This document shows positions 1 through 64,000 of a stretch of 64,000 bases of DNA, piece by piece. The notes under the pieces were generated by a model. It was not told where the DNA came from. It worked only from the letters and a program-made list of their open reading frames with translations, and searched no databases. Positions within the stretch are counted from its first letter, which is position 1. Every line of letters starts with the position of its first letter. The stretch spans positions 2,988,001 to 3,052,000 of the forward strand of contig JAJKFH010000948.1 in the NCBI GenBank assembly GCA_023333565.1, read 5' to 3'. The stretch comes from Puffinus mauretanicus. Its lineage: Eukaryota > Chordata > Aves > Procellariiformes > Procellariidae. The position numbers and the translations under genes were made by a program.

Positions 1-3000
1 AATGATTTGGTTCAATTTGCATAAGCCCCTAAAAGCTTTTGGACACTTGTTCAAGTTTAAATTCTATCATTATGAAATGAGAGGCTCTAACAAGAAAAGA
101 TGTTGGCACATGCTTGAAGCTGTTTCTCTTTAAGCTAAACTGCTTCCTTCAAGAAGCAGTCTCTAATGGGTATTTCTGTTGCTGAAACAAGACCCTGTAA
201 CATTCTGGTTTTTCCTGAATGGCACAGGATTACCACTTTCATGGGAATCGGGGCCTAAATTCCCAGCACAAATTTGGAAAGACAGAATTGTGAAGGGACA
301 TAATCCTGAACAAATTTACCAAAATTTGCTAAATGTTTTCTCAAATGCCTGAAGCGATAGGTAGGAATTTCCTACTCTGATAGCTAAACTAGATAAAAGC
401 TATTAGCCTAGATCATGTTTCTTTAATCTTAGCTAAATTTGGGTTTGCTTATTATTTTCTAAATGTATATATAAAAAGTAAATGAATGGGGAAATTTGAG
501 GGCAAGTGTGTATTTTTTTAAGGTATGACAGCAATTAAAAACACTTATTTATGTTTTCAATTAATGAGGTTATAAGAGGTTTTCTGTGTATTCAAGTTCT
601 GTTCATTTGCCTTTGTCCTTCGCTATGTCTGAAGTTTCCTTGTGGGATGTAGGCATATATGTTTGAACAATTCTTGAATCTTCTTCCGAATTTCTCTGAT
701 CTTGCCTTTATATTGGTGATACATTATATCAATCCCTATGCCCATTTCTCAGCTTCAGATCTTTAAGCACTGAGTAAGGGTTATGCGGTTCTATTTTAAC
801 AGACATCCTCTAAAACTCCCCTTTCCACTAAAATAAAAATACGGAGTATATTGGGTGTGCTTGAAGGAAGGAACTAAAACCAAACAAACAAAGTGAACCA
901 TAGTGAAGGACTGGGAGTTTCTGCCAAACCAGAAACCATTCTTTGTTACTCTAACCCATACAGGAGGTCGCACCATCTCACAAGCCAAAGAAGTCAAGAC
1001 TTGCTTCAGCTGTTGCAGTCTATGTGCTGCATGGAGCCCCTGAAAGCCCAGCTTACCCAGTTACCCAGGAATTCCCTGCATGCAGGAGCAATCCCCGGGG
1101 CAACAGAAGCAACATACTGTTGCTGGCAAGACATTTATCTGCAGGATAAGAGTTACATTATCCTGCATGAGCTGCTTTACAATGGAGCCAAGGGATTTTT
1201 TTAAAGGTATGACATTTTCTGATAGAAAATAAACTGGAAAATTCCCATGAAACATTACTCAGGGTCAGGTTGTCTTTAGCAGAGAAATTTAGCAAGGGTC
1301 CTGAGAAAAAGCAGAGAGAGAGAGAAACTTAAGCAGGGAATGATGTCAACCATCCCTTCACATAAATGATAGGATTTATGTGGTCGCTTTTTGGCATATC
1401 ATTAGGACGGTAAAGCAGTTCCTTGATTGATAAATGATAATGTAATATAAAAGCTACAAATACCACATTAAAATATTATAATACATAAAGACATAGAACT
1501 CCCAAATCCCCCAAAACTAGAAGATTGGGCAGTTTTTCCTTACTATAAAGACTTCATCTACTCATGCAGTTTATTTAATGAACCTTCTGAGTTTGGGAAG
1601 TGAGATTCTCCTCACTTGTTCATTTGGAAGCGATTGTGTCCAGTTATTAAACGCAGTGAAAAATTCGTATGTTTGCTTAAATACCCTAAGTTTAAATAAT
1701 TCACATTATTTCCTCTTTGTTTTATTGAACTTCCTACTAGACTTGCTGCTTCTAGGAGTTTAGGTTTCAAAACGAGTTCAGATCAGGAACGGCTGTATTT
1801 AATTGATCTTTGATGGCCTTTGCTGTCCAGGTGTAGAAATAGGCAAATTAGAAGCGATGTTAGTGAGTGAGCCAGCACAGGGATGTGTGGTATGTATGTG
1901 TGTTGTTCATCATCTATCTACTGCAGAGTAGAGGTGACGTTTAGTAAACCACCAGACGTAATACAACAGTAATGGAAGGAAAACTCTGAGTTAATCCCAC
2001 CAACCTGCCTGGCTGGGCTGGATCAGATCCCAATGTGGATGCAAAATCAAACCAAACTACTGGTATTCCCTGTGAGCTAATTGCTGTCTCACTTTCCACC
2101 AGCAATAGAAGTTGTGAAGAGGATTATAGCCATTCTCAGGATCATTAGCTGTTGCACAGATTTTTATAATAATATACTGATGCAGTTTATTTGTATGTAA
2201 CATCCATGAGTGCTGAGAAGTGCACTGAAGTTAAAGGGCTACTCATACACTTGGCATGGCCTCCTGGACTGGGGTCCTTTCCTTTCTGACTTGCTACTCA
2301 TAACATCGTATTTAACTTCATTCAAAGTGTGCTGCTCTTGTCTGGCCTTTACATGCTCTCCAAGTTCTTTCCTTCAGTTTGGAAACAAAAGACGGATTAA
2401 AAGAACTCTGATAAAGTTTCCAACATCTAGACTTTAAGTCGCCTGTAATGACTTAACATGCTCTACCTCAGGGATGAGAGAAAAATAGATTTCAGTTCTA
2501 GGTCTTTAAAACACAAAAATAGAAAGTCTGTGCATTCACAAAGCCTTTAATATTAAGATGGGAGTGAAAGTGGTTTTTTGCAAGTCTAGCAATAGCCTGC
2601 ATCTTTTTAGCTCATCTAAGAGACTCTTAATGAATGGATTCATCAGGCACTACAAAGATATTTTCTGTTCACAGAAGTGCCCCACTGAAATTGTTTATAG
2701 TCCAATTCCTTTGCTTGTAAGGGGAATATTGGTCTCTACAGTATAGTTTAAAAGAATATTTTACATTAAAATATCAGCCTTGCAAGTCTGTCTTTTTTTT
2801 TTTTTTTTCTTTTTGTGGCTGGAGGACCCAGAGCAACATTTGCTTTAATAAATATATTTCAGTTAACATTTAACAGTTGGCTTGTGTGGGAACTTAATTT
2901 AAAAAAAAAAAAAAAGGAAAAAAAAAGGAAAGATATGCAAAGAACAAAACAAACCTTGTTATCACGCACCCTCTGTCCTTGACTGACTCTGCTGATTGGC

Positions 3001-3552
3001 TCTTTTGTTGACATGAGCCCTCTGTTCCTGATTGAGTCTGTTCTTGCAGTCCTTGCTCACACTGATATTGTCATTTGTTCATCTAAGGAACAGCAATGCA
3101 CTAAGGATTACTTGTGCATTTGCTATTGGGAGAAGCATCTCATCTAAGGAAGGACTGACTTTTCAATCCTTCACTCACTGAGAATTGAATTTTTCAAGTT
3201 TAATAATTTTGGTCGGATTAGCAGTTTAGGTGTTCAGATCAATGGTTTAAAAGAAGTCCATTTTTCAGAAAATGTTGAAAATGTGAACTCTGGGAATTGG
3301 GGATTTTTTTCAAGGGCATAATTAGGTTGCCAAAATTATGGCAAGTGGAATTGCTGCTTACTTGTTTGTTTGTTTTTTTTTTTTAAAAACCACAATTTTT
3401 GGCCAGCAGCCTCTGTCAGGTGTATAAGAGAACACAGGAGAAAGAAATGTCTAAGTGAGGGAGCTGTGCTTTTTCGTTTGTATGTGTTTATCTAACATAC
3501 TCCCCTCAAATTGCCACAGATTACAAACTAACGCTGCTAGAAGTGTGTTTAA
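1..3552. other. Gene-free AT-rich stretch
   Basis: I see no gene or recognisable transposon here. Open frames are short (at most about 100 codons), overlap on both strands and show no known domain. The stretch holds a 16-T run at 2793-2808, A-rich sequence around 2901-2930, and a perfect 9-bp inverted repeat (GCAGGATAA at 1141-1149 and its complement at 1158-1166). The segment at about 960-1200 is richer in G+C than its surroundings but I cannot assign it. Confidence 0.6.
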
Positions 3553-4144
3553 TTCTGTGTGCTGGTTTTGGCTGGGATAGAGTTAATTTTCTTCACAGTA
3601 GCTAGTGTGGGGCTATTGAAAACAGTCTTGATAACTGACTGGGATGTTTTAGTCACTGCTGAGCAGTGTTTACACACAGTCAAGGCCTTTTCTGCTTCTC
3701 ACACCACCCCACCAGCGAGGAGGCTGGGGGTGCACAAGAAGTTGGGAGGGGACACAGCTGGGACAGCTGACCCCAGCTGACCAAAGGGATATTCCATACC
3801 ATAGGATGTCATGCTCAGCATATAAAGCTGGGGGAAGAAGAACAAGTGGGACACATTTGGAGTGATGGCGTTTGTCTTCCCAAGTAACGGTTAGGCGTGA
3901 TGGAGCCCTGCTTTCCTGGAGATGGCTGAACACCTGCCTGCCAGCGGGAACCAGTGAAGGAATTCCTTGTTTTGCTTTGCTTGTGTGCGCAGCTTTTGCT
4001 TTTCCTATTAAATTGTCTTTATCTCAACCCACGAGCTTTCTCACTTTTACCCTTCTGATTCTCTCCCTCATCCCACCCTGGGGGGAGTGAGCGAGCGGCT
4101 GTGTGGGGCTTAGTTGTCGGTTGGGGTTAAACCATGAGATTCTG
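3553..4144 (+). mobile_element. Solo LTR, provirus-related ERV family, with TSD TTCTG
   Basis: The LTR body is 3558-4139 (582 bp). It begins TGTGCTGGTTTTGGCTGGGA and ends TTAAACCATGAGA, so the usual terminal TGACA has changed to TGAGA. A perfect 5-bp target-site duplication TTCTG flanks it at 3553-3557 and 4140-4144. A TATA box (TATAAA, 3821-3826) and an ATTAAA poly(A) signal (4007-4012) mark the promoter and the R region. Internal sequence is absent, so this is a solo LTR left by recombination between two LTRs. A short part of U3 after GTGGGGCTAT is missing compared with the copy at 21402. The family resembles the 5' LTR of the provirus at 8197 and is common in bird genomes; I place it near the ERVL-like group, by recall only. 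Confidence 0.93.
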
Positions 4145-7100
4145 TCATGGTTTTCCAACTCAATGGTGTGTGCAACAGCATTGGACTGTTAGGAAAGAGT
4201 CAAATCATCTGCAGAACTGTTAGTTTTATTTTGTTCTGAATAAGCTTCCTGAGTTTCCGATTCCTATTAGAAATGTTTACAAAAATCTTTCAAAGATAGT
4301 ATAGACCTGCAAATCTTGAAAGAGAAGGATTTTGGGGGGTTTAGATATGACAAAGTCTGAGTCCTTTTTCACCCTCCATTATATTAAAAAAACTGTGAAT
4401 TTTGCCAGCTCTTTTTAACCCTTCCCTGTCCCCAGTTTGAAAAACAGTTTCCACATTTTGAATAATTTCTCCCCTGATTAGTCATATATATTTTCAGCTC
4501 ATCCAAGTTGCTTTATGAGATTAATAAATGGATTGTTCATTTTATATTCTCTGCAAAAGGAACTAGCCATGTTGTCTGTAAGCTTGAATCCCTCAAAGGG
4601 AGCTTCTTTCATGTTCCCAGTTAATTAAGAGATCTAGTAGACTTGACAAGTTTCACTCATTTGGCTGAAGAAGCTTTTATTTTGCATTAATTTGAAGTTG
4701 TTTTTTAAACATCTTCTTACTTTTCTCTGAGATATCCCTGAGACATTTTTCCACACTCCTATTTCTTTGAAATCTTTCATTCAAACTGTCATTGCTTGAC
4801 AGTCCTGGATCCTTTACTATGTCTCATCCACAAGCACAAGTAACTGTGTCCCTGATGAGAAGGAATCCTATTTTTACTTGCATTACTTAAAAAAAAAAAC
4901 CCTAGACTGATCATCTGAAGTTAAGATACATTTCATTTGTGGAAGTTATCATATAATAATAAAGATGTTTAGCAGCAGAGACACTTAAATTTAGCTATCT
5001 TGGTATAAATGAGCAGTAATTTCATTGAAACTAGTGTTATTTCTGATTTAACCTTGATGGAGCTCTGATATAACTCTGCTGCAGCACTGCCTTTTTGTCT
5101 AAACGTACCACTAATAATGCACAATATAACAGTGTGTTCCTTTTAAAATACATTTGAATAATTTTTTTTTTGTGCCAAGGTACTCTCCCTGTTGTTCTCT
5201 AGCATGTCGTTTTGGGAGGAGAAATCCTGGTTCTGTATGAACCATGACAAAATTTGTATTGGTAAAGTATTTCTAGAACTGGACCAGAAACTGTTTACTT
5301 AGACTAGCTGTAATTATCTGTTTATTAAGCATACTGTGTCACCTATATGCTTCACCTTAGTCAAAGCTGCCCTTGTTTGGATTACTCACAAATCTTCCAA
5401 AAGGCTTTGGGAATAGCCATGAGCGAGTACTCACTAATACTCACGTCTCGTTGTTTCACTGTGGTGGATGTTCCTGTCATCACTGGAGTGATGGAAACAT
5501 CAAGTGTATTTACACGATACGCTTGCAGGACTGTCTACAAACTGGATATTATAAACAGCTTTGCTCACTGATCTCACAACACTGCAAAAGATGTAAAGCC
5601 CTCAAGCCTATGTCCTTCAAGAGAATCACTCTGAATGTAGGGCCAGTAAGAAAATAATGCTGATCCATCTCATTTGCCTAAAGGTTGCTATATTCAATAA
5701 TGCTGATCCATCTTGTTTGCTTAACGGTGGCTGTATTCTCAGTGAAAAATATCAAGTGGATAGTGTTGAACTTGGTTTAAATATATCTATCCTACCCTGC
5801 ATCTGTGTTCACTCTGGGTTGGTGCTGCAATGTCAGTCCTCATGTGGGGAGGCTGGAGCAAAAAGAATGTATGCACAAACATACATTCTGTTTCTTAAAA
5901 TTCAGGTATATTTAACACAATCAAGGCTCCACAATAAGCTTGAAGATACCTTTCTTCTTGATGGCTTAATTTAGATAAGATCGATCTTATGACCAGCACT
6001 TTGCTGGGGGACTATTTGATTTAATTAGTCTCTATAACAAAGCATTGGTTTTGCTTTGCACATTCCTGTGGTTCTGTGACATTCATTCCCCAAAAGTCCG
6101 CATTCTGGAAATTATTAGCATGCTAGGAACATGACAGATTTGTCACAGAAGGAGATTATTTCTTATGTCAATGTATTCTTAAAATTCTAGATTTTTTTCT
6201 TCTTTTTAAATTTTTATATCAACAGACAGGTAATACATTTCGGGGGGCTGTTTTGTAATCCTTTAATAACATTGTTCTGTTTTATTAACAATTTCTGAGG
6301 TATCTCTATAGTCAGGTTAGCATTATGAATTGTAGTATTGTTTCAGAAATGTTTTAATGTTTGTTGACATTTTTGGAGCAATTTCCATTGTAAAGGTAAG
6401 TTAATACAGTAATGGCTGAGTTTATTCTGAATTATTGAAAGAGATGCTCAGAACAATATTCACGTTAATTTCTCACGTTGTTACCTTCCCCAATGAGTTA
6501 ATAAGATCTAAATTTACATCATTAAATAGTTCTCCACACTCAATACATATATGCATACCATAGTACACAACTCTTGAATCCTCTTGCATTTGAGAAATAA
6601 TGTGTATTTATTAATGTAGCACTTCCACATTTGACTCCTTCATAAAGTACTTTGCTTCATAAAACACTAGTGATTTGCTTTATAAAGCATTTCTTCAGAG
6701 TCCATGTGAAAGCAGTCTAGTTTTGTCTACATTATGAGCTGAGGAAGACCAGTTTTATGATTTTTCAAGGCCCATCACATGTATACTTTCTGTACAGCTG
6801 TTCACCCACTTATCTACTCAAAAAAGAGTAATTTTTTTTGTTATTGAAAAATAAGGCCCAATTTGAAATAAGAAAATCAATATAGGCAAAACTAAAATCT
6901 TTTTTATTGAACTCTGTTTGAATTTTAAACTGTATTGAAATTTTAAAAAAATATTCTTGCAATGGTACTGTTACCAATTTCTAAAAGTATAGCTTCAATC
7001 AATTTTAAATTACCATGCTAAACTACTAGGATGCTTTAAATTACATGATCAGACTTAAAAAGTTAATTAAGGTTAAAACACCCTTATCTATCTCTGTATT

Positions 7101-8191
7101 TCCTTTTACGACTTATGTAAACCATATACCTTGTAATATCTCATATTCTCTTAAAAAATGTTTATCAAGTTTTGCTGCTGGATCTTCTTTACTAAGACAT
7201 CTGTAACAATAATACACCGGAGGGACACCAAGTCAGTTTTCATACAATCTCACATCAAAAATAGAAGAAAATTAAGAGCCTTCTAAATGGTATTTGGGGG
7301 AGTACTAAATGTAGATGGAAGTCATCACAGAGCACCCAAGTTACACATAAAGGTTACCGAAAGTAGATATGTAACTTGTCAGGTAATCTTTTAGTATTTA
7401 TGACCTAAGACAATCTTGAAGGGATGCAAAGGAGAGGTATCTTTTACATGTACAGTGTGGTGGGCAAGAGCAGAGAAAGGTCTGAATAGCCCTTAAGGTA
7501 TTGACAATAATAGTCAGTCAGTCTTGGGTATGGAAGTATCTTATCATGCACATCTCTTCAGGCATCCTATGCTTCAGGAAAGGTTATGCTTGTGCTCCAC
7601 TGAAAGGAGTATTATCAAAATATAGTGCATCCTTCCTCTGGAAATTTTTTAATAAAAAAGGCTTCTAGGTTTGGAATGGAAATGAAAGAAGGGAAGAAAG
7701 TAGATTTGAGCAAAATAGATGCATGCAAACTTCTTCCACACGTCCCAGAAGGAGCAGTATGACAACAGACAACTTGCTAGCTGTACAGCTTTTAAAGGAA
7801 AAGTTATTTAATGAGGCCAGGATTTGGTTTTATATTCTATCAGTGAGATTTTTCCCAGTACTTTGAATGTGAGCAGGATTTGAGTCATTTCCTTGCTAAA
7901 TGGCAATGATGAAAATTAAGTGAATAGGTCTCATAATCTCCTATTTGCGAGTATCTGAATACCTAATTGATTCAGATTCTGAATATGTAATTGCAAGCTT
8001 GTGGAATATAGTAGGGTGTATGAATCTGCTAGTCTTAAATGACTTAAAGTCAACGTGACCAGTCTTGTGAATCATTAAGGTCATATGTGCTTTATAGCTG
8101 TTATTTATCATGTTTCTCTGTTTGTAGTGCTGGATTAATTGTGTATCATATGTGAATTCAGATACAAGCAAATGTGGGAGAAGTGGAAAGG
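4145..8191. other. Gene-free AT-rich stretch
   Basis: No gene or recognised transposon. It contains a 43-bp direct tandem duplication (5653-5695 and 5696-5738, 37 of 43 positions equal) and a perfect 10-bp inverted repeat (AGAATGTATG at 5864-5873, CATACATTCT at 5880-5889). The overlapping open frames at 5347-5974 show no recognisable domain. Confidence 0.6.
5653..5738 (+). repeat. 43-bp tandem duplication
   Basis: Units 5653-5695 and 5696-5738 begin AATAATGCTGATCCATCT and agree at 37 of 43 positions, so the duplication is older than the one at 55813. Confidence 0.93.
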
Positions 8192-8196
8192 ACAAT

Positions 8197-8770
8197 TGTC
8201 CTGGTTTCGGCTGGGATGGAGTTGATTTTCTTCCTATTAACTGCTATAGTGCTGTGTTTTGGATGTAGTGTGAGAATAATGTTAATGACACACTGATGTT
8301 TTGGTTGTTGCTAGGTAATGTTTATGCTAGTCAAGGATTTTTCATCTTCCCATGCCCTGCCAGATGTGCAGGGGGCTGGGAGGGAGCATGGCCAGGACGG
8401 CTGGCCCAGCTGGTCCATGGACTATTCCATACCATATGACATCATGCTCAACATATAAGGCTGGGGGAAGAAGAAGGAGGGGGGGACGTTCGGCGTGATG
8501 GCGTTTGTCTTCCCAAGTAACCGTTACATGTAATGGAGCCCTGCTTTCCTGGAGATGGCTGAACACCTGCCTGCCGATGGGAAGTAGTAAATGAATTCTT
8601 TGTTTTGCTTTGCTTGCGTGCGCGGCTTTTGCTTTCCCTATTAAACTGTCTTTATGTCAACCCACGAGTTTTCTCACTTTTACTCTTCTGATTCTCTCCC
8701 CCATCCCACCAGGGGGAGTGAGCGAGCAGCTGTGTGGTGCTCAGTTGCCAGCTGGGGTTAAACCACAACA
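8197..8770 (+). mobile_element. 5' LTR of the provirus
   Basis: 574 bp, beginning TGTCCTGGTTTCGGCTGGGA and ending TTAAACCACAACA. A TATA box (TATAAG, 8454-8459) lies upstream of the transcribed region and an ATTAAA poly(A) signal lies at 8640-8645, about 186 bp downstream. The central part (GGGGGAAGAAGAAGG, then the segment through CTTGCGTGCGCGGC) is shared with the solo LTRs at 3558, 21402, 30094 and 45057, but not with the 3' LTR of this same element. Confidence 0.93.
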
Positions 8771-8796
8771 GTCCTTTTTGGTGCCCAACGTGGGGC
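8771..8796 (+). promoter_or_regulatory. Spacer and primer-binding site, tRNA-Lys(CUU) type
   Basis: The 18 bases TGGTGCCCAACGTGGGGC (8779-8796) match the complement of the 3' end of vertebrate tRNA-Lys(CUU), including its CCA, at 17 of 18 positions (C to T at base 4). The same primer is used by some mammalian betaretroviruses. An 8-nt spacer GTCCTTTT (8771-8778) separates it from the LTR end; the same spacer recurs at 30685-30692. Confidence 0.85.
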
Positions 8797-8871
8797 ACGA
8801 AGGGTTGAGATAACAATAGATCTGACCAAAGCATGTTAAGGCAAAATTGTTATAAGCATTCATTATATTGA

Positions 8872-9192
8872 TTGGTCACAATGTTGATTTATTGGCTTTC
8901 AAAGTTGTGGGGCTGGCTCTCAATGTTGCGATATGTAATACCTTGCTTGCAGTATATGTTCCCGGTTGTGCTGTTTATTGCTATTCAGAACTGGGCCAAG
9001 ATTATCATTTTGCTGCTGGTTTATTATGTGATAAAATCGTTGGTTGTAAGTCTAATCTGGTACCTGTACTCAGTACTGCCGTCACCTCTGTACCTCGGGA
9101 ACCACCTCTTAGTAACTATTAGTAATTACACTTTTTTCCCCTCGGAGAATGAATCTAAGGGGGAGACAGAATGGGACACTTTGTCCGACTAG
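8872..9192 (+). CDS. Leader ORF between primer-binding site and gag, membrane-like, function unknown
   Basis: An intact 106-codon frame lies in the leader of the provirus. It starts about 75 bases after the primer-binding site and ends about 112 bases before the gag frame. The first 75 residues or so are very hydrophobic, with stretches such as VVLFIAIQNWAKIIILLLVY and SLVVSLIWYLYSVL that would form two or three membrane segments. The last 30 residues are polar and acidic (SENESKGETEWD). I recognise no family. It could be an accessory protein of this ERV lineage, the degraded start of a longer gag, or chance in a T-rich leader. That it stays open while gag and pol have several breaks is suggestive but not proof. 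A second, shorter overlapping frame at 8868-9122 is probably its shadow. Confidence 0.35.
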   Translation: MVTMLIYWLSKLWGWLSMLRYVIPCLQYMFPVVLFIAIQNWAKIIILLLVYYVIKSLVVSLIWYLYSVLPSPLYLGNHLLVTISNYTFFPSENESKGETEWDTLSD

Positions 9193-9304
9193 TTCATCTT
9201 CCCTTCCATAACTTCAGAAAGTCCTTTTTTCTTCTATCCTCTTCATAAATACGTCCACAATATTCCCTGAGAATTTTGAATATCCTTGGGATATTCAAAC
9301 AAGC

Positions 9305-10705
9305 ATGATCATATTACTATGTCTCCTGAATGTGGTTGAGGTCTTGTTTAGGGTTAAACAACTATTTAGGAATATTGTCCAGAGATCAACCCCAGCAACA
9401 GACACAGTGGCTACTCAAACCACAACAGGCACTGCGGGTACTTCAACCCCCATGACAACCACTGTGGCTACTCAAACCCCAACAACAGACACTGCTGGTA
9501 CTCCAACCCCCGTCACAGGCACTGCAGCCACTCAAACCCCAGCAACAGGTACTACAGCTGAACCAGAAGACCAACACTTGCTGGTATCCATCGCCCCTGA
9601 ACAGAAGAAGAAATCTTTGAAGCGGAAGTCAGGTCGTTTAGAAAAGGAGGATGGAAAAGCAGGGCCATCACGAGGAGGGGAGGAGGAAGAGGAAGAACTC
9701 ATAAATGAGATGGAAACCACCCGATCCCTATCCCTGAATGAGTTGCGAGATATGCGGAAAGATTTCAGCTGTCATCCAGGCGAGCATATTGTTGCCTGGC
9801 TGCTCCGATGCTGGGATAATGGGGCCAGTAGCCTGGAATTAGAGGGGAAAGAAGCCAAACAGCTGGGATCCCTTGCTAGGGAAGGGGGCATTGACAAAGC
9901 AATGGGAAAAGGGACACAGGTCCTCAGCCTCTGGAGGCGACTGATGTCAGGCATGAAGGAAAGGTATCCCTTCAAGGAAGATGTTATATATCGCCCAGGC
10001 AAATGGACCACTATGGAGAGAGGTATCCAGTACCTGAGAGAATTAGGTGTGCTAGAGGTGGTTTATAGTGACCTGGACAACAACCAAACACCCAAAGGTC
10101 CAGATGAAGTCCAGTGCACGTGATCCATGTGGCGGAAGTTGGTACGGAGTGCACCAGCGTCGTGTGCCAGTTCGTTGGCAACATTGTCCTGGAAAGACGA
10201 AGAAGTACCAACGGTGGATGACGTGGTTAGTAGACTCCGGGAATACGAAGAAATTGTCTCCTCCTCCCTTTTCTCAGCTGTGGAGAAACTGTCCCGGAAG
10301 GTCCAGTAACTCGAAGAGGATATGTCCTATTCTCCACCTGTACGGACCAGTATCTCAGCCATTAAGAGTCAGCGTCCTACTGCTCAAGAGGGAGGATATA
10401 GAAGGTACACACCACGGGGCACCCTGTGGTTTTACCTGCGTGACCACGGAGAGGACATGAGGCAGTGGGATGGAAAACCTACCTTGACCCTAGAGGCATG
10501 GGTACGTGAGTTGCAAGGAAAAACAATCACACAAGGGTGTTCTCCCAGGAAAAATGCTGCCCCAGTTTTCAGGAAAAATCTGTCTCATGACGGTCCAGTT
10601 TCCAGTGAACAGAATAGAAGGGCTGATCTTACTTTGGATTGTAATGAAGAAATTCTTGACTCACGTTTGCAAGAAGTGAGAAACAGATACTATGACCAGC
10701 ACTAG
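9305..10705 (+). pseudogene. gag: ERV gag, interrupted by two in-frame stops
   Basis: One frame runs about 466 codons and is broken by TGA at 10121-10123 and TAA at 10307-10309; the final TAG is at 10703-10705. The TGA is consistent with decay of a CGA codon and the TAA with decay of CAA. Visible order: a short hydrophobic start; a Thr/Pro/Ala-rich tandem-repeat region (about residues 30-85); a basic patch (EQKKKSLKRKSGR); an acidic run (EEEEEE); then a globular part with SLNELRDMRKDF and PGEHIVAWLLRCWDNGA, which I take as the capsid-like core of avian ERV Gag. Downstream of the first stop the frame continues with a heptad-like region and a segment beginning GTLWFYLRDHGEDM. I see no CCHC zinc knuckle. 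Gag normally assembles the particle and packages RNA; this copy is not functional at full length. Confidence 0.8.
9391..9555 (+). repeat. Thr/Pro-rich tandem repeat inside gag
   Basis: Degenerate repeats of units built on ACTCAAACCCC, CAACAG and GGCACTGC encode a low-complexity stretch of TQTP, TDTAGTPTP and TGTAATQTP type. The repeat number probably varies between copies of the family. It looks like a mucin-like or linker segment. Confidence 0.7.
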
Positions 10706-10759
10706 AGGGGCCCTAACTCTGGCCAGGTGGAGGAAAGGGACAACTGGGTTTACTAGACT

Positions 10760-11045
10760 GTGTGGATTCAATGGCCTGGCACATCAGACCCACAGGAGTA
10801 TAAGGCTCTAGTAGACACTGGTGCACAGTGTACCCTGATGCCATCAAGCTACAAAAGGGCAGAACCCATTTGTATTTCTGGAGTGACAGGGGGATCCCAA
10901 GAGTTAACTGTACTGGAGGCCGAAGTGAGCCTAACCGGGCATGAGTGGCAGAAGCACCCCATTGTGACTGGCCCAGAGGCTCCATGCACCCTTGGCATAG
11001 ATTACCTCAGGAGAGGGTATTTCAAGGACCAAAAGGGTACCGGTG
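10760..11045 (+). pseudogene. pro: ERV aspartic protease, frameshifted
   Basis: The frame is the same as gag and is separated from it by a TAG at 10703-10705 and another near 10754. The catalytic motif of retroviral aspartic proteases is visible as LVDTGAQCTLMPS, with DTG at 10814-10822. A C-terminal CTLGIDYLRRG fits the second conserved region of the fold (LGxDxL type). The enzyme normally cleaves Gag and Gag-Pol polyproteins and works as a dimer. At about 11035 the homology moves to another frame, so the end of protease and the start of pol are separated by a frameshift. The frame ends at 11059 in unrelated residues. Confidence 0.82.
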
Positions 11046-12160
11046 GGCTTTTGGTATAGCTGCCTTGGAGACGTGGGAAATTAAACAACTGTCTACCTTG
11101 CCTGGTCTCTCGGAGGACCCTTCTATTGTGGGGTTGTTGAAGGTCCAAGAACAGCAGGTACCAATTGCTACCACAACAGTGCACCAGCAGCAATACCGCA
11201 CCAACTGAGACTCCCTGATTCCCATCCATGAGCTGATTCGTCGACTGGAGAGCCAAGGAGTGATCAGCAAGACTCGCTCACCCTTTAACAGTCCCATATG
11301 GCCAGTGCGAAAGTCTAATGGAGAGTGGAGACTAACAGTAGACTATCGTGGCTTGAACGAAGTCACGCCGCCACTGAGTGCTGCCGTGCCAGACATGCTA
11401 GAACTCCAATACAAACTGGACTCAAAGGCAGCCAAGGGTACGCCACAATTGATATCGCCAATGTGTTTTTCTCAATCCCTTTGGCGGCACAGTGCAGGCC
11501 GCAGTTTGCTTTCACTTGGAGGGGCGTCCAGTACACCTGGAACTGACTGCCCCAGGGGTGGAAGCACAGCCCTACCATTTGCCATGGACTGATCCACACC
11601 GCACTGGAACAGGGTGAGGCTCCAGAACACCTGCAATACATTGATGACATCATTGTGTGGGGCAACACAGCAGAAGAAGTTTTTGAGAAAGGGGAGAGAA
11701 TAGTCCAAATCCTTCTGAAGGCCGGCTTTGCCATAAAACGAAGTAAGGTCAAGGGACCTGCACAGGAGATCCAGTTTTTAGGAATAAAATGGCAAGATGG
11801 ACATTGTCAGATCCCAATGGATGTGATCCATAAAATAACAGCCATGTCCCCACCAACGAGCAAAAAGGAAACACAAGCCTTCTTAGGCGTTGTGGGCTTT
11901 TGGAGAATGCATATTCCAGATTACAGCCAAATCGTAAGCCCTCTCTATCATGTGACTAGGAAGAACGACTTCAAATGGGGCCCTGAGCAGCGACAAGCCT
12001 TTGAACAAATTAAACGGGAGATAGTTCAGGCAGTAGCCCTTGGGCCAGTCCGGGCAGGACAAGATGTAAGAAACGTGCTCTACACCACAGCCGGGGAGAA
12101 TGGCCCTACCTGGAGCCTCTGGCAGAAAGCACCAGGGGAGACTCGAGGTCAACCCTTACA
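11035..12160 (+). pseudogene. pol: ERV reverse transcriptase, several frame breaks
   Basis: The domain is recognised by SPFNSPIWPVRKSNGEWRL and the following VDYRGLN, then YATIDIAN (motif A region), FAFTWRGVQYTW, LPQGWKHSPTICH (motif B) and the catalytic YIDDIIVW, with YIDD at 11637-11648. FLGIKW and the connection region follow up to about 11990. Breaks: TGA at 11206-11208; a frameshift near 11430-11436, just before motif A; and TGA at 11544-11546 in place of the expected Arg codon of the NRLPQG motif. The enzyme copies the retroviral RNA into DNA; this copy is inactive. From about 11655 the frame is open for another 370 codons, but only because it reads through RNase H in the wrong frame and then through the LTR. 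Confidence 0.92.
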
Positions 12161-12355
12161 GTTTGGAGTCAGGGATACAGAGGATCCGAGGCCCGCTACA
12201 CTCCAACTGAGAAGGAGATATTGGCAGCATATGAAGGGATTCGAGCTGCTTCAGAAGTGGTTGGTACTGAAGCACAGCTCCTCCTGGCACCCTGACTGCC
12301 GGTGCTGGGCTGGGTGTTCAAAGGGAGGTCCCCCTCTACACATCATGCAACCGAT
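11990..12355 (+). pseudogene. pol: ERV RNase H start, frameshifted and truncated
   Basis: After the tether the homology continues as the amino part of RNase H. It changes frame at about 12163 and is then recognisable through TEKEILAAYEG and EAQLLLAP. A TGA at 12293-12295 replaces an expected Arg codon. The sequence GWVFKGRPPSTHHAT ends abruptly at about 12355, where LTR sequence begins. The remaining RNase H and all of integrase are absent. The junction falls in a short stretch (GCTACTTGG) that is also present in the LTR, so a microhomology deletion is likely. Confidence 0.78.
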
Positions 12356-12645
12356 TGCTACTTGGTTATCGGTCAGCGCGGGTGGTGAGCAATTGCATTG
12401 TGCATCACTCATTTTATATTTTATTTTTATTATTATTATTATTATCATTATTATTATTATTAATAATATTAATATTAATATTATTATTATTTTCTGTTTT
12501 CTGATCTATAAAACTATCTTTATCTCAACCCACGAGTTTTTTTCCTCACTCTCACCCTTCCAATTCTCTCCCCGTCCCGCTGAGGGGTGGGCAGTGAGTG
12601 AGCAGCTGCGTGGTATTTGGCTGCCTGCCAGGTTAAACCACGACA
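12352..12645 (+). mobile_element. Truncated 3' LTR of a different subfamily
   Basis: About 294 bp. It matches the reverse complement of the solo LTR at 16982-17500 from CGATYGCTACTTGRTTATCGG through GAGCAATTGCATTGTGCATC to the end CTGCCTGCCAGGTTAAACCACGACA, not the 5' LTR of this element. The 5' part of U3 is missing. A long ATT/TTA run at 12421-12492 expands the short ATT-rich stretch found in the 16982 copy. The terminal CGACA abuts the ACAAT duplication. Confidence 0.88.
12421..12492. repeat. (ATT)n microsatellite in the 3' LTR
   Basis: Seventy-two bases made almost only of TTA/ATT/AAT units with a few interruptions. It lies in the LTR just before the CTATAAAACT segment. Confidence 0.9.
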
Positions 12646-12650
12646 ACAAT

Positions 12651-15600
12651 TTATGGCTAACTTCAGGAAATACATTTTTCCTTTTATGTTCTTACATGAA
12701 TGTGTCTTCTTATGTTTCAGCTGGTTATTGTTCAAGTTCTGACCTTTGTTGCATGGGTACAGCTCAGTCAAAATAAATTAGCCATGACTACTGTCAGCTA
12801 TATGTTTTACTGTATTGTAACATATCACATACAGTCTTGCACCCTTCTGTTTCTAGTGTGGCAGGAATAGTTCCATACTTAAGCGATATGATTCAGGAAC
12901 ACATTCCTGTTAAGGATACTTCTCCACAGAGAGTAGTTAATGCTCTCTATTCGTATTGCATTTTAGAAAGGAATTGTAGGTACTCAGCATTTTTCAAAAA
13001 ATGGGCTTTTTTCAGGGACCTAAATGTAAATATAAGCATGTTACTAGAGTTACTGTGTCTTGCAACTTTGGGTCTTGGCACATTGCTGTTGCTGTTGTAA
13101 CAGATGGTTCCTCCCTGAAAACCTAAAATTCTGAGCAGCACTGACTGAATACTTTATAAAGTTAGGGGTATGAATTAAAGCATACAAAAAAAGCTGCCTA
13201 TGTATGGTACCACAACTTAGAAGAAGTAATCTCGGTGAAAGGGTATGAAACAATGGTAGATAAATTTTGTTTACCAAGAAACACAGCCACATGTGGAAAA
13301 CCTATTAATGATGAATTCTGGTCTGTTTTAGCCTCAAGGAAAAAATATTTTTCACAACTGTTATTATGTTCCCCACCATGCACACAGAAACCAATATAAT
13401 ATTTTCCTTCTGTCTGTTTTTCTCACTTATAATTTCTGGTAAGCATTTTCCCACTCTGGTGATTGAAGAGTAATGGTGCCACATGAAGTTATGACTGTAA
13501 ATGTGAATGTTGAGTACCATGTGTATGAATTTCATAAAGCAACTTTTTGTCTGAGTAAGAATAGGTTGTTTTCCTGTGTTTTTCCATTTGTTCACAAAAA
13601 ATATGATTGCCGTGATTTTTTTACTTAGTCAGCTTATGATTTCTCAGCCTAGACAGATTGGTCAACTCCATTCTTCACAAAAAAAATCCAAACAGAGCAT
13701 AACCCAATCCCTGATATACATTTTAGATCAGCGCTGCTGGAGAGCTCAGGCTCTCGTTTAAATAATTTTATTTTTTTTTAAATATTGCTGTACACGAGAT
13801 GAAAAGATTTTGATCTGACAGTATCAAAGAAGCCTTAGACTTCCAGCAAAGCTCTGGAGGCTGATAATAAAAGATATCACTTTTTTTTTTTTTTGGCTTT
13901 TTTTTTCCCTCCCGAAATAGGCATATTCTTCATACTAATTATATTTTCAAATGTTCAATAGATCAACAGACGCTAGTACACAGAGACTTATGAAATAGGC
14001 AGGACTGGAGCAGTTTTAAAAGGCTAGATTGTACCTTCTAAGTCGCTTGTGAAAAACTTCAGTTGCCCTCAATTAATACTCAGTGAAAAAAGAAAGTCAA
14101 TGATGGACTGGATATTCTGTCTGGTCTTAAAAAAAGAGTCTTGGGACACTTTGTAGCAGTGAATTTAGAGAGTCATTAAACTTCATTCTGTTCTCTTAAA
14201 GAGGGAAGAAACTGCCCTGAGTAGATTCTGACCTAAGGCAACCTCACTACGGCTCAGGGTACTTAGGAATGGTGAGGAACCTAATGAGGAGAAATACATT
14301 ATAGATCACAAAGTGATTTTTTTTTTTTCCAAATCTTCCTAGACTGGGTGTCTGTTCGACTTCAAAGACTGTCTATTTTTGAGACAAGGACTAGGAATTT
14401 ACAATTGAAACTAAGGAACTAATATAGGAATCCTAGGAATTCCTAGGAAATATAGGAATCCTAGGAATCTTGGAAAAAGAGGAAACTGGTGATGGAAGGA
14501 AAGATCCTAGCATGGAAATGAAAGTACAAAAATAATGGCACACTACTGGGCCCAAGGTGAAGACAAGGGTCGTCCAGAAGCCGTGTACTTGGTGTTCTGG
14601 CCCTGTCTGGTCACTGTGGACTGATAAATATCAAAGAAACAAACTTTCTAATATCTGTGTAGTGATTATCACTGTTCATAAAATTATGCCAGAAAAAAAA
14701 TATGCTTATTTGACATATTCCTTCAGGAGAAAGAAAAGTCTCAGAATTCAACAGCTTTGTTCCTGCATTTAAAAAAAAAAGATAAAATTGTTGCTATCTG
14801 ACCAGGCAAAGTATCAGCTAATATGTTTCTTTGTTTGCTTGTTTCTCTTTCTTAAACATAAGCATAAATAAAGACGAAGATTTCATTTCATTAAAATTGA
14901 GCACTTTCCCTCCCTTTCAGACCTTAGATCATGATAACAAACATACCAGCAATGCATTCCTATTCCGCCTGAAAACAGTTGCTAACAAAGGCCCACATTC
15001 TACCTGGGAATCTCACGGTGTTTTTAAACATTGCTGAGTTTAGTAGTGAACAATATATGGGCAGCTTTACATAGAAAGGTAGCAGGAAAAAAAAAAACTT
15101 TTCCATCCACATGACTTTCAAAAATTTGTAAAACTAGCCCAAAGACTGGAATAGGTGGCAGATGCACCTATGTGCCTTGCATTACTGTTTCTAATGATAA
15201 GGTAGCAGAGAGGACTATGTTCAGGACCCTAGAGCCTCCTACCCTAAAGACAATAAATTGAGTTGAGACTAATGACTAGCAGCTGTTAGAACATGATATT
15301 ATGCTATATTGACAACAACTTCCTAAAGATGCAGGGAATCTTCACTCAACCACTGTATATTTATTTGGCATCCCTCTGTTTCAAAATTACCTGAGAAGCA
15401 AACCAAACTTTGACTACACCAATTTATGTCTTACTGAATTCTTGTTGGAGGCTCCCTGAAAGGGGATTAGTTGATATGTGCAAGTTCCAAACACTGTCTC
15501 TGTAGGAGTTTAGTTTTGTGTAACCTGATATACAGTCATAGTTGTGTTGGGTCTGGGTTGGGTTTTTTCCTTGCTTTTATTTATTTTGAATATTGTAGGA

Positions 15601-16465
15601 CTTTCTTATGAAATTTATATAAGTCAATTAAATTCTTACAACTCATGGATATTGTGTGTCAATATACAGACTCAAAATGAAGTGCTTAGAGACCAAGGTT
15701 CAGAGTGTAAAATTAGTATTTTCATTACATATAATATTAATGCTCTGACTTTGTCACTATTTGTTAACACAAAAAGTAGTTACTTCCTTCTGGAAGGCAG
15801 TGTACTTTTTCTAGGTTTGTCATTATATTCGTTGAACATGCTAGTTATCATGCAAATGTAACCCTTCATTTATTGGGTCCCTTTAATGAGGGCTCTTTTC
15901 ACCACGTGCAGAGGCTTTATAGTACTACTATACACGGTTTGTAAATATACAGCAATTATTCACTGGCTAAATACACAGAGCAGGTAGCTAGGAATAACTA
16001 GACTAAGCATGAGCATGCTCAGCATCTCCAGTACAGGCATCTGATGAGTCTCTGTTGTCCAGACAATCATTATTCTGGTGGGAAAGTGTCAAACCCTCCT
16101 TGGTCCTTGAGGAGGCTAGTTCTTGATCTTTTTGAGTTCTCATTTTTTGACGCATTGCTTCTTTTCAGCATTTCACACCTTTTCATATCAGTATTTTTCT
16201 CTGAGTCCCTGAGTTGCTACTAGCATTTCAACAATTTCACTTCTGTCTTCGTTTTTATTTTTCTCAAGAAGAAAATCTTGGCTTTAGCCTATATCCTCTC
16301 TCACAGCTCAACAATTTTTCAGTAAAGCTGAGCCAAGGCCACATAACTGCGCCATACAAAACTAGGCCACGGGCTACAGACAGCTGAACCCCTTTGCCAC
16401 AGATTGCATAGAGTGCAAACACAGTTCTGCTGAAAAAGTTATGACTTAAGACTGAGTAGACAGGT
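12651..16465. other. Gene-free AT-rich stretch
   Basis: No gene or recognised transposon. At 14421-14470 there is a locally repetitive block of ATATAGGAATCCTAGGAAT units that includes a perfect 18-bp palindrome, TCCTAGGAATTCCTAGGA, at 14431-14448. T-rich runs lie near 13882-13910 and 14318-14330. Small open frames overlap on both strands and show no domain. Confidence 0.6.
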
Positions 16466-17550
16466 ATTGCTGTCCCGATCCAATGTCGGTGGAGGTTTCG
16501 ATATGATCCCAAGAGCGAGATTAAGACACAAACGAGGTCAAATGCCACATATCCTAAACAACTTTTATTATTAAAAGTAAAAATTAGTAGCGATAGGATA
16601 GATCAGAACAAAATAGAAATCAAGCAAGCATTTGGGATAGAGTTGCAAGAATAGTCACCACCACGGATCCGCAGCATCCCGGGGGTTCAAGTCTTTCGGT
16701 GTTTCGGTGGTGAGCGACACGGCAGAGTCGGCAGTGGGCGACATGCACCAGACTAGACTTGGCAGTCCCTTTTATTCCTGTTCAAGGGCTGTAGTTTCCA
16801 TGTCAACGGCACGTTGCTACATTCCTGTGCTCAACAGAGTCTTGCACACAACGCAGCCCCTGCAAACTGGAGGTCTCCGTGGCCTTGCAGCCGCTTTTAT
16901 CATCTTCAGAGCAATCTCTGAGACAAGTGTTCTACAGTTCAGTCTTTCACACGTATTCAGAGGATTCTTTGCTTAGATAAGTGTTGTGGTTTAACCTGGC
17001 AGGCAGCAAATACCATGCAGCCGCTCGCTCACTTCCCCCCCGCAGTGGGACGGGGAGAGAATCGGAAGGAGAAGAGTGAGAAAAACTTGTGGATTGAGAT
17101 AAAAACAGTTTAATAGAACAGAAAAGGAAAAATAATAATGATAATGACAGAATATACAAAATGAGTGATGCACAATGCAATTGCTCGCCACCCACGCTGA
17201 CCGATAATCAAGTAGCGATCGCTACTTCCTGGAACACACCTACGATTCATATACTGAGCATGACGTCACATGGTATGGAATACCCCGTTGGCCAGCTGGG
17301 CTAGCTGTTCTGGCTGTGCTCCCTCCCAACGCTTGTTTTGTTTTGTTTTGTTTTGTTTTTTCTTAAGCTGAATGTCCTTGACTAGCAGGGTACTTAGCAA
17401 CAACTGAAAACATCGGTGTGTTATCAACATTCTTCTCATACTAAATCCAAAACACAGCACTAGGAAGAAATTTAACTCTATCCCAGCTGAAACCAGGACA
17501 ATAAGCAATCTTTGAGACAAATGTTCTACAGTTCAGTCTCTCACAATTGC
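16466..17550 (-). mobile_element. Older solo LTR with TSD ATTGC, split by a nested LTR
   Basis: On the minus strand the LTR begins TGTGAGAGACTGAACTGTAG at 17545 and ends ATCGGGACA at 16471. Perfect ATTGC duplications flank it at 16466-16470 and 17546-17550. Without the nested insertion (519 bp plus one 5-bp duplication) it is about 551 bp. U3 contains an imperfect repeat: a 41-bp segment (GCAATCT...) occurs at 16911-16951 and 17505-17545 with 38 of 41 bases equal, about 70 bp apart once the insertion is removed. A TATA-like ATAAAAGG lies on the minus strand near 16770, and an AATAAA poly(A) signal near 16563-16569. The family differs from the other LTRs here and resembles LTRs of avian class II-like ERVs, by recall only. 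Confidence 0.85.
16977..17505 (-). mobile_element. Solo LTR nested in an older LTR, TSD ATAAG
   Basis: The LTR body is 16982-17500 (519 bp, minus strand), beginning TGTCCTGGTTTCAGCTGGGA and ending GGTTAAACCACAACA. Perfect ATAAG duplications lie at 16977-16981 and 17501-17505. Its two ends resemble the provirus 5' LTR, but the central third is replaced by a different module (GAAGTAGCGATCGCTACTTG, then ATTGCATTGTGCATCAC). It is the closest relative in the window of the provirus 3' LTR. A (GTTTT)n run lies at about 17335-17360. Confidence 0.93.
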
Positions 17551-20500
17551 ACACACTTCTGAGATAATCTTAAGATTAATTATATCAAGGGTAAAGATTT
17601 CTGTTTACTGACATACTTTGGCTTTTACTTGACGTAATGAAGTCTGGAAACAATCTATGGGTGCTTAAGTGCAGTACATACATAGAACAGAGGATCTGTG
17701 TCATCATTAAGGTCTCCAGGATGGACAGTTTGTTTATCTGAGAAGTTATAATTTCTTTTATTTTTTTTTTTTTTACCCTGGTGGCTGCCCAATACTGAAA
17801 AAAAATCTCTAATATTCTTGACAAGTGGTAGCTGAAGCATAAAAAATATGTTTGACAAATGAACACAATGTTATTGTATGATTATTAATGCAAAATTATT
17901 TGATGTCTATGTATAGAATTGCATGTCTGGAATTGGTTGAATAAACATTTTTTTGAAAGAAGGTTTTAAGGTAACACTTTCTGAAGACATACCTCCTTAA
18001 AGTTTAAACTCAGTTACTTGTACACCAGTTTGAATTGTCTTTTAACAGCTATTTGAAAGTGTTTCTGAAGGGTTTTTCCAGAATATAAAGCTAGATAGCA
18101 GTTAGATTTGCTAGATTAATCTAAGAGTTTAGATTATACAATACTGTTTGTTTTGGGCACTCATAACTACCTTTACATGACCTGAAATATTAGATTGAAA
18201 TCTAGCTTTCTCCCAAAATCTGAGAACAGTTCTGCTGCTTCTGCATCAGCCATGAATGACCCTACTCTACTCAGTTCATATAAAAATATTTACAAAATAA
18301 TTATGTTGGGAGCCGGGGCTGTTATCCACTGTCTACATTCAGCAATGAAAGGCCCATAAGTAACTAAATTCTGTTTACCTGGAATTTATGACTCTAATTC
18401 TCTTTTATTACTGAATTCAGACTGCCCCAGAACCTGTAGCAATACTTTTTGCCTTTCTTTGAAATATTCTTCTATGTTAAATAGCCTCCCTTCTCTTATT
18501 CTGCATGTCCTGATTGAAATAAGATGTTCTTTCACTGTTCTTAGAAAAAGGAAAGAGGTAGCCTTTGTGACTATGTGCTAAAAAAGAGTGGGAAAGCATT
18601 TAGTTCACAGCTTGCAAATATAAAGACCAATTTTTTTTATTCTCTGCTCTGCCCTTTATTTTGTCATATTGCCAGCATAATTCTTGAATAACAGCAACAA
18701 GACAAAGTAGCTAGAGCTGGTCTCATCTTTTCTGTTAGTGTTTGATGTTCTCTTTTTTTTTGTGACAGTCACATACAGAATCTCCACTGAACCGTTGAAA
18801 TATACTTGAGATGCAGTTTTGTGGAGAGAAAATACAAATATTATGATAGTGGTTTGACAAGATTTTAACATTAGACCAATCAATTTTGCAGTGTAAATGA
18901 GTACAGGATAAGCTGAATGGCTATTGCTTCAGGAAGGAGCATGATATGTTTTCATTATATGTGTAACTTCAGATCATCCATGTTTTCCCTGACTACTCCT
19001 GGATGGGCACTGAAGAGAACACCATCCTGCACGTGCCTGAATGGACATGATACACTCAGGACAGTCTGCTGAGAGTGTCTCTCAGTGACTCCTCTTCCCT
19101 TTTGTCACTAAAAGTTTCCAGGATGTAAAGCTATTTGCCAAATTCTTGTGTGATTGACATTTACACTTGTCCTTAAAATTGCCTGGGTTATTATTATTTC
19201 TTTCTGAGGGAAGACTTGAATGTCACATTATAAGGAGATGCTTATACCACATGGAGGAAAGGGTGTTGCAGATATTGACATATTTTAGTAAACAGGGAAA
19301 GGGCTCATCTGCTGGGAAAAGATAGAATAGAAAATATTGCATGTCAAATTCAGTACACTGCTCTGTGATTTTTAACACTGACACATCCTAGGGACCTTGG
19401 GATCGGTACTATTCATAATCTGATTTCCCAGAATAATTTTTTCTCATATGCAAACATCACCAAATCTGTTGTCATTTACAATTCAGCACTTTTGCATAAT
19501 GCCAGAGAAGCTGAGCAATAATTAAATGAACTTCCTCGCTCCTCATTTTTGACCTTGAGAATTGATATGAGAGAATCTCAAATGGTGGGTCTGTCTCTGT
19601 GGTGAGTTGTTCCTGTTTAGCAGCAAAAGAACAAACTGATCTCTGATCTAAGGCTGTTAGTCTCTCCATTCAAAGACATGAGCATTATTGGATCTGAACA
19701 ACATCAGTGCAGGAGCAAATCTTCTTCTGGGGACATCACAAAAGCTGAATGATGGTACAAAAAAAAATTCTGAGAAGAATGCAAGCTAATTGAAATACCC
19801 ACAGGATTAAATCTGAGCACCTTTCTCTGCCAAGAATACCTGCATTGTATTAGCTTGAAAACTTGTGATTTTCTTCTTCAGGTTAATAACTGTATTTCAG
19901 ACAACAAGAAGATGGTAATGTTGATCTGCCTAGGTATAAGCTGTGTAGCAATACAAAATCACATTTGTATGTAGGCTAAAATGAACCTCAGACATGTGTA
20001 GACACCCTAAACTCTTCTTTGACTTGACATTATTATTTAGATAATAATGTCATCCAAAGCACTTTCCATATTTCTGGGAAAATGATACTCTTCCAGTCTT
20101 TTAGAGGTTCTTTTTTCCCCCTTATCAGGGATATCCTATCTAGGAAATCTATCTAGCACTCAAGGCCCTAGCTAGACTGCTTGTTTAGAGCTAACTTGAC
20201 TTTTCAGAACAGCAGCTTTTTTCCCAAGATGATGAAGTAGTGCTTTGTGAATACTGTTGCTACCACAGCTAAAGCTGCTTTAAGCACAAAAGCCAGCTGC
20301 TCTGGTACATTACGTGGAATCTGCTTAACTTCTCATTCTAACATAGCTGATTTTGTCTGGTTTTCTTCTATCTGAGAGCCTGTTACTGAATCTCTTGCTT
20401 CTTAGAAGAGTTTTCTAAATTTTCTAAAACTCAGAATTGACATTTAAAAAAAAAAAACAACACATGAAAACCACAACACCTGAGATCTAAAAAGTTGTTG

Positions 20501-21396
20501 GGTTTTTTTTGTTTTGTTTTTTTTTTTTTTTAATTTAATGTACCAATTAAAACACTTAGAACAAATACAGTCATGGATAGCAGAGGCTGAGGGACAAATA
20601 CTCCTTGTAAAGCTGAATTCTTTTTTTTTAAATAGCAGAGTGTCAAATATAGAACTGTTGCCCTGTCAAAAGGCAACAAAGAGGGAAAGCACTGTTCATT
20701 CAGTAATGTCTTGAGGTATTGCTAAGACATTCAGCAATGTCTTGAGGCACAAAATACAAGTTACTTTAACAAGCATTGGGTTCACTATTGTCTAGCATCC
20801 TGCCCTCAAGAAAATGAGTCACTGCAGCATATAATTGTTACCTTAGTCTGATTTCAGGCTGCAGAAGAGTATTTTGTATGACAGTGGGACATTTCAGCAC
20901 TCAGACATCCAAGAGGAAAAAATATTTTCTCTTACTAGGGTTTCAACTTGGAAATTAAAACCAAGCCAGTAGAACAAGATTGAGGCCCAGCTTTCCAAAG
21001 CAATGACCCTTCTTGAAGGACAAATACTGTTTCTCTTTAGAGTATCTGCCTACGTGGATCCTAATCATAGATCAGTGAAATGTTGAGTGTTTTCACCAGT
21101 CAATTTTTTTGAAGCAGCATGTGCATTCAGTCTGCCTGCTCTTCACCTCCCAAGAAGCATAAATCAGAGAATAACCTCTGTTACTAACCAGTTCATTTTT
21201 GTTGCTTCTGACAAAATGAGCAATAACCCAGAGTCTGTTACAAGGCCTAGGTTTTATATGTACTTTTTCTCACTATTGTTTTTCTTTTCATACTTTGATT
21301 TCACCCTATTTATGTTGAGGTTTATTTGTGGGGATTTTTTTCTCTTTTTTTTTTTTCTTCTCCATGACAATGGTATATGAAATTATTTTTCTCTAG
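17551..21396. other. Gene-free AT-rich stretch
   Basis: No gene or recognised transposon. A perfect 12-bp inverted repeat with a 4-nt loop (TGACATTATTAT at 20025-20036, complement at 20041-20052) could form a hairpin. A 20-bp motif (CATTCAGYAATGTCTTGAGG) occurs twice near 20697 and 20728. Poly(A) and poly(T) runs lie near 20444-20460 and 20505-20532. Confidence 0.6.
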
Positions 21397-22000
21397 GTAA
21401 CTGTGCTGGTTTTGGCTGGGATAGAGTTAATTTTCTTCACAGTAGCTAGTGTGGGGCTATGTTTTGGATTTGTAATGGAAACAGTGTTGATAACACAGGG
21501 ATGTTTTAGTCACTGCTGAGCAGTGCTTGCACAGAGCCAAGGCCTTTTCTGCTTCTCACCCCACCCCACCAGCGAGGAGGCTGGGGGTGCACAAGAAGTT
21601 GGGAGGGGACACAGCCGGGACAGCTGACCCCAACTGACCAAAGGGATATTCCATACCATAGGACGTCATGCTCAGCATATAAAGCTGGGGGAAGAAGAAG
21701 GAAGGGGGAGACATTCAGAGTGATGGCGTTTGTCTTCCCAAGTAACCGCTACATGTAATGGAGCCCTGCTTTCCTGGAGATGGCTGAACACCTGCCTGCC
21801 GATGGGAACCAGTGAGTGAATTCCTTGTTTTGCTTTGCTTGCATGCGCGGCTTTTACTTTACCTATTAAACTGTCTTTATCTCAACCCACGAGTTTTCTC
21901 ACTTTTACCCTTCTGATTCTCTCCCCCATCCCAGTGGGGGAAGTGAGCAAGTGGCTGTGTGGTGCCTAGTTGCCATCTGGGGTTAAACCACGACAGTAAC
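21397..22000 (+). mobile_element. Solo LTR, provirus-related family, TSD GTAAC
   Basis: The LTR body is 21402-21995 (594 bp), from TGTGCTGGTTTTGGCTGGGA to TTAAACCACGACA. Perfect GTAAC duplications lie at 21397-21401 and 21996-22000. A TATA box TATAAA lies at 21678-21683, and the ATTAAA poly(A) signal is in the CCTATTAAACTG segment. It is the most complete copy of this subfamily in the window and serves as a reference for the deletions in the copies at 3558 and 30094. Confidence 0.95.
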
Positions 22001-24606
22001 TAAGGTTAAGAAATAATCCAGCAAGACTCTTGCTGTCATGGAATCAAGGTTTGTAGGGTGCATCTTATTTCAGAAGATTAGTAAGGAGTAAGGAAACAAC
22101 AAAAGTGCCTTCAGAAAATAGGTTTCACTGGTTGAGCATACCTACAAAAGCAGGTTCTATACAGTCTTATTTCGACAACTGATTACTGACTGATTAATTC
22201 AGAAAAAGTTGTCACAGCTTTTGGGCAATGCAGCCAGTTGCCAACTGTTTTCCTCAGCTGTTTTCTAAGGAACAATGTTAATAAATCTGATCTTACTCTG
22301 TCTCAGTCAGTGGTATTAATAGGAGTTTATTCTAGGCTCACAGGTGGCTAAAGCCACAGGAAAATTGTTTCATATCATCTTTCAGCAGAGAACAGAGCTT
22401 CAGAACTTATCTTTGGTCCTTGGTCAAACTGAGCCTCAGGTTATTTGGACATTTGGTTCACAGATTTTCTCAACACTATTTATTCAAGAACTCTGTAACC
22501 TGTTTACAAGCCCAGCTGGCAGAGGATGAGCCTTGGAGTGAGCTCTGGCATGTATATTTTTCTCTCTTCGGTGGTGCACAGGTTTGTGAAATGCATGCCA
22601 AATAGTTCTGTTTTCTATCCCAGTATCTGGTGCTTCAAAGACCTGGTAGTTGGAGTGTGAAGCGAGCTCCTTTAGATTACCATTAGGTATGTACCTAATG
22701 ATTTCTGCTGGATGCTGAAAAATCACACAGAAGAGCTATAACACAGAAGTGCAGTAGGAAACTAGTGTTTTACATAAACTTTCAGAGAGGAGTAAAATCA
22801 GACCATTTGGTCAAGAACTTCATGTCAATGTAACTGACAGTGATAGTCAAAGAATCAGTGGAGTAGCTAGGCAGAAAGTCTTCATCATTCTCATCATCCC
22901 ATCTATGACTTCTAAAGGAGTCAGAGTTGAACAATGTTTTCAGAAGTGGAAAGTTTCTAGCAACTCCCATTGCATCTAGTAAAAGCTAGCGGAATCAAGG
23001 ACTGCTCTGAAGGAGATATCAGTCAGAGCACCAGAGCTGCAGTTTACTTAGTCATATAGTCATGTTTAGCCAGCATATATTTTTACATTGTTTCTACCAG
23101 CTCCAAATCTTAAGAATATACCATACACTTCCACATGTAAAAGCAGGATCTTAACAGCCAAGTCTTTCAGCTGAGGTGCTTGATAGCAGCTAGTTCTTGT
23201 AAAAGAGGCTTAGTCATTTCTGTAGTACAACTAAGTGCATCTAAGAAGAGTGTTTACTAATTCTATGCAATCCATGCATCTGCATCTGCATTAATTCCTC
23301 TTAGAAGGGGAAATCTCTTTGTAATAAGCTAAGGATCACAAAAAACTTTGCATGTAAATCCAGAACTGGCTTTTTCTTAGAAGTATTTCTTTGATTATGC
23401 TGCATTAATTACATAATATGTAACAACTATGCATAAATTAAACTATCAGTGTTGTTGAAATTAGACTCCATTAGTCTCATCTCACTCTTCTGGAACACAG
23501 CCCTCACTGAGTTAGGGCACGAATGCAAAGAAAAGTCAGTTCCTCTTGTCAATACTGGCAGTGTGATAGTTTAAGAGCATAAGGTTTTTCATAATCACTT
23601 TTAAAGTTGGTCTGAGCTTCAGGGTATATAGGTCAGACATCTTCAGAGATGTTTTCTAGTGTGATGAAATGAGCCCTGTAAAACTCCAGAAGGACCATGT
23701 AATCCGAGAGAGGCACTGGGTAAAGAACCTAGAGTTTGTCCAACTCAGCAGCAAGAAAGACATAAAGTTTTAGATTTTTCCAGGAGACTTGAGACCAACA
23801 GGTGCCCTGGAGAAACAGCAGAAAGGCTGGACAGATTTATTTGTAATAGGAGGGAAGAGCAAGGGACTTATTTCCAACCCTCCACCCAAATGTCCAAAGA
23901 AAGCTAAAAGAAACTAACAGCAAAATCAGGGGTGGTATTTGTGGACTAGGTACTTATTTGCTCACACTTTACCTGTATAACTGTGTACTTTATCTTGGAG
24001 AGGAACTTACCTACTCTGTTTTTCCCTTGTATAACCTGAGATATCTGAGACATTTCAGGTCATTTCTAAAACAATTTTCAGCCAACTTACTTGCACTTTA
24101 TATCTACAGATGCAAAAGATTACACAGCACCTCCTTCTTCCCTAGACATCAGACACACTCCAGATTAAAGTTAGTATTTCTGTAGGCAAAAACACCCATA
24201 CATGCAACATAATAGGTTTTGGTGGAGTTGTGGTTCAGTATCCGCGTCTGACTGGATCCCTGGAGCATCTGAACTGTCTTTTGAAAGAAACAGGCTCATC
24301 AGTTCTGGAAGCACAGGATGAAAGTAATTGCCTGATTAACAACACAGAGAATACCCTCAACTCAGCGCTACACCCTGAGAGCTGTCCTTTGGGGAAATTA
24401 GATAGTTATTTATTTCATCCAGAACTAAAAAGTCCCACCGGCAAGAATGAAAACTCTTACCTCTACAATCAACTGAACTATCAGTGAGAAAATTAATGAG
24501 AAAAGTCTTACACCTGACTCATTAATTGCCTTTCTAGAATAACACAAAGCTTTTATCTACAACCTCATCATGACTCACAAAACATATTTGCGTCTATTTG
24601 GGAGAA
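22001..24606. other. Gene-free stretch
   Basis: No gene or recognised transposon. Short open frames such as 24230-24487 show no known domain and no splice context that I can support. Confidence 0.6.
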
Positions 24607-25446
24607 GAAGGTGTATTGGATTTGCGTGCCACGGTATGGGTAGCAGGGGGCTGTAGGAGTGGCCTCCATGAGAAGAGGCTGAGGCTGTCCCATGCCAGAC
24701 AGGGTCGGTTCCTGCCACCTCCAATGGACCCACCGCAGGGCACAGCTGAGCCCCTCAGCCATGGGTGGGTGCCTCAGGGAAAACATCTTTAAGAAAGGGC
24801 AGAAAACTTTGCACAGACAGAGGAGGAGGAAACAAAAAGTGTGAGAAACAGCAGATGGAACACCAAGGTCAGAGGAGGAGGAGGAGAAGGAGGAGGTGCT
24901 CTACATGCTGGAGCAGATGTCCACAATGCAGCCCATGGAGGATCACACTGGAGCAGATATCCACACTGCAGTCCATGAAGGACCCCATGCTGCAGCAGGT
25001 GGACATGCCCTGAAGGAAGCTGCAGCCCATGGAAAGCCCACACTGGAGCAGGGGAAAAGGGTGAGGAGGAAGGAGCGGCAGAGAGTCATGTACTGACTGC
25101 AACCCCCAATTCTCATTGCCTCTGTGATGCTGGGTAGAGTGGGGAGGGGGAGGAGTCAGGAATGAAGGAATGAAGTTGAGAGGAAAAAAGGAGGTGAATG
25201 AAGCGTCTTGTCTCTTTGTTTCTCACCATCTACATATATCTTAATTGGCAATAAATTAACTTAATTTTCCCCAAGTTGAGTCTGTTTTGCTCGTGATAGT
25301 AACTGGTTAAGCAATCTTCCTATCTTTACCTTCATCCATGAGCCTTTTCATGTTATTTTTTCCCCCTGCCCTGTTTGGGGAAGGTGAGCAACTGAGAGGC
25401 TGGGTAGGCATCCAGCTGCTAGCCAAGGTCAACCCACCACAGGAGG
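24607..25446 (+). mobile_element. Solo LTR of a second ERV family, TSD GAAGG/GGAGG
   Basis: The LTR body is 24612-25441 (830 bp), from TGTATTGGATTTGCGTGCC to GGTCAACCCACCACA. The flanking 5-mers GAAGG (24607-24611) and GGAGG (25442-25446) agree at four of five positions. It contains a GAG-rich run (about 24868-24900), repeated CTGGAGCAGATRTCCACA-type units (24905-25060), and an AATAAA poly(A) signal at 25250-25255. The segment from GAGTCTGTTTTGCTCGTGA to the end is characteristic of a well-known bird LTR family. It is unrelated to the provirus family except for a similar organisation of the last 150 bp. Confidence 0.88.
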
Positions 25447-28400
25447 GTTGACAGGTATTCCTGCAAATATCTTTGCACGAAGATAAAACTTATGTCTTCC
25501 TAGGAGCATTGGTAATATGTTCCTAAGTAATATCAACATAATTATTTCTTATACTTGCTATACAATACACAGTGGAAAAGTTTTCTGTGATCTTTTACTA
25601 CCTAGATCCATCCTGCTTAACTTTAAGCACTTAATTGAGGCATCTAAGTTAGAAGCTTAGTTACCCTAGTCAATGAAATGGAACAGGTGTCTTCAGAGAA
25701 TGATTCAAATCTTTAATTGGACAAAATTTCACTCTGGAAGTGTTGGGCTCTCACCATTGATTATAAAAGAAGCCACAGACAAGTGCATTCTTAACAAGGT
25801 GTTTCAGTTAAGTGCTTTAAGTTAAGCAGGGTGAACCAGGATGTCTGTTACTGAGGACTTACAGCACTTGATCTTTCTTCTACAAAAGGAGAACCTGGTA
25901 AAAACACTTTATAATCTGCTTTTAATGTATTTTTCACATAAGCCATGAAGTTTATTCTAACCTTTCATACACAATTGAAATGTCCCTTTGTCCTTAGTAT
26001 ATGAGACTATTTTAACATTTGGTATTTTTGGACTCATGGCTTAAGGTAGATGAACATTTTATTGTTGCAGTTCTTTTTTACACAAGTGCTATGCTTACCA
26101 AGTAATATTTCTTGGAGATGAAAGCATTACCAAAATGAACAAAACATCATTAAAAATGGACAGAACATTAGGAGAAAATTAAGTGTAGGTGTGCAATTTT
26201 AAAATCCAAATGGCACAGTTTGAGCACTGAGCAAATATTATGTAACACCTAAAATCATCCCTCTTGAATTTAACTTTTGGGTAAAATATTAATTTCATTT
26301 GTTTTCATGACAATTCTAGCAATCACCACACAACACTAATCCAAAACTGGAAGTTGATGGCAGACAGATAATTTTTTTGTTAGAGTGATGCTAGTCAAAC
26401 TATGGATTTACTATTTATGAGTGAAATAATGCCTTCTTTCAACAGTTTTCCTTCTTTCCTCCTACACTGGTTGTTGTTGGGATGATGCTCTCTTTCTTGA
26501 GTGTACAGCAAAGAAACACAATCATTTCCTTTTAATTGAAACTTTTCTTTTGGGTGATTTTAGTGACTTGTTAATAAGGAGCAACTCTGATCAAGCTTAG
26601 CCATCATGCATGTTAAAGTCACTTCATAAATACAGTAATTAACATGATTGATAAGAGGAACCTGGGCAGCTGGAAAAAAAAGGCTATAGTTCTCCAATGA
26701 ATTTGTAATCACATTGTTATAACTTTGGGTTGTGTTTTTTTTTTCCCCCCAGCTATGTTCTTTATAACCATTTTTGGCTTCATGTCCATCTGCCTCCCAT
26801 TGTAAACTTCATTTGTTTAGTCCTTGTTGAATTTCTCAAACTTTGTATTTACCTCTATTCCTGTACATCCATGCGCTTTCTCAACTTTTGCCTCCTAGCG
26901 GATGTTGCTGCAGGGCACTGCATTTTCTTTGACAGCAATACTTATTTTGAATTATCTTCTTGCTATTGCAGTGTGCCAAGTTGCTTTTTCTGCTTAAATC
27001 TCCACATATAATCAATTTCTGCAGCAAATTATCTTGTGGTTTTGGGGTTTGTTTTAAATTATAAAAACTATATAAAGATGGGCTAGCGGAAACAGTCCAG
27101 TCCTTTGTGGTAGCTTGGCTTCTTTCCAATACATGCTCTCTGTGGCCTTGCCTCTAACTCATCTGGCTTGGTTTCAGGTTTTCTCTAGCCAAAATATTGC
27201 AACGGGAGATTTGCAGTGGATATGCAAAAGCCGGACACTGTACAAAAAGTGCAGAATCCTCCCCCCACCTGTCCTCCAGGAAAAAAAGAAGGAAGGCCAG
27301 GTTGTCTGTTGGTAACTTTGTCAGTATCTTCGACATAAACAAAAGTTTTACATGCAGAAAAGGCAAAAAAAATATTATATTCAGTACTGTATTTCAAATG
27401 AAGCCTTACATGGAGCCATCTTTGTGCTTGCATATCAAGTGAAAAAAATGATGAACTCAAGAAGGAATCTGTAGATACTGCTGAAGATAAATATCTCAAT
27501 ATGAGACATATGTACTAAGAAAGATACACACAGTCATACCAGAAGTGCTTAGGTATTGTGGTAATAACTATCTATGTTGATCGTGAGATTTACTTATATT
27601 TTGGCAACTGGTAAAAAAATGGTGCTCATGAGCAGTCTTATTTTAATATACTTAATGTGAGGGACAAGCTGGTAACAATTATTGCATGTTGTTTTACAAT
27701 CTCACCAGCCACTCACTTTGGGCCATAGGCTTTTGGAAATACTTGCTGTTCTGCTACCCAGGTTTAGCTTTAATTGATATAAAGGGGCAAATGGAAGAGC
27801 GCTTATGAACAAAGACATATTAACCTATTAGAAACATGAAAATGTATATATTTGGTTTGTAAAACATCTGTTCTCTGTTTTGAGTAGCATAACCTTTTTA
27901 ATAACATTAAGGAATACAAAATCTGGAGGCTTTTTTTTTTATTGGCCTTTATGGAATTAAGCTTTTTACACAATGCTGTAAGACTTATTTCTTTTGGCAT
28001 TTTTACTGAATTGAGCTCCCCTGACGCTCCGATTCCATCATTTATTAGCTGATATCTTGCAAAAAGGCCGTGGCTATATATTAAAGCCAGGAGCCACAAC
28101 TTGAAAAGAGCCCCGTAATTCAGTTTTTGTCCCAGTTGTGTACACTAATAAGGTAATCTGCAATATGTGTGATATTAAAATTAGTAAAATCAGCCCTCTG
28201 AATCCAACAGACCAACGTATTATTGAGAGCTGGTTGTACCTCCAAAATTAGGTACTAATCAGTTTTTCAGCAAATGTACAAATGATTGTGGAATTCGAAG
28301 GCCATTGAACAAATTCCTGATAATGAAACAGCAGTACAAACAATTTCTATAGAACTTGAGTACTCATTTTCATTATTTCATCTAAGATGTAAATACTTAT

Positions 28401-29568
28401 CCAATGGTATAACGTATAAATACATACCCTAAAAAGCATCAGGGAAGTGGTAAGGGGTATTCTGATGAAGGAGGATGTGACCAGTACCTATTTTGCCAGT
28501 GCAGTCACAGTGATCACAGCCTGCTTACTGACCACACAAACAATGCCGGAGGGCCTCTTAGCCATATGTTACAGGTGCTTACACAACCTTGTATGATGTT
28601 ATTTTGGACTCCTCTTTTTGACTTGGAATCATGATTCTGCTGAAGTCCCGATAGTCCTAAAGGTCACTAGTTGATAAAAAAGTCCAAATCATTAAAAGCT
28701 TTAATGCCATGCTGAGATATTTTTGTATAAATTTCCTTTTCTTCCATGTGTACGAGAAGATATTCATAAAAATGCAGTGTGATCAGGCACATTTTATAAA
28801 TATTGCAGGTTGCTTGGAAAATGTCAGGTTTTTCCCCCATGATTTTTCTGATGTAGTTGTCTTGCACCAGGCAACAACACTCTATATTTTCACTCTATAG
28901 CCCACCTCTCAATGAGGCTAATCAGTCACACATACTCTTCCTGCTGGCTGAAAGCCTTTTCCTTCACCATGTAGTTGGCTTATGCTGTCTAGACTTAAAA
29001 ATTGCTTCTTTGACACTCTTAAAAGAAGCAGCAAAACTGAAACAAGCAAATTACAGCAGGAACAACTTGTACCAGCACTAAAGCTTTATTGTAATGTAAT
29101 GAAATTCTATCATCAGGCAAAGAAAAACACAGAACTGATATGAAAAGCAGTTTAAAACTAATGTATCATCACTGCCCTTCCTCAAGTGATTACAACATGA
29201 AAAGAGGTGTAAGAATAAATTTGCATTGTTTTTTGTGTTCTTGGAACAGAAACTGGTTATATGAATAGCTTCTTGAGGAACTAATAATTGATTTGGGGGG
29301 CTTAAGAAGCAAAATTTCTGTGGTGCAGCTGCTGCCTCATTTTTAGATAAAATAAGGATTAAGAATACAAATTGCCTAATAAAGAGGAAAATCTTTTCTG
29401 TTAAACTTGTTTTACTCCCTCTTGTCACAAGGGAAGCTGAAAATGCTTAGGTTCCTATTAAGAAAAAATTCTTAACCATCTTAAAACACATTCCTATGCC
29501 AGTAAAATAGCGTGCAGTTTTCAACTTCTTGTTGCATGGCAATAAGTATGACCACGTTTTACCTTTCT
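25447..29568. other. Gene-free AT-rich stretch
   Basis: I see no gene, RNA gene or recognised transposon. Open frames are below about 120 codons and overlap on both strands. Confidence 0.6.
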
Positions 29569-30088
29569 TGCCGGATGAGACCAAAGGCCTATGTATATCG
29601 GTACATTTCCTTTAACAGTGATGAGAAGCAGATGTTTGGGGAGAAGTTTAATATTCAGGCCTTCCCCAATGTAACATATTTCTAGCTTCTATGAAGCATC
29701 AATATGAGGACCTCTGAATCAGGGAACACTGCTAGACCATTGTGTTTAAAAGCATCAATAACTTTAAATCTATTTTTTCCAGCCTCCCTCTTTGAACCCT
29801 TTTTATGTTTTCCTTCTAAAATATTCTGTGGCACTGAGTTCCACAGTACAGGCTGCATGAAATTATATATGTCCCTTTGCCATTAAATACATGCCTTAAA
29901 CCTGATAAGAGGGTCATTGTGTGCTTCCAACTTCTCATATTATGAGTAATAGTGAGTTATGATATCACAGGCAATCCCTGAGCCAACCGTGATTTTACAG
30001 ACCTGTATCATATTCCTTCTCAGTTCATTTATTTCCAGAAAGAGGAATCCCAATGTTTATTTTCTCCTCATATAAAATTATTTGCTAC

Positions 30089-30784
30089 AGGGGTGTGTTG
30101 GTTTTGGCTGGGACAGGTTAATTTTCTTCATAGAAGCTAGTATGAGACGATGTTTTAAATTTGTGCTAAAAACAGTGTCGATAACACAGGGATGTTTTAG
30201 TCACTGCTAAGCAGTGCTTAGACAGAGTCAAGGCCCTTTCTGCTTCTCACCCCACCCCACCAGTGAGGAGGCTGGGGGTGCACAAGAAGCTGGGAGGGAG
30301 CATAGCCGGCACAGCTGACCCCAACAGACCAAAGGGATATTCCATACCATAGGACATCATGCTCAACATATAAAGCTGGGGGAAGAAGAAGGAAGAGGGG
30401 ACGTTTGGAGTGATGGCGTTTGTCTTCCCAAGTAACCGCTACGCGTGATGGAGCCCTGCTTTCCTGGAGATGGCTGAACACCTGCCTGCCCATGGGAAGC
30501 AGTGAATGAATTCCTTGTTTTGCTTTGCTTGCGTGCGCGGCTTTTGCCTTACCTATTAAACTGTCTTTATCTCAACCCACGAGTTTTCTCACTTTTACCC
30601 TTCTGATTCTCTACCCCATCCCACCCTGGGGGGAGTGAGCGAGCGGCTATGTGGGGCTTAGTTGCCGACGGTTAAACCATGACAGTCCTTTTTGGTGTTC
30701 AGTGGGGTTCGAACCCAGGACCCTGAGATAAAGAGTCTCATAGCTCTACCGACTGAGCAGCTGGGGTTAAACCATGACAAGGGG
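30089..30784 (+). mobile_element. LTR with captured primer tRNA and duplicated LTR end, TSD AGGGG
   Basis: The unit is 30094-30779 (686 bp) between perfect AGGGG duplications (30089-30093 and 30780-30784). Positions 30094-30684 form an ordinary LTR (591 bp, TATAAA at 30369-30374, end TTAAACCATGACA). Then come the 8-nt spacer GTCCTTTT (30685-30692), a degraded primer-binding site, a reverse-complement tRNA-Lys copy, and a second 21-bp copy of the LTR end (AGCTGGGGTTAAACCATGACA without the last base group altered; 30759-30779). The duplication encloses everything, so the tRNA segment belongs to the integrated unit and is not a later insertion beside it. The first LTR end has lost a few bases (GCCGACGGTT against GCCRGCTGGGGTT in other copies), while the second end keeps AGCTGGGGTT. 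Confidence 0.93.
30693..30766 (-). pseudogene. tRNA-Lys(CUU)-derived pseudogene captured from the ERV primer
   Basis: On the minus strand the sequence follows a tRNA-Lys with anticodon loop CUCUUUA (anticodon CUU), D-arm GCTCAGTCGGTAGAGC, T-arm GGGTTCGAACCC, and a 3' CCA next to the former primer-binding site. Compared with the vertebrate tRNA-Lys(CUU) as I recall it, it differs by a 2-base deletion in the acceptor/T-stem, a 1-base insertion after the D-arm, loss of the A in UAGCUC, and about three substitutions. Acceptor-stem pairing is broken and the 5' end merges into LTR sequence at AGCTGGGG. It is therefore a pseudogene, copied from the primer, not a chromosomal tRNA gene. It is about 71 nt of the expected 73 plus CCA. 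Confidence 0.88.
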
Positions 30785-33700
30785 TCATAGTTGGTCCCCT
30801 TCTATGTTTCTTTTCTAGTTCTATTTGATAGCTGGAGTGGCTATCTGAAGTCTGTAACTAACTACTTCCACAGCTGAACAGAAGCTGCCAAAGAGAAAGC
30901 CCATTCAGATCTAAGATTTACTTTACTTTCCTGTTTACTTAAATAAAACAATGGTAAGAAGCAGCTATCAACAATGCCACTTCATCTTAAAGTACTAAAT
31001 TTAAGAAGATAAACTATTGTTTTTCAAGCTAGTTCAATACCCCCAAAAAATTTGCTACAGGATTGACAATGAGAGAACTTTATTGTTATGCTTTTGAGAG
31101 CTGGGTACGTGCTGCAAGATGTTTGCTGTGAATATTCAGTAGTAGTTTTAAAGAAATTGATCTCAGTTCCATTTAGCCTCCTGTTGCTTCCTTGATAGTA
31201 ATTTATCACACATATGTTAGAAAAAGTCTTTTTTTTCCTATTCTGTTTATTAAAACAGCCTGTGCCTAAGAAGAAATTGTGAAGTTTTAGAATTAAAATT
31301 TTCAATTCATAGTTATAAGAATTCACAACATGAAACATCGTGGAATAATTTCTATCTATCTGCTGAAGTGTGGGATGATTTATTGAGGTTGGTTAATGTA
31401 ATAATTTAACTACTTCAGGTTCTTGGCAGGAATAAAGGAAGAAACCTTTTAATATTGATATCTTACACCTGCTGACTTAAAGGTGACATTGGAATTTTTT
31501 CTTGGTTTTGGTGTTCTATTATTGGCTCTTGTAAATGTATGAAATCAGACTTCTTATTCAACAAAGAGATTGCTATCAACTATGATGGTGTCATGCTATC
31601 TCTCTTCTAAAATGAAATTATGGCATTTTATTGGAAGTATTGAAAATGTAAGAGTTGTGCATCAATTTATGGTTGGTTTGGCACATCAGCTACAACAAAT
31701 GCAAAATTATATGAAATGCTTTCATTTAATGGTCACAGAAGAGACAAATATCGGTGTTCAGAAAGCTTTAACATCCAAATGTGAAGTACAGAGAGACAGA
31801 ATGGAGCTTGCAGAATGTCCTTTTGCAGTGGACAGGGTGCCAATACCAACATATTCTTGCCACAGAAAGTTTTGTTGTTGGCTCCCATCTGTTCCTTTTA
31901 CTAAAAATCCTGCAAGAAAACATTGCAAAAGCCATTCAGAAAGTGGCTATTGAGCATGTACTGATCACTCACGCAGGATCAATTGTCGGATGCATCGGAC
32001 TTGTTTCTCAAGTACAATTGATGTGATTTTGAATCCCTGCCTTTTTTTTTCTACATGTCCAAGCAGTGACAAGGCAAGAATGATAGTTTTTTCAAAAAAA
32101 AAAAGTATCAAAAGGTACTCAAATAGATAGCCTAAATGCCACTGAAATCTGTTGGAGACCAAATACATTTGATCCCTTTGTGTAAGAGTCCTGCTCTTTT
32201 GTTTCTTCCATATCTCTACAATTCTTTCACCATTTGTTCAAGGAAACACAATGAAGGAAAATGAAGTTCACTTTGGGGTATGTAAATGAACAGACAGATG
32301 AAAACCTTCATAGAAACCAAGTAATGTTCTAAAAAAGATGTCAAAATTGGCTTTGTCCTGGCATAGAATAGATCTTGATTCTCTGAAAAGGGTGTAACAT
32401 GAACCATGACATTTAATAAAATATTGCTGTTCTGTGGTGTCTTTTCATGTGTCTGACACTAGCACATCCAATGCAACCTACAGGGCTGTGGATATCTGTG
32501 TCTCTTATGAAAGGGTAAATCAGCATTCAAGAGAAATACAACATTTGCCCTCCTATCAGTTGGATAGCTTTGAGGATCAGGCAGTCATGAATCCAGAAGC
32601 TTGAAAACAAGGAATAGCCATAAGGCTATCTCAGAGCAGAGTAAGGAAATACTGAGAATCTCTTGAAATAATGTCTGAGAAACAAGTCCTAAGCTAAAGA
32701 TTTTCATAATAGCGCTTCAACTCTTGAAAAAATCAAAATGGTAAAAGTTTTTTTGTTTGTTGGGGCATTTTTTTTTTTTCATTTTTAGAATGAGACATAA
32801 GCAAATACAGCACAGAGCATGGTTGGGTTTGTTTATCCTTATTGGATGGGAGGTAAAAGGACATTTAGGAGGCTAAAATGCATCCCTAGTTACAAAACAG
32901 AAGTCCTGGTAATGTTTTTAGGTCTAATGCCCTGTTTTCAATTGTTATGGAGGAAAGGTATTAAAGGAACAAATTATTCCTTTGGGGACCTTGGGAAGAT
33001 TTGTCATTTTAGGAAAAACTGAAGTGTCTATGTCATGATGTTTTAACAGCTCTACACTGGCTGCAGCTTCCTTGCTGCTTCCTTCCCACAGTCATTTTAC
33101 CAATGATTTCTCATTTGGAAAGCAGTTTTCATTCATTTTCCTGTAACCTTTCCTCCATTTTTACCTCACATTCTTTTATTCGTTAGCTGCCTTTATACAA
33201 ATTCTGTAGATTTCAAGAAAGACTGAAGCCCATCTTAACTGAATCCAAGATCTATATACCAAGTGTGATGGAGACACTTTCTGTACTTTGACGATAGATA
33301 ACATTCTGGTCATACTTTGGCAGCACATATCTCATCAAAGCAATTGACATGTAATTCATAAGGTGGAATGGCTGAAAAATGGTTCATGATTGCCATGGAC
33401 CAGACCCCAAGATGAGGAGTGTGATAATTGAGAGCCTCTAATGTGCTTCTTCATAGGAAATGAGGACTTAGGTGCAGAATCATATATTTAAAAAAAAAAG
33501 CTCAAGGTCATCTCATGATCTTTCTTACAGCTAAAATACCTTTTTAAAAGAAAGACAAAAAGAAAAAAAGAAGTCATTTAAAAACTGATACCTTATATAT
33601 TTCAATTTCAAATCAAGAAAAAAATGGTAATTTCTGTTTCAATACATAATACATTCATATCTCTTTCTAATGTGTGGAGCATGTGAGCAAGTAAAGACAA

Positions 33701-36447
33701 GAAAAAGCGGAAACTTCATTTACCCAGTCAAGTATATATGGTCGGTCAAGTCAGATGGAGTAGGTTTGCATTTGCAGATACATTTATAAAATGCTTCAAA
33801 ATGAACTACAGCAGCAATATAGTATTTCAAAATGGCTTTCACAGAAGGTTCAAACATCATGTGTACTTTGTCAGAACTGCCTTGTTTTGTACTCCCTCTT
33901 ATTATTGGGTTACTAGTTTAAAACTTGTCAAAAAAATGAAATCTGGAAGAGCTGTCAAATTTCAGAAAAATGCCTTGAGCTGAATTCTTTGTTTATCTGA
34001 AATACCATGGCATAAAAAATAAGAACTGCCAAAGAACCACCAGCATTTAAAGGAAATCAAGGTCAGCAGAAAGAAATCTGTTATCAATAAAATTTCCATA
34101 CTAAAACCACAGGATGTGTTTTCAAAGAGTGTCACTTTAGATATTCATAAATAAAAGCTAGTTTTCCTTCCTGAAAAAGCTGCCTGTTGTGGCTCATTTC
34201 ATTGTTATAAACTCATTGATGTGCAGTCATTTCATTGTAGTTCTTGTCAGAAAGTTCAGTAGCTTACTGTTACTCTGGGCTTGCCTGGCATCAGTGACAA
34301 TTTCAACAGCCTCCTAAAAGTTCAGTTAGCAGCAGATAACTCAGCATCTTCAGCCCTAAACAAAGGGTTTCTGTCTCTGCAGTTAACGGAGAATTGCAGT
34401 CATGTGCAAAGATATCAGTTTAGTTTATCCCAGACTCTTCATTTAATAATAAGACCAAAAAAGTCAAGCAGAGGCACAGTCTTAGAGTTAGGTAGTGATA
34501 GAATTAAGATTGTTAGAGCAATAGAAATTTGTCTTCTTATACACGTCCAATAAGAAGCTGTCTTTAATTGCATGATAGACTCAGCCTTCACCTCATTCTA
34601 CGGGGTTCCTCCACTGGGCACCTACTCCAGCTTTCTCAGCCTGTCTTTCCCCTTGTTCTCCATGTCTAAGCATGGGTTTTCAATGTCTAATATTCTAATA
34701 TTAGAAGAGCTAATATAATAATAGAATGTTGCTTTTGCATTTCGTTTCAGGGACTTCTTCCTCATTGCCCCTCAAGCCAGCAGGAAAAATTCAGATTGAA
34801 AGAGCTGCCTGACATGCCCACTGCCAGACACAGGATCTGCAAGAAAAGTCCTGTTCTTCAGCAGACAAACAATGAGGCTTTCTTAATCCAAAATTCATCT
34901 TTGATGAGCTTGCCTAACTGATAAGATAACCCTACTCAACATGTGTGAATAAACTGTTTTTTTTCAATGTGATTCTAAAATGGATGAAATGGACAAAAAA
35001 ACATTGTGTGGTTTGTTTTTTTCTTTCTTGAGGTAGTTTCATTTTTTTGAGTATTTGAATACATTCCATTCAAATTGTGTTTATATAATATTATTATTAC
35101 TATTGGTACATACTATTTATGTAATAATGTTATATGTTTTACAACACTAAACAGAAGCACATGTCTAGCATGGGAAATGTTTGTGCTAATGGCTCTAGTC
35201 TTGGTAAAATTATAATTGATGGCAACAAGGTCTTATGAGAAACATTAGAAAAGTCTAAGAGGCAGTCCTACTAACACCATTGATAATAAATTTTGGTTAC
35301 AATCTATTTCTTCACCCCAGCAGCTGCCCAGGAGTCCCTTATTCTGAGTTTTGCTTTGCTCCTGAGTTCTAGGCAATCAAATACATTCCATGTTTATTTG
35401 TTGGTGGACGTTTGCGTACCTGAGTGTGATTTGTATTTCCCTTTTAGATCTGCTAACTACGCAGTTTTTTTGTAGTATTGTCCTGCGAACTGAACACTAA
35501 AGTAATTTTCATGCTTAAGACTGGTACTTTGTGCTGGAACACTGCTCTGAAGAGCCAGATTTGGATGTTTTTTCCGCATATGGGATTGTTTACTGACTCA
35601 AAAAACATTCTTATTGAGATCAATGTGTTATTTATGAGGTGAACTATGTTTGACCAGCAGCTTTAGAAACTGGCCTGTGTTTAAAAACCTTCACATCTGC
35701 TGGTACTAGTCTATCACTTTTTCCTAGAGATCTAGCAACAGATGACCTGAACAAGAAATATTCCTTACTGTTCCCACACAGAAGGGCCAACCCTAAATTC
35801 CAGCACTTTGCACCCTGAGGCAAAAGCTTCCACAAAGATGGAGTCAAATAGGTGATTAAGTCTAGGCTCATGCTGGGAGTTGCAGAAACAGAACATCATA
35901 AACATGAAGCTGTCAGAGGGCGGACTAAAAGTGAGCCAAGGCAGACCTAACGTAATAATGAAGTCAATTAGAGTGATAAGTTTCTGTAAGCACAAAATTC
36001 CGTATAAATAAGTGTTTTCCTTTGAAATACTTGCTTCCATCTTCATGCATTGAAATGTATGAATCATTCTAAAAAAAGAAAAAAAAAAAAAGAAGGGTGG
36101 TTATAGGATTGTATCCATCCAGAAGATTATATTCAATCTCATAATCCTCAAGGGTGGCATTACCTCCCCACCCATACATGCACACACAAAATAAAAATAA
36201 TAGGTAGAATAATCTGATCATTGCCTCAGATTTTTTTTGCCAAATTATTCTATCAACACATATGCAGCATTCTCAAGTTTAGAACATTACATTCTGGATT
36301 CTAAAAATAATTTCTGGAAATGTTTTGACCTGCAGTACATAATTTTGATAAGAAAACCAGATATTTTAACAATTTCACTAACCATGTATATTAAACGTAT
36401 TTCAGCTGCACAGTGGACAGGGGGGTTTTGCCTTTTGGAGGGTTGGA

Positions 36448-36471
36448 TTTTTTTTTTTTTTTTTTTTTTTT
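36448..36471. repeat. Poly(T) run
   Basis: Twenty-four consecutive T. No LINE or SINE body is recognisable next to it. Confidence 0.9.
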
Positions 36472-37230
36472 GCATAATGCATGTTATGAACTCATAATGG
36501 TTTTATGGAGTGCCATTGGTCCTTTTTGGTGCTTTTAATGGAAATTAATGGTTTGAGAATAAAAAAAGAAAAATTCATAGAAATGGTCAGTTGTGGAAAA
36601 GTGGCATAAAAGGGAATAAAACCTTAAATCTGTAATCTTGTGGGAAATGTTGTACAGCTTATAGATAAGTTTTGCTGGTAGTGCTACCCATAATAAAATT
36701 CAACTAGACTTTCTGTTTTTCTTTTCATCACAGTCCTTCGTTTCATTTTCCTCCATTATTGCTTATTCTTGTACTTCATCCCATCAGATCAACCACTATT
36801 TTTTCTAGTCAGGCCACTATGTTGATCTGCCTGTCCTATCAATACAATTTTAATCCTGAAAAAAATCAGATATATCCCACATGAGAAAACTAATTACAAC
36901 TTGTATAATAAATGAAACTTGTTTTGCTCACTTCCTAGGCTATTAAGAAGCTGAACAGTTCTGTTAAGCCACAAAAGGCTCCATTTCATTTTTTTTAAAT
37001 AACATAGTCATGGCCCTCTCACAAGAGTATGTGGAGTGACCGTTAAAGAGGAAGCTGAAGAGCTCTTCAGAAAGCATATTGAGCTCCACACTTCCTTATC
37101 CTTTTGACTAAACCGAATTGTGGCCTAAACCCTGTACCATGCACACTATACTGCAGTGAAATGAATCTTTTGTGGCAGTTTCTTTAGCTTTCTTTTAATT
37201 CTAGTGTTACAACCTTGCTTGCAACTATCC

Positions 37231-37318
37231 ATACATACTTATGTATATTTATATATATATATGTATGTGTACATATATGTAGGTGTGCGTATATACACAC
37301 ACATATGTAGTATGTGTA
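37231..37318. repeat. AT/GT-rich simple repeat
   Basis: Alternating TATG, TATA and CACA units form a mixed purine-pyrimidine dinucleotide tract of about 88 bases. Confidence 0.85.
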
Positions 37319-40300
37319 GGGCTTCAAACAAGAGGGGATAGTAGAAGCAGCACTCTGTTCTTTGCTGTATTTTATTTCACTCTATTACTTAATGCAGTGT
37401 CTCCTGTTTTCAAAGTATTACAGATTTTCCTTAGCAATGCATAACACCAATACAAAAGATATTAAGAGATAGAGTTTGAGAACAGTAGGGTTGTTCATCA
37501 TATCTGAGTATACAAAAATTAATTTGGAAAGGATACGGATCCTAGTAGATAGAAAATAATACGTTATACTTTAATCCTACTGTAGTTAGTTAAAAATAGA
37601 GACATCTAAACTGCCACCAATATAGCTACAGAGTTAACCACTTCTTGAGATGAATGGTTTCTTTCTGGATGAAAATGTCATCATTTATAATCGGTTCTTA
37701 TTTTTAAGGTTATCTATGTCATCATAAGCAGTAAGAACATTTTTTACTTCAGTGAAAGTTGAGACTCTAGGACACACTTAAAATGATAATTTTTTTTTGC
37801 TGGAGATTAAGGGGATAGAAATGCACTACCACTTAGGTTTACAAGTGATAATTTAAATAAGGATAATGTAACTGTGCATATGTGCAAAATTGTAATTTTG
37901 GTCCCCTTCCCTCAAGAGATCTTTTTAGTTAATACTTTCAAAGTATGCAATAGCAATGCCATTTAAGAACAAATATTTCTTTATTATACAAAACAGTTTA
38001 TATCATGTTGATGTCACTATTTTAAAGAAAATAGCAGTTTCAAAATTTGGTATTATTGTCTGTGATAAATATCTGTCCAAACCAGTGGTAAAATTCTGGG
38101 TTTATATACATACATAGCTAGTATGTTGTTAGTTTGTTGTTTTAACTTGTTGTTAATCCTTATATGAATATTCATTAACAGATACCTAAGAAATAGTCAC
38201 AACTAAGAGGATTCATACTATCTCATTAGCATTTTTGAATTTGAAATTCTCAGACTTTTTTCTGCATTACTTAATAGAGATGTTTTTGAGCTAGGATATT
38301 TACCTTTTTTTTTTAATGTATCGTTTCTTTTCCAAGATATCTCTTTTCTCTAGTTAGTTCTTTTCAAAACTTGTTAGCTGGAAGGTTTGCGTTGTTCATG
38401 TCTGTCATATCAGATTCCCAGAATCTCATCAGAACCATGTCAAATTACATCAATCCAAACTGTATCCTGGGCTTCTGATAACAGAGTGCTATAGGAAAAA
38501 CAGGGCTTGAAGGTTGTTGGAAGACAAACAGCTTTACCATCATCACAGAAGTAATATAAGAGATGCAATAATTTACTGAAAGTTCACGCAGTATGATTTT
38601 TTGTTGTACCATAGTAACCTGAAATTTTCAGTAGCCTATGCGTTACCAAAAATGTACAGAACACTGGGCTTAATTTTATAGGGGTATTTGTAAACCCTGC
38701 TAGGGGAAGGACTCTTTCTCCAAAGACAGACATTAATGAGATAGAGATAGCTTTCATTCTGGCCCCAGAAAAGAGCCAAATACTGAAACAGGAAATTAAA
38801 AAACACTCCCTGAAGTTAAATATGTTACAAGATACTGCTGCCCCAGCTATAAGGCTAGGAACATAGGAAAATTGCATCCTCTGGCTGCACAAGCTCTACC
38901 AGCAAATCTTCTGGCATAGATGCAGATAAACCAGGCAGAGTGCCTTTCCGCTTCTGCATTATGTAGTACACGACAAAAGACAGTCTATCAGAAAAATGTA
39001 CATTGTCATATGCTGCTGCTACCATTACGCTCAGGCGCCTTTAGAGTTTGGACAAGCCCGGGCACACAGAGGATGAACCTTTCTCATTTCATCCCTGGAC
39101 TAGTGAAGCATAGAGACCTGTCTGAAGCACAGAGACCAAAGTCTGTCAGAACCAAAGAAGAACTGGCCTGTTTCTTGAAGTGTGCTATGACTTTCTCTGG
39201 CAAAGTTCATATCTTTCAGAGAATACTGCTTAATTCCTTTTTTTTTTTTTGCATTTTGTGAATGATTGAAAAGATCTGGCAGGAGATTTCATACGCTGCT
39301 CATAATTTTCTCATGAGGAAGCAAGAGCTTTGAAGGGACAAGTCTAATTTTTTTCCTCCTAGCCTCCACCACCCCAAGGCTAGTTACTGTTGCACCAGGC
39401 TTAACTTGCATAAATTCCTTAAAACAGTCAATATCCTTTTGGGACTGAGATTAGAAGAATGTTCAGGCTGCAATTATCAACTCACTGAGGGAGGGAAAAA
39501 ACCCAAGATATGTTCCTAAAAGTTCTTCCGCAATGAAGGGCAGCAATGCCATCTCAGCCAGTAGTTTCTATTTGCTCAAGCAATTCACTTCGTGAGAATG
39601 ACACCTTTTCCAGTGTGTATGATCTTACTATTCCTTTCCCATATGTCTTGTCCTAATGAGCCTCCTAGACAGTGGTATACAGTGTAATGCATTGCCTTTT
39701 TCATATTGGGGTTTTGCTGATGCTCTAGAGTAAATTATATTTAACTGCTGTTGCGAATCTGATGCTAGGAACATGTTTAAAAGACAGTTTATGGGATTCC
39801 CTAGCAGTGGCTCTATCTAACTCTGAGAGCCAGAAGATTGCCTTCACTGTATTTAGTAATAACAGAAAATTGAATTTCCTGTAGGTCAGTCCAAAATACT
39901 GGCCACCTCTGTCAACTAATGCCAACTTTGACTAATTCTCATTGGGGATTTCTTATGCAATGTTGTGAATTTTGTTGTGAGTGTTACAAATATTGGTGGT
40001 TTTAGCCCTCAGAAGAAAAAGTTTAGATAAATTCAAAATACCAAAGGCAAAGAAATATCTAGCATTTATTGATTTTTTAAAAATCATATAACTTTTATAC
40101 CAGTTGTGACTTTAGTGGAACAGACTAATAGATTCTGAAAAAATAAATATCAACCATATTGGATTTCCAACAAAGTGTTCTTTTGGACCCAGCACACACC
40201 TCCCTTGTATGAAAGGGACCCTCTTTGACTTCTGTGGGGTTTGGCTTAGACTCAGGAAGCCATGTGTATAATCATCAAGAGAGTGAGAGATAGCAATTTT

Positions 40301-43300
40301 ATATTTTTGCTGCTTTGGGGCTCTGTCAGGTACCGTCTAGGTTTAATATATCTGTGTTTCCTACGTACCACCTCCCTAGTGCTACCACTGCTGCAAAATG
40401 TGACAGTAAGGTTCAACATAGGAAGGGCTTCTCACTCCTCAAACTGTGCCTCTGAGGTTATGTCTTTTCTGCCAAGTTAGCTTACATTAACGTAATGTAG
40501 TCTAAATGGCTGCACCACAGTGAAATAATACTTGAACTACAATATCCAAAATAGTGTCACTAGTTCACTTACAGCTCTAAGACCTTTTACTGACACATCT
40601 CATCATTTTTATTGCTGCATAATATGATCTACATTAGAAATTCTTTTGTGCTAATACAGCAAAGAAAATTTTCTGTCCTGTTGGATACACATGAGAGTTG
40701 TAAGAAGGCATTAGAAGTCTAAGAGAATTTGGTAACTTTCATCTGCATTCACACAGCACTGTGGTCTTTTTCAACTGTGATGAGGTCAAAATTCAGCTTG
40801 TATCCCTGGACAGGCCAGCAGACTGAGTAAAACAGCCACAATACGCTCACATTTTCAAGGGTGCATGGACTCTAGCTAGGACCAACCCCCAAGCTGTAAC
40901 TTGAGTCATCTTTAAAGCAAAGACAAGACTTGGAACTGGTCAGGTTGGGTGGATAGATCGTTATTGATATTGTTAGACTCCCAAAGTTTGCAAGTTATTT
41001 CTGGCATGCTATATGTTATGCAATGTTGCCATTGGAAAAAATTAGTTTGGGAAACAAGCATGAGCATTTGGCTGATTCTGTGGAAACCCCAGCTCTTTAG
41101 TGTGCACAATGGGCTTTTTGTCAGTCGATTTTTTTGATTGCAAACTGAAGTCACGAGGGACAGACTCCAGTGGAATCACTGTCTCCGAGCTGGCCATGAG
41201 ATAGCCAGAAACCCCTCAGCCAGGGAATAGAATTCTCTTTCTCCAGTATAAATTTCCATAGTTTGCTAAATAAATTATGAGCTACATTGGCCCACAGTTT
41301 CCAGACTCTTGTGCAGCTCAGTCTGATACCAGAAATTCATGAATAATTAGGAAATAGTGTTCCTCCCACTGTATGTTGGTGCCAAAATTCCTATTTATTT
41401 TACTGGGAACAGGATAAGGTCTTTTTCACTCAACCTTGTCTGCTAGTAAGGAAAATCAAATTTCTTCTAAGGCCAAAAATGTCCTAACAACTCCATATTT
41501 TTAGGATAAAAACAGTAAATAAATTTAATGTTGCAGTTCTTCAGCTTTGCCAAATTGTCATCTAAAGCAACAATAAGAATATGAGTCCAGTTTGTTCTGC
41601 CAATTTCTGAAGGTATCACAGAGGTTAAATAACAAATACCTAACGTTTCTGCTTTGGATGGTGTTATAAAGGAAATTGGATAAACACTGGAACATAAATC
41701 AAGAAAAGGTGCTGGAAAATGATGCCATCAGTTAGAAAAATGTGCCATACTAATACCCGATCTGTCCTCTTACTTGCTGAAAGTAGAAAAGAGAAAAGCA
41801 TTTAGTATCTTGAGTAGTCCAGGCACTGATTGATTGCATCCCATAATGCTTTCTAATGTATCTTCTAGAATACCTTATAAATCATATGCGGGCTTTGTCT
41901 CTTTAAATGCTACTTTATCAATTCTCAATTGCTCAACTTTCAAAATAAAGAAAGAAAATTAGGGTCTGAGCGTTTGGGGTTTTTCTTCCTACTGAGGGCC
42001 TTGATTCAGTTCAGTATTGAGGCACATGCATAGCCTGAAGCAGGTGTGCAGTCCCATTAAAGCTGTGTGCTTAAGTACCTTTGTGAATGAAGACCTTTTT
42101 TGGTCTTTTAAAACACTGTGACATTTGGTACATGTTAGAAAATCATCCTACAGGAAAAAGGTCACACAAAGAAACAAGGAAAGCAGTTCTTTTCATGAAT
42201 ATAATTATGAGCTTGAGTTTCAAATCCACCATACAGAGAGTTTTACACGGCTTGACATTTCACTGCTATTGTGTGTGTGTGTGTCTTTTACACTTGTTTC
42301 TGTATGCAAGTTGACTAGAGAGTTGTAACAACCCTAATAAGCCCCAAATCACGAGAAAGCTGTGAAACTCCTCTGCTTTGAAAATTGTGCACAGCACAAC
42401 CTGGAGAAGGCAGTTGTGCTTGTTCCACCCTGCTCTTTGCAAACCTTTTGCTAGGCAAAAGAGATGGGGAGATTTTGAGAGGTTTGGAATAGAGATGTGG
42501 TGTTGAGGAGCACCTGGATCTCATGACAACCAGTGTCTGAATACAATCTTTAATCTCTCTGATCTGTGTAATCCTGCTGAAAAATCTTCATCCTGGCAAA
42601 TAAGTCTAGGAGTAGCCCAGTACAAATCAGCTTTTCCCATCAAGCAGGGGAAAAAAGAGAGAGAGGAGATGACAAAAAGTAGGTCACAGGGATAGAAAGA
42701 GGGAGCACATTTACAAAAAGAGGAAAAGTAACTAACAGGGACTTGTCCACTGAAGCGTTATCTACTTCTATGATGTTCATTTCGATTTATTTCAGGCTCC
42801 TGGGCACGGCCATCTCCTTCTCCCAAGCTGCAGTTGACTTCAGCCCTATGTTTTCAAACCTGGAAAACTGTTCAAGCTTGGGTCTATTTGTAAATTCTTG
42901 TGGGGAATATCTTGCAAAGCCTTCTTTAGGCAAGAGCTACACCTTGCATTTCTTCAAGCATAGATGCACACAGGCTTTTGAAACAGATTTGGAAATATAT
43001 AGTGATGGTGGAGAATGTGGTAACTCTGGTAGAAAGCATGGTTCAGCAAAATGTTGATAATTATGGGGTTTTACAGAAGCTGTCAATCTTGCTGAATAGA
43101 GATGAAATAACTGCTTTCATTACTCACTCCTTTAGCCCACTTTTTGACAGGTTGTAGGAAATAAGGCTGAGAGGTTATGTAAAATAGCAATAGAGAAAGT
43201 CCGTATCTGAGCCGGGAAACCAAGTTCAGGGCGCCTTCTACCATTACCTTCCCTTCCACCTGCTGATGAAAGAAAGCAGAACAGTACATCTCAGTTAGTA

Positions 43301-43484
43301 TTTGGATCTGTTTTAAATTGCAACCAACTGATAAGCTGTCCTTCTGAAATACACTAATAGAAATTTCTTCTGAAAATATTCTAATGTTGCATTTCATATA
43401 TGGTTATTATAATATAAAATGATATTCTGATTTTCTATATAGGAATCTTTTGATGTTCTCCTTATTTTTCCATCCAAAAAAATG

Positions 43485-43570
43485 TTATTCGTGAAATCAG
43501 AAGTCATAAATGGAAAACAGCCTATAAGATCACTCAGTCCATCTCCCATCAAGGGGAAAGGCTAATAAAC
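43485..43570 (-). mobile_element. Probable old CR1-type 3' end fragment
   Basis: The plus-strand sequence contains GTCATAAATGGAAAACAGCC followed by TATAAGATCACTCAGTCCATC. This resembles the reverse complement of CR1 3' ends (…AATGGAAAAGACCTATAAGATCATCTAGTCC… type). It is short and diverged, and the outer limit is uncertain. Confidence 0.5.
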
Positions 43571-45051
43571 ATAAGCCAACTTTTTTATAAATAGTCAGCA
43601 AGAATGATGCAGAAAATTGTAACCAAAACAAGTCCATGCGTAGCATACAGTAGTCACTTTCCTAACTATCATGACAGGGAATTTCAGAGATTTGTAGGAT
43701 CCCTGTCTTAAAACTCTGCCCTCATTTTCTAGCAATTGTGTGCATGATTTTCCAGCTTGTGATAGAAATAATCTCTCCTTCAGATATGATATATTTTTCC
43801 TGCCAGACTTTTTTTGGGGGCTTTGAAGACCAACATTAAATGGATTTGAAAGTATTTCCAGAATCTGACTTCAAACTGAATGATCCATCCTTCAGTATGT
43901 GACCAGATTGAGCTGAAACCTGCTTATAATCTAGTTCAGGGTTCTTGTCGTACTTGCAGAGCAGAAGAGTGATGGTTGAGTTCCTCATGGCAGCTATGCA
44001 TGTGGGAGCAGCCCATCACACCACAGTTGCAGAATTACTGGTACCGGTGCCAGTGTCACGCAATCCACCCAAGTCTGTCAATTGCCTCTCCTGATGTAAA
44101 GCCTTGGCAATCTTGGCAGTTTTAGTCACCCTGGTGCAAGACAAATCTCCCCAGAATAAACAAGGTCCTTACAGAGGGAAGGAGAGGGGAAAAGAAGGAA
44201 ATGGGATTGTTCAGCATAGTTCAAGAATAAAGTGCAGCTTTTTAAAGCACATCTGTCCAAAGTAAACTTCCCTGTGAAGTAACACTGCTTTCCTGCTAAG
44301 TTATTGTTGAAAGGATTTACATTTAATGGGAACAATGAATAATCCTACTCGTTCTTCACTCATCCTGTCAATGAGCTCATGTGCTATGCAGGACTTAAGG
44401 CTTATCACAAAATGCTAGAGGATTAGGGGACTGCTGGGATAAAGTGACTGTCAAGTTCTGCTGAAATTAGAAAACACAGAGCTGTCTTGAGTTGCCAGAC
44501 CTGCTCAGATTATCGAGACTGAAGGCTGGTACCACACATAGTGCTGTGTCCAGCCTCCTCATAGCAAGACACACCACCTCGCTTAGTATGCTGTGTTCAG
44601 GAGTGAGACTGAAGTCTGAAAGTGAGGTTGGAGAGTGAGGAGCTCATTGCTTTCCATATATTGAACTGGCATAGATCAAGATTAATGCTTTATAAATCAC
44701 TGGACTAACAACAACATAAAATAGATGAGACAAAAAGAGAGACCATTGCTTATTTTCTGTTATGTCATGCTTTTCTCCACTAGCTCTCTACCTCGGAAAT
44801 ATCTACTTATTTGAGAAAGTGAGGATTATCGGATACATGTGGTGACAGTTTTCTGCAAGGTCAGAGCTGATACCAGCTGCATTGTGTGAACATGAGCAAG
44901 GTTTCATCTTCTAAAAACTGCCAGATTAGCACCATATGCCAGAAAGAAATACACATGAAAATGTTAAGTAACAGAGAAAGCAACCTTTTTAGATGCTTCA
45001 TGATACAAATTAGTATATTATTTATGTCAGGTACAGTAAAAGTACAGCATT
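43571..45051. other. Gene-free stretch
   Basis: No gene recognised. The first part may continue the old CR1 fragment but I cannot align it. Confidence 0.5.
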
Positions 45052-45641
45052 GATGCTGTCGTGGTTTAACCCCAGCTGTCAACTAAGCCCCACACAGCCG
45101 CTCGTTCACTCCCCCCCCCCCAGTGGGATGGGGGAGAGAACTGGAAAGGTAGAAGTGAGAAAACTCGTGGGTTAAGATAAAGACAGTTTAATAGGGAAAG
45201 CAAAAGCCACACACGCAAGCAAAGCAAAACAAGGAATTCATTCGTTACTTCCCATCGGCAGGCAGGTGTTCAGCCATCTCCAGGAAAGCAGGGCTCCATC
45301 ACGCGTAACGGTTACTTGGGAAGACAAACGCCATCACTCCGAACGTCCCCCCCTTCCTTCTTCTTCCCCCAGCTTTATATGCTGAGCATGGCATCATATG
45401 GTATGGAAAACTCCTTTGGCCAGTTGGGTCAGCTGTCCTGGCTATGCTCCTTCCCAGCTTCTTGTGCACCTGGCTGAGCATGGGAAGCTGGAAAGTCCTT
45501 GACTAGTGTAAACACTATTTAGGAACAACTAAAACGTCAGTGTGCTATCAACATTATTCTCATACTAAATTCAAAACACAGCACTATACCAACTACTAGG
45601 AAGAAAATTAACTCTATCCCAGCTGAAAACAGGACAGATGC
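45052..45641 (-). mobile_element. Solo LTR, provirus-related family, TSD GATGC
   Basis: The LTR body is 45057-45636 (580 bp, minus strand). On that strand it begins TGTCCTGTTTTCAGCTGGGA and ends GGGTTAAACCACGACA. Perfect GATGC duplications lie at 45052-45056 and 45637-45641. TATAAA lies on the minus strand at 45379-45374. It has the same central module as the provirus 5' LTR. A C-run of ten bases (45112-45121) lies near the U5 end. Confidence 0.95.
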
Positions 45642-47451
45642 CTTGCTTTTTTCTCCAATAATTTGTTCCACATGCAAAAATGGTCAAAAGGACAGATTTC
45701 ACTGTTTTGCTAAACCTTGGTTCAAGGAGCACACACCAGACCGTGAGTAGTTCCATCTACATTGTTCTTCTGACTGTGTGGAATAGAAATTTTGGTCTAT
45801 TTTTTCCTCGGGGACATTATGGTCAATTATTTTTGCTGTCCACAACTGGCCACAGTGATATTAATCTGTGAGATTAACCACACACAAATAGATGCACAGA
45901 GGTCTGTTGGCATTCTGGTAGAGGAGAGAACCTACCTTCTTTAAGGTCTGTGGCTCAAATCTCCCTAGTTGGGTAACACCTGACACATCTTTGATGCTCT
46001 TGATGTTCTCTGAGCAGTTCCTTGCAGACAGATATCCTTGTCATAACTGACATGCTGGACAGCATGTTTAACAGAGAGACAAAGGATTACAACAGCAGCA
46101 CCGAGGCTGAACTTCTGCCCCTTTCTCTTCTATCTGACATATTCTGCGAACATTAAATTCCACTTAAAAATCAAAATAAAATGAAGTAGTTTTTCCAAGT
46201 AAATCCTCCCATTGTGGAGAGGGACCGACTGATCAGGGCAGTAGGGAATCCTGCAGTAGCCCACAGGGCTCCCTGGTGGTTACACTCCGCTGCCCCATGT
46301 CGCAAAGTCAGCCTCTCTCCTGCTGAGCATCAACATTGCGAGTGATTCATTGAACACAGCAGAAATAAAGGAAGAAGTCAGGGAAACTGAAAACAAGGAG
46401 GGAGGACAAGAGAAACGTCAATAATCTCAGCACCAATCCCTAACAAAAGACTAAGAAAAATAACAATAAGCTGTAAAAGTTAAGCCACCCTGGAAGGAAA
46501 ATAAAGATGTTGTGTACTACTGTTCCAAAATATCATACCTTTGATATGAAGATGATAAGTCTTATGAAGAAAAGTGCTTCTAAAAAGATATTTAGGCTTC
46601 TGTAAACAGAAGAGCCTGAAAATCCCCCTCATGGCAAATGAAAATTATATAGTGATTCTTGCAAGTATTTATTTACTTTCTTCATTAATTTCATTCTCTT
46701 TGTGCATATTTTCTGTATAGATTTTTTCTTTAAATTATAAGTGTATTCATTTATAGTATTGTAAGCACTGGAAAATATTTGATATGTTTCCCCAACAATA
46801 TTCACAATATGCTCAGTTTGAAAGCAGCTTCCTGTGCTCATATGTTCAACTACAAGATCCACATTTAAAAATGTTCTCAAGGATATGAAAAATGTTGCTA
46901 CGTTGAAAGAAATATTCTTCACAGAGCGTAAGGATTTGTTCAAACAAGCATCTGACAAAAAGCAAGACTGCAACTCAAGAGTGCTGTGATTTAGAAAAAT
47001 CAATAGAAAAAATTCAGGTAAAAGACACGCAGAATTACGAAGTGATAAACAATGAATTGAAAATATGGGTGAGATCTCAGAAAAAAAAACAACCCTTAAG
47101 TAATCTGAACAGGTACACAACTACAGATGATACAGAATCCTTAACCACAAACAGTTATTTCTGGATTAAATTTTTTTGAGAAATGTGTGTTATTAGAAAA
47201 TTGAACCATCTCAGGGAGGAAGCAGTTACATGCTAAGAGTATGAGAAAAAAATAGCCTGAGAGAGAATGTAAGTGGCTGGCTGTGGAAAAGTGAAATGTG
47301 AGTCGTTACATCAGCAGAAAATATAAACCAAAATATTGTACTAATTCATGCTGGTTCGAAATGGGAAAGTAACTGAACTTAGCTACTTTATTTTCCAGTT
47401 ATTCTGAACAGAATGAACCCTACACTACAAAGCAAGAGAGATGCCATAAAG
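45642..47451. other. Gene-free stretch
   Basis: No gene recognised. A 163-codon open frame on the minus strand (46629-47120) is the longest in the window outside the retroelements, but it has no recognisable domain and lies in AT-rich sequence. The GC-richer part at 46200-46340 is unassigned. Confidence 0.55.
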
Positions 47452-48404
47452 AGCGTTGTGGTGGTGCATTCATACCTCCCTTTCTTCCCTGGGCCACTTG
47501 TTGATCTGGGCCACTTGTTGATCTCAGAAATTTCCATGAAATCTCAGCCTTGGTGTATTGAGTCTGGCAGTCGAGCGCTCCTTGACTGTATCAGAAACTC
47601 TGCATAGCTGAGGCTGGGAACATCCTCCTACTGTCTGGCCCGGGTGTCCAGTAGAACAACACTGAAACCTTGAGAATTCTTTAGTAATTACCACCTGGAA
47701 CTGCGGCCAGGATGGAAATTCACGGATGACTAAAGCCAACCATCTTGCGAACCTATAAATGGTGGTCCTAAGTGGGGCCTTTTGAGCTCTCCTGGACAGC
47801 AGCGGCTGTGCCCAGCATCTCCCTCCGAGTGGGAGCCTCTCAGAGCTTGCCATCTTTCAGGCCTGTGATATTCGGAGGACCACTGGGTCCTGGGTCAGTC
47901 CCTTTCGAAGCTCAACCCTTCGCCCGTTGAGAGGGAATGCCTAGACATTCGACATAAATATTTCTTCACTGAAATCAAGGGGAATTTTTAACAGGTATAC
48001 CTTCTATTTTTATATATATATGTTTCTCTGTGTGTGTGAACTGATAGTAAGCATAATCTGTAATTAAGTTGTGATTGTAGTAGACTTACTAACTCACTTT
48101 GCAAATATTGAATTAGTTAATGATTAAGCGTTACTAAAGTTTGTAAATGATTAGTAGATAATTAAGTGTTGCTAAATTGTGAATGAAACCTAGACTGCTG
48201 CCAAACACATATAGTCCCTGAAATATAAACCCTTAGATGATTTTCCTTTATATGTTTCATCGGTGTAATAAGTAATAGAGTGAACCTTGCCATCGAATTC
48301 TGTTAGGTCGCACCTTTATAAATCTCTATTAAAATCACTTTCTGCTAATATCTTTGATGGTGATTCTTTAAGCGGCCTCTAAACCACTCATTTGCGACAA
48401 GCGT
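47452..48404 (+). mobile_element. Solo LTR of a third ERV family, TSD AGCGT
   Basis: The proposed LTR body is 47457-48399 (943 bp), from TGTGGTGGTGCATTCATACC to CTCATTTGCGACA, with TG and CA ends. Perfect AGCGT duplications lie at 47452-47456 and 48400-48404. A TATA box (TATAAAT, 47754-47760) is followed by a GC-richer segment and then a long AT-rich U5-like part. A perfect 17-bp tandem duplication (CTGGGCCACTTGTTGAT) lies at 47489-47522. I do not recognise the family. The length is large for an LTR, so some internal sequence may be included. The call rests on the termini, the duplication and the promoter layout. Confidence 0.75.
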
Positions 48405-51339
48405 AAGTATGTAAGTTGATTAAAACAGTAAAGAGGCATTGTTTTTAATAGCAAGCAGCCTTAGTTGTTTGCAGACAGTGGTCTAAAAGTTTAAGAGTCA
48501 GCAAGGTACCACTCACTGCGGAGGATGAGGAGCAATACAGTTGTTCCTCTGTTAAAATTATACTTTAACCTGAGAAGCTGTAGCACTGAGACAGAGGACT
48601 TACAAATAACTTTGGAGAAGGCAAGCTTCCACTGCCTCTGCAGTCATTGCAGGCAGTGCTCATCATCAGCGCCCAAAGGCTGGATGCAGGATGCTAATTA
48701 CTGAAACCGTCAAGATGGTATGGGAGACGCAGATGTCACAAGAGCCGACCTGGAGAAGACCCTGAGGTTCAGTAGAACATACAAACATCTGTCACCCAAA
48801 CACCTCCAGGGAAAGAGTCACATCCAGAGTCCTCCAGTCTCAGCTGAGGAATGCCGAACAAGCTTATATTGATGAACACCAAGCAAAACAAGGTTTAATT
48901 TGAAAGTCTCCATTAGCTGGTGTTCCAGTCTAAGAAAATTTTTAAAAGTCAAGCCTCAGCTGTAGTGTTGAATATCTCCTAATATGTTAACAGCCTCTTC
49001 ATAAAGACACTTTTCAACAGTTTTGCATACTATAAACTCTTTCTTAAATTGACACAATCCCCTATCAGTATCAGGACACAGAATTAAATTTTACTTTATT
49101 GGTGTGCAGATGTGTACCCATGGAAGCTCGACCAAAACCCCAGAAATGTAAAATTTTCTCCATTCAAGGAATGGGGTTGCACTATTTTACAGTTTCTCAG
49201 CAACTTTCCTACAATCATATTGATTATAGACAACATTTGAAATGATACCTGACCATAGATGTTGGGCCAACCATCTTTCCAGCAGTCCATTGTATATGAA
49301 TAATTTTAACATTTGATGAAATGTTAAAACAAGGAGAAAAGACACTGATTTCTATTACTGCATTTGTTACACATTTCAGCCAAGTTATGTCCATGAATTA
49401 TTTACATATTGTATTTCCACTAATTTCTATGCATGATGTGATCCTCTAAATCTGACTGTTTCTGCTCCTATTAGGGAGACTGAAATGTCTTAAACAGGAG
49501 CACAACAAATACTGAATGACAAATATCAGACAATGAAATACACTTCCTCAACACCAACTTTAACAGATGAACAATTATTTGTTTTATTATTTGTGACACA
49601 TGCTGGATGTAGCAAGGCAAATTCACTGCCTGTTGTTTGCAACATCTTTTCGAAGAATTTTTTAAAAAACATTGAAAAGTTCTAATTTCAAATATAATGT
49701 CTCCTGTTGTACAGCTTATATAAATCAATGTTGCTGACTGAGGGTATCTAAATAAGTGGAAGCACTTACGTGACTATTTAGATCTGGTAAATTCAAGTTT
49801 CATTTCATTTTAATCACATTTTGTTCTTTAAAACTACACCATTTTTTTCACATCAGAGGATAAGATGAATGAACTGATTGACATGTCTATCCCTGTTCTT
49901 TAGAATAAGCATTGTAATTGCTTGGTCTCTACCTATAATTATATAATTTAATTGATGTTATTAAAACGGGCAGTTTTGGTCTATGTGTTGTCCCATTTAA
50001 CTCTGTTTACCCCAAAGAGGAGAGAAGCAACAGGGATGAGACACGGATTTCAGTTTCTGCATGTGCGCAGGGCAGATCCTCAAACAGGGGAGCTCAGAAA
50101 GATCCAGTTGGAGGAAGCAATAGGAGATGCACATGGCTGGGATATACTCCTACTGGCATGCACTCCTAGGAGGACCTGTTCTTTTTAGTTCAGAGATTCA
50201 AATATGAGAAAATTTGTTTCTTCTGTGCACGTCACAAGTACCAAAGAGTAAGGCATTGGAAGGAATGTGCTTTGGCAGAGCAACATCTCTCCAAGACTCT
50301 CCTTTGCCACCAGATCACAACATGGTTTGGCAAATTCACTTGCTTGGAAGGACATTCTGTTCATCACTTTATCTGCTGTAGGGAAATAACATGGATTATA
50401 TGATATAATCTCATGATATAAGGAAAGAAGATGAGACTCATGGAGCCAAGATACTGAAAAACCAACATCCTTAGTGGATTAAAATGATGTGCCAGCTCTC
50501 TCATGAGGGAATTTGCCTCAACTTGTCTTAGCCAAAATGATAATTTGTCCCCGTGATAGCTGAAGTTGCTGGTTTGCCAGCTTCCTAACCTCTCATCAAT
50601 GCTGATGTAAGTGAATCCAGTTTGTAAAATGCTATGAGATCATTTAGGTTGAAAGACAGTATATAAATATGACTTTTTGAAATAAATGTACTGTAAATTA
50701 TGGGACAGCTTTGATTTACAACTACTTAAGGGGTTTTAAATTTTATATTTCATACATTCACTTTGAGAATTTGGATGGTACAAGACTTAGTAGTCCCAGA
50801 GCAATGCAAAGCCAAAGGAAGAGAAAATTAAAGGCCTATGATTTTTCTTTCTTTCTTTTTAAGGATATAGTTCACCAAAACCCACATTTAAAACAAAATG
50901 GCTTTTTCATTGGTCAGTCATTTGAGGAAATAAAAGCAATTAAATGGCACATTGATTTTAAATTTCCTTCTTCCACACTTCAAATGTATCTTCTTTGGTA
51001 ACTAACAATGAAATATTGTTATTTTACATCCATTTCTAGCTATGGTGCAGTACTTCACAAACCATGCTTGCACAGTGTTATGCAACATGGAGCCCAGCAA
51101 ATTAAGATGACCTCATATTCCCCTTAAGTAAATAAAGTAGTGAGGGGTGAGATGCCATTTTAGGAATAATTGTGTTTAGGTTAAGCTAGGGACAGACAGC
51201 TCAAGTAGCTTAAATGTTGTGTTGAAATATTTGTCGGAACAGATCTTCTAAATAACGCTGAGCACTAGACTTCAGCTTTTCTCTCCTGTAGCAAGGGAAG
51301 TATCTATATGGGCCCCTGGGGATTAACCATAAGGCCAGA
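48405..51339. other. Gene-free AT-rich stretch
   Basis: No gene or recognised transposon. Open frames are short and overlap on both strands. Confidence 0.55.
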
Positions 51340-51600
51340 ACAACAGCTATATCCAGTCCAGTCAAAGATTCCTGTCACCCAGCCGCCTGCCTCTGACAGC
51401 ACCCAAGATCAGGCACTGAGGGAAGAGTATAAGATTAGGTAAACTACCTGCTCATATTCTCCCAGTCTCCAACAATTTGCAGCTCATATTTGAGCCAAAG
51501 GTGGTATCTTTATATTTAATAGTCCTTGGTGGATTTTTTCATGAATTTGACCATTCACTTCGAACCCATACAAATATTACTATCCACAGTATTCTGCAAT
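51340..51600 (-). mobile_element. Ancient amniote CR1-type LINE fragment
   Basis: The plus strand contains, in order, CTCCCAGTCTCCAACAATTTG, TTTGAGCCAAAGGTGGTATC, TTAATAGTCCTTGGTGGATT, TTTCATGAATTTGACC and TTCGAACCCAT. These follow the reverse complement of the old CR1-type repeat found across birds, turtles and crocodiles. It is diverged and has no coding capacity. It belongs to the same lineage as the copies at 29569 and 62935. Confidence 0.72.
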
Positions 51601-54600
51601 AAGCAGCTTAGGTAGCTAGTTCATGCACTAAACCTTTAGAAAAAATGCACTTTGAATATGAATTTTTACTTCATGCAAATAAAATTAAACATCTTACAAA
51701 GAAAGTTAAGGTTCATTTATAGGCAGAAAAGGTACTTCAAAATATGATTCCTTTCATTATGTTTTCTCAAATCAGTTTGGACCATAAGAAGAAGCTGGTA
51801 AACTGTGTATACTTCACAAAGCAGCAATGTAATATATTGTTTAGCACAAACTAACTAACAGGGATACTCACTTTCAGGTAAGGAATCCCTTTGTTGCGAA
51901 TCAAAGAAATTCTTTTTTTTTTTTTCTTTTATTTGGAAGAGTTGGCTTACAGTCAAGGAATACAATGTTGAATTTTGGATGGACAGTAACTATAAAAAAG
52001 TTATCATCAGATTCATTTTAATTAAGTAAGTTGATGGTTTTAACTGTGAAACTCCTTTTCCTTTAAAGTTTTGTGGGTTTTTTTAAACTAATTGATCTAA
52101 AAATATTCTGTGTGTTTTGCTCTTTTTGTGATGAACAAAATTTAACTTTCCTTAGATATAAGTGAACTATGATCTCCAGGTTATAAAAAACAATTTGCTT
52201 CTAACGTGGATGCGCCCCTGAACTCAGTTCAGTTGAAATGCTGGAATCCAGTCATAATTTATAGACTTGTGATGTAGACATGTCCCTCTGCATTTTCAAA
52301 CATTAAGGTTGCTTTATTATCAGGTATGATACCAGCTGCACTCTTGACAGCCTACTTTGGGGTATTCACTTCCTCTGTAGGTAGACAGCTCAGATGATTA
52401 AAGAAAAGCTACTGTGTGTGAGTGATCAGTAATCAAATCCTTCATATGCCCTTAGTGAAGAAAAAGGATTTTAAAATTCAAAGTTAGATAGGAGGAAATG
52501 AAAAAGGAACAAAGAAATCCCCCATCTTCATAGTCAGAAATTCAAGTTTGGAATTGTTATTTTGTGTTTCCTGTCCCATAAGAAAGGGAAAACACAGCTA
52601 TTATCATTAAACACAATAGTAAATCCAAGGAATTATACAGTAGTCTTCATCTCAAGACCCTAAGCAGTTTATAATCACTAATTAATTAAGCCCTGTAGCA
52701 TTTCTGGAAGGGATATGCAGCTTGAATAATGCATTTCTCAGGGGATCCAAATTGTAGGCTTTTTGTGTGATCCACAGGTTAACTGGAAAATTCTGGATCC
52801 CATGTATCTCAAGACTGGAGATGTTAATGTGTTTTTAAAACCCTTTCAACTCCAGTGAAATAGTTCCACTGTGATGCCTGCCCTGCAGAGGGGGAGGAAA
52901 CAGAACACAAACAGGGTTGTGTGGTTATAATGACTGTAAAGTAACGGAGAAGGAAAGTGATAGGAATTTAGAGCCAATTGCACTTTACTCCACGTGCTCA
53001 GAATATCACTAAAGGTTCGATTGTCAGGTGTATTCTTACAGAGAATTTCTTATCATGCAAAGGAGGCCTGTAAAAAATTGTGCAATGATTATACATGCCT
53101 CACCTTCATTGATGCCTTCCATAGATATAAGGTATAACACAGCTACTTTATACCTAAGTGCCACAAGTACTTTTACAGATAGCATGTTTGCTGTATCAAA
53201 ACCCCAGTCTGGTGTAGAGTCTGCTGTCATTTAGATCAGCAATCTAGAACAACTTTGGTAAAGTCATTAGGTGGGTTCAGATCAGCACTTATGAAGTCTA
53301 GTCCAAATGTAAACTGACAATATGAAATAATAATGGCCTCTGAGAGAGGCAGAAAAAATATGAATATTTGTGGCCTAAATACCAATGAAGGCTTTCAGTA
53401 AAGCACTTTCTGATGCCCACTCAACAACTGGATTTTTCCTTTCAGATACATTCAAAGCACAAACATGCCTCTAAGGTTCCTCCAATCTTTCAATAAACCT
53501 AAATTCTGCTGCTGATTTCTAAATACTTTCTTACAATTTACAGTACTTAAAGATCCAAAAGTGTACAGAGAGATTCTCTGAGCTGCTGTCACAGTAAAAG
53601 TAGACATTTCCTTTACTTAAAATATTAATTATCTGATCTATCGTCAGAATTTGAATTAGAGTACTAAATGATATATTGATGATCAGTTCGTAGTATTGAT
53701 TTATAAAAACTCGAACCACCCTCTCAGAGGTTGACAGAGGGGAAGATTTATGTTAAAGTACTGCTGTTCTAGTATAACGTGTGCTAACCAAGAAGACAAC
53801 ACACATTTTAAAAAGTGCACTGATTCATATAGTACAGATAACAAAAGGGAAAAATAAAGCAAACTGGGAAACTAAAGGAGTGATCTGTATTCTTCTCAAT
53901 TTAGAAATATGACACTTGAATGGGATTTTCTCCAGGTTAGAAGGAAACTATCCTTCTCTGTTCTAATATCTCGTCGTCACCAAAACTGATGAATCTAAGG
54001 AAAGCTTTCATATTCTGACGAAGTGGTCAAAAGTTCCAAGGTAATTAAAAGTGAAAACCAACAAAAAAGCCCAAAAAACAAACAAACAAGGATGTTGACT
54101 GCTTATTAGTTTAACAGTCCACCAGTACATAAGTAGGTGAGATAGATAATCAATTGTGTTTGTTCTGTTCAATATATCTCCATTTTGCAAGAATTCAACT
54201 ATTGGATTCATCCTGTGAAAAACCTAAGATTTGATTTTTTTCTTTAGTGCATGTGCTAGCTACATGCATGGCTACGTGACTATGCTTTATAGAAACATTT
54301 GCTTGAAACTGTCCTAACGCTAGCATACTTTCATCTTAAATCACTGGTATAGAATTACTGCATGCAGTCTAGTCAACCTATTTGATAATCCAAACGTCAT
54401 CTTAATTTCATTATTCTCAAATTGGATACTTTCTCTGCATATCCAAAATGATGCCAGCCTCTTGGCACCCCCAGTTTTAAACCAAGACCAGACAAAGAAA
54501 ACCATGCACATATACTTTGAAAAGGTCAAGTTCTGCTCTCAGGGACAGCAGCATACCTGAATATAGATTTAGGCCCTAATGGCTGTTGTCTGTGAGACTA

Positions 54601-55812
54601 TCTGATGACTAAAAATTACAATAATTTCAGTAGGTACTTTCAGTAGTTACTGAGTTATAAAAAATAGCATTAAAACAATAAAAGTGCTGCTGATGAGTGA
54701 AGCTTTGATTATAAGGACATAAATATGTTCTCATTGATCTAAATATGAAAGTAGTAGAAAAATAGTCATAATGAGTATACCAACACAGATGATGGCTTGT
54801 GGCTTGCATAGCACATCTTCTGCATGTGTATCCTACAGCACTTTTGCATAAATAGAAACAAACACACATCATTGTAGCTCCAGCTTAGTCTGAAGTAGAC
54901 CATTTAAAGGCCACCACATCAAGATATGGCTGTGACTCAGTTAAATCACCATCACCACAAACCTGTGTAGAAGACATTTAATCACTTGCTTTATGCAAAT
55001 CTATTAACTGACTTGGTTGCATAAATGTTTTTGTTCTTGTTATTGTTGGTAGTTTGCAAATTTGAATATGATTTATTTATTTACCTCTCCTTAGCTGGTT
55101 GTCATCTTGCAATAGTGAGACAGATTTAGGTTTTCTTTATGTCTGTGTTCTGTAGAAGTTTTTGTTCTAAACCAGTACATTTCCATAGGCCTCAGAGCAC
55201 CACCCGAACAAGAGACAGCCACTCCCTCTGCTAAAATAAAATCATATAATTTATCAGTGCTTTTTCAATTAAAGTCAAAATAAGCAAAAAAAAAAACTTT
55301 GTGAATCCTTTTTTATTTTCACTGGGTCTGTCATTTATGCATACATACCTTACAAAGTGACAGCTAGGGAAAAAATGTTGTGAATACTCAAAAAAATCAA
55401 TGTCTATTTTCTTTTAGCGTCAACTAAAATAATATATGAAATGCATCTTCTGGAAGTGACTCACAACAGGTGAAAAAGGAACTTTAAATTCAGTGAAAGA
55501 ATTAGATATGTAATCTGAAACTTGGGGCTGTGAGATGAAACCAAGTGGAAAAAAGGGATGCACAGGTCTGATTCTTGATGGGGGTAAATTAATGAAGCTC
55601 CTTTGCAGCAGATCTATACCAAAGGAGAGCAATGAGGAATGTAATGACATGATGACATACAGGGTTTGCTGTATGAGATCTTTCTATGCAAGATTTTTCT
55701 ATGGAATTTTTCTATCACTATGTATTCTTCTGTATTCTTCAAAAGAAGTATTTAAAAATATGGTTATGCTACTATTTTATTATTATTATTTATGTCATTA
55801 TTTGTATTATGT

Positions 55813-55904
55813 ACTACCAGCAAGCTCCAGCTGGCTTGGGACATCACTGGTTTCAGGCACTACCAGCAAGCTCCAGCTGGGTTGGGACATCACTGGTTTC
55901 AGGC
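55813..55904 (+). repeat. 46-bp tandem duplication
   Basis: Units 55813-55858 and 55859-55904 begin ACTACCAGCAAGCTCCAGCT and agree at 45 of 46 positions (C or G after CTGG). The near identity suggests a recent slippage event. Confidence 0.95.
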
Positions 55905-57324
55905 ACTTTCATAACCTGAACCGACTGTTTTAATTCATAAGAGTCAATCAGACAAGAACTGTATTGGGTTTTGGGAAAGGTATTTAAGACATGAACAGAA
56001 TGAAAAATATGGTGTTCTGCAAGTCTAACTCAAATGTCATTATACTTGATAGTTTTTTACTTTCAGCTGAGACTGGGGGAAAAGGCCAATAAAGAGTAAG
56101 TAGCTTCAGCTGAGGACAAAAGACCTTGAAGGAGAGAATTGGAATGTGACTGTGCATCTACCCAGAATGCACACACATGAGTGCGTGCTATTTGCCTGTG
56201 TACTGTGGCAAGACCCGAGGCTTTGCTCAGTAATGGGGGGTCATAAAATGCTTTAAAAAGGCTTTTTGAGGGCCTTTAAAAAGTAAAAAAGAGAAGTCTC
56301 CCACTCATTAAGTCTTTGTTTCCCAATCTCAGTGGGATGTTGGTGCAGAAAGCTTGGAGAAAGAGGATGATTCCTGCTGCTTGAAATTGTGCATAATTTG
56401 GGTATTACATGGTCAAGGAACAAAGATAGTTGCAGCCTTTAGAACTTGGGTGTGCATCCTGGCATGATTTTAGGTATTTCCAGTAAATTCACAGTGCTGT
56501 TCAGATTCTTCTGTGTATTCACCAAAAAGTATATTCTTTTTTTCCTTTTTTCATCAAACCTAGGTGAGCTTCTGTAGGGATATCCACAGACCCTGACTGA
56601 CCACAGAACTTCCTATGTTTCAGGCTTTGGGCTTTCTACCTGATGGTTCCACTATATATTGGTGCTGGAAAGTTAAGATGAATGTAGCCCCAATATTTAA
56701 ATGGCTTGGTGTTGCACACACACTGTCTGCAAGTCAGGGAGGAATTGAAGCACACCCAATATCACCAATATTGTAAAATTGAGGATTTGTTCAGAAAAAA
56801 GACTGATATTCCTGAAATTGCCAGAACCACATTTTCTCACCCCTAAGTAACTTAGCTCCAGGAAAAACAGAACAGTTCTTGACCAATCTTTGCTGGGGCT
56901 GAGAACAACAGATAAAGACCAAATTTGAAAAATTAAAATTAAGCAGGTGTACTGTGATAAAGTGACAAGCAACTGAAAGAAGAGTAATAATGGAAAGTGT
57001 TGGCCTCTTAACATATCTGTTGTTACTATCTTCAGACATACTCTAAAAAAACCCTAGATAAACAGATAAAACCACTCAGACAGTTTTGGTTTCCATCTGG
57101 GCTTCCTCCAAGTTCTCTGAGCTCTAATTGAGACAACAAGGAATTGTGTTAGTTTCCAATGTGTCACTTATCTGAAGTCACAGAAACATTATCTTTACTC
57201 AGCAAAATGCACTTTGCTTTTGAAAATCAGTTCATTGAACCAGATGACCTGCTGCTGGCAAGACTAGATGAAAGGGATTTGATGTGCACAGTATCAAAAA
57301 TACATATATGCTCACTGATTTCTA

Positions 57325-57356
57325 TTGCTTAAACAGATCCTTGCTTAAACAGATCC
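57325..57356 (+). repeat. 16-bp tandem duplication
   Basis: TTGCTTAAACAGATCC is repeated exactly at 57325-57340 and 57341-57356. Confidence 0.95.
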
Positions 57357-59239
57357 AAATATTTCCCATTCACAATAACATTTCAAATGTGGAACAGAAA
57401 ACATAAAGCTTCAGCTTTTGCCAGTTTTCATAATTTGATGTAAATCCCTGCATTGCTTTCCTTACTAAAAATAGAAAATACTGAAATGATGTGCATTACA
57501 GCATCATGGATTTGTCAACAAGCCATGAAATCTTTCACTGACTGAAACAAAGGCAGATTATTTGGTATGGGTATTCTTTAGGCACAGTACTATTTGCCTA
57601 AAATTGCATGGAGCCTGAAAAGCAATTCCATAGAAACATAAAGAAGGAAAGAATTTATAATCATAATTATGAAGCCATGCCTCAGAAGATGATCAGTCCT
57701 CAGTGAGTTGCAAATCGGAAAAAGCAAATATACAAACGGTGTATTTGTTGATTATTTATTTATTTTAGATTGTGTATTAAGTCTTACACAAAATTGTTCC
57801 TTAAAATGTATCTGACAATAGGAGGTCAAACGTTTTGTGGTTTCTTTTATAAACTATACTTGTGATAAAGGCTTGCCACAGCTGATAAGAAGGAACATTG
57901 ATAGGTCCTTAGAACCTAGAAACAAATTTGGCCCTGTTATACAGAGTAGCATATTTCATGTGGGAGAAATAGTAATCTATTTTTAGTTCAGCTGTACCCC
58001 TAAGAAATGTACCTTTCCTCCCACAGTAAGAACTTATTGTACTTTCACACCTCAGTGGACTGTTAGTAAAACATTTCAAGCACAAAATCCAGTAAGATTC
58101 AGTCAAGTGTATTACAGACTTGAAAGTCACTCACTGAAAATTGCAAATGCTCTATATGAGTTAGCTAAGTCCAATTCCTCCCTGATTAGTACAAATACTT
58201 CAGCTCTTCCTTCTCATTCTTTGGTCAAATCCCTCATGTATAAATCCCTCTTCAGTTTGTTTGTTTGTTTGCCTTTTGTCTTATGATATTAAAAAAATCA
58301 TGCATTCAAATTCTGCTTATTTAGCAAGTTAAATTTCCAACAGCATTCTGTAGATAATATGCAGCTCAAGCTAAGCTTTCAAAAATCATGTTATATCTGA
58401 TGAGCTTTATACAGAAGTTTTTCCACTGTTAGGAATAATATTATGTCCACAGAATAAATTAGGCAGTTAGTCTTACCATTAGAAAAAAAAAAACAGTAAC
58501 GTCAAACACTTTTCATCATATAACTTCTTTCTGAATTGCTTATAATGTGCATAGTAACTATTCGAAATGAAAACTTGTCATGATTGTATCAAGTTGTTTT
58601 TGGGGGTTTTTTTAATTATTTTATTGAAAGTAGTTTGTCCATTGTGAAGTATACAACAATACAGTTCTTTGAAAATTTAAGATTTCCTTAGCTATTTCTT
58701 TGAAGAAGAGAAGTGACTCCACGCTTTGGAAGATGTGCTTTAGAAGCCGGCACAAGCATATTCCTAGATTTGGTCAGGCTGCACTTTTAGGAAAAACATC
58801 CATTTGCACAAGTTCAGTATTTGGCAACATGTCCTTGCTAAAGTTTTCTTCAGGTTTACCCAAAGTCCTATACTAAAAATTAAAACAGTACCAGACTACA
58901 TCTCAGCACCAGCATGCAATCAGCTCTGTCCTCTGATAACTCACACTCTTCCAAGCAATTCCTAGGAATGGGTCAGAGTTTAGCACAGGTCAGCGATGAG
59001 TCCTATATATATAGAAAAGTTGGTGCTACTCTGTCATGCTTCTCTGGCCTGATTCCCCAGCCATATCTTAGCAGGCCTTGCCTGTTCACATGCACATGCA
59101 ATCCCAATCCACCTGTGGGAGCGATGGAGATGCCTTCATTGTTTTCCACGTCCAAGTGGACAGGGAGGAGGTATGATCAAAGGAGAGCCTCTCCTAATCC
59201 TGGGGGCCCTCCACTGGGCTTGCTCTAGAAAGTCACTGC

Positions 59240-59884
59240 CTGGCATGCACTGACTGGGGAGCCCAAACTGGATGTGGTCCTCCCAGCAAGGTCTCACATG
59301 GGCCAAACAGAGGGGAGGAATCAGCTCCATCAAGTTGCTGGATACACTGTAGAGTCACTCACTCACTGTGTGAGTATCCTCCATCATCATAGAGGTGCAC
59401 TGTTAACTTTTGGTCAGCTGCTTCTCCACCAGAACCCAAAGGTGTTTTTCTGCAAGGCTGATCCTCACCCAGTCTGTCCCCAGCCCACACTGCTGCATGG
59501 GGTTGCTCCATCCCAGGTTCAGCACCCTGCTCTTGCCTTTGTTAAATTTTATGAGGTTTCTGTTAGTCCGATTCTCCAGTTTGTGGAGGCTCTTTTGAAT
59601 GGCAGCCCTGTTCTCCAAAGTGTTCACCTATGCCCAGTTTGGTGTGACCCACAAATTTGGTAAGGGTTGTTAGTGACAACGTTACCCAGTATTGGTCCTA
59701 GTGTTGTCCCATGATGGCACCACCAGTAGCCACCTGTCAGTTTTGTACTGCTAATCACAGCCCTTGGTGCCTCGTCATCCAGCTAGCAATCAAGCCACTT
59801 GTAGTCCATTTCTCAAGTCCATGTCTCACCCATTTCTCTCGCTAAAATCAAAGTAAACAACATTGTTTACCTTGCTTATCTTAC
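59240..59884 (-). mobile_element. CR1 LINE fragment, ORF2 reverse transcriptase to thumb region
   Basis: On the minus strand a degraded CR1 ORF2 is recognisable. It starts with KVNNVVYFDFSE (reverse transcriptase motif A region), then TTLGPILGNVVTNNL, then LENRTNRNLIKFNKGKSRVL and LAEKHLWVLVEKQL, which is the conserved CR1 thumb region. The nucleotide order on the plus strand also follows the CR1 reverse complement: GGTCTCACATGGGCC, then AGGGGAGGAATCA, then CTGCTTCTCCACCAGAACCC. It is broken by stops and shifts. CR1 is the main LINE of birds and moves by target-primed reverse transcription, usually leaving 5'-truncated copies. Confidence 0.9.
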
Positions 59885-60240
59885 CTTTTCTCTTGCCCAC
59901 CAAGCCAGTCTCACAAGTGCCAAGCAGAGAAAGAAGAATCTCTTCCTTCAACCTGCTGTCTGTCCTCTCCCATGTGAGGGAGCACTGCTGACTCCTGCCC
60001 AGCTTGCTGTCCACCAGGACTTCCAGGTCTTATTCTGCAAAACTGCTTTGTAGGCAGCTAGCTCCCAGTTTGTATTTTGTTGCTTGGATACATATAGGGA
60101 ACCATTGCTCCTGTACAGGTTGGTATAGGCACCCTTTTGAGCTCCTTAACTCTATCGGATATCTGGCCAAAGGGATGTTGTCTAGTGACCCATGCCCTGA
60201 GGTTTCAATTTAGTGGGTCCCCTGACCCACATCACAACTG
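59885..60240 (-). mobile_element. Second CR1 LINE fragment, thumb region
   Basis: The plus strand repeats the same part of the CR1 reverse complement as the first fragment: GTCTCACAAGTGCC, GAATCTCTTCCTTCAACCTG, CTTGCTGTCCACCAGGACTT, CCCAGTTTGTATT. On the minus strand it reads as DSKLGRSQQCSL, the stretch just after the thumb. In transcription order it comes before the reverse transcriptase core of the neighbouring fragment, so this is a separate, out-of-order copy. The outer end near 60240 is approximate. Confidence 0.78.
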
Positions 60241-61777
60241 GGCCTCATTTGGCCTATGAGCATGGGAGGAGGTGAAGATGCCCGGGAGGATTGTACTCTT
60301 GGCCACCTCTGTTCATTACCATCACTTGATCACCCAACCCCAAGGCAAAAGCAAGGCCAGGGCAACGTTCTGGCGAGTGTCCATTCACGAGAAGTGTCAG
60401 GGTCAGGGTTGGCTACTGGGTGACAGTGAGCAGCATATCCAGTGGGACTGCATTTGGGAGGACAGTGAATGAATCTGCCTTCATCTTGTGCAACAGTGTC
60501 CCATTGTTCATATCTCAGATAAAACGTAGCCACAGAGGTGTACCTCTGCATAGCAACCAGCTATGTCACATCTCAAGGTACCCACCTAGGAGCATCTATG
60601 CCACAATTGAGGTAAACATAGTCAGATACACAGGCCTACCAAACATGAATGATCCTTGCAGACATCTATAAATGGCTATGCCTGAAAATCTCCACTGATC
60701 TGTTCATCCCCAGTAAAACGACATGCTGCTGCTTTCAGCATGGTCCCAAAGCCACTCAAAAAACCCCCTGCCTTTTCCACATAACCCCAGAAGAAAGAAG
60801 TACAGCTGGCAGATCCAGATTTTTCTTGATTTGCAGGACATAATTTATACAAAGAAATTGCTGTAGCAACCTACCCACCTCTTTCATTCATGTGTTTTCA
60901 ATAGTCTGCAGCCCAAACTTTTTGCAGTCTACCACAAAAACGCAACTTTCGTTGCCTGCTCCTTTACCTGATGCATGCCTTCCCCTCCCCCCAGTTCCTT
61001 TTTTTTCTGGCACCTGCCTCAGTTACCACTCTCTGTCAGGGCTTTGTAGAGTCCATATTTGCACATTAGGCAGCAGACCTGCGCCTCTTCTGTTATTTAG
61101 GGGTCAGGTCCTCAGACCCTCAGACAGGGAAGGTTCAGGGTCCAGAAATGAAGAGCAGGAGAGGTAAACCTGGGTGTGGACTCTTCCATTAACTACCTCT
61201 GCACCCTCGCTTTCTAGTGAATTCTGGTGTTCATGGTTATCTATAGAAGAACAACCTTCTCAACGGTCCCAGAGGATGTCTGGGAATAGCAGGAATTCAG
61301 AGGTGCCCTGAGGCATGTTGGCAGCAACAATGAGCAGGGTGCTCAAAGGGCAGCCTCCTAAACCTTACAGGCAGGTTGATGTGTCATGAATGGGACAAAC
61401 AGAAAAGAATATATACCCTTAAGATATATAGCAAGTAGGTGCCAAGGCCAATGACAACTAACAGAGTTACGACAGGCCAGTTACTCCAAGGAGTAATGAG
61501 TTTAACAGCCTAGGTGTGAGTTACCAGCTGTGCCATGCCAATTAACCTCAAGAGCATAGAATGGTTTTGGACATGTTTTATTTACTAGTGTAAACATAGC
61601 AGGGGAGTTCCCTGTTATGAAAACACTGGTTCAGGGCATATAACAGCAAAAAACACCTTGTTTTGCAGTTGTACTTGGTTGCAAGCCTTGAGGAAACCTG
61701 TTAGTCTCAACTTGTACAGTAACTATTCTTTACTTTTTGCACTTAAATGTCCTTTTTCTAGCGAGCAAGACTTCACA
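60241..61777. other. Gene-free stretch, somewhat GC-richer
   Basis: No gene recognised. The first few hundred bases have the composition of an old repeat but I cannot name it. Confidence 0.5.
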
Positions 61778-62370
61778 TCACTATTGTCCGAAAAGCGGAT
61801 TCGTGCCCGGCGTGCAAGTAACCAACTCCACACGCTCAGGAGAGATATTGTTTTATTCAGGCCTGGGTGCTCGGTGGACTTGCCACAAATCAAGCACACC
61901 TGGTCTAGTCACCTTTCTGTTTATATCCATGCTTCTCATACATATTTTAAATTTCTCTTTTACATATTCATTACATTTCCAAGAACTAATTATAATATTA
62001 CATCATCTTAAACTAAAGCCTTTAGGGTCTTCTTGAGGGTCTCAGGTGGTCTCTGGTGGTCGTTAGGATAGTGAACTCTTCATGAACTTATTTCCTCTTT
62101 ACCTTATAGGGTCGCAATTTGTCCCTGAGCCATGCTTGGACCACGTTTGTTTATAGTTTCCAAGGTTATTCTTCACTAGAGCCTAACGATGTTTCCAGGA
62201 TACACAATTTAGACTAGTAACAATTCTACACACCTGCAAACACAACACCTGCTAGTTACCTAACTTCTAAGCAACAAGTCTTCATTGTTTAGAATTACAG
62301 AAGTGAACAGTAAAATTACAGAAGCAAGCAGTATGGAATAGTAGATACTGTACCTACTACATCATCACTA
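61778..62370 (-). mobile_element. Probable solo LTR of class II-like ERV, TSD TCACTA
   Basis: A minus-strand LTR of about 581 bp (61784-62364). TCACTA occurs on both sides (61778-61783 and 62365-62370), a 6-bp duplication as expected of class II ERVs. On the minus strand it begins TGATGTAGTAGGTAC and ends CCGCTTTTCGGACAA. A TATAAA lies near 61920 and an AATAAA poly(A) signal near 61855, about 65 bases downstream, giving a clear promoter, R and U5 order. The terminal CA is followed by one extra A, so the exact limits are uncertain by a base or so. Confidence 0.62.
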
Positions 62371-62934
62371 CCTTATAAAACAAATAAGAATGTAATATAT
62401 ATGTTAGAAACAAGGTTAAAAATTAATAGGAAAGTAAGACAATTAGTAGTTTGTGCAAAATTATACTTTCTAGCATAGAAAACCTAGGTCTTGCATAGCC
62501 TCGGTGCCTTTTGGGATGAATGAGGCACGGTTTGGAACTTGCCTCTGTTCTTTGGAGTAACCTAGTTCATTCCTTCCACAAAGGAAGTATACCCACTTTC
62601 CAGTGTTTCTCTGGTCTTTAGCCAGTAGTTTGTACATGATTAGGAAAGTGAGGCATGTCTCCCTCAACTGGTTAGTACTGTTTAAAAGTAATGCTACACC
62701 GACTATGTATTTGAAGGTCATCTGTGCTAAGTATTAGGGGCTTGTACTCCAGCCTGTTGATAAGACTGAGTTAGGAAAATAAAGCAAAAGAGACTTCCAA
62801 TTTCAATGAATCCAGCGTCCTGCTATTTCTGGCAACCATGGTGATAATTTACCTAGTTTGTTGTTGATAACCATTAAATAAGTTGATCTTTTTTTTTTTA
62901 ATTCTTGCTGTATTTTTGGTTTTTGTAATTTCCT
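62371..62934. other. Unassigned stretch upstream (in LTR sense) of the class II-like LTR
   Basis: An 83-codon open frame lies on the minus strand at 62470-62721. It precedes the minus-strand LTR and could be residual ERV sequence, but I recognise no domain and no polypurine tract. The call is open. Confidence 0.4.
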
Positions 62935-63470
62935 GTGGCAATAAGTTCCACAGTTTACGTTAATGAATGGAAATCTCCTTGAATCAGTTTTTAATTGACA
63001 GTTTTTTAATGTCATCACATTTCTTTGCATTTGCATTATGAGATGAACAGAATTTTCTAATTTCTAATGCTTTTCTTATATAATGTACTTTTATCATGCC
63101 TCTTTCTTCTGTTTCTTCAGTGACCAGTATTAATTGCTCAGTTTCTTTTCATATGCAAGCACTTCCAGTCCACTGTTCATATTTTCAATACCCTAAGAAC
63201 TAACCTAAGTTCTGCAATGCCCCTTTTGGGATAGGTGATCAGCACTGCACACTCCAAATGAGGTCATATCATTAATTATAAAAAAGCATTATATGCCAAT
63301 GTTAATTACCCTATTAGTCTTCATGTAACCTAACTTCTTGTTGGACTCACAACTACAGCTGCATATCAAGCAATCTACAGCAATTTCCAGGTCTGTTGTA
63401 GGAGTTGCTTCCATAAATTTAGAGCCCTCTGAGATGGCGGAGAAGTGTGAACTTCCCTTTTCAATGTGAA
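62935..63470 (-). mobile_element. Ancient amniote CR1-type LINE fragment
   Basis: The plus strand follows the reverse complement of the old CR1-type repeat: CAATAAGTTCCACAG, later CCTTTTGGGATAGGTGATCAG, CACTGCACACTCCAAATGAGG, and TATAAAAAAGCATTATATG. It is diverged, with no coding capacity. It overlaps the same consensus region as the 29569 copy and extends further toward the 5' part. Confidence 0.68.
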
Positions 63471-63680
63471 ATTAAACATTTATTATGTTGATGAGTAAAC
63501 TACTTGAATTAGGCCTCTCCAAAGTTTCTTTCAACCTGTGTGACCTTTCCTGACTTAAATGACTTAGTGATATCTGGAAACTTTAATAAGTGGAATCACT
63601 ACTGTCATACAGTTCTTTTGAAACTATTGATAGTTATTAAACCATAAATGTTTGAGTGTAGTAAAGTGCTTGCTGTGTTC

Positions 63681-63718
63681 GGTTGGTTGGTTTGGTTTGG
63701 TTGTTTGGTTTGGTTTTT
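63681..63718 (+). repeat. (GGTTT)n simple repeat
   Basis: GGTT and GGTTT units form an imperfect simple repeat about 75 bases before the CR1 end at 63793. Confidence 0.85.
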
Positions 63719-63792
63719 AACTGGTCATTTAATTATGCTCTTCGGCTTTTTCTTCATTACAATGTTGCCACTCCTCTCAAGATTGTTCTGTT

Positions 63793-64000
63793 TCATAGAA
63801 GCATAGAATTCTCAAGCTGGAAGGGACCCATAAGGATCATTGAGTCCAACTCCCCACTCCTCGCAGGACTACCTAAAACTAAACCATATGACTGAGAGTG
63901 TCATCCAGACGCTCCTTGAACTCTGACAGTCTTGGTGCCATGACTGCTTCCCTGGGGAGCCTGTTCCAGTGACCAACCGCCCTCTCAGTGAAGAACCTTT
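63793..64000 (-). mobile_element. CR1 LINE 3' end, cut by the window edge
   Basis: The plus strand begins TCATAGAAGCATAGAATTCT, the reverse complement of the CR1 3'-terminal 8-bp repeats. It continues GCTGGAAGGGACCC, GATCATTGAGTCCAACTCC and GGAGCCTGTTCCAGTGACC in the CR1 order. The 3' terminus is therefore at about 63793 and the element runs toward its 5' part beyond the window. It is better preserved than the ancient CR1 copies here. Confidence 0.95.

Follow-up and report, generated by a model that had tools for sequence, protein, structure and literature searches.

A long terminal repeat (LTR) in a 64,000-nt stretch of Puffinus mauretanicus contig JAJKFH010000948.1 (hereafter the window) is followed by a copy of a lysine tRNA and by a second, truncated LTR end, and the whole is enclosed by one pair of target-site duplications (TSDs). 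The usual stop for plus-strand synthesis on a retroviral tRNA primer is tRNA position 58. We put at roughly 70% the probability that the plus strand that gave rise to this LTR overran the position-58 stop, copied the tRNA nearly to its 5' end and then jumped template to the start of a viral DNA. The LTR, spacer, primer-binding site (PBS), tRNA copy and U5 tail can be read directly between the two TSDs, and 14 other separately located units with tRNA-Lys copies are likewise seen directly elsewhere in the genome; we infer the order of events solely from these products.

The layout of the focal unit is given in Table 1. The LTR starts TGTGTTGG and ends CATGACA, and its TG...CA termini and 5-bp AGGGG duplication are those of an endogenous retrovirus or LTR retroelement. 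The initial annotation had the tRNA copy running on from the spacer and PBS inside a single AGGGG pair, and both points were borne out by reading the sequence: LTR end, spacer, PBS and tRNA are contiguous, with the complement of CCA and nucleotides beyond A58, as in a read-through product. Its description of the tRNA copy as entire holds in part. The copy is certain to G10; the next 7 nt (AGCYGGG) can be tRNA or LTR, and full length is possible and unproven. Some copies at other loci do reach tRNA position 2-5. Compared with the closest family LTR ends, the 21-bp tail has 1 of 21 positions different; compared with the end of the focal LTR itself, which is decayed, it has 5.

Table 1. Features of the focal LTR-tRNA unit (positions in the window).
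Feature	Position	Strand	Basis or remark
Left target-site duplication, AGGGG	30089..30093	.	read from sequence
LTR, TG to CA, complete	30094..30684	+	~90% and ~88% identity to window LTRs 21402-21995 and ~3557-4138
8-nt spacer GTCCTTTT, U5 to primer-binding site	30685..30692	+	also in window copy (near 8771-8778) and at other loci
Primer-binding site, decayed, complementing tRNA 3' end with CCA; 2 nt missing	30693..30708	+	alignment
tRNA-Lys(CUU) copy, CCA to G10	30693..30758, possibly to 30765	-	alignment score and Rfam tRNA match
A-to-T change at tRNA position 37	30730	-	alignment; T also in L013, C in L029
Join AGCTGGG, common to LTR end and tRNA 5' part (AGCCGGG)	30759..30765	+	sequence
Second LTR (U5) end, 21 bp, AGCTGGGGTTAAACCATGACA	30759..30779	+	1/21 differs from L015 end and from end of window LTR 45057
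Right target-site duplication, AGGGG	30780..30784	.	read from sequence

The assignment to tRNA-Lys(CUU) was upheld by alignment to tRNA-Lys reference sequences. The focal copy scored 96 against Lys(CUU) and 64 against Lys(UUU), while the best of 2,000 shuffles scored 26 and the best match elsewhere in the window 36. Rfam matched the copy to RF00005 at 22.2 bits, below the gathering score of 29, and ARAGORN called no tRNA gene on it. Both results are in line with decay of the copy and with the loss of its 5' acceptor strand.

Normal copies of the same retrovirus family provide the background for this structure. The two window relatives listed in Table 1 carry 5-bp TSDs (GTAAC for 21402-21995 and TTCTG for ~3557-4138), and a third window copy (~8375-8770) has the same spacer followed by TGGTGCCCAACGTGGGGC and then by non-tRNA sequence. 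Most normal loci seen read PBS, TCGAA, GGGTT, the TCGAA behind the 18-nt PBS matching tRNA A58 to U54. The polypurine tract AAGGGGTGG precedes several 3' LTR starts of the family, many loci have a PBS, and a piece inside one locus (L020) encodes an RNase H domain, so that the relatives are those of a retroelement. The family may belong to class III (ERVL-like, spuma-related), whose elements it resembles in its tRNA-Lys primer, over-extension sequence and 5-bp TSD; a solved-structure search on the class III question with one family piece gave no match. A pattern scan that tolerates up to 2 mismatches found about 1,767 normal primer sites in the genome, and the corresponding read-through pattern found 10; each pattern when reversed found 0. 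The resulting ratio of ~0.6% is rough, as the two patterns differ in length. The read-through pattern misses the focal unit, L037 and the L003 group, whose sequences have diverged too far from it. Among the 100 normal sites listed, the base opposite A58 was A instead of T in 16 and C or G in none (hand count), and the window copy at ~8375-8770 also reads A there (window 8797). This A may be an inherited variant, or m1A58 may have been miscopied repeatedly.

The initial annotation presented the focal unit as a rare fossil and proposed a search for further LTR-tRNA units. That search, run on the bird's own genome with the focal junction, the spacer plus tRNA, the tRNA part and the read-through pattern and followed by locus mapping, found 14 more, which rules out uniqueness. 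At least 15 separately located tRNA-Lys units are thus present (the focal unit, L002, the L003 group, L008, L013, L028, L029, L037, L038, L039, L043, L044, L045, L066 and L082). The count is a lower bound, since 40 of 622 candidates were scored with the focal junction and 40 of 673 with the spacer plus tRNA; a further tRNA search of the genome, in which all 18 candidates were scored, gave no new unit. In 13 of the 15 units found, the spacer and PBS stand directly before the tRNA copy, with the CCA complement in exact register. In the other two, L044 and L066, the tRNA copy adjoins the U3 side instead and ATAC is retained. In some normal copies these 4 nt separate the polypurine tract from the start of the LTR; ATAC lies at 1497-1500 of L044 and at the join of L066; judged from these joins, it is as though an unprocessed U3 end had been used.

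Three further loci were set aside. L036 belongs to the L003 group and was not counted separately. L041 (G000:C893:212779-212847) is a gene-like tRNA-Lys without CCA, and is the only gene-like tRNA-Lys(CUU) recovered from the 1.2-Gb assembly; that other tRNA-Lys genes were not recovered is perhaps due to an assembly or search gap. In L040 (~1490-1568; G000:C25), 10-bp direct repeats (TACATTCTCC) flank a tRNA-Lys piece that sits next to an inverted LTR, on its U3 side, and out of register with a spacer; the piece may be a separate tRNA insertion. L040 lends some colour to a separate origin for the focal unit as well, in which insertion or gene conversion placed a tRNA fragment behind a solo LTR that was already there. 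A misjoined assembly is a further alternative. We consider both very unlikely, given that LTR, spacer, PBS and tRNA stand in exact register in 13 of the 15 units, that the complement of CCA is present, and that a single TSD pair surrounds everything in 7.

Those 7 of the 15 units found have perfect 5-bp TSDs: AGGGG (focal), ACATC (L008), AGGAA (L013), GGTGG (L029), CTGGG (L038), AAGGC (L045) and ACTCT (L082). L039 has a TSD with 4 of 5 positions matching. For the remaining 7 (L002, the L003 group, L028, L037, L043, L044 and L066) the search turned up no TSD or did not get as far as the right end, which counts against the jump model. Of the 8 TSD-bearing units, the focal one terminates on the right in a U5 tail and the other seven (L008, L013, L029, L038, L039, L045 and L082) in an inverted U3. 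The inverted U3 is ~23-24 nt long in L038 and L082, 70 nt in L029, where its last base is altered, 206 nt in L008, and longer in L013, L039 and L045. L039 and several left LTRs (L008, L013) contain internal deletions or a nested LTR, and L045 continues through inverted internal sequence and an inverted PBS to an inverted LTR.

The partners joined to the tRNA copies also vary. In L013 the tRNA copy abuts a full-length 5S rRNA (Rfam positions 1-120, E 2e-17), after which comes an inverted LTR. In L043 the tRNA copy gives way near position 20 to reverse-complemented U6 snRNA, entered at its 3' end, with 98% identity over U6 52-107 and a Rfam U6 score of 54.3 bits; the downstream sequence is pol-like by eye, and an AAAGG considered as a TSD was dropped because it sits in that sequence. 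L037 consists of LTR, a tRNA copy to the 5' end, and then sequence common to other family loci. Within the locus pieces examined, neither L037 nor L043 showed a 3' LTR. L020 served as a control with a normal stop: its tRNA complement ends at the 18-nt point and joins inverted pol containing the RNase H domain, and the locus terminates in a 38-bp U5 tail. Its possible TSD matches at 3 of 5 positions and was not counted. Between the inverted pol and the U5 tail lies an intron-less carboxypeptidase-like coding sequence (L020 2593-3073, continuing in L074 1-320; G000:C220), with a PDB match to carboxypeptidase N (E 9.5e-13), which looks like captured host mRNA.

These structures bear on whether the focal tail arose by a jump of reverse transcriptase or by deletion after integration. 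On the latter account, a longer read-through provirus (LTR, tRNA, internal sequence, 3' LTR) lost sequence at AGCYGGG, which brought the final 21 bp of its 3' LTR up to the tRNA copy; the read-through would be real and the tail would owe nothing to a jump. Such proviruses exist, L037 apparently being one, the join sits in a 7-nt common stretch, and the focal sequence is equally given by a deletion there, which weighs against the jump model. The inverted U3 right ends in 7 of 8 TSD-bearing units, however, cannot be produced by simple deletion of a normal provirus, and the short U5 tail of L020 adjoins cell-derived coding sequence. Given that tail, a truncated U5 start joined to other sequence is not unique to the focal unit. 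Deletion is a minority reading, improbable though to be taken seriously, and might be the source of the focal tail alone.

We favor template jumping and propose the following course. A tRNA copy overhanging the PBS would cause second strand transfer to fail, so that the overrun plus-strand strong-stop DNA would persist. Another nascent viral strand (the second strand), whose 5' end carries an LTR terminus, would anneal to the overrun strand's 3' end and be extended along that strand back to the U3 terminus. For the focal unit this second strand would be minus-strand DNA starting in U5, and for most other units plus-strand DNA starting in U3. This would yield a short linear duplex that integrase could use at either end and that would integrate in the usual way. 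For L013 we suppose that the second strand began by copying an entire 5S rRNA; for L043, that it was the overrun strand that switched to U6 snRNA, at the 3' end of that RNA, and went on from there to internal viral sequence. The orientations of the 5S and U6 segments fit. A second strand with an LTR start that copies back to U3 explains why right ends are of two kinds and why the units are of LTR-only size. The initial annotation's reading of the locus, that synthesis went past A58 and then joined an LTR end, is thus supported by the focal structure and by the 14 other units: one TSD pair encloses LTR, tRNA and tail, the spacer/CCA register is kept in nearly all, and the right ends of 8 units are those that an LTR-start strand would leave. 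The variety of stop points, partners and tRNA forms, including the 5S and U6 fusions, lends the jump model further support.

The annotation had also suggested that further copies, if found, might mean that the structure itself had been mobilised. This suggestion fared less well: tRNA form, stop point and partner vary from unit to unit, and 7 of the 15 are each flanked by a perfect TSD of their own. The tRNA copies carry either A29-U41 or G29-C41, with both mixed in L002 and L066; the two forms are tRNA-Lys(CUU) isodecoders. The copies stop at about position 37-39 (L045, L082), at 29 (L039), 20 (L043), 12 (L028), 10 (focal, L008, L029), 9 (L038) and 5 (L013), and at 1-3 (L002, the L003 group, L037). 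The stops at G10 and at U20 may correspond to modified sites. L045 and L082, the two copies that stop near 37-39, share a C-to-G change at tRNA position 40. An inherited subfamily, descended from one retrovirus whose leader RNA carried a tRNA-Lys stretch, might be suspected from the existence of at least 15 units, one of them in at least 6 places. That unit (L003-L007/L036), however, shares its flanks at ~92-99% identity and on this evidence is a product of segmental duplication together with its flanks. The differences in tRNA form, stop point and neighbours among units, and the 1,767 normal leaders against 10 read-through sites in matched pattern scans, also run counter to common descent. 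The two tRNA forms and the many stop points indicate repeated events and not one mobilised element, and a single tRNA-bearing ancestor is about the least credible of the alternatives considered.

Base changes within the tRNA copies were compared by position. Transversions of A37 are present in 3 of the 13 copies that span it (T in the focal unit and L013, C in L029), against 0 of 114 other A's from position 11 on (p 9e-4), a test picked after two of the changes had been seen; with positions 1-10 included the comparison is 3/13 against 1/121 (p 0.003). A29 and A58 were left out of the comparison set. A first pooled test of A37 and A58 gave 6/27 against 0/125, and 6/28 against 0/114 with L082 added; a pool to which positions 54 and 55 were added was weaker (6/55 against 16/762, p 0.002). 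Dihydrouridine positions gave no signal (2/36 against 20/781, p 0.25). A58 is changed in 3 of 15 read-through copies, no better than the 16 of 100 listed normal sites with the same change (hand count), a point against the jump model; because A58 is not specific, only A37 was used. Positions 37 and 58 are published stops, though the A37 test was chosen post hoc. With that reservation the A37 transversions support the jump model. They hint that mature tRNA may have been the template; variants among the bird's own tRNA-Lys genes would also be compatible with them, one gene-like copy (L041) having been recovered. Reverse transcriptase is known to misread m1A (PMC4787781), and PMC13191261 describes A37 modification as a reverse transcription stop. 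If the A37 signal holds, genomes retain readable traces of ancient tRNA modification.

In sum, we lean, somewhat beyond even odds, toward regarding the whole set as a record, kept in the germ line, of second strand transfers that failed. Viral DNA, primer tRNA, 5S rRNA and U6 snRNA would have been joined by repeated end-to-end jumps, integrase would have accepted linear DNAs with U3 and U3 or with U3 and U5 ends, and miscopied bases would record an ancient position-37 modification. An overrun product would then not always be lost: once it has acquired another end that integrase can use, it can insert and pass to descendants, and entire host small RNAs can travel with it. Stop positions, jump partners and base errors can be read for each event from these loci, at ~10 read-through sites to 1,767 normal ones.

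No titles or abstracts found in the open-licence literature describe integrated LTR-tRNA units. Reilly and colleagues reportedly described in 1982 a mouse tRNA pseudogene that encodes CCA and proposed that it arose by a reverse flow of information; that pseudogene is not known to be one of an LTR-bounded, TSD-flanked series. At 2-LTR circle junctions, tRNA or PBS insertions arise where primer tRNA is copied beside U5. There a direct U3 follows the tRNA, whereas the focal unit has a U5 tail and seven units have an inverted U3, and a circle junction (U5, tRNA, direct U3) was rejected on this orientation. The primer over-extension sequence of lentiviruses and spumaviruses (PMC13191261) is like the TCGAA that follows the 18-nt PBS in normal family copies; the focal unit, in contrast, extends ~45 nt further into the tRNA. 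A close parallel in process is the overrun of HIV-1 plus-strand strong-stop DNA, in which the plus strand runs through U5 and PBS into the tRNA, with stops at 58, 55, 54 and 37 (the last three minor), and an unmodified primer is copied in full (PMC13191261); these HIV-1 observations favor the jump model. So far, most work on plus-strand DNA that misses the primer-tRNA stop has been done in vitro or with cultured cells, whereas the units described here are germline-integrated, with a second LTR end and TSDs. Such products are not inevitable, since HIV-1 with a mutated A58 gave integrated proviruses without extra tRNA sequence (PMC1785368), a finding that counts against the jump model. Retroviral particles also package 5S rRNA and U6, and 7SL has been found patched into a recombinant (PMC4997597); unlike those packaged RNAs, the 5S and U6 copies reported here lie directly at primer-tRNA copies, in old insertions.
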